Assembly: GCA_037176885.1 (NCBI GenBank)
Contig: JAWWNJ010000012.1
Span: forward strand, 434,001-498,000
Reading direction: 5' to 3'
DNA length: 64,000 nucleotides
From: Favolaschia claudopus
Taxonomy: Eukaryota; Basidiomycota; Agaricomycetes; Agaricales; Mycenaceae
This document shows, piece by piece, positions 1 through 64,000 of this stretch. The notes under the pieces are model-generated. The model made no database searches, had not been told where the DNA came from, and saw nothing but the letters and a program-made list of their open reading frames with translations. Numbering within the stretch: the stretch's first letter is position 1; the number at the start of each line of letters is the position of its first letter. The position numbers and the translations under genes were made by a program.

Positions 1-3000
1 GTAGATGCGAGGTCCAAGCCTGAGTTCGTCGGATGAACAAGTTATCGAGGTCGATGACGCTGAGACTCACACTCGTGGTCCTAAAAATATTCCGTCAATG
101 ATCCGTAAATCTGAAGCCACCGTCCACTACAGCTGTTATCGTTGGAAGCGGAACTGTTCAGAATTTTCCTGCATAAACTGGGTGGGTTTCGCAGAATCGC
201 AATGGGCTCGACATTGAGGTACTCAGGTAATTGAACGGATTCGTCACGGCCGCCTTGTCCGTTGGAAGTACAGTACTATATGTGACCGGCCTTCCGGCCA
301 CCTTAAGGGTTTTCAGTGATTCTGAAGGCTGAATATTGATTCCGTGCGAAACATTGTAACCCTAGTCGTAGGCTAGCATCCTACACCACCATTTTATTCA
401 AATGTCAAAATAATGTCCGAGGTGTGATGTCCTCGGAACCATGATTTGCGAGCTCCAACAGCTCTCAATTTCGAAATGTCCTCAGAAGCGTGGTTGGGAC
501 AGTCTGTGGATGGTTGAAGGACATCCTAGAAGGTTGTTCAAATCTTAAGATATATACTGGAATCTTAAGCTCGTCTGATTCAACAAGTACTGTATTTGGA
601 GTAGCTATATCCCCCAATAAACTCCTTGTGACTTAGTATTGAATGCACAATGTATTCCAAGGAAGTTCATGAAGTTCCTCGAGCGGACGCAACCTTTTGC
701 TGCTGGATTTGGCGTCGAACTCGAGAAAACGATGAAGTCCCCACATCGCATCATGACGTGGCATCATTCAATGGTGATGTTTGTCATTACGGTCTCCGCT
801 GCCACGTCACTCTCTTGTCTTCTTCCCTCATCCCCCCTCCAAACTCCTCGTCTTTCACGACACCCCAGAAGGAAGCTCGAAGCCTCTGACACTGTCATCT
901 CTCCTCAACATCCCTTCAAGCTTCAATCTTCAAGCCTCTTCAAGTCCGTTGTGGCACGAAGATCTCTCCACCTCAGGCAAGAGTCGCAAGTCCGCAAGAT
1001 CCAAGAACCTCACTGTGCAAGGCTGAGACTGCAAGACAACGGTCGCAAGAGTCCAAGGCCGCAAGCTGAAAACTTCTCAAGAGTGTAACCCATGCAAACC
1101 TTCATCAAAGTCCTTGCCGTCGTCCTCCCCAAGCCTCTCTCATCAACACGCTTCGGCCCTCTCCCCACCTCTCTTTCTCTCCATCTTCCGGAAAATTATC
1201 ATTTACTTCCTCTCCCTCCTCTTCTCCTCTCCCTCCTAGAATCATTTGTGTAGCCACTCAATGTATACTTTTGTTGCTTGCAATACCATTTTTTTATTTG
1301 TATTTTGATCGAATTTAAGAAGCAATTCAAATATTATTTATGGCAAGCGCCGTCAGCAAACTGGCTCTAATGTCCTGGAGAGCTTCAGCGCAGAATGTCC
1401 CCAGGACATCATCGCCGACGGATTGTCTGGGAATCGATGTTTCGGTCTCCAGGGAATGTTTCGGAGATGTCAGCTAACAGCATCTGTCAAAACGTCCTCC
1501 GGAGGTCCGGAACAAACGGTGGTGTACGAGTGAGTTGTGAGCAAAAGTATGAGGATTGATGATGTTTTGATCAGTCGGCAAATATTTTGGTGCGGGAGGT
1601 CCGAAATCGGCCGAAACAAGGAAGCCGGCCAAGCGTGGGAATATCCCGCCTTTTGACACTGTTTCGGCGATTTGAACGGAGTAAAGGGCGCGGGAGGGCC
1701 GTGATATCATGGGGAAGGCATTTTGGATCATCTTCAGACACTCATACAATACACAAGGGGCTCTATTGACTCTTAACGTAATATACAATTTAATAATGAT
1801 TTCTGGCCGTATTGTCGGCCCAGCGGTATTGAAACAGTACAACGAGCTGAGCCTGTGTGCCACGAAGACTAGATATGAAGTAGTATAGCACTGGTGATGT
1901 TGGAATACAGCTATGAGAGGGATAGGAGGATGTATCAGCAGTGGGAAGGTCACCTCGCCAAAACCATCCTTGCCGAATCAGCCTCTGGCAGAGTCGGCGG
2001 GCTGGCGTGACGTGCAGACACGACAGCGCACTAAGGCAAGCTCTCATATACATTATACGAGGCGTATCAACATACATGAGTCCCCAGATCAGCCCTGAAG
2101 CCCTTCGTTCCACCAAAAAAAATCCGAAGTTTCGGGCCGGTCCAAAATCGTGGTTTGGCGTCGTCGACCGTGATACCGAGACATCATAGCGAGGAGAATT
2201 CATTCGATAGCGCTAAACGAGAGCATTCATATGTACCATTCACCACCCCAAGTTCCAAGTCCGCAGTGCAAGGCTGAGAGTCGATGCATGGCGGTCTTGT
2301 CGCCCACTTTGGTGCAGAAAATTGTCCGCTTTCTTGAAATGATGCGGGTCTATGTGAGAGGGAAAGGAAGGGGAGTAGATATTCCAATGTGTAGAGATGT
2401 AGCCCGAGATGCGCAGAAGAAAATGAGCCACTGAAGTGGGGAAACGATGCAGTGGTCGTCGAGAACGGGGCGGCCTATCAAGCCAGCATGGTGGGAGAAA
2501 ATAAGAAAACACGTCATCGCCTTTCCCCCACGCCGCCGGCAACGTTGACAGCATCACGGCAAGTTCATCAGCCCGGCCCAAATTGGTTTTGGACGCTGGC
2601 CTGAACTCGCTCTACAACCTACAGATGGTCTAAGGACACCACAAAGCTTTGTTCAACCGGTAGACATCAAGTGGCCGGAACCCTTGTCTGGCCGGTTTCC
2701 CGGTCGGATATAGTAGTCAAAGAGTTGTCGGGGGGATCCTGATTTTTTAACATGAAAACTGGAGCAAGTGATCGCTGGGAGATTCGCAAGGAGATTCGAC
2801 TTGAATTCAGCGATGTCGAGGAAGGGAACAAGAAGCAAATCCGGCTTCGGCAACGCAATAGCCGAATGCACGTAAGTTATAGTAATACCTTCCCACGGGC
2901 CACCATTTAGCTCTTGTTCTTTTACCGCCACGATCCCACTCAACCTTTTTTCCAGATTTCCACTCCCCAAAGCGCCGCTGGTATTCAGCTATACCCCAAC

Positions 3001-3880
3001 CTTAAGTATCTCATCTAATGATCTTTATCCCGAGATGCGCTCAGGCTGCGTCCCCGAAGCGACGAAAGAACCTGGCAGTCTTGTAGCAAGAATTCAGCTG
3101 GAATATGTATCAACTTGCGTCTGAAGAGTTCATCCTCAGAGGATTTAACAATGAATGCGAGTCTCCCAGATTTCCCACTCGAAACGTATCTGGAGTCTCA
3201 TAGACCGAAAGTTCGCCCTTTCCAACGTATGCTCGTCTCGAATTCCGTCTCTCAAGATCAAGTTTACTTAACTGCTCTGGAAGCCATCGAATCGTTCTAT
3301 CCCAAACTCAAGTACAATGCTGGTCCTGCCCTCTAAGGATTTCTGCTTCGCTGATTGCGTGTATCTCCAGGGTTGAGTCCGGTTGACTTTGGGTTGACTT
3401 CTGTACTGCCTCATCTACCCAGTCAGTTCTCGGTTCCGACTACTTACTCTGTTGTGCGTCTGAGATTTCTAAATGCTGATAGCAGAGATTTGAGCACGGA
3501 GATTGGTCACTTTCCTTGCTGCGAGTTGAAATTTCGACTGCGGTAATTCAAAATACTACGCACACGCAGATGCGTTGAACTGTCTGGGAACGCACGTTCA
3601 CCCCATTAGGAAGACTAGGATAAATTTCCGGCAAGGACGAGATGGGGTTCGACTCCTCATGACTCATTGTGCTGCGTATCGTATCGATGTTTTTTTGTCC
3701 GATCCCAGACTCCCTTATTTTCTCTCCATCTGTCTGGCAGTCTTGCTAATAGCAACATCATCTAGATCTGCACACATCTCTTCTTTCACGCGCTCAGCTT
3801 CACACTTCCACTTCAATCTCGAAGTCAGACAGAGTCAAGCCTACAACTTGAGGGTCTCCTGCGATACAACCCGTACAACT
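1..3880. other. Left flank, no recognisable gene
   Basis: Both strands were read. Open frames here are short, lack family resemblance and mostly overlap one another on opposite strands. No signal peptide, domain motif or convincing exon-intron chain was seen. It may be intergenic DNA or decayed transposon sequence. Confidence 0.4.
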
Positions 3881-4439
3881 CAGCGCACCGCAGCGTCTGG
3901 GCACACACACCGAACGAATAAATTTGGTCGGGATTCGTCACGGGCTTTCGGTGTTCAACTTTGAAAGGGTTCGATTCCCTGGTGCGTTGGAGCAAGTGTG
4001 ATTCTGAGTTTTTCTTCCGCTTTTATTTGATCAGGCTGTAAAATCACAGAATTAGGATGGAGACAACATGGACACGAAACGACGTGTCGCATCGAAGTGT
4101 TGGGACGCAAACGCGCTAGCCGATAGATCGGAGACGATGAATGAATGGGGTTCGAATCCTCTCTGCGCATGTCGAAGGATTGGTTGATTTTTTGGATATC
4201 GTTTGTCAAGGAAAGGTCGCAGTCTGAGCTGAGTGCCAGTGAGTCTTACCTTTTCGAACCAGCTTTGAATCTTAACATTTAATCTCAGGTCCCTTCACAT
4301 TTGTTGATAACTGCATCCTGCGGGTAGTAAAGCTAGTAAAGACGAGTCGAACGTGTTCGTCGAAAATGCGTCCTAGATCAGTAACTTGGTTGTGCGCGAA
4401 AAGGGGTTCAATTCCCTGCGACGCGCATGCCACAGAATT

Positions 4440-4790
4440 GAAGATCGTTTTCTTCTTCTTCTTTTTTTCAAGATTCAGTTTCCGTTGAGCGCTCCCTTGT
4501 AGCTCCGCATCCGACATCGATTAATCCCTCCAAGTTGAATCACAATCTCTGTGGGCCCGCGGAGGGTTCCATCGACGCTCAATTCGATGCGCATTGTCTC
4601 TCCACCTTCACCTCGTTCAATTCATACGCCATACGCCGTCGAAGTATCACAGACCCGCGCCAAATCAGCATAGCAAACAGAAAAAGTTACTAATGCTAGT
4701 GGCGTAAGTAATTATAATTCGAAGGGTTCGACTCCCTTGGTGTTCATTCAAATCTTCAGCCACCACTGTTTTTTTTTTTTACCACAACAG
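4440..4790 (+). repeat. Dispersed repeat with tRNA B-box-like 3' end (copy 1)
   Basis: This segment is collinear with 13320-13650. Both contain a pyrimidine-rich start, a 'ccttgtagct(t)ccgcatc' block, 'tctgtgggcccg', 'ctctccaccttcac', then an A-rich stretch and 'ttcgaagggttcgactccc'. The last string matches the RNA polymerase III B-box / T-arm consensus GGTTCGANTCC. Similar B-box strings lie just upstream at about 3968, 4149 and 4408. A tRNA-derived SINE-like repeat is possible, but no cloverleaf or A-box was established. Confidence 0.45.
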
Positions 4791-5059
4791 AAAAAACACA
4801 CCCAAACTGCTTCGCGGCTTACATGACTGGGCTCGACGTCCCTTTGGATACGCACGTAAATGTATCTACATCATGGCGTGGGATTCGTCCTCGACCTCCG
4901 TTACGGTTTCAATTTGTGGAATTCACGCGGTGTCAGTACTCTAGTGGGCCTGCCGCGCCGAAAGTAGCTTACGTAGATCCCATGAAAACTAAGGAGTGTT
5001 GCGACACCTTTTCGTTTACGCTCTCCACTGCACAAGTCGCACACAAAGTTGAACTTTGA

Positions 5060-7300
5060 ATGTTGAACATGGCGGCAAGCTACGGCCCGGACACGGAGGC
5101 CGGGAATCCGACGCCACGTAAGCTTTCTCACGCTCACATGCCGGCAACGTGTTGCCTTCTCCATGTCCTCGCGGGCTTCCGCTGAATACGCTGGTACGGC
5201 TCTAAGACCCGGTGCAGAGGCATGAACACGGATACGCTCGGTTTTAAACGACAATCGACCCGTCTTGAATGAATGAATCGACCTGGAGCAAACTTGAAGA
5301 ATATCGTCAAGAATTAAGACTCATATCTGTTGGGTTGGCAGCAATCTGCGTGTCTTCCAAGCGTCGAACCCAACTGTGGACCCCAATAGTCCATTCACAG
5401 CAACCTACGAGAGGCGCCACCTTGCAAGATTTTGCCATACTCAATACTTGCAGTGGAGGCACTGCTACGGGACGGCCTGCCATACCTTCTCCGCCTATCC
5501 GTGTCTTCGGCGGCGTGTTCTACGGGATTTGGGCTACACTGGGTCTTGGGACAGACTCTCGCTCGACTCGTACGTCGCATTTAGCGTTTTCACGCTTCCC
5601 CCTGGAGACTAATGCTTGCCCACACAGTAGTGTTCTTAACCTCATCGCGCGCCCTCTCACACATCCCACGACATCTGGAAGCTTTCTACGATGCTGGATA
5701 ATAACGATTCAGAGAGGTCTTACGATAAATTGAAGGAACCCGTCGCGCAAGGGCTTGGAATCATGGTACACACCCCGTTCATCTAATAGTTCTTTGCTTC
5801 CCCTTCGTCACACTCTTAGTCCTGCGGCTAATACGCTTGAAATCTAGACGCCGTTCTCCTCAATCAACTCACTCATATGCGCACATCGACGGTCTCGACA
5901 TCGACTCGGTGAACAATCCTGTCTGCCCATAATGCACGGAGCTGTTGCATGACGACCTGCGCTCTCAGCTCCTTCACTCGTCCGCGATTGGGGGCCGACG
6001 TCCGATGACCAGACGGTATGCCTCCGACTCTCTGACCGTCTCGCGTTTCGCTAACGAAATCACTACAGGGGCTCGCTCTACATCGACGCTGCGACGCGTA
6101 GACGGCCCTCTCCGCGTACCCTCCAGCCGCCAGCCGCCCCCTCCAAGTCGGTCTCAGTGGAAAACTTCCTGGATCCACAATGGGCGTAACGTCCATACCC
6201 GGCTCGAATCATATCCACAACTCTCTTACCCCCTCATCACCGCTCTCGACATCCCTCCCGTCTCCTCCCGGCCGCCCTACCCACCTTGAGTTGCCGCCGA
6301 CCCGCTCCCTGAACGCCCGCTGCCCCACCTTCTCCTTAATCAGCATTCAATCTCACTTTCCTTCGTGTGGACGACTGACCTCAAGTCCCTGCGCATCCTT
6401 CTCAGCCGGAATCGATCGACTCATTGTGATATGGAATGAAGGGTGCGGGTCGACCATGCGAAGACGGCGGGTGTGGATGGGCGCCCGCTGTGGCGGAGCA
6501 GAGGCACAGGGTGTGAATGCATGAACGATTAGCGGGCGAATGGAGGTGTAGTGTCGGTTTGAGCGGCGATGGGTGGGTGGATGGACGGATGGGTGGGATG
6601 GCCGTTTCAGTCGAGGTGGCAGTGGGGTATTGTCTTGAAGTGGTCAAACGCGGTGGATGCGTGGACGAAGCGAAGAACGGTGGACTATGCTTCGAGTGAG
6701 AGGCTTGTCCTGATCATCATCACATAAGATACTCCAGCCGATGGATCTACGACCAGCTGCTGGTACGTTCTTCCTTCATCCCTTCTTCACATGCTGACGC
6801 TCTCGTTTTGGATGTAGGTACCCTGCACCCCGCCTTTCTCCCATGTCGTTCTATCTGTCAGGATAGCAAGTATACTTGGCTCCGCAAGAATCCGATCCCA
6901 AACGGTCTGATAGTCACTCCGATATGGATATGGGATGCGGATGCCTGGTCGACGCTGCGTATGCGCAGCCGGGTACGATGGATCCTGCTCCGCGATTCGG
7001 GCTAGTTCCGCAGCCCCGCGGTAAAGTGGCTCTCGTACACGACCCAACTCCCTCTCGCTGCACACAGACGTTCGCACCCCCGATCGGTCCGCGTCCGCCT
7101 CCTGATCCTTCGGGGCAACATTCGGTCAAGGCGACGCAAGGAGACGAGCTCGAGGGGGAGTGTGACGCGAACGGGCTTGGTGTCGGCAGTCTCTATACCA
7201 GACCTCGATGGGCAACAGCCTGAGGGATGATGCATGGATTGCTAGCCTCTACCATTGCCACGCCTTCGTCATTACCCTCCCCCCACAGCCGGCTCAAGGA
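5060..7300 (+). pseudogene. Diverged spliced gene-family fragment (left paralogue)
   Basis: The function is not recognised. A start-like block at 5069 (MAASYGP..EAG.PTP followed by a GT donor) matches a block at 60782. A second block near 5485-5545 (SPPIRVFGGVFYGIWATLGL) matches SPPIRLLVGVSYAIGSLGL near 61095-61145. A third (LKEPVAQGLGI, about 5735) matches LKEPAHGLGI at about 61330 and is followed in both copies by a donor and a short pyrimidine-rich intron. A fourth block near 6725 (DTP.DG) matches 62245. Conservation at protein level across both copies argues for former coding sequence. I could not build a continuous reading frame, so decay is likely. Confidence 0.35.
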
Positions 7301-8970
7301 GGCTACTTATGTATGTATGTCACTCACTCGACATCCTCGTTCCCCCGTCCTCGCACCCTTCGGTCGTCTCTCGTGACCCTCTTGTCCGGCGCGAAGTCTT
7401 GAGGTTCCCCGTCGCGACGCCTTTGTTTGCTCCGTCGACGATTTAACCGATGATAGCACTCGATCTTCGACCTTAACTGTCAGACGGCTAGTCACTCGTT
7501 GTCGAGCTTGTGCCCTACACACCGCCGAGCCTGATACGCGCAGTCCCTAGCGTTCAGGCCTTGGAGATGGGAGAATGCGAATAGAGGAGGTGCATGATTC
7601 GACGGAAGCGGAAACGCTGGTATTCAGGTCAAGATGCCGTGGTGATGGGTAGAAGGATCATCTGGGGATGCACGAGTATTGCTAGACGCCGCGGCTGGAC
7701 GTCAACGCCAGGCTCGATAACGTCCCCTCCGTCTCCGCCTCCGCTGCACGTCGTGCACTGTCGGTATGATATGAAGATGCCAGTCGGTAAATCGGCCCAT
7801 CCGAATCAGCCATCAGCGGATACTGCTCTGCGCTTCCTGCCCGTCTCGCCGCACTTGCCTAGATGGATGTATGGATCGGGACAAACGCTCGAAATGGGGA
7901 GCGATCTCCTTCTCCCCCGGAAATGTGCGAGCCGGTATGCTTCGATTCGGCATGGCGTTGCAGTGGATGCTGGATTGCCTTCTCTCAACTCGCAGAGTTT
8001 CCTTTAGCACCACCAATTCGCTACCAATTCGCTCCTCCACTCACACCCGCCCACCGCATGTGTATGGCTACCACTCCGCCTCTTTTGGCTGTACCACTTT
8101 GTGCGACGACTCCCGCTTCCCATGACTTTCGCGTCCTTTTTCAGTCTGCTTGCTCCAGCATTGTACACTGATCTGGTTCCATTCGTACGGTATATATATT
8201 CGGACTCCTTCGCTTACATGCCTTCCTCTTACGTCTTTCCACAACTTATATCGATGCACTCTCTGTATGCCCGGACGTGTTCCTACTCCAGTCTCAAACG
8301 CATTCCCCAGATTTCCTTTACAATCAGCCCGCGATGGGGGCACGATCAGGATACAGATACGTAGAGATTTTGCTGATATGAATTTGGGAGCAAGGTCGGC
8401 GAGGCAGATGCGGGATTATGAGACGGATCTCTCTTCGCATCCGTGTTTCCCTTCGAAGCGATTCTTGATTGGCTGGGGACGAGCACTCATGGGAAGTTTT
8501 TGTGCGAGGTGTAGCGATCGGCAGCTGAGTTGAATTCCCGGAATACGGCCTGCTATACATCCTTCGGTTCAGAGCTCTAGAACGGAATACCGTGTCAGGA
8601 AATTCGCGTGGAGTTCTCAGGTATCGTGCGTATATGCATTTGGACCCGGGGTTTCAAGTTGATGTCGCCTAACAGAACTGCTCGTACCTGCAAAATATAT
8701 ATGCACGGAATAATACATTGTCATCGCGATATCGACTCCTTGACATCTAGATCTCTCGAATGGATCCACCAATTCGACCGCCACAGCGCTGCCATGCCCT
8801 TATTGGTTCCGGAATCCTGGCTTCAACAATGACGACGACAGTCTAGGTGCGATAATTTTGGAATTGGGGTGAGATCGGGGAGTGAAATGAGATGAAATGA
8901 AGTCAGTATACCCCAGCCTCGCGATTGACACGAGGCCACCACAAGCGCTCTTGCCTGCCTCTTTCTTCCT
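7301..8970. other. No recognisable gene
   Basis: Short overlapping open frames on both strands, none with a recognised domain. Nothing could be supported. Confidence 0.35.
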
Positions 8971-8976
8971 CCCACC

Positions 8977-11900
8977 ATGGCACACCCTTTGTACTGGCCT
9001 GGCAAACACTACTTCTACCCCATTGGAAAACACATCTGCCGTCTCTCTTGCTCGAGATGTCTCTCCAGACAAAGACATCAGTCTGTTGCTCTTGGGTTGC
9101 GGAGATCCAAGAAATGTGCTATTCACGCTCTTCTGTGAGCACAAAAATAGTGAGTCGGCGGCCACTCATCTCACCCTCTCTTACATTGATACTGATACAA
9201 TACCGAAGCTACTCGAAAACTTGACTTTACTTGTATCGATGTAGAACCCGCTGTACTTGGTTTGTTTTATCATGTTGAAATTCCGGTTAGAAGTTAATGC
9301 TTGCTTAGCGCGCAATATCTTGTTGTTTTCCCTGGTCATTGACAACAAACCTATGGATCATATCTTTGACATTTTCTTTCACTTCTATCTAGAGAAGGCC
9401 TCTCTTGATCTTTTGGTCTCACAGTGCTGTTCTCTTGTTACTGTCTCAGCCAGTTTGTTGACTTGGAGAACATCCAAATATGGTGCTACTCTTCGAATAT
9501 GCAATGAGCACACTTTGTCCGAGATACGCAAGAAGTGGCAAGATTATGCTGTCATGCATACATTGCCTAAATCCAAACTGCAGTCAATTTCCACAGGCTT
9601 CAAATCAACAGTTGCAGATTATCAGAAAGACAACAAGGGCAGCTACTGGCACACTAGCCGATCTGCAGGCCCTCTCATGATGTATGCTATAGGTATCCTC
9701 TCTGAATGTTACCAAGACTTTTGGAAGCATGGGACCACTTTCATTTCAGCGTCTCGTCAATCTACAGCTAATCTTCTGAATCCAACATTTGTTTACACTC
9801 AAGTTGGAACTCAATGTGATGTCCATTATGGAACAGATCCTGTGATGCCTTTCCATCTGGCACCCATCTTTGGCAACAATGGTGTGAAGCCATCACGCTC
9901 CGATATTGTCAAGGGCATTCGAGACCAGTTCCACAACTGGTGTAATGCATTCCGTGGATCTTATGAACACAACCAGTGTATCATCCGTGTTCTCATTGCA
10001 GATGCCATTTCTGGCACACGTGCTATACAGAAATATAGAGACTTGGGGCTTCTGAAGACCAGGATTCCTGTATGCCCATGGCAGACCAGTACAATCATCC
10101 TTGACAGAGAGGAGTTGAGGACTGCTCCCACTGTCTTTGATGTCATAGATACCTCCAACTTGGATGACCATCTTGGTCTACTCAATGTATTGGTTGCAGC
10201 CGTACCTCTTTTGACCGTCTCAGGCGATGGTGTTCTGTATCTGGAGTCGCTGCTCACCTCTCAAGCTAATGATGAAACACCTATGGATTTTGCAAAGAGA
10301 TTCCATGCAGATCTCTCAGTGATGTCTGTTCTTTTTGGTCTTTGCCCTGTAGATTTTGTTACAGGGTACTCAAGTCGTGGCAATGTTCATGAGCTTGTTG
10401 CCTATGAACTCATACACAGGCAGGCAGAGTCAATACAATTTCATCAAGTCACTACCTGGAAAATACTGTGTTCTGGACCTCTGGTGATTGATCCATGGCA
10501 ATTGGGCACTTTTCTCTATGATCTTTACCATTCCCTATTCGAAGAGGAGGATGCCCTGACTTTCTGGAAAAAGCATGGGGTTAATCCTTTACAAGCAATC
10601 CGTAAATCAGGCATTGCACACTACAGCCGAGAAAGCTTTGTGCTACTGCTACAGTTCATTTGGCACAGATTACAGCTTTCACAAGAAGAGTGGATGGCAG
10701 TTGTTGACAGGTTTATGGATATTCAGATGGCTGATAGTTCAATGAAAATGGACAACTGTCAGATATCAAGACTTCTGCGGGCTATTGCACCTCTATGGGG
10801 TCTACTCAGTGGATATGTATAGGCTGAGCAGCATTCCACCTCTTGGCCCTTTTGTTTCATGGACACGAGTTCCCCCCATTGTTCGGGTATTCTTGAAAGT
10901 TCCTCGTGAAAAACTCAATGTCTTACCCAGAGGACAAGCTCATACCCCCCAGCTTGGAAGCCGGTATGCGTGGACCTAGAATGCACAATCTCTTCTGTTC
11001 GCTTCATGCTGCATTTGGGACTATAACTGCCACTGGAACCTCAGCAAATCCAACAGTTGCATTTGAAGAAGACCCCAGAGGGTTTCCATGGGTCTAGACC
11101 TCTGATTGTGTCATTTGTTATGCCATCTACCATTCTTACTGGCAAGGGTCCTCTTTATGATCCTCCTGATCAACTCAGGATAACATTTAACTGTAAAAAA
11201 TGAGTTCATCGAATGTAATGTTGTATATGTCGATCCTGGGCCCGCATCTCGAAATCCATTCTGCTCCACTTCTTGATAGAGAGAGTGTTATTGTTATTCC
11301 AGAGCAACCTTTTCCAGGCCAGGGTTTTGTGAAAGAAAGTCCAACTACTTGTATGGGTTCAATTGGTTCGCAAACGTTGCTCAATGCTACTTTCAATGAG
11401 GAAAGTGATCTTCTGGAGACATTCTCAACCAAGATCATGGTTGATACTGATTTGGCAAAATCTGCTCTTCAATCTGGGGGTGAAGTGAAACTCACACAGC
11501 TGTCATTCAATACTGCACAACTTAGCCTGGGTACAATGACTCAAGCAATTTCATTTCCATTCCCCATCACAGCTGCAAAAAATAAACTACGGATTGCAAG
11601 AAAATCTCTTTGGATTGAGGTGATGTTCAATTAGTCTGTGTCTGATATGAAAACTCACATGCAACTACGTAGATGATGGTACCCTCTCAGAACATCTTTT
11701 ACTTCTGGGAAGTTAGATGTCAATGTCTTTCCAGTTGCCTTCCCTCAACTTTTCCCATGGAGTGTTCCATCATCTCAATCTTGAATGTCTCCCAACTATA
11801 AAACTTGAAGGCCCAGGAAAAATATTGGATAGATCCACATCTAGCAGCTTCATTTTCCAAGAGAGAAAGCAAAGCACGAAAGAAGAAGCAAACAGATGCT

Positions 11901-12648
11901 CTGATGTTTGTCAAGGATACTATACATGCAATCATGGTTCAGGCAGCAGCTGGTACTCAACCCAAGGGTAGTGCACCCCAACATGTTTTTGCACTTCGTG
12001 ACAAAAGCAACCAATAATTGTGATACTTTGGTATTTGTGGATCAGTTGCGCTATGACTTGTCCTCTCATACAATTGTTTGTGATGGATATGTTCTGCCTA
12101 TGAACCACAAACGTTTGGATGAAATAGAACCACATTTCGCAAAGCTAGTCTTCAACTCAAGAATAGTCAATGTCTTGTTGGAGCCTGGAGAAATGACCTC
12201 TTGGAAGCAATTACTTGTTGTCTTTGCAGAGCGATGTAGAAACTGGAAGCATCTAGCATCTTGTGAGTATAACATCGCAGGCCAAGTTCCTCTTACAACT
12301 AGAGTGGAAGCAATTCCCTTATGTTCATGTGGTGAAGGGCAAGATGTGCAGACATTGCTCATGTTTCCTTGTGGAAACCAGTTGCAAAATATTGCACAAG
12401 AATTGCAATTTCTCCATTGTTTGCAGTGTCTTATTTGGAGAGTGTTGGAGAGATTAAATCAAAGTTGCTGTGTTTGCCGAGCCAAAGCAAATAAAACATG
12501 CCCAGAATGTAAGAAAGATCGATATTGTGGACAGTGAGTGGGTTTTTGTTGTATTCCTCTAGATAACAACTGATTGATGTTTAGAGGTTGTCAGAAGAAA
12601 GACTGGAAAAGGCACAAACTTGCAAATCACAACATATTCGGAAACTAG
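8977..12648 (+). pseudogene. DUF4470 / MYND-type zinc finger protein, multiply frameshifted
   Basis: The ATG at 8977 (context ccaccATGg) opens MAHPLYWPGKHYFYPIG, the usual start of the basidiomycete DUF4470 family. LLLLGCGDPRNVL follows. Intron 1 (9150-9208) and intron 2 (9260-9308) have GT/AG ends and fitting phases; the exon between them reads RKLDFTCIDVEPAVL, continuing as ARNILLFSLVID. The C-terminus is a MYND finger (CCVC..CPEC..YCGQ), then GCQKKDWKRHK across a 51-nt intron (12534-12584), with the stop at 12646-12648. At least eight frame changes interrupt the conserved protein, near 9027-9030 (one extra A), 10780, 10920, 11090, 11195, 11817, 12010 and 12350-12460. MYND fingers usually mediate protein-protein contacts. 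The many breaks suggest a recent pseudogene; assembly indels are the alternative. Confidence 0.75.
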
Positions 12649-12659
12649 ATATAAGTATC

Positions 12660-13080
12660 TCGCAATATTCTGTTCCCAGTCAAAATCCAACTCAATTTTG
12701 ACTCAACTGGTGGAGGTTGTTTCTTGGATCAGTTTATGTAGATGTTTGATAGTGACTTGTAGTATGACCTCGACGGTGTCTCACTGTACGACCTTTTGAA
12801 AATGGAACTTCACTATTTCAACTCCAGTCTATATCATATAAAAATGTTGATTGTGAAATGATGCTAATTCGCCACCAGCTGGATCAGCTGTAAAAACTCG
12901 CTTGGTTGAACCCACCGATCTCAAGATCAAACATGTAGCAATCAAAGAGTTGGGAAAAGCTGAGAAGAACCAATATCATTAATGGCCTGTCTGTTTTGCT
13001 AAGAGAATCAATTGGTGGCTACCACAAAAAAAATAACTTGATTATAAGCGAAAATGGATCGTACCCTATAAGACCAGATG
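12660..13080. other. Intergenic, no feature seen
   Basis: AT-rich stretch after the MYND gene. No coding or RNA signal could be supported. Confidence 0.35.
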
Positions 13081-13089
13081 GGGTTCGAT

Positions 13090-13315
13090 CCCCTGTGACA
13101 CTCATGTAAGAGGTCAACTTTCAAGAGAAATCAGTTCTTCTTCTTTTGTTAAAGTTGAGTTTCTATTGAACCCTTCCTTGTACTTAGCCCCACACCAATT
13201 AGTAGAGAAGTTCAAAGTTGAATCAATTAGACGCGGGCGAAAAGGATGAGTCTGTGGGAGGTTCAAAAGTGCGAGATTCAACTTGAGCTCGGAGCACATC
13301 TTTGGCGCATCTACT
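13090..13315 (+). repeat. Dispersed repeat, partial copy
   Basis: Shares the pyrimidine-rich start, 'ccttccttgtac', 'caattagtagag', 'aaagttgaat' and 'cgggcgaaaagga' blocks with the adjacent copy at 13320-13650, and more weakly with 4440-4790. It lacks the B-box end. A B-box-like 'gggttcgatcccc' stands immediately upstream at 13081. Confidence 0.45.
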
Positions 13316-13319
13316 TGAA

Positions 13320-13650
13320 TCTTTTCTTGTTCTTCTTTTTCTTTTGTTGGAGTTGAGGTTCCGCTGAGTCCTTCCTTGTAGCTTCCGCATCAATTAGTGG
13401 AGTAATTCAAAGTTGAATTTATTAGACACGGGCGAAAAGGAATTCTGTGGGCCCGGGAAGGGTTCCACCGAGGTTCAATTGCCTCTCCACCTTCACTTCA
13501 AGAATTCAATGTACTTATATGACATTGAAAGTGCTAGGAACATGTATCGAATGAGGATCGCAAGCAGAAAAAGGTAATGGTAGTGGAGTATTTCGAAGGG
13601 TTCGACTCCCTTGGAGTTCATGCCTGTTTGCAGCTACTGTTTTCAACCAA
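13320..13650 (+). repeat. Dispersed repeat with tRNA B-box-like 3' end (copy 2)
   Basis: Collinear with 4440-4790 over its full length, ending in the same 'tcgaagggttcgactccc' B-box-like string at about 13590. It lies in tandem with the partial copy at 13090-13315. The arrangement suggests a small retroposed or tandemly copied family. A SINE origin is inference. Confidence 0.45.
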
Positions 13651-13737
13651 CAAATAAATAAAGCTTGTAAGGCCGACAAGCGGCAAAGCCCGCTACCCGT
13701 TCTGTTGAAAATGTTGCATTGCACAGCATAAAAAACG

Positions 13738-13805
13738 GCGGCCCAAATGCTCGCTCGGTCGACGCGCTCGGAGCTCCGCGCGTCGACCAGCTCGCATTGG
13801 GCCGC
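13738..13805. repeat. GC-rich nested inverted repeat (hairpin)
   Basis: Outer arms GCGGCCCAAATGC / GCATTGGGCCGC pair with one bulge. Inner arms GGTCGACGCG / CGCGTCGACC pair perfectly around a GAGCTC-centred loop. The whole is about 68 bp. It could be a cruciform-forming sequence or part of a small TIR element; no flanking repeat was found. Confidence 0.5.
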
Positions 13806-13809
13806 TACC

Positions 13810-14285
13810 TCCACAATTTTTTCCGCACGCATAGCTCACCTTACTAGTATACTCCTAATTGATTTGCTACTCCTCACACATTAGAACGAGCTGACGGGAT
13901 AATAGTATTGAATACTTGAGAAGTAACAATTGTTGACTGCAAGGGACCAAGGAAGTCACCAGACTCGAGGATGAATCCGACCTGCTAAGAACGGACTTTT
14001 GAGGCTTGAGTTGGGGCATTGATCGTATCTAATGGTGGTGAAGTAAGCTTGCAGGGCACTTGAAGTTCCGGGGCTTGATTCTGGAATTGTTGTTGAATGG
14101 ATTGAAAGCGGACGGGTGCGATTTGGATGGTGGTTAGGAAGAGGGAAGGAGACCAGAGGTAGCGAGCTTGATATCGCGCCAGTATGTCTGGGAAGGTAGT
14201 CTTGACGCCGACACACTCCTCGATGAGTCATGACGAGCGGCTTGACACACCGGAACTTGAGGACACGATGGTTTAAACTAATGGA
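13810..14285. other. Left pre-insertion flank of element A
   Basis: Host sequence up to the CAATC target duplication. A minus-strand open frame (13956-14348) runs into the LTR and has no recognised domain, so it is not called as a gene. Confidence 0.35.
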
Positions 14286-14290
14286 CAATC
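14286..14290. repeat. Target-site duplication of element A, left (CAATC)
   Basis: CAATC directly precedes the left LTR (TGTGACGC...) and is repeated exactly at 59277-59281 after the right LTR (...GCGTCACA). Five bp is the normal Ty3/gypsy target duplication. It shows that the two LTRs 45 kb apart belong to one insertion. Confidence 0.93.
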
Positions 14291-14692
14291 TGTGACGCGG
14301 CTCGGAATGCTCCGCTAGGAGGGAGAGACTGGTTCTCGGAGCAGCCATAGGCGCTAACGAGGACCAGTCTGAGAGGCGAGAGCCGAGTGTTGAGGCTCTC
14401 GTCGTCGTTGTAACCCATCGACGAGGGACCTGTTACCCTGGATAGGGACCTCTTGCAGCACCAGGGTTGTGGAGCAGTTATACGCTTGCTCAGGCAACCA
14501 GGGGGGCGGTAGGGGTGGTCCCTCGAAGATCTTGAAGCTCACATATTCCGTTGATAGAGTATAAAGCAAAGTAAGATCGTATTACCAAAATACTGATACG
14601 TAAGCATACTATCTACGGATTAGATAAGATATATACACATTTAAGGGCTCCTGGCCGCGTCTTGCAGTGAGTAATTATACATAGGCGTCACA
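14291..14692 (-). repeat. Element A 3' LTR (left copy, 402 bp)
   Basis: Starts TGTGACGC and ends GCGTCACA, perfect 8-bp inverted ends of TG...CA type. Nearly identical to 58875-59276. Differences seen: GCGGCTC versus GCGGGCTC, one G/A at about 14492, and AAAATACT versus AAATACT. Confidence 0.93.
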
Positions 14693-14708
14693 GTGCCCCC
14701 CACGCGGC
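14693..14708 (-). promoter_or_regulatory. Element A polypurine tract
   Basis: Directly inside the 3' LTR. On the minus strand it reads GTGGGGGGCAC just before the LTR's TGTGACGC. A purine run at this place normally primes plus-strand DNA synthesis. Position and composition are the only evidence. Confidence 0.55.
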
Positions 14709-14949
14709 TAGGGGCCTTGATACTTAGGCCCCATATCCATGCTATCATCTTGCCCGTCCTCCCATTTCGCCTCGCCCCGCCGCTTCGCTCTCCCGCCTGT
14801 TCCATCTCGATTCGTCGTTGCCGTGCCTCCTCATCTCGCATTTGTTGAACCCACGTACCACCCCGCGTCCCGCGCCGCGCTTTACCGCTTCTTCTTGGTC
14901 GGCCCCGCTGGTAATTCTCCGCCCGCTTTACGCTTCTTCCCCCACTTGA

Positions 14950-17907
14950 TCATCCTCTAGAGGGTTCCTGAAGCATTCCGCCTTCAGGTTCTCTAGCTTG
15001 TATCCTCCGTCTGAGGGGTACTGATTCCTCCATTCCAAAGCGTTGTAGTAGAGAAGGCGGGGCAGCACCAGACGGCAATCGGAGACGACGCATCAAGGAC
15101 GGACGGGGAGGGTCGGGAATCGGCGAAGGGGACCGCGGTCGCAAGCGTTCCTTCAAGGATGGATCGCGGAGGCGAGTACTTAGCGGGTCACGGAGGCGAT
15201 CCTTCAGCGAGCGATGCCCCGCCGGAGGGGTGTCGCGGCGGACTCCTTCGCTGATTCTCTCTCCCAGCGGTCGTCGATGAGCACGCGGTTCAGAAGGAGG
15301 AGTCCGAGCCTCCGTTGGCGGTACCGCAGGCGCTGCGTTCCGCCATGCTCGGGGCTCCGTTGGCGGCTTCCTCGAATTCGACGAGGAGGGCTGGATTGCC
15401 ACGGCGCCTCCTTCGTGCGGCGGTTGCGGTGGAGGCGGCGATGGCGGAGGAGAGGGTGAAGACGGCGGTGGCGGTGTTGGCGTCTGAGGCGGCGGAGATG
15501 GTGTCGTTCGCGGAATACTTGCAGCAGGAGGCGGCGAGGGGGATACCGGCGGCGGAGGCGATGAAGGCGGCGGCTGAGCAAGTGGAAGCTGCATGGACTC
15601 AGCGGCGATGACCGGCTGAGGCGGGAGGATTTGGGGCGGTTCGTCGACCTCCATCGGCACGATTACCGCAACTTCATCAATTGGACGCGCGGGGGAGAGC
15701 AGCGGATGAACTCGCGCTCGATCCCCGCCGCTGGCGCCAATTTCGTCTCTTCCTCCCCAGCAGCCTGGTCGAACTGTTGCTGAGTCACAAACTCCAGCAG
15801 GAGCTCCGCCTTCCCTACGCACGCTAGAGTGCCGAAAGCGCGAATAGCGCTGTTGACGTCTTCGAAGCGGACCCACAAGCGTTTCCCCCGCTCTTACCAC
15901 GCGCGACGACTGGTTTGGCTGTAGTGGAATTCGTCGCGCGCAGAGTCAACGAACGCCGACGCACTCATCGACGGGGGAACGCCATCCACCGCAAGGACAT
16001 TGGTAAGACGGGTTTCCGTCAAGCCATCACCTACTTCCTCGTCACCCCAGTCACTGTCCTCGTCTGAGCTCCCCTCGTACGTCCCCAATACCCCTGGAGG
16101 AGTCCGCGCGCGTCCCAGCTCCTCCACTGCTTCCAGCCGCTCCAATCCGAAGGGGTAAACTCGCCGTTCTGGGGAATTCAGCGCTCTTGCCTGCATCCGA
16201 CCTCTTCGGGATCTGGCTTTTATACATCCAGTGCGAGGGGGTCTTTGCCTTAGCGCGGTGCCCATCGTAGATGAAGAAGGGGTGGGGCGGAACGGGCGCT
16301 CCGAAGCGATCAACGTCCAACACTCCCGCCGGCGCGGCGTACGCGCCGAAGAAACAACCTCCTCTTATGCTCCCTATCAAACCATTCGTTACGCGCCCTA
16401 ATCTTCACATCTTTCCCTCGCCTCAGCCACGCCCGAATCCCTTGGTAACTCGTCAGTTCCCACTTCGTCCACCCCTTTTGATCTGCGCCCGCGATTGGAG
16501 GCGGTTTAACCCATTGCACCCGGTCTGGATGGACGGTGACCCGATCCAAAGGCAGACAGTATAGGCGGACGGGGGCGGGCACGTTCGCCGAAGAAGCCAA
16601 CAGCGTAGAAGCGGAGGCAGCGGCGGCTGTGGAGATAGGCGGGACGGGAAGCGGGGAGGCTCGGCGAGTCGTAACGCGCAACTCTTGCAAGCGTCAAGGA
16701 AGCCAGGTGCGGAGGTAGTTGCTCAAGGTAGAGCGACGACGCTTTCTTGTCGCTGACGGGAGCCGTGGCCTGCGTCTGGGGCCGCGTTACCCTCGGGGGG
16801 GACGGCGTCGAGTCGGAAGGCCTCCTCTCGAGCTATCTGTTGATATCTGCTCTCTCGAAGCAGCCCCAGCGCCTCCGTTCCCCCCAAGAAGTCTGTGAAG
16901 ACGGGAACACGATCGTCCACTTGGTCACGGCTGACCTCTCCTTCTCCGTACTCGTGTAATACGAAGCAAGGCACTCCGGCGGCCATATATAGGAGTACTG
17001 GCCACTCCTTGACTCCGTTAACCCACATGCCTATGTAACGGTCGTCGGCTACGGGCATCTCCAAGTTTCGAGCGGTGTTGAGGTCCACGTCTCGGAGCAG
17101 GTGTCGGGCTTCCATCATGCGCACCAACCCTCCTTTTCTCTTAACCCTCTTTGTACCGCCACCCCTTCGTCTACGGCTGATTCCCAGCTCTTGACTTTCT
17201 CCAGAGCTAGAATCGACGCCCGCGCTGGCGTATTGCGGGCGCGCTTCCCATTCTCCAGTGTGAGAACACTCCGAGCCCTTGAATTCTTCGATCCGGCGGT
17301 CGAGTTCGCGCCGAAGCGCGCTCAATCGACCGAGGAACTGCGGGTCGAAGAATCCAAGGAGTGGATTATCAGTGTTCCCCACCCAAGCGCGGTCAAGCGT
17401 AAGGTAGGCGGCAAACGAAGGGTCGTTTTCTTCCACGAGATGCGCTCGGCGCATGAAGGGCCAATGCAAAGAGGCGGAGTTGGGGAACTGAGGGAAGAAG
17501 AGACAGTCGTGTCTCCCGGCGTGCCCGTCGTATCTTCTTTCGTGCAGCTTGGCGGGAATGGTCGGAACAAAGTCAAGGCGACGTTCCCCGGGCAAGAACA
17601 CGTGCTGTTGGGAGTTCGGAGACCAGCATTCGAAGGTGCGTTCCTGCACTATGACGACGCGGGAGATGAGAGAAGGGCGTTGGACCAGCTCGAAGGTCAT
17701 CGTGGTGCGGAGCTGGGGCGAGTCGGCGTATCCAGCGTCGCACGCGAGTCGTTGATGTCCAAATCTAGGTGTCCCAGCCATAGCGGAGGCTAGAGTGAAC
17801 GAAGGTGCAGCCTCAGGCGCTCGCTTCGACACAGTACGCGGAAGGGGAGGGGGTGACTTCAGAACTTGCAGTGTCGTTGTACTTGAGGTGTTTGCGGGGG
17901 AGCTCAA
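14950..17907 (-). pseudogene. Accessory ORF downstream of pol in element A, broken
   Basis: Begins at ATG 17907 and reads 394 codons to 16723 (WVGNTDNPLLGFFDPQFLGR; then GMWVNGVKEWPVLLYMAAGV and PCFVLHEYGEG). Related open pieces follow in other frames: 16690-16310 (VQWVKPPPIAGADQKGW), about 16330-16140, 16313-15894 (acidic SDEDSDWGDEE), 15878-15663 and 15700-14950 (proline-rich PSPPP repeats, then Arg-rich). They are probably one protein of roughly 900 residues cut by several frame changes. The 'WPVLLY...PCFVLHEY' style resembles hypothetical proteins common in mushroom genomes, from memory only. No function is known to me. It occupies the env-like position on the same strand as gag-pol. Confidence 0.6.
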
Positions 17908-18003
17908 TCGCAGTCGTCAAAGTGGTCGAGAGCAGAAAATATTGACAGCTCCCACGGCATTGCCACTTCCGATCCGACTGGGTAATTGTGATGACGTGCT
18001 ACC

Positions 18004-21000
18004 CTACGCGATCCCGTGCATCTGCAGGTACGCGCGTTTCAGGGCTGGCGCATTGCGCAAGTCCCTCTCTGACACCCAAGTGTTGTCGGCGGGGCCGTAG
18101 CCTTCCCACCTCACCCTGAACATTCGGTACTGACCCGACTTGCGAGATCTGACCGTGTGGCCCAAAATGGCTTCCACCACAAATTCCTCCGACGCGGACA
18201 AGTAGTCCCGCGTGTCGGGCAACTTCGTGCGGTCTCCAAATTCCGGTTTAGAGACGTGGTATTTGCGCAGATGCTCGAGGTTGAAGACGGGATGCATGGG
18301 GTATATGTCTGGGAGCCGAAGGCGGTAGACTACCAGATTAATCTTTTCCAGTACCTCGAAAGGGCCAATGGTACGCTGGATAAGCTTCTTCCCTGTACCC
18401 TCAACATCCACCAGCTCTAGCGAGTGCGGGTTCACCAACACGAAGTCCCCTTCTTCAATGGATTCTATGGGGCGCCTGCCCTTGTTGTAAGCTCGTGCTT
18501 GCTTGTCCTGCGCTAACACGATTGCGTCCCGCGCCGCTTGGCGGTGACTTTCCAAGGCCGCGATGAAATCCTCCCCTTTCTGACTCGGTAAGAAGGGTCG
18601 CGCAACAGGATCGCCTGAAGGGGCTAGCATGCCTGCGGCTCCTTTCGGTTGGTAGCCCAGAAGTAAGAAATGGGGTGTGTACCCCGTCGACGAGTGCACG
18701 TTTGAGTTATAAGCAAAGCAGACTTCCCCCAACCAACGCGCCCATGATGATCGATCCGTCGCTACATAAGCGCGCAGCATCTGTTCAATCATGGCGTTCA
18801 CTATCTCCGTCTGTCCATCCGTCTGAGGATGGTGCGCTGAGGAGAGTGCCAGCACACTCCCGTATTGTTCTACAACCGACCTCCAAAAGGCGGTAGACCA
18901 CCTTGTGTCCCTGTCGCAGATGATTCTCTCCGGCATCCCATACACGTTCACAACTCTATCCACGAAGAACTTTGCAAATCCTTCTTGAGAGAGCTGAGTG
19001 TGCGTGGGGATCATGATGGCATATCTTGTCAATTTATCGACTATTACCAGAACCGCCGTGAATTTCTCTGGTCCAGACGGAGGAAGGCCGGTGATCAAGT
19101 CCAGCGAAACCGTTGCAAACGGTCGCGGAGGAATATGAGCGGGTCTAAGCCCTCCCATCTTCGCTCGATGATCCACCTTGATTTTCTGGCAGACATCGCA
19201 AGTCTTAGCGAATCCTTCTGCGTCCTTCACTAGTGACGTCCAGAAGAACAGTTCGCGAAGGCGATTAACGAACTTGAAGGGTCCCGCGTGAGCACTCTCA
19301 TGCGGCGAGTCGTGTATCCACTTCAAGACGTAGTGGCTCTTAGATTTAGGGACACAGAGTCTTGTCTTCCAGTCTGCGTCAATAAAATATAAGAGCCCGT
19401 CTCGTCCTTTGGAGAACCGTGAAGGCGTTAATATCTTGTCAGGGCTAGGAGCTTCCTCCGCGTAGCGATCACGAAAGTAAGGATCCTCCTTGTAACCCTT
19501 GACAAAACTTTCCTTCACTTTCGACGAGACCGAGATCAGGAGGTGAGATCGACGATTCCAATCCTCTTCATCCTTATCCGGTCTCACCCCCGCAGGGTAC
19601 GTCCAGTGGTCCCCTTGAACGAAAGGAAGAGAGTCCAAGTCTGCCGCGAGTTCCACGCGCTCCTTGACTCCTTCCTTCGCCTCTTCGGAGGAAGTACCCG
19701 AGTGTGCAGCGACTTCATCGCGCTCCTGGGCATTCTTCCGCTCCCCACGCCTGCCCTCCACCAGCGGAGGGTAAGCTAGCGTAGTTTCCACGCTTTCCTT
19801 CGCCTTCTGTCTGCGCGTCTGCACCGGCAGCGCGTACTTGTCCACTACATCCTCCCACCACCAGATCGCAAACGCCGCTTTCTTAGCCGGCGCAAACTCA
19901 CTCTTGTCCTCTAGACGTTGTGCTGTCTCCTGCTTGTCGGCGTCGGGTATAATCGTGTTGGGGTCCTCAACGACCGGCGATTCATGCGGCGGAACTCTCG
20001 GTAGTCGCGAGAGCGGATCTACGTTAGAGTGCACTCGACCCGGTCTGTGCACTATCTTCAATCCTGGATACACAGCGAACACCGCCCCCCACGCCGCTAG
20101 TCGACGGTTGGCATTCTCGTACACCCTCGCCCACTGCAATGCGGCGTGATCTGTTACCAGAATCACCGTTTCCCCTTCGATAAACGGCTGGAATCGCACC
20201 AGCGCTTCCTTCGCGCCCAGCGCTTCCCTCTCCGTCGCGCTGTAGTTCCTCTCTGCGGCCTTCAGACTCCTGCTCCAATAGGCAATCACCCGTTCGACAT
20301 GGACTATGGTGTCGTCAATGTCGTACCCCACTTCTCCTCGTCCGGCACCTCCACCACGTCCTTCGTTAATGTCGTGAATAACTTGGGAATAGAGTTCCCG
20401 GCGTCCCACGCCGCTTTCAGTCGGTCATATGAACTCGTCCCCTTCAAGTCGCCCACTCGGATTGGCTGCACCTGTTGCAGACTAGAGCCTAAGGCGTAGT
20501 CTGACGCGTCGGTATACAGCCTATACGGGGACCCTTGAATGGGGTGTCCCAGTATCGGTGCCATGGAGAGTGCTTCCTTCGCCTGCGTGAATGCAATCTC
20601 GTGCTCCGCCCTCCAGTCCCACTTGACCCCTTTCGCGAGAAGCCCAAACAAGGGTTTCGCTATGTAGGCGTAGTAAGGGATGTAAGAGGCGAAGTAATTC
20701 ACCATCCCCAGAAATTTCTGAAGGTCGTGAACGGAAGTAGGACGCGCCAGTTCCTGAATGGCGGCCACTTTCTCCTTGTGCGTCGAAAGGCCCAGCCTAG
20801 AAACCTTCTGCCCTAGCAGAAGGATAGAGGAATATCCTACGAAGCACTTCTTAGGCTCCAGAGTGATCCCAGCAGCTGCTATAGCGCTCAGGACCTTATC
20901 TAGGTGCACTAAGTGGTCCTCCCAATTCCTTGAAAACACCACGATGTCATCAATATAGACAAGCGTGAAGAGCCATAGGTACGGCGCAAGCACCCCCTGC

Positions 21001-21937
21001 ATTATACGCTGGAAGATAGACGGCCCATTTCTCAGCCCGAAGGGCATGCGGCGAAATTGCCACAAACCACGGTGAGAGCGAAGGCTGTTTTCTCCTTTGC
21101 GTCGTCATCCATCTCCACCTGATTGAACCCTGCCAGGGCGTCAAACGAGGAAAGGACCTGGGAGCCCGAGAGCGCTTGGATGATATTGGATTGACGGGGA
21201 ATGGGGAACTCATCCGCTATGGTATTAGCGTTGAGCTTTCGGTAGTCGACCGCCAGCCTAGGCTTCCCGTTACGGAAAACAACGACACACGGCGCTCCCC
21301 AAGGGCTGGTAGACGGCTCGATGACCTCCCTTTCGATCCACAGGTCCATTTGTTTGTCGATGACCTCGCGTTTTGCAGGCGACGCGGAGTACATGGGTAT
21401 CGATACGGGTTGCGTTCCAGGTTTCACTGGCACAGGGGCCTTCTCCTTGACATGCCCTAGTCTACCTCCGACTCCGAACGCAGCCTTATTTCGGCGCAGA
21501 ACGTCGTCAAGCCTTGGACGGATAGCTTCCGGCACATCCGGTCCCAAATTCACCATGGCCGCTACGTCCTCCGAATCTTCCGCTTCCTCAAACTCTCCAG
21601 CTAATGCAGTCGTCTTTGGTCCCCACATGTGATCCTCCTCTTCACCAGTCTCCTCATGGACGGTGGGAGGATTGCTGGGGATTGGATCCTGCGCACGCAG
21701 CGTTTCTTGGATTACGCGCGCCAGCGCCTCCGCAGAAGCGACCATTTTCTCCCTTTCCTCGTCCGTCTTTGGTACATCCGCGAAGTCCTCCGGAGCATAG
21801 AGCTTGCCCACGATGTCACCTGCTCGTATATACCATGGACGCGTACTCGGGTTCGCGATTGGCAAGTACGGGGACGAAGACTTGATAAATGTGGTGGGGG
21901 CAGCCATCACGCTTGCGTCCTCATTGGCTATCACCAC
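18004..21937 (-). pseudogene. Element A pol, distal copy: RT-RNase H-integrase-chromodomain, two frameshifts
   Basis: Three abutting open pieces (21937-21032, 21065-20304, 20409-18004) form one pol. Reverse transcriptase carries YIDDIVVFSRN. RNase H carries LYTDASDYALG and the basidiomycete-type insert before TIVHVERVIAYWSR. Integrase has CDVCQK in the zinc domain, then SLDLITG, CDRDTRW and QTDGQTE (D,D-35-E). The last 60 or so residues are a chromodomain (RVRWEGYGPADNTWV). Compared with the duplicate at 29336-32023, one C is missing at about 20316 and one G at about 21080; each breaks the frame. Only this copy retains complete integrase and chromodomain. Confidence 0.88.
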
Positions 21938-23202
21938 CTTCTCGACAACCCACTCTTCCTTCCCATCGAACGGCCCGTAACTTTGACGTTATGTACGGAT
22001 CCGGCCGCAATAAGGACGTCGTTCGCCGCCAGCACTGGCGGGGCTTCCATCTTCCCTTCCCTACGAATACGCGCCTTCGACCTCTGGTACGTTTTCCGCC
22101 AGATCCCGGGTAGAAGGCGCTTCATGGTCCTCGCCACGCTTGCTTGCCGTATTTCAAACCCGAGATCGATAGAGTGGGCGGAAGAGGCAGGAATGGTATG
22201 TCGAGTCCTGCCTATCTGTACCTCACAATGACCCGTGGCCCATCGTTGCACGCCTAACTCGTACGACGACTGAAAGTCCTCTCCCAGCAACAGCGGTACT
22301 TTCATATTTCTCACCACGTAGGCCTCCATCTCGAAACTTATGAGTTCTCCGTCCTTCGATACCATGTAGACAGGAGTCTTGATATATCCGAGTACTTTCG
22401 CCTGACCCGTTAGGTGGTAGAGGGTCATCCGAATTCCATCTCGAGGCTTAGGAAGCCCTGGGATTGACTCCCAGAACTCCTCCGACATCAGCGTGATATC
22501 CGCTCCAGAGTCGAGACGTCCCTTGATCTCTTCGTTCTCAAGGGAGCCGACCTTAAGCTTGACGTGAAGGGCTCTCGCTCCGAGTGACCCAAGACCGTCA
22601 GGGAGCTGTCTGACCTTACGGGCTTGGAGGATATTCGTTCCATCCTCCAAGGTTGTGCTGGGCAGCTCGGGAGGTCTGACTTCCTTGCGTCGCTCCTTCC
22701 GCGGTATGACTGGGGGGTCATCGCTTTCCACCGCTTTCCCCTTGTCCTTCGCGGGCGGAGATTTCGCAAAAAGGTCATGCCTCCGACGGTTACGATTAAA
22801 CCCACGATACTGAACGTGAGCAGCTTTGGCGTCAGAGCCGAGCGCGTCAACGACCAGGGCTTCTCTCGTAGTTTTAGACTCAGGTTCACTCGAGTAAGCG
22901 GAAGCAGCATCAATATTTTCCATAGCTAAGTACTCGCGTAATTCCTTCGCTTCCTCATCCGCGTCCAAGTCTACGAAGATGAGATTAGCTCTACGTAGCG
23001 CCGACCATCGACCGAAATGGGGACAGTCTCGGTGGACGTGCTTAGGGCTGGTACAAATGTAGCATTCCCCGTTCGGCGCTCGACGGCTACTCTTGGAATC
23101 ATCTCTCTTGAACTCATACCCTTCTATCGTCTTGCCACCCGGGAAGGGAGTCTGCGAGCTCGAAGCTTGGGCGCTCCCGTTCCTAGAACGGTCTGCAGCC
23201 AT
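21931..23202 (-). CDS. Element A nucleocapsid-protease, distal copy
   Basis: 423 residues from ATG 23202. A CCHC zinc knuckle (C47-x2-C50-x4-H55-x4-C60, CYICTSPKHVHRDC) is the nucleocapsid end of Gag. A retropepsin-type aspartic protease follows with the active-site LDSGAD at about residue 230. The frame ends 7 nt past the first Met of the RT piece. Translated one base out of frame, the DNA just before continues as DGKEEWVVEKVVIANE into RT, so a missing base (TTC reduced to TC) probably split protease from RT. The same lesion is in the other copy. The frame opens just inside the TIR insertion, so this part was once fused to the capsid ORF. Confidence 0.85.
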   Translation of the reverse strand: MAADRSRNGSAQASSSQTPFPGGKTIEGYEFKRDDSKSSRRAPNGECYICTSPKHVHRDCPHFGRWSALRRANLIFVDLDADEEAKELREYLAMENIDAASAYSSEPESKTTREALVVDALGSDAKAAHVQYRGFNRNRRRHDLFAKSPPAKDKGKAVESDDPPVIPRKERRKEVRPPELPSTTLEDGTNILQARKVRQLPDGLGSLGARALHVKLKVGSLENEEIKGRLDSGADITLMSEEFWESIPGLPKPRDGIRMTLYHLTGQAKVLGYIKTPVYMVSKDGELISFEMEAYVVRNMKVPLLLGEDFQSSYELGVQRWATGHCEVQIGRTRHTIPASSAHSIDLGFEIRQASVARTMKRLLPGIWRKTYQRSKARIRREGKMEAPPVLAANDVLIAAGSVHNVKVTGRSMGRKSGLSRRW

Positions 23203-23248
23203 GGCAGATTTCTCCGCCGCGAGCTCGCTCAGTGTTGGTTGTTACTAG

Positions 23249-26200
23249 ATATATATATACCCAACCATCATAGGGGGGTACATTGGAATAAAGTAACACC
23301 TGGGTAATGCAGCCAACATGTACCCTATATATATGTACCTTGATCACTGATGACAACGGGGAATCATCGCGGCTTGGCTCGGCCTCATGGTGGAGTTTCC
23401 CACACCATCAAATAGCTGAAATGAACGCAATAAATGGCTTTTTTTGCCAGAAATAATCAAAAAGAAATTAGATAATTGAATGGTAAAATACACGTTGTAT
23501 GTAATCAAACACGCGCCGGCTTAAAACGTTGAATGACAGGTCAAGCGAATGATACGGCATAAGCGCCTAAGGCGCTTACACTAATCACTGTGTCACGTGG
23601 GTGCTGTGGCTGGTGTGGCGCGCAGCGCGCGGCGCGCCTGCATACAGCGCCGTACCGCAGTAGTACAATGCGGCGGGGTTGCACGTGGATGCGGATGCGC
23701 GACGCGGTAGCAAGTGGGCGCGTCCTTCCAAAAGCTATTCAAGCGCTATGGAGACGTAGCGCGCACACGTCGAGAGGTGTTGACACCAGTGCAATGAGGG
23801 ACGGAGTGTGTCGGTAACAATAGCACCGTCCGCAATAGAGGCGTGTTAGCAGAGATACGCGAGAGGTGGAAAAGCGGTTGGTGGCAAAGGGTGAGGAGAC
23901 GGCGCCGCGCCGTGACGCGGTGGAAGCCCGCGGGCAGTGCGTTTGATTGCGCTGTACGGTTGCGGGTTGCGGGAGGAGAACAGAAGTGACAGCTGTGGGG
24001 TCGGGTGGAGCGGTAGCGCGCATCCGTAGTGCATCGGAAAAGATCTAAAGGGTCAGAATTAGCGTGGCGGCGGGTAGGTAAAGCAGACGCAGGGATGTAT
24101 TTGAGATGAAAAGAATTGAGAATAGAATGAAGATAGAAGGGAAGCAAGAAAAAGATAACAAAAGTAGACAAAAGGCAAGGTAAAGTTATGAATGAACAAA
24201 CGAAGGAGCGGGGTGGGGGGGGGGGAACTGGGGAGACCCCGTAGACGAAATAAAATGGAAGGAAAATGTCAAAATATAATGGACAGAAAGAGAGAAGAAA
24301 TAGAAAAGGAACATACTGGATATCCACCCCTTCCCCCTATCCAATCCGTCTTGATTCAACACGCCGCAGCCCCCACTTTCTAGTAGATCCGTATCTGCTG
24401 CTGGAACGGAGTTGTCGATCTTGAGATGGGGCGGTCCTTCATGGGTTGGATCAGATTGACGATGTCTGTAACAGAGGACAAGAGGTAACGATGAGAATAA
24501 GGAGACAATGAAAGTAACACGCACCACTTTCACTTATCGCTGCCTCCGCATCCACCTTCATCAGCACATTTAGATTCTCTTTTGATCACATTCCCGTCAA
24601 GCCACCGTAGTTGCTCCCGCCATTGTCATTTCAGAGTCAGGTTGCGGTGTCTGAAATCGTCCTTGTCGGGTCGCCGTGCAAGGAGACAAGCGAGGAGTAG
24701 AGATGGCGAGGAAGGAAGGGTGTGCGCTGGCAGTGTGACGCGTGAGTCACCGCATCGGCATCGTTTCCGAGTGGCTCGGGCGGATCGGTGCGATCACCGA
24801 TACTCAACGCCCGAGTCCGAATCGGGTAAGTTTTGAATCAAAACCATCGAGTTTGTTCCTCTAGCATTTCTAAGCCGTTCTACAAGCTTCTTTCAGCCAC
24901 ATGCATGCTTTGTACATTCAATATATCTGCCTTGTAGCTAAATTTTAGCCACGCCGAATTTATTCCACATCCAAACCTGAATTTATCTTCAGGCACACCA
25001 ACCGGTGGTCTTCGAGTATCAGGGTATTGCAGAGCCAATGTTCTTGGCTAAAACAGAGTTTATAAGTGCTATAGTGCTATCACAGCTCATATCTGAGTTC
25101 TAGATTCTAGATTCCGGGTGTGATATCACAATTTACCATAAAATGTCGACGCCAATTATGAGCTCAGTTTTATGTATTCTGTGTTAAAGTCCTAAGTTTT
25201 TGAAGCGTTACTTACCCAGAAGCTTTAGGTCTGAATATCGCTTGAGATTTCAAACTTTGAAAATTCGATGTTTTTCGACATTTGGGCTTTTTGAGGGGTT
25301 GAGATAAGGGAAATGGCTTAATTCCTTGTTGAAAGTTACTCGGAACAAGTCTTAGAAGAATATATGTCAAGATAATGTTGCCCTTTCAAGATGGAAGTAC
25401 CCAAAGTGCGGGAAGTGTACTGGAGATATTAGTACAAGTTCAGTTTCAACGGTTGGCTCAAAATAATGACTTACTTATATTGTCATCTACATTGCTGTTG
25501 GACAGGCACTTTTGTAATATGTTGTTTCAGATGCTCGCAAGGCCTCAGATTGACGGCCCTTATATTTTCTTGCAGCCTGTGGGAGATGAACGAACGAAAA
25601 AAAGAATTAGCCGCCGACATCGACTCGTTAAGCGCCCGCGTCGGACCGTTGCCCCAGCCAATGGGAGCACGATCCGACGCGTCCGATTCGTCGGCCGAAG
25701 TCCTGTGTGGCGCACTCACCACTCAAATGTGGCGCACTCACGACTCAACGACGGCTGTTCTCCCCCATTCATTGTTTCTCTTGCTGAGGTCACTCATTGA
25801 AGCCAGTCTGAACATGATTTACATTGCTCTTTGTACAAGTAAAATAGATAAGTAGAGTACTTTAGCAAATCAATACAAGAAAAGGGAAAACAAGATGATA
25901 AGAAATGCGAAATAAAAGATACAAGCAGCAGACACTCGAGAGAGGGTCGAGGTCATTCGGCCCCTCACGAGTTCGTTGAAGGTGACTTGAATTCAATCTG
26001 AGCTGCGGTTTATCAAGCCGAGGATCGGCGCCCGCACACAAATCGACGTTGTTGATGATGATGCTGACGAGGGGTGTTGACGAAGAAGACGGCGTGGGGT
26101 CGAGTCAGACTGAGTGGTGAGGTTGAGCTGCAGATTCTAGGTTGGATGCCAGGGTTTGGGAGTGGGGACAGGAAAAGGGGCGAGGTGGCGGGGTATGGGG

Positions 26201-27471
26201 AGAGGCTCGTTGGGTGGAGTGAATCGGTCGCGGGTGTGAGCGTGCGTTGGAGACGACGGAAGGATGAGCTGAAGATTATGGTGGTGTGATTAGCCAAGTG
26301 CGGAAAGAGAGAAGCAGATAGCGGACGCACTTTTTTGTAGTTCTCTCTTACCCGTTTGCGCCTTCGCGGACATCAACAGCATATTCAGCGGGGCAGGAGC
26401 TCGGTCGGCGTGAGGCAGCGAGGAGGGAATGTGATATTGACGAGAATTGTAGAAAGTGAGGTCGTTGGCTAAAAGGCAGGTCGTCTCGTCAGTACGCAAG
26501 CGAAAGAGGAAAGTGAAGAAACGCACGTGTGCAGCCGCTAACGTCGCCGGTGACGCGTGGACAGCCTGCTACTCAGACGAGTTATCCGGAACCTCGAATC
26601 GGCGAGGTTGAGCAAGGCATCGGCTGCGACGCATGTAATTGATAAACTGAAATGAGATAAAACGAGCGAAGAAATTGAAGTGAATTCCTGACCATATCGA
26701 GGCGAGGGGGAAGAAGTGGAGGGACACATCCGAGGGGGTCGAGTCTACGTCCAGGCTTTGAGGGTTCAACTTGAAATGAAGGATGCCAAAGGAGAGGAAA
26801 AGAACCAAGGGGAAAGGGGAGACCGATCGGGGAGCCGATAAAAGCAAATTGTCGTCCGAGTTTCATGTATGCGTAGTCCCAGGCGCGGAAATGTGCGGGA
26901 GGACCGGGATAAAACAGACGAAGTAAAGAGAAACCGGTGCCGTACAGAAAAAAGGGCCGTGCAGCGCTGTAGCGGTGAAGCTGGTGATTTTTTGTGGATC
27001 CTTGGAGAGGCAGCCAAGGGTATTGGAGGTAGATTAGTTGCCGGATGAAGGAGCGAAAGATACCGACCAGCGCCACCACCGCCCCGCTCGCTGCAGCTGT
27101 GGCAGCGGCGGCGCTGGCGTGAGCGAGTGGCGGGTTGCTGTGGTGGAGAGTCACAAGCTGTGACATCGTGACGGCACGCTGTGCGGAGCTTTCGGCGATC
27201 GAATATAAACCCGCTATATCCGAAAGGCGGGGATTTCGGCGATCGGGGATGTCGGCGATAGATATTTAGGTATATATCTAATTTTATGGTTTTGGCAGTT
27301 CTGCGGCATCAATACCCTACCGGAAACTATCAACGGAACAGTGAAATATGCTGTCATATCCACCCAAATGGGGTGAGATGGGTACATATATATAAGGTAC
27401 ATATTGGTTGGACTACTGGTATGTACCTTTATTCCAATGTACCCCCCTGTCATGGCTGGGTCTATTGATAT
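23249..27471. mobile_element. TIR element inside element A gag, copy 1
   Basis: About 4.22 kb bounded by imperfect inverted repeats of about 90 bp. Left end 23249-23340 (core AGGGGGGTACATTGGAATAA) matches the reverse complement of 27380-27471. Both ends contain several copies of the heptamer GGTACAT/ATGTACC. The Gag capsid frame stops within the right repeat and the nucleocapsid frame opens just past the left one, as expected for an insertion. No transposase was recognised, so it appears non-autonomous. Target duplication and superfamily could not be fixed. Its ends could extend a few bases either way. Confidence 0.7.
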
Positions 27472-29339
27472 AAAGGTACATCCACTGCTGGCTCGCTATC
27501 CTCCTTGCCCTCTTCTTCGTCACCGTGGTCCGCCGCATTGGCCCTGCGGAAACGTACGCGAGGATTGGCCGAGATGGAGGGGCTTGGATTGTTGAGCAAC
27601 ACTCGGATCTGCTGCCCAGTTTTCCATGCTGAGATGAGTCCGGCGCAGTTATGTTGCGCGTAGTTCATAAGGCTGTCGACGTCGGGGCAATTGTGCTGGT
27701 TAACATCCTTAACCCATTCGACGGGTTGGGTTCGAAGGATACGCGCGACTGCGTTGGGGCCACTCTCGCCATCCGAGTAGATAAACGATTGATGTTGAGC
27801 TCGGCGTTGGAAGAAGTCCAGCGGCTGTTCTTCTTGGTGTCCCCGCTGCCGGAACTTCATTTCTTCGAATTCCTGGGTACGGTCGTGGAGCCATTGAGCG
27901 GTTAAGTATTGACGACGAATAGCGTCCAACAGGTGGTCCCAATCTCTGCAATATTCTGCGCGACGCTCCGCCGGTAGCGTATTCCACCATCGCATAGCCC
28001 TGCCTGTGAATTTCGACGGCGCCATTTGCGCTATTCCTTGCGCCATGCGAGGGCTGAGCATCGCGAGGTACGCCATGGAAATGACGTATGGAATCAACGT
28101 TTCGTCCATTCCATCCCACTCTGGAACGACTGAAATATTCAGCTTGTGGTTCAGCTGCCACTGATCCATAGCGCTCTCCGGGTCTCTCCCGTGTGCAGCT
28201 GGGTCTCCTCCTCCTCCATTACCACCGCCTCCGCCTCCGTTACCACCTGGGTAGCCGCTGTTCCCTCCTCCACCATTTCCTCCGCCTCCGCTACCCCCGT
28301 TACCTCCATCCCCGTCTCCACCTCCTCCGTTTGGCATGCCTGGCACCTTGCCTTGCCATCCAGGGGGGAGACTATTCGGCGGAGCGCTCGGAGGCGTCGA
28401 GCCGCCCTTCGACGGCTGAGGAGCGTTACTAGCGTTTGTAAACGCGTTCTGGTCAAGACGGCCGCCCGTAGTCACGAATGGCCCCCCAGTGTTCTTCCCC
28501 TCCTGCTGGCGAGTATCGCGGATAAACCCTTGACCGGGTAACGCGCTCACTGCTGACAAAAGGGGAGTGGGAGAGGTGAACCGGACCCCGTGGAAGGGCG
28601 GCACTTCCCCTCGAGTTGCCGCTGGGTCGAACCAAGTAGGAGGAACGGTTTGTCGGTCTCCTTGGGTCTGCGTTGGAATTGGCTGTTCGCGGACGGTGGG
28701 AATGGCGGTGGGGTTGGAGTGACGCGTACGCGGTTTGTAGTAGCGAGGGCGAGGCTCCTCGCCTAGCTTCACGCGTATTTCCTCGAGTGCTTCCCTATTG
28801 ATGAGGGCCGCTCGGTCGGCGTACTCCTTACGGAGAAGGAGGCGGTAAAGCTCCTTCGTCGGGTGCTGGGATCCAAACTCCTTGCGCACTTCCGAGATGG
28901 TAGAGTCTACCGAGCTGATACGCTCATCCAAACTCTCATCCACCAGCGTCTCCCTAATACTCTGGAAGTACAGCAGGATATGGTGGTTGGCGCGATCCAG
29001 ACGCATCTGGAGGACCGATACTGCATATCGCAGCTCCACCTGCACTTCGCAATGTTCTGTCATATACAGAAAGCTGTACCCCGGGTCCAGTACGAAGCTG
29101 GTGTTTGGATCTCGATCCAGAAACAAGGTGAGAGCCTCTAGAATCTGCTGGACGGCTACTACGGCGTGCGCGAGGTGGGTTAGGTTTTTGAGGTTGAGGC
29201 AGAAGTAGTGCCTATTCGTTTCTGCGTCCACCCCAGGGATCAGGGTCGCATTCTCCGTGTCGATCAACATCGCTTTACTGAGCAGGTCAGGTAACCCGTC
29301 CCAGTCCAGGTTGACGTGAGTGCGGTCGTAGCGCATCAA
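27462..29339 (-). pseudogene. Element A gag, 5'-truncated copy at the duplication junction
   Basis: Identical in protein to the C-terminal two-thirds of the Gag at 37548-40313, but its N-terminal 297 or so residues are replaced by integrase-coding sequence at the junction 29356/29357. It keeps the glycine-rich linker and the capsid-like segment (RWWNTLPAERRAEYCRDW). The stop lies in the right TIR. No proper start codon remains upstream. Confidence 0.85.
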
Positions 29340-32023
29340 GGCGTCGCGCAGAGCAGCTTGAAGGGTCCCGCGTGAGCACTCTCATGCGGCGAGTCGTGTA
29401 TCCACTTCAAGACGTAGTGGCTCTTAGATTTAGGGACACAGAGTCTTGTCTTCCAGTCTGCGTCAATAAAATATAAGAGCCCGTCTCGTCCTTTGGAGAA
29501 CCGTGAAGGCGTTAATATCTTGTCAGGGCTAGGAGCTTCCTCCGCGTAGCGATCACGAAAGTAAGGATCCTCCTTGTAACCCTTGACAAAACTTTCCTTC
29601 ACTTTCGACGAGACCGAGATCAGGAGGTGAGATCGACGATTCCAATCCTCTTCATCCTTATCCGGTCTCACCCCCGCAGGGTACGTCCAGTGGTCCCCTT
29701 GAACGAAAGGAAGAGAGTCCAAGTCTGCCGCGAGTTCCACGCGCTCCTTGACTCCTTCCTTCGCCTCTTCGGAGGAAGTACCCGAGTGTGCAGCGACTTC
29801 ATCGCGCTCCTGGGCATTCTTCCGCTCCCCACGCCTGCCCTCCACCAGCGGAGGGTAAGCTAGCGTAGTTTCCACGCTTTCCTTCGCCTTCTGTCTGCGC
29901 GTCTGCACCGGCAGCGCGTACTTGTCCACTACATCCTCCCACCACCAGATCGCAAACGCCGCTTTCTTAGCCGGCGCAAACTCACTCTTGTCCTCTAGAC
30001 GTTGTGCTGTCTCCTGCTTGTCGGCGTCGGGTATAATCGTGTTGGGGTCCTCAACGACCGGCGATTCATGCGGCGGAACTCTCGGTAGTCGCGAGAGCGG
30101 ATCTACGTTAGAGTGCACTCGACCCGGTCTGTGCACTATCTTCAATCCTGGATACACAGCGAACACCGCCCCCCACGCCGCTAGTCGACGGTTGGCATTC
30201 TCGTACACCCTCGCCCACTGCAATGCGGCGTGATCTGTTACCAGAATCACCGTTTCCCCTTCGATAAACGGCTGGAATCGCACCAGCGCTTCCTTCGCGC
30301 CCAGCGCTTCCCTCTCCGTCGCGCTGTAGTTCCTCTCTGCGGCCTTCAGACTCCTGCTCCAATAGGCAATCACCCGTTCGACATGGACTATGGTGTCGTC
30401 CAATGTCGTACCCCACTTCTCCTCGTCCGGCACCTCCACCACGTCCTTCGTTAATGTCGTGAATAACTTGGGAATAGAGTTCCCGGCGTCCCACGCCGCT
30501 TTCAGTCGGTCATATGAACTCGTCCCCTTCAAGTCGCCCACTCGGATTGGCTGCACCTGTTGCAGACTAGAGCCTAAGGCGTAGTCTGACGCGTCGGTAT
30601 ACAGCCTATACGGGGACCCTTGAATGGGGTGTCCCAGTATCGGTGCCATGGAGAGTGCTTCCTTCGCCTGCGTGAATGCAATCTCGTGCTCCGCCCTCCA
30701 GTCCCACTTGACCCCTTTCGCGAGAAGCCCAAACAAGGGTTTCGCTATGTAGGCGTAGTAAGGGATGTAAGAGGCGAAGTAATTCACCATCCCCAGAAAT
30801 TTCTGAAGGTCGTGAACGGAAGTAGGACGCGCCAGTTCCTGAATGGCGGCCACTTTCTCCTTGTGCGTCGAAAGGCCCAGCCTAGAAACCTTCTGCCCTA
30901 GCAGAAGGATAGAGGAATATCCTACGAAGCACTTCTTAGGCTCCAGAGTGATCCCAGCAGCTGCTATAGCGCTCAGGACCTTATCTAGGTGCACTAAGTG
31001 GTCCTCCCAATTCCTTGAAAACACCACGATGTCATCAATATAGACAAGCGTGAAGAGCCATAGGTACGGCGCAAGCACCCCCTGCATTATACGCTGGAAG
31101 ATAGACGGCCCATTTCTCAGCCCGAAGGGCATGCGGCGAAATTGCCACAAACCACGGTGAGAGCGGAAGGCTGTTTTCTCCTTTGCGTCGTCATCCATCT
31201 CCACCTGATTGAACCCTGCCAGGGCGTCAAACGAGGAAAGGACCTGGGAGCCCGAGAGCGCTTGGATGATATTGGATTGACGGGGAATGGGGAACTCATC
31301 CGCTATGGTATTAGCGTTGAGCTTTCGGTAGTCGACCGCCAGCCTAGGCTTCCCGTTACGGAAAACAACGACACACGGCGCTCCCCAAGGGCTGGTAGAC
31401 GGCTCGATGACCTCCCTTTCGATCCACAGGTCCATTTGTTTGTCGATGACCTCGCGTTTTGCAGGCGACGCGGAGTACATGGGTATCGATACGGGTTGCG
31501 TTCCAGGTTTCACTGGCACAGGGGCCTTCTCCTTGACATGCCCTAGTCTACCTCCGACTCCGAACGCAGCCTTATTTCGGCGCAGAACGTCGTCAAGCCT
31601 TGGACGGATAGCTTCCGGCACATCCGGTCCCAAATTCACCATGGCCGCTACGTCCTCCGAATCTTCCGCTTCCTCAAACTCTCCAGCTAATGCAGTCGTC
31701 TTTGGTCCCCACATGTGATCCTCCTCTTCACCAGTCTCCTCATGGACGGTGGGAGGATTGCTGGGGATTGGATCCTGCGCACGCAGCGTTTCTTGGATTA
31801 CGCGCGCCAGCGCCTCCGCAGAAGCGACCATTTTCTCCCTTTCCTCGTCCGTCTTTGGTACATCCGCGAAGTCCTCCGGAGCATAGAGCTTGCCCACGAT
31901 GTCACCTGCTCGTATATACCATGGACGCGTACTCGGGTTCGCGATTGGCAAGTACGGGGACGAAGACTTGATAAATGTGGTGGGGGCAGCCATCACGCTT
32001 GCGTCCTCATTGGCTATCACCAC
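29336..32023 (-). CDS. Element A pol, proximal copy: RT-RNase H, integrase lost
   Basis: 895 residues in one open frame from ATG 32023: reverse transcriptase (LDVDYRKLN-like LAVDYRKLNANT, FDALAGFNQV, YIDDIVVFSRN), RNase H (LYTDASDYALG, TDHAALQWARVYENANRRL) and the start of the integrase zinc domain (HDSPHESAHAGPFK). The frame crosses the duplication junction and ends after a few foreign residues (LLCATP). Catalytic integrase and chromodomain are therefore absent from this copy. This copy lacks the two frameshifts of the distal pol. The start is arbitrary, because the protein was probably continuous with the protease. Confidence 0.88.
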   Translation of the reverse strand: MVIANEDASVMAAPTTFIKSSSPYLPIANPSTRPWYIRAGDIVGKLYAPEDFADVPKTDEEREKMVASAEALARVIQETLRAQDPIPSNPPTVHEETGEEEDHMWGPKTTALAGEFEEAEDSEDVAAMVNLGPDVPEAIRPRLDDVLRRNKAAFGVGGRLGHVKEKAPVPVKPGTQPVSIPMYSASPAKREVIDKQMDLWIEREVIEPSTSPWGAPCVVVFRNGKPRLAVDYRKLNANTIADEFPIPRQSNIIQALSGSQVLSSFDALAGFNQVEMDDDAKEKTAFRSHRGLWQFRRMPFGLRNGPSIFQRIMQGVLAPYLWLFTLVYIDDIVVFSRNWEDHLVHLDKVLSAIAAAGITLEPKKCFVGYSSILLLGQKVSRLGLSTHKEKVAAIQELARPTSVHDLQKFLGMVNYFASYIPYYAYIAKPLFGLLAKGVKWDWRAEHEIAFTQAKEALSMAPILGHPIQGSPYRLYTDASDYALGSSLQQVQPIRVGDLKGTSSYDRLKAAWDAGNSIPKLFTTLTKDVVEVPDEEKWGTTLDDTIVHVERVIAYWSRSLKAAERNYSATEREALGAKEALVRFQPFIEGETVILVTDHAALQWARVYENANRRLAAWGAVFAVYPGLKIVHRPGRVHSNVDPLSRLPRVPPHESPVVEDPNTIIPDADKQETAQRLEDKSEFAPAKKAAFAIWWWEDVVDKYALPVQTRRQKAKESVETTLAYPPLVEGRRGERKNAQERDEVAAHSGTSSEEAKEGVKERVELAADLDSLPFVQGDHWTYPAGVRPDKDEEDWNRRSHLLISVSSKVKESFVKGYKEDPYFRDRYAEEAPSPDKILTPSRFSKGRDGLLYFIDADWKTRLCVPKSKSHYVLKWIHDSPHESAHAGPFKLLCATP

Positions 32024-33288
32024 CTTCTCGACAACCCACTCTTCCTTCCCATCGAACGGCCCGTAACTTTGACGTTATGTACGGATCCGGCCGCAATAAG
32101 GACGTCGTTCGCCGCCAGCACTGGCGGGGCTTCCATCTTCCCTTCCCTACGAATACGCGCCTTCGACCTCTGGTACGTTTTCCGCCAGATCCCGGGTAGA
32201 AGGCGCTTCATGGTCCTCGCCACGCTTGCTTGCCGTATTTCAAACCCGAGATCGATAGAGTGGGCGGAAGAGGCAGGAATGGTATGTCGAGTCCTGCCTA
32301 TCTGTACCTCACAATGACCCGTGGCCCATCGTTGCACGCCTAACTCGTACGACGACTGAAAGTCCTCTCCCAGCAACAGCGGTACTTTCATATTTCTCAC
32401 CACGTAGGCCTCCATCTCGAAACTTATGAGTTCTCCGTCCTTCGATACCATGTAGACAGGAGTCTTGATATATCCGAGTACTTTCGCCTGACCCGTTAGG
32501 TGGTAGAGGGTCATCCGAATTCCATCTCGAGGCTTAGGAAGCCCTGGGATTGACTCCCAGAACTCCTCCGACATCAGCGTGATATCCGCTCCAGAGTCGA
32601 GACGTCCCTTGATCTCTTCGTTCTCAAGGGAGCCGACCTTAAGCTTGACGTGAAGGGCTCTCGCTCCGAGTGACCCAAGACCGTCAGGGAGCTGTCTGAC
32701 CTTACGGGCTTGGAGGATATTCGTTCCATCCTCCAAGGTTGTGCTGGGCAGCTCGGGAGGTCTGACTTCCTTGCGTCGCTCCTTCCGCGGTATGACTGGG
32801 GGGTCATCGCTTTCCACCGCTTTCCCCTTGTCCTTCGCGGGCGGAGATTTCGCAAAAAGGTCATGCCTCCGACGGTTACGATTAAACCCACGATACTGAA
32901 CGTGAGCAGCTTTGGCGTCAGAGCCGAGCGCGTCAACGACCAGGGCTTCTCTCGTAGTTTTAGACTCAGGTTCACTCGAGTAAGCGGAAGCAGCATCAAT
33001 ATTTTCCATAGCTAAGTACTCGCGTAATTCCTTCGCTTCCTCATCCGCGTCCAAGTCTACGAAGATGAGATTAGCTCTACGTAGCGCCGACCATCGACCG
33101 AAATGGGGACAGTCTCGGTGGACGTGCTTAGGGCTGGTACAAATGTAGCATTCCCCGTTCGGCGCTCGACGGCTACTCTTGGAATCATCTCTCTTGAACT
33201 CATACCCTTCTATCGTCTTGCCACCCGGGAAGGGAGTCTGCGAGCTCGAAGCTTGGGCGCTCCCGTTCCTAGAACGGTCTGCAGCCAT
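32017..33288 (-). CDS. Element A nucleocapsid-protease, proximal copy
   Basis: Same 423 residues as the distal copy: CCHC zinc knuckle at residues 47-60 and DSGA protease at about 230. It ends 7 nt past the RT start with the same one-base shift, so that lesion predates the tandem duplication. Upstream in frame the sequence stays open (TLSELAAEKSA) to a TAA at the edge of the TIR insertion. Confidence 0.85.
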   Translation of the reverse strand: MAADRSRNGSAQASSSQTPFPGGKTIEGYEFKRDDSKSSRRAPNGECYICTSPKHVHRDCPHFGRWSALRRANLIFVDLDADEEAKELREYLAMENIDAASAYSSEPESKTTREALVVDALGSDAKAAHVQYRGFNRNRRRHDLFAKSPPAKDKGKAVESDDPPVIPRKERRKEVRPPELPSTTLEDGTNILQARKVRQLPDGLGSLGARALHVKLKVGSLENEEIKGRLDSGADITLMSEEFWESIPGLPKPRDGIRMTLYHLTGQAKVLGYIKTPVYMVSKDGELISFEMEAYVVRNMKVPLLLGEDFQSSYELGVQRWATGHCEVQIGRTRHTIPASSAHSIDLGFEIRQASVARTMKRLLPGIWRKTYQRSKARIRREGKMEAPPVLAANDVLIAAGSVHNVKVTGRSMGRKSGLSRRW

Positions 33289-33334
33289 GGCAGATTTCTC
33301 CGCCGCGAGCTCGCTCAGTGTTGGTTGTTACTAG

Positions 33335-36300
33335 ATATATATATACCCAACCATCATAGGGGGGTACATTGGAATAAAGTAACACCTGGGTAATGCAGCC
33401 AACATGTACCCTATATATATGTACCTTGATCACTGATGACAACGGGGAATCATCGCGGCTTGGCTCGGCCTCATGGTGGAGTTTCCCACACCATCAAATA
33501 GCTGAAATGAACGCAATAAATGGCTTTTTTTGCCAGAAATAATCAAAAAGAAATTAGATAATTGAATGGTAAAATACACGTTGTATGTAATCAAACACGC
33601 GCCGGCTTAAAACGTTGAATGACAGGTCAAGCGAATGATACGGCATAAGCGCCTAAGGCGCTTACACTAATCACTGTGTCACGTGGGTGCTGTGGCTGGT
33701 GTGGCGCGCAGCGCGCGGCGCGCCTGCATACAGCGCCGTACCGCAGTAGTACAATGCGGCGGGGTTGCACGTGGATGCGGATGCGCGACGCGGTAGCAAG
33801 TGGGCGCGTCCTTCCAAAAGCTATTCAAGCGCTATGGAGACGTAGCGCGCACACGTCGAGAGGTGTTGACACCAGTGCAATGAGGGACGGAGTGTGTCGG
33901 TAACAATAGCACCGTCCGCAATAGAGGCGTGTTAGCAGAGATACGCGAGAGGTGGAAAAGCGGTTGGTGGGAAAGGGTGAGGAGACGGCGCCGCGCCGTG
34001 ACGCGGTGGAAGCCCGCGGGCAGTGCGTTTGATTGCGCTGTACGGTTGCGGGTTGCGGGAGGAGAACAGAAGTGACAGCTGTGGGGTCGGGTGGAGCGGT
34101 AGCGCGCATCCGTAGTGCATCGGAAAAGATCTAAAGGGTCAGAATTAGCGTGGCGGCGGGTAGGTAAAGCAGACGCAGGGATGTATTTGAGATGAAAAGA
34201 ATTGAGAATAGAATGAAGATAGAAGGGAAGCAAGAAAAAGATAACAAAAGTAGACAAAAGGCAAGGTAAAGTTATGAATGAACAAACGAAGGAGCGGGGT
34301 GGGGGGGGGGGAACTGGGGAGACCCCGTAGACGAAATAAAATGGAAGGAAAATGTCAAAATATAATGGACAGAAAGAGAGAAGAAATAGAAAAGGAACAT
34401 ACTGGATATCCACCCCTTCCCCCTATCCAATCCGTCTTGATTCAACACGCCGCAGCCCCCACTTTCTAGTAGATCCGTATCTGCTGCTGGAACGGAGTTG
34501 TCGATCTTGAGATGGGGCGGTCCTTCATGGGTTGGATCAGATTGACGATGTCTGTAACAGAGGACAAGAGGTAACGATGAGAATAAGGAGACAATGAAAG
34601 TAACACGCACCACTTTCACTTATCGCTGCCTCCGCATCCACCTTCATCAGCACATTTAGATTCTCTTTTGATCACATTCCCGTCAAGCCGCCGTAGTTGC
34701 TCCCGCCATTGTCATTTCAGAGTCAGGTTGCGGTGTCTGAAATCGTCCTTGTCGGGTCGCCGTGCAAGGAGACAAGCGAGGAGTAGAGATGGCGAGGAAG
34801 GAAGGGTGTGCGCTGGCAGTGTGACGCGTGAGTCACCGCATCGGCATCGTTTCCGAGTGGCTCGGGCGGATCGGTGCGATCACCGATACTCAACGCCCGA
34901 GTCCGAATCGGGTAAGTTTTGAATCAAAACCATCGAGTTTGTTCCTCTAGCATTTCTAAGCCGTTCTACAAGCTTCTTTCAGCCACATGCATGCTTTGTA
35001 CATTCAATATATCTGCCTTGTAGCTAAATTTTAGCCACGCCGAATTTATTCCACATCCAAACCTGAATTTATCTTCAGGCACACCAACCGGTGGTCTTCG
35101 AGTATCAGGGTATTGCAGAGCCAATGTTCTTGGCTAAAACAGAGTTTATAAGTGCTATAGTGCTATCACAGCTCATATCTGAGTTCTAGATTCTAGATTC
35201 CGGGTGTGATATCACAATTTACCATAAAATGTCGACGCCAATTATGAGCTCAGTTTTATGTATTCTGTGTTAAAGTCCTAAGTTTTTGAAGCGTTACTTA
35301 CCCAGAAGCTTTAGGTCTGAATATCGCTTGAGATTTCAAACTTTGAAAATTCGATGTTTTTCGACATTTGGGCTTTTTGAGGGGTTGAGATAAGGGAAAT
35401 GGCTTAATTCCTTGTTGAAAGTTACTCGGAACAAGTCTTAGAAGAATATATGTCAAGATAATGTTGCCCTTTCAAGATGGAAGTACCCAAAGTGCGGGAA
35501 GTGTACTGGAGATATTAGTACAAGTTCAGTTTCAACGGTTGGCTCAAAATAATGACTTACTTATATTGTCATCTACATTGCTGTTGGACAGGCACTTTTG
35601 TAATATGTTGTTTCAGATGCTCGCAAGGCCTCAGATTGACGGCCCTTATATTTTCTTGCAGCCTGTGGGAGATGAACGAACGAAAAAAAGAATTAGCCGC
35701 CGACATCGACTCGTTAAGCGCCCGCGTCGGACCGTTGCCCCAGCCAATGGGAGCACGATCCGACGCGTCCGATTCGTCGGCCGAAGTCCTGTGTGGCGCA
35801 CTCACCACTCAAATGTGGCGCACTCACGACTCAACGACGGCTGTTCTCCCCCATTCATTGTTTCTCTTGCTGAGGTCACTCATTGAAGCCAGTCTGAACA
35901 TGATTTACATTGCTCTTTGTACAAGTAAAATAGATAAGTAGAGTACTTTAGCAAATCAATACAAGAAAAGGGAAAACAAGATGATAAGAAATGCGAAATA
36001 AAAGATACAAGCAGCAGACACTCGAGAGAGGGTCGAGGTCATTCGGCCCCTCACGAGTTCGTTGAAGGTGACTTGAATTCAATCTGAGCTGCGGTTTATC
36101 AAGCCGAGGATCGGCGCCCGCACACAAATCGACGTTGTTGATGATGATGCTGACGAGGGGTGTTGACGAAGAAGACGGCGTGGGGTCGAGTCAGACTGAG
36201 TGGTGAGGTTGAGCTGCAGATTCTAGGTTGGATGCCAGGGTTTGGGAGTGGGGACAGGAAAAGGGGCGAGGTGGCGGGGTATGGGGAGAGGCTCGTTGGG

Positions 36301-37557
36301 TGGAGTGAATCGGTCGCGGGTGTGAGCGTGCGTTGGAGACGACGGAAGGATGAGCTGAAGATTATGGTGGTGTGATTAGCCAAGTGCGGAAAGAGAGAAG
36401 CAGATAGCGGACGCACTTTTTTGTAGTTCTCTCTTACCCGTTTGCGCCTTCGCGGACATCAACAGCATATTCAGCGGGGCAGGAGCTCGGTCGGCGTGAG
36501 GCAGCGAGGAGGGAATGTGATATTGACGAGAATTGTAGAAAGTGAGGTCGTTGGCTAAAAGGCAGGTCGTCTCGTCAGTACGCAAGCGAAAGAGGAAAGT
36601 GAAGAAACGCACGTGTGCAGCCGCTAACGTCGCCGGTGACGCGTGGACAGCCTGCTACTCAGACGAGTTATCCGGAACCTCGAATCGGCGAGGTTGAGCA
36701 AGGCATCGGCTGCGACGCATGTAATTGATAAACTGAAATGAGATAAAACGAGCGAAGAAATTGAAGTGAATTCCTGACCATATCGAGGCGAGGGGGAAGA
36801 AGTGGAGGGACACATCCGAGGGGGTCGAGTCTACATCCAGGCTTTGAGGGTTCAACTTGAAATGAAGGATGCCAAAGGAGAGGAAAAGAACCAAGGGGAA
36901 AGGGGAGACCGATCGGGGAGCCGATAAAAGCAAATTGTCGTCCGAGTTTCATGTATGCGTAGTCCCAGGCGCGGAAATGTGCGGGAGGACCGGGATAAAA
37001 CAGACGAAGTAAAGAGAAACCGGTGCCGTACAGAAAAAAGGGCCGTGCAGCGCTGTAGCGGTGAAGCTGGTGATTTTTTGTGGATCCTTGGAGAGGCAGC
37101 CAAGGGTATTGGAGGTAGATTAGTTGCCGGATGAAGGAGCGAAAGATACCGACCAGCGCCACCACCGCCCCGCTCGCTGCAGCTGTGGCAGCGGCGGCGC
37201 TGGCGTGAGCGAGTGGCGGGTTGCTGTGGTGGAGAGTCACAAGCTGTGACATCGTGACGGCACGCTGTGCGGAGCTTTCGGCGATCGAATATAAACCCGC
37301 TATATCCGAAAGGCGGGGATTTCGGCGATCGGGGATGTCGGCGATAGATATTTAGGTATATATCTAATTTTATGGTTTTGGCAGTTCTGCGGCATCAATA
37401 CCCTACCGGAAACTATCAACGGAACAGTGAAATATGCTGTCATATCCACCCAAATGGGGTGAGATGGGTACATATATATAAGGTACATATTGGTTGGACT
37501 ACTGGTATGTACCTTTATTCCAATGTACCCCCCTGTCATGGCTGGGTCTATTGATAT
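33335..37557. mobile_element. TIR element inside element A gag, copy 2
   Basis: Duplicate of 23249-27471, copied with the 10-kb unit. Inverted ends lie at 33335-33426 and 37466-37557. Inside are only short open frames; several minus-strand stretches have exon-intron-like structure (see 36099-37252). Confidence 0.7.
36099..37252 (-). other. Possible spliced gene within the TIR element (also at 26013-27166)
   Basis: From ATG 37252 an Ala-rich start (AHASAAAATAAASGAVVAL) precedes GT donors. Further on there are intron-like stretches, for example a donor before 'cgtccgctatctgc' with a pyrimidine-rich tract and 'cttcag' acceptor near 36350. Short open blocks such as LTFYNSRQYHIPSSLPHAD lie between. 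No family was recognised and the exon chain was not completed. It could be a captured host gene fragment. Confidence 0.2.
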
Positions 37558-40313
37558 AAAGGTACATCCACTGCTGGCTCGCTATCCTCCTTGCCCTCTT
37601 CTTCGTCACCGTGGTCCGCCGCATTGGCCCTGCGGAAACGTACGCGAGGATTGGCCGAGATGGAGGGGCTTGGATTGTTGAGCAACACTCGGATCTGCTG
37701 CCCAGTTTTCCATGCTGAGATGAGTCCGGCGCAGTTATGTTGCGCGTAGTTCATAAGGCTGTCGACGTCGGGGCAATTGTGCTGGTTAACATCCTTAACC
37801 CATTCGACGGGTTGGGTTCGAAGGATACGCGCGACTGCGTTGGGGCCACTCTCGCCATCCGAGTAGATAAACGATTGATGTTGAGCTCGGCGTTGGAAGA
37901 AGTCCAGCGGCTGTTCTTCTTGGTGTCCCCGCTGCCGGAACTTCATTTCTTCGAATTCCTGGGTACGGTCGTGGAGCCATTGAGCGGTTAAGTATTGACG
38001 ACGAATAGCGTCCAACAGGTGGTCCCAATCTCTGCAATATTCTGCGCGACGCTCCGCCGGTAGCGTATTCCACCATCGCATAGCCCTGCCTGTGAATTTC
38101 GACGGCGCCATTTGCGCTATTCCTTGCGCCATGCGAGGGCTGAGCATCGCGAGGTACGCCATGGAAATGACGTATGGAATCAACGTTTCGTCCATTCCAT
38201 CCCACTCTGGAACGACTGAAATATTCAGCTTGTGGTTCAGCTGCCACTGATCCATAGCGCTCTCCGGGTCTCTCCCGTGTGCAGCTGGGTCTCCTCCTCC
38301 TCCATTACCACCGCCTCCGCCTCCGTTACCACCTGGGTAGCCGCTGTTCCCTCCTCCACCATTTCCTCCGCCTCCGCTACCCCCGTTACCTCCATCCCCG
38401 TCTCCACCTCCTCCGTTTGGCATGCCTGGCACCTTGCCTTGCCATCCAGGGGGGAGACTATTCGGCGGAGCGCTCGGAGGCGTCGAGCCGCCCTTCGACG
38501 GCTGAGGAGCGTTACTAGCGTTTGTAAACGCGTTCTGGTCAAGACGGCCGCCCGTAGTCACGAATGGCCCCCCAGTGTTCTTCCCCTCCTGCTGGCGAGT
38601 ATCGCGGATAAACCCTTGACCGGGTAACGCGCTCACTGCTGACAAAAGGGGAGTGGGAGAGGTGAACCGGACCCCGTGGAAGGGCGGCACTTCCCCTCGA
38701 GTTGCCGCTGGGTCGAACCAAGTAGGAGGAACGGTTTGTCGGTCTCCTTGGGTCTGCGTTGGAATTGGCTGTTCGCGGACGGTGGGAATGGCGGTGGGGT
38801 TGGAGTGACGCGTACGCGGTTTGTAGTAGCGAGGGCGAGGCTCCTCGCCTAGCTTCACGCGTATTTCCTCGAGTGCTTCCCTATTGATGAGGGCCGCTCG
38901 GTCGGCGTACTCCTTACGGAGAAGGAGGCGGTAAAGCTCCTTCGTCGGGTGCTGGGATCCAAACTCCTTGCGCACTTCCGAGATGGTAGAGTCTACCGAG
39001 CTGATACGCTCATCCAAACTCTCATCCACCAGCGTCTCCCTAATACTCTGGAAGTACAGCAGGATATGGTGGTTGGCGCGATCCAGACGCATCTGGAGGA
39101 CCGATACTGCATATCGCAGCTCCACCTGCACTTCGCAATGTTCTGTCATATACAGAAAGCTGTACCCCGGGTCCAGTACGAAGCTGGTGTTTGGATCTCG
39201 ATCCAGAAACAAGGTGAGAGCCTCTAGAATCTGCTGGACGGCTACTACGGCGTGCGCGAGGTGGGTTAGGTTTTTGAGGTTGAGGCAGAAGTAGTGCCTA
39301 TTCGTTTCTGCGTCCACCCCAGGGATCAGGGTCGCATTCTCCGTGTCGATCAACATCGCTTTACTGAGCAGGTCAGGTAACCCGTCCCAGTCCAGGTTGA
39401 CGTGAGTGCGGTCGTAGCGCATCAAGGCGTCGCGCAGAGCAGCGGAAGCGGCCGAGCTGTAGTTCTCAAGCTCACCACTGATAGCTCCGAACTCGAGCAG
39501 GGGGTCCTCCTGCGAGGACGACGCAGGGTCGTACGCGCCGTGGTACCGAGCCACCGCAGCGAAGAGAGGCTCTTTGTACAAGTTGATGACGCGTCCCATC
39601 CCTTGGAAGAAAGGCTCCGGGCTGGGTTCGTCCTGCTCAACAAAGCGCGCGCGTCGATCATCCAACGCGGCTGTGATGCTTTCACCGGACGGTTCCACCT
39701 CAGGCGCCGTAGGACTTAACGACGACGGCCCCAAGTCGGACTCTTCCGACACTGTGGATCGGAGAGTTGGCGAGGGGCCAGCGGACGGCAACCCCTCTAC
39801 GTCCGTCTTCGGAGAAGGCGCTAGATCCCCGAGGTTGGAAGTGGCAGAGACGTACGCGCTACCTGGGCGACTGCCAGAGGCTACTCCTAGCGCACGTTGA
39901 AGCGGCGCGCGTTGACCCGTCTGCATCATATGGGACGGGAGTCTCTGCTCGTTGGTACCGAAAGGCACCGGTTTTGGCTGAGGTGCGTGAATGCTACGCG
40001 CGGCGGAAGCCGCCGTAGGAGTCGACGCTTTTGAGTTGGTGGCGGGCAGACGTCGATGCGCCTCAGGCGCGGGAGAGGAGGCAGTCGACGACGGTCTCGA
40101 CGGAGCTGCCTTAATTGGCGCTAACGAAGAGGACGCGCCGCCGACCTTCGCCTTTCCTTTGGAGGAAGTCGACGGGTCTGCCGTAGGTGTCTTTTTGGGG
40201 TCTTGGGGTTCGGTAGTCGTCGCCATCTGAGAGAAACGGCGAGTCGACGTAGCACGATTGATAGTGGGGTTTGGGTTGTTGGAGTCGTAGACGGGGTCGA
40301 GCCTTGGGGGCAT
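37548..40313 (-). CDS. Element A Gag (capsid part)
   Basis: 921 residues from ATG 40313, the first start after the leader. A Ser/Pro/Ala-rich, probably disordered N-terminus is followed by helical sequence (residues about 290-480), a glycine-rich linker near 640-690 and a retrotransposon Gag/capsid-like segment at roughly 740-810 (RWWNTLPAERRAEYCRDW...EEMKFRQRGHQEEQPLDFF). Gag assembles the cytoplasmic particle that packages the element RNA. The zinc knuckle that should follow is 4.2 kb downstream, because the TIR element interrupts the frame. The protein ends with a few residues (about VPLYQ) read from the inserted repeat. Confidence 0.85.
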   Translation of the reverse strand: MPPRLDPVYDSNNPNPTINRATSTRRFSQMATTTEPQDPKKTPTADPSTSSKGKAKVGGASSSLAPIKAAPSRPSSTASSPAPEAHRRLPATNSKASTPTAASAARSIHAPQPKPVPFGTNEQRLPSHMMQTGQRAPLQRALGVASGSRPGSAYVSATSNLGDLAPSPKTDVEGLPSAGPSPTLRSTVSEESDLGPSSLSPTAPEVEPSGESITAALDDRRARFVEQDEPSPEPFFQGMGRVINLYKEPLFAAVARYHGAYDPASSSQEDPLLEFGAISGELENYSSAASAALRDALMRYDRTHVNLDWDGLPDLLSKAMLIDTENATLIPGVDAETNRHYFCLNLKNLTHLAHAVVAVQQILEALTLFLDRDPNTSFVLDPGYSFLYMTEHCEVQVELRYAVSVLQMRLDRANHHILLYFQSIRETLVDESLDERISSVDSTISEVRKEFGSQHPTKELYRLLLRKEYADRAALINREALEEIRVKLGEEPRPRYYKPRTRHSNPTAIPTVREQPIPTQTQGDRQTVPPTWFDPAATRGEVPPFHGVRFTSPTPLLSAVSALPGQGFIRDTRQQEGKNTGGPFVTTGGRLDQNAFTNASNAPQPSKGGSTPPSAPPNSLPPGWQGKVPGMPNGGGGDGDGGNGGSGGGGNGGGGNSGYPGGNGGGGGGNGGGGDPAAHGRDPESAMDQWQLNHKLNISVVPEWDGMDETLIPYVISMAYLAMLSPRMAQGIAQMAPSKFTGRAMRWWNTLPAERRAEYCRDWDHLLDAIRRQYLTAQWLHDRTQEFEEMKFRQRGHQEEQPLDFFQRRAQHQSFIYSDGESGPNAVARILRTQPVEWVKDVNQHNCPDVDSLMNYAQHNCAGLISAWKTGQQIRVLLNNPSPSISANPRVRFRRANAADHGDEEEGKEDSEPAVDVPLYQ

Positions 40314-40465
40314 AGGCTAAAGAGAACTTACGAGTCTCTCGTCAAATTTTCAATATCTCCGTATACTCTGTCCCCATCATCAACCCCAAACCCTCGCTTG
40401 ACTACCTGTCCGTTTCATCGCCCCGACTACCCGAAAGCCTCCGACTGCTCCCAGCGCTCTCACGT
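40314..40465 (-). other. Element A 5' leader, gag-proximal part
   Basis: Untranslated leader between the gag start and the insertion point of element B. Its other part is 58574-58856. No coding or structured signal was found. Confidence 0.6.
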
Positions 40466-42262
40466 TGTAACGACTGGCCGTTTTTGCGCGTTATATCTGG
40501 CTATTTTAAGTCAAGTGCGGCCCTAAACAACCCAACTACCCGCCACGACTATAGTCATACTCGACTATCAATAGGAAGTCAGTACCTCTGTTGGTGACAC
40601 AAAGGAGGGTCAAAGTGAGCTCCGAGCTGTTGACCGTAAAACCCATCACAGGAGAAAGGCATTATATTAATAGCCTACTGCAGTACTATGGATCTGTTCC
40701 GTAACAGAACCCTCAGAAGAGTGACGAAGAGTCAAGTACTTGTGTACTACGGACTTAGACGAAGGTCTACAAGGATGTAGGAGGTGCCGCGGGGGCTATT
40801 AGAGTCAACATCAGTCAAAAGACAGATGCCGCGGGCTGCCGACTATAAATAGACGGCTGGAACAGGGGAAAGGGATCTCATACAGGAGATGCCGGTGCTA
40901 GGATCAGAAGGCAGAGTTATGGCAAGACATGAGGTCTTTGACAGGAGTGATGATGATGTGATGCTGAAGCCGAATGAGTGCGGCAACTTCATTAGAAATC
41001 TATTTCTATATTGGAGTCAGCGCGGATGACTTGGTGGCTTGATAAATTGGACAACAGACGAGCCTGTGATATTGCGAGTGAATTGGAATGTCCCAAGAAT
41101 AGTCTTAGGAGTTATTAGAGGCGTTGATGGCACCACCGGAAGGGTTGCCGCCAGTGACGGATTGACGGGATCACCAATGATGGCGTTCCGCGGGCATCCG
41201 CAATTCAGTGATTCAACCGTGAGAGTCATAATTGCTGACTTTCTACCGTTGGATCGACAAGCCAAGAGGCTGCCGAAGGTCCGCCGGGACACCCAAATAC
41301 CAATATACCATCTCTCTACTCAATTGGATCGACATTGCTTACTCTGTACTATTTATGTGATGTATTTCTTGGCATTAGTATAAAAGGACCTGTATTTCTC
41401 GTTGAGCTGGAGGACATCGCGCTCAGTCTATTGGACAGCGTTGGTGAACTCAGGCAGCAACGTAGAGGCATATATAAAGATATTGTCTACTCGTTTGTCT
41501 TAATAGAAATTGTGTTGAAGTTCAGTTCAAGTGTGAATCTAAGCATCGTTTCGAGAGTGTTCACCCGCGGAGGCTTTGCTTTCGAGTAGCTTTGTCGTGG
41601 CCTTAGTGTGTAAGGAACTGCCTGCCTCTACTGCCCGCGAACTGCCTATCTCATTGTGAAGATACGTGTGCTCGAGAGTGAACTAGCATCTCCCTGAGTC
41701 TGAGGAGGAGTGGAACTGTCCATCTGCTGAAGCATTGCGTTGGGACTGCTGGCGCATAACCGGAAGAGATCTGATTAGTCCTCGTCTGAAAGGCTTGTGC
41801 TATATAAAGGAGTGTCAAAGGTTCCTGGAATTTGGAGGTTCAGGTCTATAGCGTAACTGGCGCTATAAGAATTGTGCATTCTGCCGCGGAAACTGTCTGT
41901 GGTCATTGTTTCAATCTCGCCCTGATATTCAACTGCGTTGGGTATCTTGTATCCTACCGTTTATAGTTCCTATTTTTAGGAAAGGTCCGCGGACGGAATC
42001 ACTTCCATCTACGGTGTGTGAGAGCGTGTTTTGTGCAAGGTTCCTACTTGCAAGTCGACTTATATCCTCGTCACTGTGACATCTGGATTTCGGATCGAAC
42101 CCCACGAACTCTTCGAGAGACATTTGAGTGTATCTTGTTGAGATATTTGTGTTGTAGTGTTGTGTGTGTTGGTTGATTGTGTTATATATATATTTTGGTG
42201 GTAGATTCTCTGCTGCGCTATATTTAGCACTTCAGTTGATATATTCAAGTGTCAGCGTTACA
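40466..42262 (+). repeat. Element B 5' LTR (1797 bp)
   Basis: Begins TGTAACG and ends CGTTACA (7-bp inverted ends). Matches 56781-58573 except for a G/C near 40867, a GGAT insertion near 40899, a C/T at about 41282 and an A at 41640 where the 3' LTR has G. Six CCGCGG motifs lie within it. Confidence 0.95.
40844..40851 (+). promoter_or_regulatory. TATA-like box in element B LTR
   Basis: TATAAATA, followed by 'gacgg'. Two further TATA-like strings lie in the same LTR: TATAAAAG at 41379-41386 and TATATAAAG at 41801-41809. Which one drives the genomic RNA cannot be told from sequence. Confidence 0.35.
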
Positions 42263-42264
42263 TC

Positions 42265-42281
42265 TGGAGCCCACCGCGAGG
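42265..42281 (+). promoter_or_regulatory. Element B primer-binding site
   Basis: TGGAGCCCACCGCGAGG lies 2 nt after the LTR. Its complement ends in CCA, as required for a tRNA 3' end. Element A has exactly the same 17 nt after its 5' LTR. The tRNA identity was not determined. Confidence 0.75.
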
Positions 42282-42357
42282 GGTTCGGTGGTAATTTGTT
42301 GATAAAACAAAACGCGTTGCTGTAGTTGGGAGAGTCTAGAGAAGGGACTTTCCTGGG

Positions 42358-44226
42358 TTGTCGAGAATTCCAGCCCAAACAAATCCTCGTACTAGAAAGA
42401 CGTCGAGGAGAGGCAGACACCAGCGTAGCCCGTCTCCATTAAATACAGGAGCAGGTTCCAGGAGTTTGCTAGAGCAAGCCAGGGTTGCACTACAAGAACC
42501 CGCTCAAACGTCGACTTCAAGGAACAGTCTTATACCCGAGTCTGTAAATTGGGGACCCTCGACGTCTGGCAGAAAACCGCGTACGACCAAAAATTCCAGT
42601 ACAGGACGGTCGTCTAGTTCGTCACCAGTTAAGAGAAGAAGGAGAGCGCGTTCCGCGGAAGCTATAAATACTTCTGCAGCATTACCTTTTGAGGGACACG
42701 CAACCCACTCGGACGGCGAGCTATCTGATCATTTGAATCAGACCATCGAGGCTATTTCGAACTCCGTAGCCAAGATAAACCCCCCACAAACAAACACTAT
42801 GGCTACCTACGACGAGATTGATAAGAGCAAGATCCCGGATATTTTTGGGAGACATAACCTGAAATTCGATGACGAAACAGGGGATTTGCCCAAGTATTTG
42901 GAAGGGATCGAAGATATCATCGCGAAGCAAGGAAAGCTTAGTGAGCAGAGCAAGAAGTGGATAGCACACCACTATGCGAACAGTAAAGTGCAGAAAGAAT
43001 GGCAGGCTTTGCCCACCTATACGAACGGAACGTATGAGGAATGGAAGGCGGAATTGATGGATGCTTATCCTGAAGTTCGTGCAGTAGAGAAAGGTTCCCG
43101 CGCGGGCTGGGCATCTTTCTTGAAACAGTATACAGACCGTCCGGTGAGAATAGACGAGGAAGTTGAATTTGCCAACTATTGTCGAAAGTTCCGCGGACGA
43201 GTTGCAGTGATGAACAAGGACCGAGAGATGCTCTCAAGGCGCGAGTTGGCGCAAGACTTTTTGAAAGGTATTCACCCTACCTTCAGGGAGACTCTTCGCA
43301 ATATTGTGCTAGCCAGAAGTCCGACGGAACTTACTTCGTACCAGCGAGCAAAATCTGAATATGAAGCACTGCCTGCGAACAAAGGAAAGGCCTATAAACC
43401 GGCCTACACTCACCCTGATGACCTGTACGAATGGGCAGACTTTGAGGAAATATTGAAGTCGTTGATCAAAAGTAATGACTCTATTTTCTTCACAACTCCC
43501 TCGGATACAAAGAGGAAGGCTGTTCTATTTTCGGGTAGTTCAGAGGGTGGAGATGAAGCTGCCAAGTTGAAGGCTAGATTGGAGAAGCTTGAGGCTGATT
43601 CCAAAGCCAGAGAGGAGAAAATTCTCCAGTCGAGTAAGGAGATCAAGGACAAAATGGAAGAGACCTTGGCCAATCATCTGGACAAGTTTACGACGGACCA
43701 AAAACAGGTCATGTCCAAGATGCATGAAGCCTTGTCGAAAGGGACTTCCAATTATCCTAGTCGTCCTGCAGAGAGAAGAGAATACGGGCCAGACAGGCCA
43801 TCGTATACACCGGATAGGCCGCCTCTTAGAGAAGGCAAGCCTACGGGCTGTTACTATTGTTGGGATCCTTCGCATTATGTTGCGGACTGCAAGCACAGAA
43901 GGGATGATATTACTGGGGGCCTGCTAATCCTGAAAGATGGGCGTATGTTCTTCTATGATGGAAAGGCTTTGCCGCGGGAACCCAAGAATAAGAGCTACAT
44001 GACCAAAGTGCGGGATTACTATAACAATCGTACTCAGGTGTATTATAACCAAGAGGCGTTTGAGTACTATTATGCTAGTGACCCCACTGCACCGGCCGCG
44101 GAGTCGTTTGCGAGTGAATCCAGGGAAGAGTCAGACTCTCCTGCCACCGCGGATAGACTGGACAGAATCGAGGAGTCTGTTGCAAAGATAGCGCAGTTTA
44201 TGGCGGCTCAGAAGGATTTTCAGTGA
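42358..44226 (+). CDS. Element B Gag
   Basis: Open for 622 codons, ending in TGA at 44224-44226. The first in-frame ATG is 42799 (MATYDEIDKSK), giving 475 residues. The 147 upstream codons have no ATG but look coding (Arg/Ser-rich, SPVKRRRRARSAEA), so a spliced leader or non-ATG start is possible. Counting from 42358, a capsid-like helical region covers about 150-370, an acidic/basic coiled coil (KLKARLEKLEADSKAREEK) about 400-460, and a CCHC zinc knuckle C498-x2-C501-x4-H506-x4-C511 (CYYCWDPSHYVADC). Gag forms the particle and binds RNA. Protease follows in the -1 frame. Confidence 0.85.
   Translation: MSRIPAQTNPRTRKTSRRGRHQRSPSPLNTGAGSRSLLEQARVALQEPAQTSTSRNSLIPESVNWGPSTSGRKPRTTKNSSTGRSSSSSPVKRRRRARSAEAINTSAALPFEGHATHSDGELSDHLNQTIEAISNSVAKINPPQTNTMATYDEIDKSKIPDIFGRHNLKFDDETGDLPKYLEGIEDIIAKQGKLSEQSKKWIAHHYANSKVQKEWQALPTYTNGTYEEWKAELMDAYPEVRAVEKGSRAGWASFLKQYTDRPVRIDEEVEFANYCRKFRGRVAVMNKDREMLSRRELAQDFLKGIHPTFRETLRNIVLARSPTELTSYQRAKSEYEALPANKGKAYKPAYTHPDDLYEWADFEEILKSLIKSNDSIFFTTPSDTKRKAVLFSGSSEGGDEAAKLKARLEKLEADSKAREEKILQSSKEIKDKMEETLANHLDKFTTDQKQVMSKMHEALSKGTSNYPSRPAERREYGPDRPSYTPDRPPLREGKPTGCYYCWDPSHYVADCKHRRDDITGGLLILKDGRMFFYDGKALPREPKNKSYMTKVRDYYNNRTQVYYNQEAFEYYYASDPTAPAAESFASESREESDSPATADRLDRIEESVAKIAQFMAAQKDFQ
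44214..44220 (+). promoter_or_regulatory. Candidate -1 frameshift site, gag/protease
   Basis: GGATTTT, with gag codons GAT TTT, lies two codons before the gag stop. A one-base backward slip on TTT leads into TCA GTG ATT CCG ATG of the protease frame. The same string stands at the next junction. Not a canonical X-XXY-YYZ heptamer. Reinitiation at ATG 44232 is an alternative. Confidence 0.4.
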
Positions 44227-45608
44227 TTCCGATGAGGGAGACTTGCTCGCGGAAAGCTCCTGAGGATCCGAAAGCCAAAGACCGCGTTCCAGAAAAACAG
44301 AAAAACCAACAAAAAGAAACAGTAGCCGAGAGAGATAATGGGAAGGTGTCCATTAAGCCAGCCAGAGAGAATAGAGTAGAAGTGTTGCTACCAAAGCGTT
44401 CTACTCAACCTACGAGGAAAGTCACCGTTGAAGAAGTCAGTGATTCTGAGGACGAGTCGGTTGGTGTCAGAAATAAAAATCAGAAGGAAGAACTTCCGTT
44501 CAAGGATGTGAAACCTCTGTCTGACCCTCCCGTACGACCCGCGTTCCCGCGAAAACCAGCAGAGGAGCAACATGGCCAAGGGTCATCAGGTTCACGAAGA
44601 ACAAGAGTGCCTAAAGATACTCAGCGGCGAGACAAAGCTACCGCGGAGATTGCAGACGCTATTCGGGAAACTGTGATACCAGTCAAAATAGGCACATTGC
44701 TGGATAGTAACGAGATGCTCCGGAAAACTCTTGAGATTGGGGGTCCGCGGAAGAACAAAGCTAAATTTATGAAGACTACTTCTGGTGATATTGTTCCTAC
44801 CAAGGTGCACAACTTTGTCGTCCAAAGGGTGCTTGAGGAAGAAGACTCAGACTCTGAGAGCCCCGCGGATGATGAAAGTGAAGCTGAGGATAACGTTCGA
44901 GTTGAGACAACAACTTGTGAAGTTGTAGATGAGGATGGAAAGACTGTGTCGGTGTTGATGTTTGACACGTTCCCTGAATTGGTTACCTCCAATGATCATG
45001 ATTTACCGGAGGGAAGCGTTATTTGTGGGGACCCTGTCCTTCAATACTATGAGTCTCTACCAGAGGGAGAAAAAGCGAAAGCTGTTAAAGTCCCGGCCGC
45101 GGGCTCCTCTGCAAAGCTCAGATGCATTCATCCGTCAGTAAATGGCAAGTATGTGGAAGCCATTACGGATAGCGGCTCGCAGATTGTATCAATGAATGCT
45201 CAGTTGGCCAAGGAAATTGGTTTAACTTGGAATACAAATATAGTCTGTGAGATGGTTGCTGCGAATAGCCAGATCCAGTCCACTTTGGGCTTGGCTATAA
45301 ATGTGCCGTTTAATTTTGAAGGGATAGTGATGCACCTTCAAGTTCATATTATTGATGAGGTGCCTTATGAAGTTCTTTTGGGACGCCCCTTCGAAATTTT
45401 GTCAGAAGCTGTGTTTGCGAGCAAGAGAACCGGCGAAGTCGAGATCACAATTACGGATCCGCGCACAGGGAACAAAAATACCTTTGCAACCTCTCAGAGG
45501 GGGGCCAAAATAGATCGAGACACAGGAAAGCCAGTCCAGACAGCTCCCGCGGAGACCAAACCGGATTTTTGCAAGTCTTCGAGGAACTCAAAGATGGGGG
45601 AGAAGTAA
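44223..45608 (+). CDS. Element B protease domain
   Basis: Frame open from before the gag stop (first ATG 44232) to TAA 45606-45608, about 460 residues. A charged, probably disordered first half (KVTVEEVSDSEDESVG; DSDSESPADDESEAED) precedes a retropepsin-like domain with active-site AITDSGSQIVSMN (D316-S317-G318 counting from 44223) and the downstream VLLGRPFEI motif expected near the flap/C-terminal part. The enzyme cleaves the Gag-Pol polyprotein. It lacks its own strong start and lies -1 to gag, so expression by frameshift or reinitiation is likely. Confidence 0.8.
   Translation: MIPMRETCSRKAPEDPKAKDRVPEKQKNQQKETVAERDNGKVSIKPARENRVEVLLPKRSTQPTRKVTVEEVSDSEDESVGVRNKNQKEELPFKDVKPLSDPPVRPAFPRKPAEEQHGQGSSGSRRTRVPKDTQRRDKATAEIADAIRETVIPVKIGTLLDSNEMLRKTLEIGGPRKNKAKFMKTTSGDIVPTKVHNFVVQRVLEEEDSDSESPADDESEAEDNVRVETTTCEVVDEDGKTVSVLMFDTFPELVTSNDHDLPEGSVICGDPVLQYYESLPEGEKAKAVKVPAAGSSAKLRCIHPSVNGKYVEAITDSGSQIVSMNAQLAKEIGLTWNTNIVCEMVAANSQIQSTLGLAINVPFNFEGIVMHLQVHIIDEVPYEVLLGRPFEILSEAVFASKRTGEVEITITDPRTGNKNTFATSQRGAKIDRDTGKPVQTAPAETKPDFCKSSRNSKMGEK
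45563..45569 (+). promoter_or_regulatory. Candidate -1 frameshift site, protease/pol
   Basis: GGATTTTT (codons GAT TTT in the protease frame). A -1 slip on TTT continues as TTG CAA GTC TTC in the pol frame. The protease frame stops 13 codons later. Same GGATTTT string and same slip direction as at gag/protease. Confidence 0.45.
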
Positions 45609-48543
45609 TGGCCGCGTTTGAGTACAACGACCATGGGGAGTTGGTGTGCACAGGATATGGTTTACCGAAAGACGGGGATGTTGTTACGCAGGATGACAGG
45701 ACGATGGCATATTTATTGGCGTCTAGGGACGCATTTGCAGGAGATAAGAATGCTAGTGTATTGTTGAATCAATACGCGGGGCAGGTAGAGAAAGATAAAG
45801 GCACAGATGTCTTCTTGTTCACGGAATCTGGAAGCCCGGGAAGCCCGAGAAAATCGAACCGTGGAAAGCATGCACCTGATCCGGGTGATAGCTCGGCTAA
45901 GTCTGCGTTTGCCTACATGGAGCGAGATTCCCGCGTGAACGATGATAAAGATAGTTCCGCGGAGGCGGCGGACCGTGCGCCGAAAGTGAACCGTAGAAAG
46001 CGAAAATACAAGAAGAAAAAGAAGAAGAAGAAGTCTAAGAGGACTTCGAAGGCAGAGGGAGCAGAGACCGTCCCTGCTGCGAAGGGGAAGCTGAATTTTG
46101 AAGTACCGGTGCCGGAAGTACCAAGAGAGCAATTTATTTTTGGAAATTTGGGCATCTCTATGGGAAAACAGCGCGTATTTGCTACTAAGAAGTACAAACC
46201 GGTTGCGGAAAAGATTAAGCCTATCCTTGGAAAAGTGGATGAGAAGTTCAGGATTGTGCGGAATATCACGGGGGATCCTTTGAAGGATATGCCGAAAATA
46301 GAAACGGATATTCCTGAGATTCACCCAGTAGGAAGATATACCGCGGAGCGAATGGAGGCATTTGAAAAGACTCATAACACTGGGTTCTTATTGCCTGAAG
46401 AGATGAAGTTGCTTCATCATTTTATGATGTTGCATAACGAGCATTTCGCCTGGGAAGAGGATGAGCGAGGGCAATTCAAACATGAATATTTCCCGCCCGT
46501 TGATATGCCTGTGGTACCACATACACCATGGGTATGCTCGCAAATTCCAATTCCGCCGGGACATTTTGAAGAGTTCTGCCGCATCATCAAGTCTAAATTA
46601 GATGCTGGGGTGTATGAACCATCCAACTCGTCCTACAGGTCACCTATTTTTGCGGTGATAAAGAAAGATGGAAAGTCATTGAGAATTGTACACGCGTTAG
46701 AGAGGTTGAATGAGGTTACAATTCAACACTCTGGGGTACCTCCCGCGACGGAGAAGCTAGCAGAACATTTTGCTGGTCGAGCGTGCGGAGCTTCGTTGGA
46801 TATGTTTGTCGGATATGATAATAGGGACTTAGCGGAATCTTCAAGGGATTATACAACCTTCCAGACGCCGTTTGGGGCACTGAGGTTAGTAAAATTACCG
46901 ATGGGATGGACCAATTCTGTTCCCGTGTTTCACGAGGACGTTTGTACCATCTTGAGAGATGAAATGCCGCATGTAACAATCCCTTACATAGACGATGTAC
47001 CTGTCCGCGGGGGACCTACGAGGTACGAGACAAAAGATGGCGATTGGGAAAGGATTGCTGCGAATCCTGGAATTAGAAGATTTATCTGGGAACATCTCGA
47101 GAATTTAAATCGAGTTGTGACTAGAATGGCTTACGCAGGAGGGACTTTTTCAGGGAAGAAGTTAGTCCTCTGTGCGGATGAGTTTGAAGTTGTAGGGCAT
47201 ATTTGCTCTTACCGCGGAAGAATTCCTGATCCTAAGAGGGTGGACGTTATTAATAACTGGGGTCCTTGCGACTCTTTCACGCAAGTGAAGGCGTACTTGG
47301 GCACGGTTGGGGTTCTGAGGAGCTTTATTGAAGGGTACGGCGACATTGTTGCACCTATCAATGAGTTAACGAAGAAAGACGTTCCCTTTGTATGGACCGC
47401 GGACTGTGATGAGGCGCAGGCCAAAATTAGAGAAAGGTTGAAAAACTGCCCAGCTCTAAAACCCCTACGGTACGACTGGGATTCGGACATAGTAATTCAA
47501 GTGGATACTTCATGGAGAGCTGTGGGAATTATTATCTACCAGCTGGACCCAGATGATCCTAAGAAGAAATACTTTGCACGATTTGCGAGTATAACGTTAG
47601 GGAAGACCGAGACGAACTATTCGCAACCTAAACGAGAATTGTACGGGTTGATGAGAGCTCTAGAGGCCATGTATTATTGGATTTTCGGAGCAAGGAAGCT
47701 TGTGGTTGAAACCGACGCGTTATACATCAAGGGCATGTTGAAAAACCCTGGAATGGGCCCTAACGCCACGATTAACCGCTGGATTGAAAAGATCTTGATG
47801 TTCCATTTTAAGCTGAAGCATGTCCCTGGTGAAAAGTTTGCACCCGACGGGTTATCAAGGAGAGATCCTTTCCCTGGGGATGAACAATTCAAAAATTCGG
47901 AAGAGGGTTATGACCAGAATGAACCTCCCGAGGAGCATGAGGACGTTTCCGCGGAAGGCCCACAGCCGTTGGAATTCGGGGACTTTAAACACCTTATTGA
48001 TACCAGAGGTGGATATTTCCAGTCGGAGGATGAGCATCTGGAGATTGTGGACGTTGATGCAGTTTGTATGGAAGATTTCCAACGTGATTGCGAGAGTGCC
48101 AGAATGACTGAAGCTAATCTGGCGAGAGCACTCAGAGAAGCGTACTCGAAGGAGAATAAGCAGATCCCTGAGTATATTTTAATGACGGAGCCTCTGATTC
48201 CAAATTTAGAATTGAAATGGGATGAGTCGAAGCGAGAGCCTTATGATGAAGAGCATCGTTCGGATTGGATGAAAAAGCGAGATGCTAAATTACCATTGGT
48301 AAAGGAATGGCTAGCGGACCCTATGAAAAGGCCCGCGGGAATGAATGATGATGCAGAGTATAGAAGTTTTATGCGCTTCGCCTCACATTTCTTTTTGAAA
48401 GGGGGGAGGATGTATAAGAAATCTTTTGGCACTGCGAATCAATTAGTTGTTGACAAGGAACACCGCATGTACATGATGAAGGCTGCTCACGACAGTCTGG
48501 GTCACCGCGGGAGTTATGCAACTAGAGAATTGATTACGCTGTG
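45569..48543 (+). CDS. Element B reverse transcriptase-RNase H, ending at an internal TGA
   Basis: 991 residues; the frame opens without an ATG (first ATG 45608), consistent with entry by -1 frameshift. A Lys-rich stretch (about 150-165) precedes RT: FAVIKKDGKSLRIVHALERL, FQTPFGALRLVKLPMGWTN and catalytic Y473-I-D-D476 (PYIDDVPVRGG). RNase H follows (VIQVDTSWRAVGIIIY; VVETDALYIKGML; HVPGEKFAPDGLSRR). The integrase zinc domain begins (HDSLGH), then TGA at 48541-48543 interrupts it. In the same frame the DNA continues FWWPGIEADV, where CGA (Arg) would be expected; CGA to TGA is a simple CpG transition. RT copies element RNA to DNA in the particle. Confidence 0.88.
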
Positions 48544-49831
48544 ATTCTGGTGGCCAGGAATAGAAGCAGATGTATTTTGGTACATTGCGTCTTGCGACGC
48601 TTGCCAAAACCGACAACATACACTGTTGAAAGTCCCGCCAGTTTTGACCCATACTCCAAGTCTATTTCAGGTCATCCATACCGATGTAATGGTAATGGGG
48701 CAAGTGTCCAATAAATGTGGACTAGTTGTTGATGCGAGGGACTCGTTGAGTTCTTGGTTAGAAGCGAGACCGCTTGTGAGAGACACGGCTCACGCAATTG
48801 GAATGTTCCTATTTGAAGAAATCATTTGCCGTTGGGGTTGCCCAAAGCAGATTGTAACGGATAATGCGGGGCAGTTCAAGAAAGCTGTGGAATGGTTGAA
48901 ACAGAAATACGGAATACCAAATATTCAGATTTCACCGTACAACTCTCAAGCGAACGGGAAGATTGAAAGTGGACACTTCCAAATGCGTCAGGCATTGTTC
49001 AAAGCGACTGGCAAGAATCCGTCTAAATGGTTCTGGTTCTTCCATGTTATGCTTTGGTCAGACAGAGTTACGGTTAGAAAAGGATTAGGTTGTTCACCTT
49101 ATTTTGCGGTCACTGGAGCGCATCCAATTCTACCGTTGGATATTGAGGAAGCTACTTGGTTGGTTGAAATACCAGGTCGAGTGTTGACGACCGCGGAACT
49201 GATAGGGCTAAGAGCCAGAGCTTTAGCAAAGCATGTTGCCCATGTTGAACACATGAGGAAGCGTGTAGATCATGCTAAAATGGTTCAAGTCCGTAAACTC
49301 GAACGGTACAATGAACATACGATTAAAAACTATGATTTCAAACCGGGAGATCTGGTTCTCGTGCGCCACACTGAAGTAGAGAAGTCTCTGAACTCTAAGA
49401 TGGATCAGAAGGGGAGATACCTTGGCCCAATGGTTGTTATAAGACGTACCAAGGGAGGAGCGTATATCCTAGCTGAAATGAACGGCGCGTTATTCCATGA
49501 CAGGATAGCCGCGGGGCGTGTGGTTCCATACTTAGCACGTCGCCGAATGCAAATTCCGCTCAACATCCAAAAGTTTATTGATGTATCTACGGAGACACTC
49601 GAAAAGCTAGTGGACGATATTCCCGCGGAAGGGGAAAAGACAAAGGAGCGCAGCTCAAAGAAGATAAAGGATCTAGCCTTCGATAAAGTAAATATAAGGG
49701 TAACACCTGAAGACTTCGAAAAGGCTGAGTCCTCAGAATCGGAGACTGGGAACGATGATGATGAAGCAGAGTCGGACGATGAGCCAAAAGAGTCGGTTGG
49801 TCCTAGACGGTCCAAACGCAGGAAGCATTAA
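48544..49831 (+). CDS. Element B integrase, continuing after the TGA
   Basis: Same frame as the RT. It starts with the rest of the zinc domain (CDACQNRQ), so it is not an independent gene; the first later ATG is 48626. The catalytic core shows D (VIHTDVMVMGQ), D (IVTDNAGQFKKA) and E (SQANGKIESGHFQ), the D,D-35-E triad. A GPxVV-type segment follows (KGRYLGPMVVIRRTKGGAYI). The tail is acidic, then basic (GPRRSKRRKH). No chromodomain was seen. Its last 99 nt overlap the antisense gene ending at 49733. Integrase joins the cDNA to the host chromosome; readthrough or a repaired copy elsewhere would be needed for function. Confidence 0.85.
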
Positions 49832-50632
49832 AGATTGTGGTGGTATGCGCCTCTGTAATCTTAAATTAGAACTTCTCCGCGGAAGGATTAAAATGGGAAG
49901 ATCGTACTTGTCAGGCGATTCGACGGAGTGAATGGAGATGCCAGGAGGAAGGAGCTTGGACATACGAAGCTCGACGAAGCCGAGAGCGGAGTTGTCGTAG
50001 CCGTGAAGGATGAGTTCCTTGCGCATGTAGGCGAGTTCATGAAGATCATCGATCTTGTTGACCGCTTTGATGAACTGGGCCTTACGAGCCTTGATGGAAA
50101 ACTCATGGTGGTAGGCAAAAGCTTCGTCAAGCTGGTTAAGCATGGTCTCCAGGTCGACGGTACTGCGACCGAAGATGATAGCTGAAGGGGAGGATTAGCG
50201 AGGTATAAGTCTGGAAATCTATAAATGGACGCACCAGGACCTCCGCGCTTCTCCCAACTTTCGATCATCTTGTCCTTGCTGGTGAAGTCGCAAGGATGGA
50301 ATTGAATAAGACAGTTGTGGCAAGGAGGACCCCAACTAGTAGGAGCGCAAGGCTCGACGTTGTGCTTCTTGGCGCAGCAAGAGCACTGTTCAGTCGGCTG
50401 GTGATAAAAATAGATCAGTCGAAGTTGAAAGTAACAAGTACTAAGGACGCACCTTATTATCTTCCATAAGATAGATGGCAGCTTGGAACTTGGGAAGGAT
50501 CTCGCTGACAGGGACTATGATATCGCGTGCGAAGGCTGCGAGGATTGCGGCAGGATCCATTTCGTCGGGGCTGTCATAGAGATAATCGTAGTAGTCGTCG
50601 TTCTCTTCGTCGTCTAAGCCGTGGATGCTCAT
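49733..50632 (-). CDS. Antisense gene 1 of element B: Cys6-cluster protein
   Basis: Three exons with fitting phases: 50632-50453, 50397-50235, 50181-49733, about 263 residues. Both introns start GTGCGTCC and end CAG. The acidic N-terminus (MSIHGLDDEENDDYYDYLYD) leads to a cysteine cluster C65-x2-C68-x8-C77-x8-C86-x2-C89-x6-C96, close to the fungal Zn(II)2Cys6 pattern although the first loop is 8 rather than 6. Exon 3 is helical (TMLNQLDEAFAYHHEF). The last part overlaps the 3' end of integrase on the other strand; an alternative intron there could change the C-terminus. Lying antisense to the element RNA, its introns survive retrotransposition. DNA binding is inference. Confidence 0.62.
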
Positions 50633-50639
50633 GCAAAGA

Positions 50640-51278
50640 GAAAAGAATATTATGGGAGAAGACGTTCCTATGAGGCACTGTTTAAATAGTAAACACTGCT
50701 GAGGAGATGTCTTGCCTGTGATTATTTGAATCAGATTTTGTATTGATCATAAGCGGGACGGAGGAAAGTAAAGGAGTGAGACTTGAAGTCTAGGCTTGCC
50801 AAGACTTAGAGGCGCAAAATATCCAGTGGAATAAGGGCTTCAAGGAGCATGTAGGCGGTCACGGCAATGGAGTCGTTCACAAAAAGGCTTCCGCGGCGGC
50901 TTGAAGTACTTGAGAAGTTGAAGTAGGACTGGACGATTGGAGTTCTATTTTTGGAATTCTGAGCGCGGAAAAAGAGTCTTACCACTCCTGAGATGTCCAA
51001 GATACTGCGGGAAATCGGACGAAGTTGGCTTGACAAAACAATTGTATTGCAAGCACTGCTAAGTATATACGAGACACCCGGGGATTTGGACAGTTGCTGG
51101 TTGAACAGCAAATATGTGCGGTTGAACGCACGACGATACGATAGGGAACACTGAGAGTCGACGGTTTATGTGTCTAAAGAGCGAAGGCACATAGGTATAT
51201 AGGCCGCGGAAGGACGATCAAGTCTAGAAGGCGGAAAGGTTTAACTGGAGAGCTATAAAAATAAACGCAGAGACATAC
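50640..51278. other. Between antisense genes 1 and 2 of element B
   Basis: Contains the unresolved 3' end of antisense gene 2. The frame after the last donor (GTATGT at 51278) could resume after 'tag' near 51253 or after 'ctttag' near 51175. Two CCGCGG motifs at 50891 and 51204 and one at 51278. No other gene was seen. Confidence 0.4.
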
Positions 51279-52913
51279 CGCGGAACTAGCAGGGCGCATA
51301 ATGGGATCCTCGTTGTCGGCGTGATGGATCTTCATGAGCTGCTCGAGCTGGTCATCCATCTCCTCGTAGGCGCGAAGCCAGTAGCGATACTTGAAGGAAG
51401 CGGCGGCCATGTTGCGGCGGAGGTAGCGCTCGCGAGCCTTGAAACCTTGCGCGTCCAAGTGCTTGAGTTGGTTCTGAGAGACCTTCCAAGTCTTGTTGAC
51501 ATCGTCCGAATGCATGATGGCGATGAGGTCCTTGTCCATGGAGTCTATAATAAAATTTAGACGAAATTAGATCAAGGAGAAGATGAACTCGTACCAGGGA
51601 CTTTGGGCTCGTAGTCGAGGTCGACGTCATCCGGTTCGGTACGGGCACGCTTGTTGCTGCGGTTGGACACAGGGTTCAACGACAAAGCAGGCTATGAGCG
51701 AGAATTAAGCAGAGAAACAGAGTTGACGAATATTTCACGCACCATAAGTGGTTCCGCGGGCGCCATCTACAACAATTGATGAACGTTAAGCGAGAATTCA
51801 ACCGTGGGATATGGGTTACGTACCTTCTCGTCCTCGTCAGGACAAGTGGAAGATGTGTCGGAGTTCTTCGCCTTGGGGCCTTTGCCCTAATAAAACGATG
51901 TTATAAAAATAGAACAAAGTGAAAAGGCGAACGCACAGGAACTTTACGAACATTTTTGAACATGTCCTCTGGAACGGGATCGTCAATGATGCGCACGGAT
52001 TTGCCGTCGTCTTGAGGAGCCTTACCGGCAGGAATACCGTCCTTGGGTTTGACAGGGCAGTTGTCCTGGCCGTGCTGGTGAGAAGAGCAAGACGAACAAA
52101 CGGAATCTGGGTGAATGAAGAGGAAAGTGCAGAGGGATAAAAATAGACGCACAGTGTCGTTCTTGACCTTGGGCGCACTATTCTTCTGGAAGGAGAGACC
52201 AGGGGGCAAAGAGGAGCCTCCTGCGCGATAGTTGGCTCCCATGGCAGCGATATAGAGAGGGTTGATTCTACCTTCGTCCTTGTCGAGATCCATCTGGAGT
52301 TGGTTAATACCATAGATAATCTTCGTAACGTCTGAGGAATACCTGATCAGCGACGGAAGCTTCCTCCGCGGAGTCGTCGTCCCCGGAATCGTCGATGACT
52401 TCAACAGACTTACCCTGCATTATAGAGGACAGTTCAGGACCAGGAGGCATGCGACAAACACGAGAAAGCACCTGTTGAACTTGAGCCTTAGCACGGTGGC
52501 CCTTGATGGCTGCCGCGGCCTTGTCGCGCTTGCTATTCTTGGCGTTGTGGTAGTTGTTGAGCATGCGGTCGATAGCGCCAAGCTGGGAAGTAGGGATCTT
52601 GAACTTAGAGATCTTGTACTCGTCCCTCATAGCGTTGGAGGCGGCAGTAAGAGCATTGACGACCTTCTCGTTGGAGGGGTGCTGAAGGGACTGAGCGAAC
52701 AGTTTGAAGTCCGACTAAAAATAGACAGAGTTAGCGCGGAAAGCGTTTGGGCATGCAAAAATATGGACGAACCGCCGCGGCTGCGAACGTGCTGAGCGTA
52801 GAGTGAATGACAGCCGCAGGGAGAGAGTCTCTGAGGGCAAGGACCCGTTGAAAGTCGCGTTCAGCTTCAAGGATAAGGTTGGACGCTTCGATGAGCGCAG
52901 AGCGTGGTGCCAT
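51279..52913 (-). CDS. Antisense gene 2 of element B: eight-exon nuclear-type protein
   Basis: Start ATG 52913 (MAPRSALIEASNLILEAERD). Exons 52913-52773, 52714-52343, 52293-52153, 52074-51937, 51886-51824, 51766-51743, 51691-51595 and 51544-51279 join in phase for 414 codons; the 3' end beyond is unresolved. Introns are about 46-83 nt, several with GTGCGT donors. The protein is helical at first, then has two SUMO-interacting-like motifs (VEVIDDSGDDD and VRIIDDP), a basic NLS-like NRSNKRARTEP and a C-terminal helical block (LEQLMKIHHAD). No enzyme family was recognised. Eight exons in register with no stops suggest selection until very recently. The antisense position preserves the introns in the genomic RNA. 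Confidence 0.6.
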
Positions 52914-53972
52914 GGCATGCGATGAAGGCCTATAGGCGACGAAGAAATGAGCAGAGAACAGAAGTCAATTTATAGTTTTGACTAGGAGAGCTTGGTTAAA
53001 TTAATAATGACCGGCTACGATCAGAAAAACGAGCCAAGGCTGTTGGTTGCACCTCTAACTGAATTGAATATGCGAGGACGCATCTTTTTTCTTTAGTGAG
53101 GGGGAGAATATAGAGCAACAGACAACCGCGGGAGGGTATTGCGCCACCGCGGGCCTTGCAAATTTACCCATAAAGAGACAGGGAAATTTCGTTTTGCTAA
53201 AATTAGACGATTTAGAGCTGGAGCGTTGCAAAAGCCAAGTTGCGGAAGAGTTTTAAGGCTGAATAATGTCGATCGGTTCCTATACGATCGATTTTAAGAG
53301 GCAGTTAGGGATGATAGTGGGTATTCTATTAAGCAAGAGACTTGTAGAATACACAGGCGGGAGTACAGAACTCTACCTTGAGTACCCACCGCGGTACTTA
53401 CAGGAAAGAGAGTTGGACTGTGCTAAAAATAGACCCGCGGAAAACTGAAAGAGAAGAGTTGACTAAAGGAAACTTTTTGACGACTTGAAGAAAAGTGTCA
53501 ATTAAGTGTCAAGTGTGACTTCTGATTGAAGTACAGGAGAAATTGGACTGATTCCAATAAAGTGGAGGAAGGATTTTGACGATGGACTTGGTCAAAATTC
53601 AGCCTTCGGCAATCTCCGAAGATTGATGATGGCATGATGGCCGTTTGATGTCGACTGGGTGAATTTAGTTTAAGACTAAAAATTCTTAAGAAGTTCACAC
53701 GGTTGAATCAGAGGCAGCGATAAGCGCCAGTGGGCGCTAGTATACATTTGAACTCAAGTAGTATGGTTTACAGGCAAAGTAAACTAAAAGCTAATACTAC
53801 TGAGTGAGATATGTAAGAAAGTCGTTTTTTTGAATTGGTCTACGCTACGGCTGGAGACAACAGCACTACAGAAAAAATATCTTCGAGAGTTTAAAGACTA
53901 GAAGAGGATAGTCTGGGTACATGCAACGGTAGATTGTAGCAAAGAAAAAATCGAGAGCAGCAGGCCGAGTGT
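52914..53972. other. Spacer between antisense genes 2 and 3 of element B
   Basis: About 1.06 kb with no credible ORF. It holds CCGCGG at 53126, 53147, 53389 and 53435, and a TAAAAATAGAC string directly before the last. It likely contains the promoter of antisense gene 2 and the terminator of gene 3, though neither could be pinned down. Confidence 0.4.
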
Positions 53973-55952
53973 TCATCCGCGATCCACCCTCTTCCCTTTA
54001 TCCACAGGAGTCTTCTCCGCACCCTTCCCTTTGCGTTGGGCTGAAGAGGTCGGAGGGCGCGCCTTTGACGAGCTGGGAGCAGGAGTCTCCAACAAAGGGG
54101 CGGGTCCGAAAGCAACCACCGGCGTAGCAGGAGCCGCGGTTGGTTTGGCCGGAGACGTCGTCTTGGAAGAGGAAGCGACGGGAGTCGACGAAGGACCCGC
54201 GGAGGTCAAATCGTCGAAGGTAACGGTGGGCCGCACTTTGGGATCCATAGTCTCGAGGACACCCTTGAGTTCCAAGTCAGGGATAAGACGATTGGAGAAC
54301 TTCGGGTGGTAGACGTGCTCAGAGACGACCCCAGCCTCGTCCGTCACAGGAATGGCGCTGGAGGTGGCTTCGTGCGCAACGAAGTCCTGTTCTAACTCGT
54401 AGAAAGACTTCTTGGACATAACGTGCGCTACGAACTCCCGTGCGAGATCCGACCCCTCTTTATCCTCGAAGAAATCGTCAAACTGTTCGACGGCCAGAGA
54501 ACGCTCAGCGCCGGAGATAGTCAGGGCAGTGTCTTGAGCCTGCAGACGAAGGTTGTTGATAGCACGGGCGTGGGCAAACGCAGTAAACTGGGCATCTTCG
54601 TAGGCCTGAACGAGCCGCTGGAGAGCCGCGGCGATGGTGTGTGGTGCGACTGCGATGAAAGGACGCATGCACTCCACGAACCGTTTGAAGGTGGCCGGAG
54701 ACCAGTTGAAAGAGCACTTGTGTTTATAATGGGCGCAACGAACGCACACGGAGGAGCGACCTCCGACGGGTCGGCATTCAGCGTAGTTGAGGACGCAGTT
54801 TAAGCAAGGAAAGGCGACCTTCGAAAGCAAGGGAGGCACCAGTGAACTCTGTACATAGGAAGTAGGGATTTTCATCTGCGCGGGAGCAGGAAGACCTAGA
54901 ATTGAAAGAATAAGAGTTAGTAAAAAGAAGAAAAGTTTGATACAGGGGAACGTACCGGTCTCTGGAATATCAAAGAGCAATTGAAGAAGCTCAGCGCGAG
55001 TGGAGATCGAAATAGACGGCTCCGCCGGCGTGGCGGACCGCTCAGAAATCGGCGCAGGCGTGGGAGTGCGTTCAGGCGTTGGAGTGCGTTCTGGGGATGG
55101 GGTGCGGTCCTGGCGCTGCCGTTTAGCTGGTGGTTTTTCGTCTTCAGAGTCCTCGCTCTCGGAAAACATCGCGGCGGGAGCGGTGCGCTTGGGCACAGCG
55201 ACGATGCACGGAATGCAGAAGTCGCCCCCGAAATGCTTTGCCTTTGGATCCGCGGCGATGATGGCATCCTGGATCTCCGGAGAAGGACGAAGATCGCGGT
55301 AAATAGGGATAAGTTCGGCGGCGGCAGCAGGAGGAACTTCCTGGGCGATATGGCGGATGACGTTGGAGAGAGCCCAAAGGAAAGCTTCGACGTTGAGCGG
55401 CAGATCAGGATGGTCGCGACGATAGGGCACCTAGGAAAGATGAAGTATTAGTCAGAAAGATAAAAGATAGGAAAGTTAAGGAAGACGCACGAGGGCAGGA
55501 GTCAACAAGGCCAGACTACGGATTTGGTCGACCGTCGGAGACGGCGGTTTGTGGACAAAAAGCGGTACAAGATCGCGGGCTGAAGCATTGTCGAAGGGAG
55601 CCCAAAAAGCGGCGGAAGGATCGTCTGATGGAATCTTAGGCGGTGGAAGAATCGACGCGGTGCGCGCAGACTTGCTGGGTCCAGCGACGGGTGCGTCGAC
55701 GACGGGTGTCATAGCTTTGACGGGCTTAGGAAGCGCTTTCGGTTTGGGTCTAGGAGGCGGCGACGGTGTCTGAGACGGAGACGCTGGGTCCTCTGGTTCT
55801 GGAGTACCAGGCTCGACGTCTTTGGGCAGAACTACTGAGTCGCGGCCAGGGCCAACCCTAGCCTTGGTGACGCGCTTGCGTTTCGCCACGGTGGTGCTGG
55901 TCTTGCGGGTAGAGCGGCGAGTAGGCTCAGCGGTACCCTTCTTAACGGGCAT
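53973..55952 (-). CDS. Antisense gene 3 of element B: Zn(II)2Cys6-like protein
   Basis: Three exons in phase: 55952-55491, 55430-54956, 54895-53973, giving 619 residues; introns of 60 nt begin GTGCGT and GTACGT and end TAG. The basic N-terminus (KKGTAEPTRRSTRKTS; AKRKRVTKARVG) looks nuclear. Exon 2 has SPERTPTPERTPTP repeats. Exon 3 carries C343-x2-C346-x6-C353-x9-C363-x2-C366-x6-C373, which fits the fungal Zn(II)2Cys6 binuclear cluster spacing, followed by helical sequence and a Pro/Ser/Thr-rich tail with basic end (KGKGAEKTPVDKGKRVDRG). Such clusters usually bind CGG triplets. Basic residues between the second and third cysteines are fewer than usual, so structural homology needs testing. 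It starts about 0.8 kb inside the 3' LTR. Confidence 0.62.
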
Positions 55953-56767
55953 ACGTCCGGCGACGAGCACCAGAGGGAGGTGATGGTTGTGGATGCAAGA
56001 GCAAGAGAGAGTCCAAGGAGTGGGCTACTCGGCGACGTAGGCGTCGAGGAGCGCGTCGAAGGGCCAGAAGGATAACCAAGAAGATAGCCACAGGGTGTAA
56101 AACACTGTGTGTGGTGGTGGTGGAAGGAAGGAAGAAGTGGGCGCTAAGAGACGCACCCACTCAGTCTATAAGTCAGCGCGGACTTAGAGAAAATTTCTCT
56201 AAGTCGCCACGCCTTCAAGAGGACTGAATTAAATGATCAGTGACTCACTTTGAAAGAAGAACAGAAGACGGAAGTTAATCTGGCGCGCAGCCGCAGTAAT
56301 TAGAAGCCAAGATTAAGGTTTGATGAAAACCTAGGGCGGAGGCGGCCGCGGCGAATGATAAGCCGGAGGTACAGATTAGATAAAGCGGAAGTGCAAACGC
56401 ACTTAGGATTAGGGTTGGTGGAGTCCAGGACGGCGAAAATTTGAACGAGTCGAAAAATATAAGGAAAAGAGGTGAAAAACCCCTGTCCGAATATTTCAGA
56501 CAGAAAGTGTCAATGACGTCATATGCCGTAATGATTGGCGTCCGCGGAAGCAACTGTCTAAATTAACAGACGGAACGTCTTAGCGAGTAGTGCAGTAGGA
56601 CTTGACTAAAAACAAGTCGCTCGAGGAAAAAGGGACAGAGAAGTAGTTTGCAGTTGGTCTAAAAATAGACGTCCGCGGGAGTTGTCATCCTTGCGGTCCA
56701 CTAGATTTTAAGCCAAAAATAAGCACAGACTTTGGTGCTGGCTATAGACCGGGGACGGTCTAGATTT
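55953..56767. other. Region between antisense gene 3 and 3' LTR of element B
   Basis: Likely 5' region of antisense gene 3. A donor-like GTGCGTCTC on the minus strand near 56156 may mark a 5'-UTR intron. CCGCGG at 56346, 56542 and 56673; the last is preceded by CTAAAAATAGACGT. No other gene seen. Confidence 0.4.
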
Positions 56768-56780
56768 AGTGAAGGGGAGA
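56768..56780 (+). promoter_or_regulatory. Element B polypurine tract
   Basis: AGTGAAGGGGAGA directly abuts the 3' LTR start TGTAACG. Purine-rich and in the right position for plus-strand priming. Confidence 0.75.
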
Positions 56781-58573
56781 TGTAACGACTGGCCGTTTTT
56801 GCGCGTTATATCTGGCTATTTTAAGTCAAGTGCGGCCCTAAACAACCCAACTACCCGCCACGACTATAGTCATACTCGACTATCAATAGGAAGTCAGTAC
56901 CTCTGTTGGTGACACAAAGGAGGGTCAAAGTGAGCTCCGAGCTGTTGACCGTAAAACCCATCACAGGAGAAAGGCATTATATTAATAGCCTACTGCAGTA
57001 CTATGGATCTGTTCCGTAACAGAACCCTCAGAAGAGTGACGAAGAGTCAAGTACTTGTGTACTACGGACTTAGACGAAGGTCTACAAGGATGTAGGAGGT
57101 GCCGCGGGGGCTATTAGAGTCAACATCAGTCAAAAGACAGATGCCGCGGGCTGCCGACTATAAATAGACGGCTGGAACAGCGGAAAGGGATCTCATACAG
57201 GAGATGCCGGTGCTACAGAAGGCAGAGTTATGGCAAGACATGAGGTCTTTGACAGGAGTGATGATGATGTGATGCTGAAGCCGAATGAGTGCGGCAACTT
57301 CATTAGAAATCTATTTCTATATTGGAGTCAGCGCGGATGACTTGGTGGCTTGATAAATTGGACAACAGACGAGCCTGTGATATTGCGAGTGAATTGGAAT
57401 GTCCCAAGAATAGTCTTAGGAGTTATTAGAGGCGTTGATGGCACCACCGGAAGGGTTGCCGCCAGTGACGGATTGACGGGATCACCAATGATGGCGTTCC
57501 GCGGGCATCCGCAATTCAGTGATTCAACCGTGAGAGTCATAATTGCTGACTTTCTACCGTTGGATCGACAAGCCAAGAGGCTGCCGAAGGTCTGCCGGGA
57601 CACCCAAATACCAATATACCATCTCTCTACTCAATTGGATCGACATTGCTTACTCTGTACTATTTATGTGATGTATTTCTTGGCATTAGTATAAAAGGAC
57701 CTGTATTTCTCGTTGAGCTGGAGGACATCGCGCTCAGTCTATTGGACAGCGTTGGTGAACTCAGGCAGCAACGTAGAGGCATATATAAAGATATTGTCTA
57801 CTCGTTTGTCTTAATAGAAATTGTGTTGAAGTTCAGTTCAAGTGTGAATCTAAGCATCGTTTCGAGAGTGTTCACCCGCGGAGGCTTTGCTTTCGAGTAG
57901 CTTTGTCGTGGCCTTAGTGTGTAAGGAACTGCCTGCCTCTACTGCCCGCGGACTGCCTATCTCATTGTGAAGATACGTGTGCTCGAGAGTGAACTAGCAT
58001 CTCCCTGAGTCTGAGGAGGAGTGGAACTGTCCATCTGCTGAAGCATTGCGTTGGGACTGCTGGCGCATAACCGGAAGAGATCTGATTAGTCCTCGTCTGA
58101 AAGGCTTGTGCTATATAAAGGAGTGTCAAAGGTTCCTGGAATTTGGAGGTTCAGGTCTATAGCGTAACTGGCGCTATAAGAATTGTGCATTCTGCCGCGG
58201 AAACTGTCTGTGGTCATTGTTTCAATCTCGCCCTGATATTCAACTGCGTTGGGTATCTTGTATCCTACCGTTTATAGTTCCTATTTTTAGGAAAGGTCCG
58301 CGGACGGAATCACTTCCATCTACGGTGTGTGAGAGCGTGTTTTGTGCAAGGTTCCTACTTGCAAGTCGACTTATATCCTCGTCACTGTGACATCTGGATT
58401 TCGGATCGAACCCCACGAACTCTTCGAGAGACATTTGAGTGTATCTTGTTGAGATATTTGTGTTGTAGTGTTGTGTGTGTTGGTTGATTGTGTTATATAT
58501 ATATTTTGGTGGTAGATTCTCTGCTGCGCTATATTTAGCACTTCAGTTGATATATTCAAGTGTCAGCGTTACA
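56781..58573 (+). repeat. Element B 3' LTR (1793 bp)
   Basis: TGTAACG...CGTTACA, near-identical to 40466-42262. It has seven CCGCGG motifs; the one at 57946 is CCGCGA in the 5' LTR. Confidence 0.95.
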
Positions 58574-58856
58574 GCGTACGCGATATGCAGCTAACGGGAG
58601 AGTCGGGTGGAAGTGAAGGATAAAGTGAGCGACGGATCACGGAGCTCACAGTCCGGAATGACCGGACCGACTACCCGTGCCAGCAGTACGGCGCCAACGC
58701 GATCCCCGTCGCGTCGCTCTCCCCGCCCCCCAGCCCCCCAGCTCCATCGTAAGTATTTTGAAGCCAGAGGGTACGTCTTGGAGTTAAGGAATATTACTCT
58801 TCCGTTACTCCGACCGTCGGGTAGGGGTAGATTCATTTTCTCCCTCCAAGCGGAGC
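58574..58856 (-). other. Element A 5' leader, LTR-proximal part
   Basis: Leader of element A between its PBS and the point where element B is inserted. A small minus-strand frame (58836-58591) is open but has no recognised domain. Confidence 0.6.
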
Positions 58857-58873
58857 CCTCGCGGTGGGCTCCA
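58857..58873 (-). promoter_or_regulatory. Element A primer-binding site
   Basis: On the minus strand TGGAGCCCACCGCGAGG lies one base after the end of the 5' LTR. Identical to the element B PBS at 42265-42281, so both elements probably use the same tRNA primer. Confidence 0.75.
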
Positions 58874-58874
58874 T

Positions 58875-59276
58875 TGTGACGCGGGCTCGGAATGCTCCGC
58901 TAGGAGGGAGAGACTGGTTCTCGGAGCAGCCATAGGCGCTAACGAGGACCAGTCTGAGAGGCGAGAGCCGAGTGTTGAGGCTCTCGTCGTCGTTGTAACC
59001 CATCGACGAGGGACCTGTTACCCTGGATAGGGACCTCTTGCAGCACCAGGGTTGTGGAGCAGTTATACACTTGCTCAGGCAACCAGGGGGGCGGTAGGGG
59101 TGGTCCCTCGAAGATCTTGAAGCTCACATATTCCGTTGATAGAGTATAAAGCAAAGTAAGATCGTATTACCAAATACTGATACGTAAGCATACTATCTAC
59201 GGATTAGATAAGATATATACACATTTAAGGGCTCCTGGCCGCGTCTTGCAGTGAGTAATTATACATAGGCGTCACA
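58875..59276 (-). repeat. Element A 5' LTR (right copy, 402 bp)
   Basis: TGTGACGC...GCGTCACA, partner of 14291-14692. Followed directly by the second CAATC target duplication. Confidence 0.93.
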
Positions 59277-59281
59277 CAATC
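59277..59281. repeat. Target-site duplication of element A, right (CAATC)
   Basis: Exact copy of 14286-14290, immediately after the right LTR. Confidence 0.93.
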
Positions 59282-59662
59282 TGTTTTGCTTTGGTCTTGA
59301 ATAACCCGACTTGAGTGAGCGCAGATAAATTTGAGAGGAAGCTTTTGGGAAGCTTGAAGCTGTTTGGGGCATTTTGAACCGGCGCAAGTGTTGCGCAAGT
59401 GGCACTTGATAGACAAGGTTGCGTAGTCGAGCATGCTGAAGGCAGGAGATATGAGTTTGAAAACTTTGAGCTGTGGCTCCCTGGTCAAGGAGAGCTAACA
59501 GCTGAGGATGGGCGCGGAGGTGGTGAGGGACGAGAGCAAAGAGGTGGGAACATCACGGCGAATCACCGGGCCGAGGGTCGAGATCCGAGTCCAGACCAGG
59601 TCTGGGCCATCAACTACGTGATTAGAAATGACATTTTGTGATTTTGGGCGACATGTAAAATT

Positions 59663-60401
59663 CACACCGGAAAAGAACAAAAGTCTACGCTCAGGAATGA
59701 CTTGCTGACTTCTTCGATTTCCACGGAACTTTCCACTGATCTGCGGAAAAGTGCGGAAATCAATACTTTCTATTGTGTTGGGAGCGCGTTTGACTCTGTT
59801 GGGAGCGCAAGGGGTGTTCACCGGCAAAAGCCGAGACACAGCCTTGGGAGGGAGGGTGGGTCCCGGACCTCTTATTTCACTTTTTGGACAAAGTTGCAGA
59901 ATGCTTCAAAAACACGTTTGGGAGGGTCAAGAAAAAAAGAGCGAAAAAATGTAATAGATTACATAATACTAACCATCCGCCGAGTTCCCCGACCCAAGCC
60001 AGATGGAGGAAATTTTCTGCCAGAGAGACGCAAGAAACCAAGGGATCATTTTGCTACGGCTTTTTCGCGGCAAATTATTCCCAAACCAGGCACTTTCGAG
60101 CTAAATAATCCTCAGATCGTGAGAGAACTGTCAATAAATTACTGTATTAGGCAAGCTTACATCATCATTACGTAGCCAGGGAGGGGTCAGAAGGGTCTTA
60201 AATCACTTTTCCGACGTTGTATGGAAAATTTTAAGATTGAATACCCCTTGTGGGAGCGCGTTTGACACGCTTTCCACCACGTAGACTTTTAAGAAGTCTG
60301 CAGGCTTCTGCAGGCCTGCAGAAAGCTGCGCGGAAAACAGGCATTTCAGCAAGTCATTCAGCCGATCACGTGATCATAGACTTTTGTTCTTTTCCGGTGT
60401 G
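59663..60401. mobile_element. Small TIR element (MITE-like)
   Basis: Begins CACACCGGAAAAGAACAAAA and ends with its reverse complement; the inverted match continues through AGTCTA and, after a short insertion in the right arm, TGACTTGCTGA. Length about 739 bp. A further copy of the end (CTTTTCCGGTGTG) lies at about 60588-60600, so the boundary may be there instead. No transposase. Target duplication uncertain. Confidence 0.55.
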
Positions 60402-60409
60402 ACGAGCTT

Positions 60410-60600
60410 TAGCTCCCTGCCTTCGGCACGGAGCCGCTCGCTGCGCTCGCGGCGTGCCTACGGCGGTCGCACAGCTCGTCGGGGCTGCCGCCCCAAACCC
60501 CGCAGTGAATTCCTTGCCGGATGGCGTGGGTAAATCCACGTGCTGCGCACGTGGTTTCCTGTCAAAGGCTGTGCCGTGCTCTTTTTTCTTTTCCGGTGTG
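60410..60600. other. GC-rich palindromic stretch
   Basis: Between the MITE-like right end and a second copy of that end. It contains short inverted repeats such as GAGCCGCTCGCTGCGCTCGCGGC and CACGTGCTGCGCACGTG. No gene seen. Confidence 0.35.
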
Positions 60601-60769
60601 ATTAGGGCGCTATAAAACCCTTACCTAAAGGTAGCGGGAATAAAAGGAATCGTAGACTCTTGAAGGCCAACATTTACTAAGCTAGAGACCTTTTTGGGTG
60701 CCACAAAGCATGGGGCGTCGCAAACCTTTGCTCCATCTATTGTAATTGTGTTCAACTTCAAAGGTTGAA

Positions 60770-62400
60770 ATTTGTGGTTGAACTTGGCGGCAAGCTACGG
60801 GCCGGTTGCGGAGGCCGGGGTTCCGACGCCACGTAATCTCTCTCACGATCACATCAACGCGCTGTCTTTCTCCTCCTCGTCGAACTTATCTTTACTCGAT
60901 GTCCCTACACTACAGGTTTTGCGCTGGATACATCGATACAGCAGCTGCAAAGGCCGATGTAGACCTCTCTAATGTAGAGTCTTCGTCTTGACGCCCACCG
61001 AGCGTTCTGAATGACTTGAAAACAGACAGTATATGATCAAGATCTGCTGGGTTGGCGGCAAGCGTGTCTTCAACGAGACAGCCAATTCACCGCCCATTCG
61101 TCTCTTGGTTGGCGTATCCTACGCTATAGGCTCCCTGGGGCTTGAGTAGTATGTCCACTCATCCCTTTCCCGTTTTTACTCGGTATTTACGCTCCTCAGG
61201 GATACTGACGTCTGTCGACTCAGCGGCGTTTCCAGCCTTGTCACAATCTTACACATTCGACGACTTCAAACGACCCCCCAAGATGCACTGCTCCATAGCC
61301 AAGCCGAGAACGAGACGGGTACGATGGGCTTGAATTTGAAGGAACCCGCGCATGGGCTTGGAATTCCCCGTACGTATTTCATCCTTTTGACACGCGTTTC
61401 CCGCTTTCCATTTTTCTCAGACTTGCTCTTGTGGCTGACGACCCCCCGACTCAGCCCGCTTTCTTTCCGCAACCTCTCGCACGCTCGAGTTTCCGCGTAC
61501 CCGTTTGAGCGCAAGTGTCCGTGACGACTTCATTCGTATTCAATGCCGAAACGCGACACGCAATGCTCGAATAAAGTAGGGTCCATGGTACGCTTAATGC
61601 GCGCTCATAACCTCGCGCCTCGCTGACGAGATAACTTTAGCCGATATGCCTTCGCTGTATCTCGACTCCGCGACCACCGCACGACATACAGCGGCTTCTC
61701 ACGGTCCCAGTGGAGCACCTATCTTTTTTCACCCGTCCCCCACCCAGTCCGTCTGCCACTCTCAAAGCTCTCGATTTCAGTACACGCAATGCGGACTCGT
61801 GTCCCTCCGGGCTTGGCTCTCTCATGTCCCACCACGACGTCTACCTACGTACCTACCGCCTCTGATTCTCCCACTTCCCACTGCGACGACGAAGACGACG
61901 CGTTGCCCCTTGGACACACACGTCTCTTTCCGCCGACGCACTCCTCTGACCATCGCCACGCTGCACCGCCTCTCCTGATGAACTCGTTGATTGGGATGGA
62001 ATAGCGGATGCGGAACGAGGAGGAGGTCTCGCGTGTGTGGTGCGAACGGTGGACTTTTCGGTCGGACGGGCGGGGAAGAGGGATTCCGATTATGAAGGAT
62101 GAATCTGTGTTGCCATAGGCGATTCAGTCTAGTGGGAGATTGGGGGATTGCTTGGGCAAAACGGAGACGAAGAGAAAGGTGGATTGCGCCACGCGAGGAG
62201 AATCGTCCTCTTCTTCGTCGCACGGGATATTCCAGACGTCGCACAAGATACTCCAGACGGCGAGGATCTCTCATTCTGCGTCTACGCCTCTGGTACGTCC
62301 CTTCTTTGTCCCTTAGGTCTATCCTATCCCTCGCCATCCCTTCGTGTCCGGCGGTGCAATCTCCTGCCGTCCTCGAGCGACACTGAGCCCGTTTCATAGC
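60770..62400 (+). pseudogene. Diverged spliced gene-family fragment (right paralogue)
   Basis: Function not recognised. Blocks in the same order as 5060-7300: LAASYGPVAEAGVPTP then GTAATC donor (60782), ICWVGGKRVFNE (about 61050), SPPIRLLVGVSYAIGSLGL (about 61095), LKEPAHGLGI before a GTACGT intron (about 61330) and DTPDGEDLSFC before GTACGT (about 62245). The ATG of the left copy is TTG here. An in-frame stop follows the GSLGLE block. Probably decayed. Confidence 0.35.
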
Positions 62401-64000
62401 TCAAGCATACTTTCCGCATATGCAACGACGACGCTTTGAATACTATTTCGTTGACGTCCACACCCCCTTGGAGTCGCGTCACTTACCACTGCGCCTCCGT
62501 CCCCAGTTCGCTCGTCGGGCGCAATCGATGTCATTTAACGGCGTATGATTGCGCAGGAAGTATGGGAGCATGGTAGATGCCCAAGCACTCGCGAGAACGT
62601 CGCTACCTGCGGCGTCTTGGGCCAGAAATGCTATTGTCATTTTGGGTCCTGGATGCGCCGTCGTCGATACATCAAAGAGTTTTCAGCACGATACCACTAT
62701 GTGGGTTAGTACATACATGAAGTATGACTGAGCGCTTGGATAGGATGTAATGTATGTATATAATCGACCTCAAATCGTCATGTATCTTGCTGCCATGAGA
62801 ATACTCCGAATGAAGGTGCGCGTCGAGTGAGTGAGATGTCGACGCGAACGCTACACCTCACTGGCAAGCTCATACATACCCGACGCAGCTACCGGTGAAT
62901 GCGCTTCACGTTCGGAGACACCACACAGAGCTCGGAGGGGGGATAGAGCCCGGTCGAAGAGCTACCGCTCCCGTATCTTGCAACCGTTCACAGTCTAAGG
63001 GGATACGACGGAGGACCGGAGTGGCATTGCCCGCTCGTGCGGGAAATAGAGACAAATAAGCAGACGGAGTAGAGGGTCACAGTCTGCCATCTCCTTCACG
63101 CTGCTGCCCGTCAAAGTGTGGTAGTAGAGGCGACCACCACTGAAACGACACGCATCATGGTCCCGCTGGAGCTCACCCGTGTCCGTGCACCGTCTTGACC
63201 GAACAACGGAATACATTCGGCGGTAGTAGAGAACCATGAGGTGAGTGCAAAATAAGGGACGGAGGCCGGGCGTCCGTATGCACGACAGTGGAGTCCTTGC
63301 GCACGGGGTAGAAGAGGGCCACCACCACCGGTGCTAGGGCGGAGGTGCAGCAGAGGGGGGATACGTCCCGCAGCCCACACCCGACCGGAAGACAGACAGG
63401 GAGAATCGGCGATTCGGCGCTTGCAGATCCAATCGATGTCCTAGGCGTCCGCCCCCCGTCGCGCTTGCCCTCTCCGTCCGTCGGGACTGCGATTCACCTT
63501 GTGTCCCACTCATCCTTCTGCCGTCACTCTTCCCAATCCGGCGACTCGTCCATCCACTCCTCCACCTCCACCAAATCGGTGATCCATACATATCCGGCCT
63601 CCTCGTCCCGCAGTCTTTCTCATTTAGTCAGTTCCCCAAAATTGAGAAAGATCTGGAGGGGCTCGGAGTTCGACGTGGCACGGTATGGGATGTAGGGATG
63701 AGATGCAGAGGTCAAGGCGAGTGGGGCGTTTCGCGGGCAAGGAAGACCAGCGCAAGCGCATGAAGAAAACCGAATAGCGAGATGGTGAGGCCGATGGATA
63801 CATAAGCCGTGCTCGTCGGTTCTCCTCCCCTTGCGCCCACCAGTCATCCATCAACGCCTCCCAGACCGTTCTACCCTCAAACTGGTGTGTGTCCTCCACT
63901 GAGACTACACATTCCGCCACGTCGCCGATGCAAGGTGAGGAGGGATTGGGCTAATCACCAACAATGCTGGGATGGGGTGGTGACATACTTCGTCGCCATT
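62401..64000. other. Right end, no confident gene
   Basis: One minus-strand frame (63920-63624) starts MAECVVSVEDTHQFEGRTVW and could be a first exon, but no domain or splice chain was established. The rest shows only short overlapping frames. Confidence 0.3.

Follow-up and report, generated by a model that had tools for sequence, protein, structure and literature searches.

To our knowledge, the best-documented case of a mobile element recognising itself by sequence is that of the VANDAL elements of plants, which are DNA transposons. In Arabidopsis, VANC proteins of these elements have been described to act in anti-silencing (PMC5735166, PMC10398659), and the available portions of those reports describe a short motif that lies in one orientation, occurs mainly in non-coding DNA as tandem repeats, differs between VANC types, and probably signals through its density. 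Among the LTR retrotransposons of plants, those of the Retand/Grande type carry antisense open reading frames between pol and the 3' LTR (PMC11963269); the role of these genes is called unknown in that report, which, in its available part, presents them as proposed DNA-binding regulators of the element, assigns most of them to TRP28 (PF04195), and makes no mention of an element-wide motif. Fungal DNA transposons have been found to encode TET/JBP dioxygenases, for which an escape from methylation silencing was proposed (PMC12730594), in an account that (again in its available part) does not mention a lattice of sites. Finally, the zinc-cluster factors Pdr1 and Pdr3 of yeast have CCGCGG as their published site (PMC3091778); the consensus of the corresponding PDRE is given as TCCGCGGA, and also as TCCGTGGA, and the excerpted report describes these elements as few and promoter-bound, with four in the PDR5 promoter (PMC5539612).

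The locus described here lies in a window (the whole stretch of DNA analysed) of 64,000 nucleotides, which forms part of contig C12 in the 264.6-Mb genome that was searched, that of the fungus Favolaschia claudopus. Positions 40466-58573 are occupied by a young LTR retrotransposon with its genes in Ty3/gypsy order, termed element B, along which a lattice of 53 exact copies of CCGCGG was counted (40787..58303, first site to last), and whose antisense strand holds, between integrase and the 3' LTR, three candidate intron-containing genes (Z, Y and X) modelled from open frames and GT..AG introns. As in the VANDAL elements, so far as the published accounts seen extend, a short motif is enriched in its own family and rare elsewhere (which, genome-wide, refers to counts of TCCGCGGA and its first 50 places), its density is the likely signal, and the candidate reader is element-encoded; the motif of B differs, however, in being a palindrome that is dispersed in coding and non-coding DNA and stays constant while X varies. 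By analogy, the VANDAL precedent supports the principle of self-recognition, while the anatomy differs in element class, in motif placement and in the lack of co-variation. The position of the antisense genes, and the proposal that they are DNA-binding regulators of their element, recall the Retand type, but that type belongs to plant hosts, and TRP28 (PF04195) was absent in Pfam scans of the X open reading frame and its exon 1, of exon 2 of Z, and of part of Y. With the TET/JBP transposons, as partially reported, B shares the setting of a mushroom mobile element with a gene proposed to act against methylation silencing, although the mechanism there is enzymatic and the carriers are DNA transposons. 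The lattice shares with the sites of Pdr1 and Pdr3 the core CCGCGG, in which CCG and CGG triplets are opposed without a spacer, and some of its sites extend to the consensus TCCGCGGA, so that an earlier note's description of CCGCGG as abutting zinc-cluster triplets has a published counterpart in yeast; PDREs are nevertheless few and confined to promoters, and the proteins of the element fall below the Pfam level for Zn_clus.

Structure and copies of element B

A blastn self-match paired a 5' LTR (TGTAACG...CGTTACA; 40466..42262, plus strand, six CCGCGG) with a 3' LTR (56781..58573, plus strand, seven CCGCGG) at 99.6% identity, and these near-identical LTRs, together with the succession of protease, reverse transcriptase, RNase H and then integrase, agree with a Ty3/gypsy element. 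Immediately inside the 5' LTR lies what we take, from its TGG start and its position after the LTR, to be the primer-binding site (42265..42283, plus strand), and a stretch read from the sequence as presumably the polypurine tract (56768..56780, plus strand) precedes the 3' LTR. The plus strand carries four open reading frames, each of which contains more CCGCGG than the mean of its synonymous shuffles: a frame labelled gag because of where it lies and of a CCHC-like motif recognised by eye (42358..44226; 5 sites against 0.40), an aspartyl protease (44223..45608; PF13975, E=2e-7; 5 against 0.50), a reverse transcriptase/RNase H (45569..48544; PF17917, E=2e-13, with weak PF00078; 8 against 0.62), and an integrase (48626..49831; PF00665/PF13610, weak and below cut-off; 3 against 0.19). 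Pfam support was strong for RNase H, and weak for reverse transcriptase and integrase.

No target-site duplication was present at the ends of the element (CACGT at 40461-40465 against GCGTA at 58574-58578), and recombination between copies could be the source of that difference. A search of the same genome with 500 reverse transcriptase residues located at least 86 places (86 of 1738 first-look candidates being scored), of which 63 were B-type (97-100% identity) and 23 formed a second set, group II (90-91%). One group II copy on contig C43 (loci L065 and L066), used below as the relative of B, contained 29 + 25 = 54 CCGCGG in 18 kb. Further pol proteins, at 79-85% identity, are encoded on metagenome contigs.

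Enrichment of CCGCGG

The excess of CCGCGG over element B described in the earlier note, and its scarcity in the rest of the window, were both confirmed: the 53 sites compare with 3.1-4.5 expected (Markov order 1-2), and the window outside B contained 8 sites over 40.5 kb, where 12.3 were expected, and none over 5.4 kb, where 2.0 were. When one LTR was counted with the internal region (16.3 kb), 46 sites were found against 2.95 (order 1). The enrichment outlasted the Markov nulls of orders 1-3, for which 200 simulations per order gave maxima of 8, 12 and 25 sites (order 4 expects 36, but that model already includes the motif's own five-mers). It also outlasted a synonymous-codon null, the sense frames of B holding 21 sites against a shuffle mean of 1.71 (maximum 7 in 2000 shuffles) and those of the relative 20 against 2.02 (maximum 8). 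The location of 21 of the 53 sites in sense frames of B departs from the non-coding tandem repeats of the VANC type.

Seven other C/G palindromes totalled 12 in B against about 21 expected, and CCACGG/CCGTGG was unenriched there (4 against 5.3), leaving the TCCGTGGA variant of the Pdr site without a counterpart; in the relative, a few other palindromes were raised, such as CGCGCG (4 against 1.1 in L065) and GGCGCC (5 against 1.9 in L066). When 64 triplet arrangements were counted in B, the everted CCG/CGG without a spacer came first (46 against 3.1), and the next were modest (CGG-N3-CGG, 13 against 4.1; CGG-N11-CCG, 9 against 3.1), neither of them being raised in the relative. One-mismatch variants of CCGCGG numbered 56 in B against 57.8 expected, and were slightly raised in the relative (38 against 28.9; 40 against 35.6). 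Transcription factors usually tolerate one-mismatch sites, and set against that expectation the unenriched variants of B count against a reader of the lattice.

A sister family in the same genome, with 57-58% nucleotide identity in pol, provided a contrast: at the one locus read, 3 CCGCGG were found in 9.4 kb against 2.65 expected, and none within its 4.1-kb pol frame.

Conservation of the sites

Over the 7.9 kb in which L065 could be aligned with B (73% identity), 13 of the 19 B sites were shared, with six private to each side, whereas retention was 20% for all six-mers (p=6.5e-6, binomial) and 11 of 33 for other C/G-rich six-mers (p=0.015, Fisher). On the strength of these alignments, the lattice is judged to be under selection as nucleotide sequence. 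The six bases of the sites were 85% conserved, and the 12 bases flanking them on each side 67% (p=3e-5), and all three sites were shared in the 1.7 kb of L066 aligned with B. Within pol, seven sites were common to B and the relative, four were found only in B and three only in the relative; several of these have identical residues in the sister family, coded there without CCGCGG (Thr-Ala-Glu, for instance), and at others CCGCGG is accompanied by amino-acid differences. The antisense region was compared among B-type copies at 14 loci, four of which (77-78% mean identity) were tested for retention: sites were retained above C/G controls in L062 (p=0.008) and L058 (p=0.013), and not in L054 (p=0.38) or L046 (p=0.11), that is, in two of the four.

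These comparisons bear on three readings of the lattice. A neutral mutational, codon or composition bias of the lineage, with which the prevalence of a single phase among coding sites (typically x-Ala-Glu/Asp/Gly) would agree, is largely refuted and must be considered very improbable, as a single exact hexamer dominates, the LTRs show the same excess, and the synonymous shuffle, the normal sister locus in the same genome and the step in conservation at the six bases all argue against it. CCGCGG might otherwise be directed at the host, as a mark for methylation or silencing, or serve as a decoy drawing in or blocking CG methylation; each site holds two CpGs, and the proposed escape of TET/JBP-encoding fungal DNA transposons from silencing, as partially reported (PMC12730594), lends this some plausibility. 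A silencing target would nevertheless be expected to be lost, yet sites were gained and kept, and other two-CpG palindromes were unenriched in B, so that we regard this reading as improbable.

The palindrome might also work in the genomic RNA, in packaging, dimerisation or Gag binding, as a full-length transcript would hold nearly all of the sites and kissing contacts between self-complementary hexamers are conceivable. In predicted folds of B, however, the sites were less unpaired (0.248) than with shuffled flanks (0.325, p=0.006) or than other C/G six-mers (0.348, p=0.008), and in those of the relative they were not more exposed (0.292 against 0.329, p=0.35, and against 0.396, p=0.04). Because the sites are unexposed in these modelled folds, and because some fifty of them seem, in our opinion, beyond the needs of packaging, a role in RNA is given a low probability. 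We infer from the nucleotide-level evidence, aided by the fold predictions, that a reader would act on DNA.

The candidate antisense genes and their association with the lattice

All three candidate genes lie on the minus strand. Gene Z (49735..50632) was modelled with exons at 50632-50453, 50397-50235 and 50181-49735, in open frames with GT..AG introns, and its cysteine cluster, CSCC-x8-C-x8-CxxC-x6-C, is spaced wider; one of its exons, of 54 residues, shows 98% identity between the class I and class III backbones read (named after their X genes) and 44% in group II. Gene Y (51174..52914), recognised from open frames, has several exons in an incomplete exon model and a half cluster, CSSC..C, and its matches at group II places show 31-33% identity. 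Gene X (53973..55952; exons 55952-55491, 55430-54956 and 54895-53973) would encode 619 amino acids with basic, NLS-like stretches and a Cys6 cluster at 54714-54806 (minus strand). Its matches across the genome range from 29 to 100% identity, and its relatives in the protein database were five, all from Favolaschia claudopus (an agaric of the Mycenaceae).

The Zn(II)2Cys6 pattern is C-x2-C-x6-C-x(5-12)-C-x2-C-x6-C, and X fits that spacing. The Pfam profile Zn_clus (PF00172), however, gave only E=0.85 and 1.2 for X of classes I and II (10.2 and 9.7 bits against a cut-off of 21) and, in the same scan, no match for X of class III or for Z. The halves of X that match best do so with their order swapped relative to the profile, and its cluster has its basic residues in the second half, whereas classical members carry them in the first. 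The structure models had low confidence (pLDDT 58.7 and 51.2); for X, the prediction places a short helix at each of the two CxxC pairs and then a long helix. The claim that the element encodes Zn2Cys6-like proteins accordingly stands for the cysteine pattern of X and Z and fails at the Pfam threshold: X, with Zn_clus scores below cut-off and swapped halves, and Z, with no match, are Zn2Cys6-like by cysteine pattern only, short of Pfam-level membership.

Matches to X and Z were sought downstream of pol and on its opposite strand, within 0.5-16 kb for Z (150 of 276 candidates scored) and 3-26 kb for X. Among the 63 B-type places, Z was near 59 and X near 50 (34 of class I, 16 of class III); among the 23 of group II, Z was near 20 and X near 19 (class II). 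Of the 13 B-type places that lack X, one was inspected, and sequence resembling the gag of another element was found in the position of X. The sister pol was located at no fewer than 36 places (36 of 2228 candidates scored), and neither X nor Z matched near any of these 36. At the sister locus read, where no LTR was identified, the six-cysteine pattern was absent from about 5 kb past pol, only part of which may belong to the element. The expectation that related elements lacking the Cys6 genes would lack the enrichment is thus borne out by a sister family with no detected antisense Cys6 gene, at one locus; the association is one phylogenetic contrast, across a single evolutionary split.

X as an exchangeable block

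A class III copy (L067) aligned with B at 97.4% identity to element position 13078, and then through a 43-bp match alone until 15557; this block containing X (53543..56022, no strand assigned) was nearly wholly replaced. In eight class I copies compared with B, dS was 0.06-0.09 in pol (500 codons) and 0.8 to 2.2 (saturating) in X, where dN/dS was 0.01-0.05. Alignments along X at 11 loci showed identity falling from above 90% to 57-80% across most of the gene and then recovering in L048, L054, L058 and L062, a drop confined to exons 1-2 in L041, and a short diverged tract in L040 and L042, while L035 and L037-L039 remained close. The far higher dS of X than of pol, its low dN/dS and the replacement of the block show X to be a conserved protein, of which old alleles reside on a young backbone.

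X classes that are about 30% identical occur on one backbone, under one unchanged motif: in the one copy read per class (I, II and III), the top enriched six-mer was CCGCGG, and the X block held 2-4 sites per class. Because the motif was the same under all three, the sequences do not support X as a motif-changing reader like VANC; the joint change of protein and motif between subfamilies that marks VANC was not found across these classes, and variation of X under an unchanged motif is the opposite of strict VANC-type co-evolution. X may instead act as an effector, or read the site with a specificity that is fixed. The blocks of different X class on one backbone, and the existence of neighbouring copies, would agree with a signal that steers or blocks insertion into copies or exchange between them, but the sites run the length of the element and are sparse over the exchanged block, and the chance of such a signal appears slim.

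Proposed recognition of the lattice

The best reading of these data, to which we assign a probability of about 0.4, is that the CCGCGG lattice is recognised by a protein that the element itself encodes. A dimeric protein of zinc-cluster type would read CCGCGG as DNA, and, with lower confidence, the purpose of such recognition may be to hold the element open and transcribed. The similar proposal in the earlier note, of a DNA-binding protein with a matching lattice, is favoured by the enrichment, the contrast with the sister family and the resemblance to a zinc-cluster site, and weakened by the Pfam score and by the 29-100% identity of X under a constant motif.

A host zinc-cluster factor with a Pdr-like site, exploited by the element while its Cys6 proteins do otherwise, would fit the known use of CCGCGG by a fungal zinc cluster, the constancy of the motif although X varies, and the presence of sites in the LTRs. 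Promoter use would account for the LTR sites but not for those in sense frames, which exceed expectation there (21 against 1.7), and the locus read from the sister family, in the same genome, lacks enrichment; this explanation is considered unlikely. An element-encoded reader is the more likely, because the lattice spans the element instead of being confined to promoters, and travels with the genes. A fuller form of self-recognition, somewhat doubtful at present, is a retrotransposon that addresses itself, bearing an exact six-base palindrome about every 350 bp within the limits of its protein code together with its own zinc-cluster reader, so that copies would be known as self and kept active, with the swapped X as an effector or specificity module.

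A fungal retrotransposon with dozens of copies and a sharp site selected even within coding sequence makes the question directly testable, and the same backbone with different X classes offers natural replicas for telling which protein reads the site. Self-recognition, if true, would point to a role for the antisense genes found in some large gypsy elements.

Spacing and wider distribution of the sites

Gaps between sites ranged from 21 to 1096 bp, and their evenness slightly exceeded the random expectation in B and L065, though not in L066. The longer TCCGCGGA accounted for 9 of the 46 CCGCGG in one LTR plus internal region of B and for 11 of the 29 in L065, and occurred 4423 times across the genome against 2551 for a reversed control. 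On contig C1, none of its first 50 sites fell at 54-181 kb, where a sister copy lies at 105.7 kb; 34 of them were scattered across about 4.4 Mb, and the other 16 were gathered in one 30-kb stretch with two B-like X genes.

Gene X, a candidate antisense gene of the retrotransposon element B, was observed to form a mosaic, exchangeable block (53543-56022), as it likewise does at the loci L041, L048, L054, L058, L062 and L067. Across eight pairs of copies the X protein was found to be under strong purifying selection, and in those same pairs the synonymous divergence of X exceeded that of pol by a factor of 11 to 33.

Besides CCGCGG, another enriched word, TAAAAATA/AAATAGAC, was noted at 49413-56780 and in L067 (a copy with X class III), with some of its occurrences inside introns of the candidate antisense genes. 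TAAAAATA was counted 7 times in the 3' half of element B (0.12 expected) and 7 times in L067 (0.11 expected); TAAAAATA/AAATAGAC was absent from the top list of enriched words for the more distantly related group II copies. A second candidate gene, Y (51174-52914), contains the acidic stretches VEVIDD and VRIIDD, which we take to resemble SUMO-interacting motifs and which might tie its product to chromatin factors; a similar acidic stretch is present in group II.

No target-site duplication was found when 40461-40465 and 58574-58578 were compared, despite 99.6% identity between the LTRs; this points to an atypical insertion event or to copies having recombined with one another. About 280-310 bp past the 3' LTR, the reverse strand at 58856-58882 matches 42255-42282, around the probable primer-binding site (28 columns, 89%); the match is possibly a tRNA-like sequence, and ARAGORN reported no tRNA.

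Close to the start of another contig, two B-like copies lie near one another (G000:C1:24641-54305); this stretch contains 16 densely packed TCCGCGGA sites, together with two matches each to X, Y and the third candidate antisense gene, Z.
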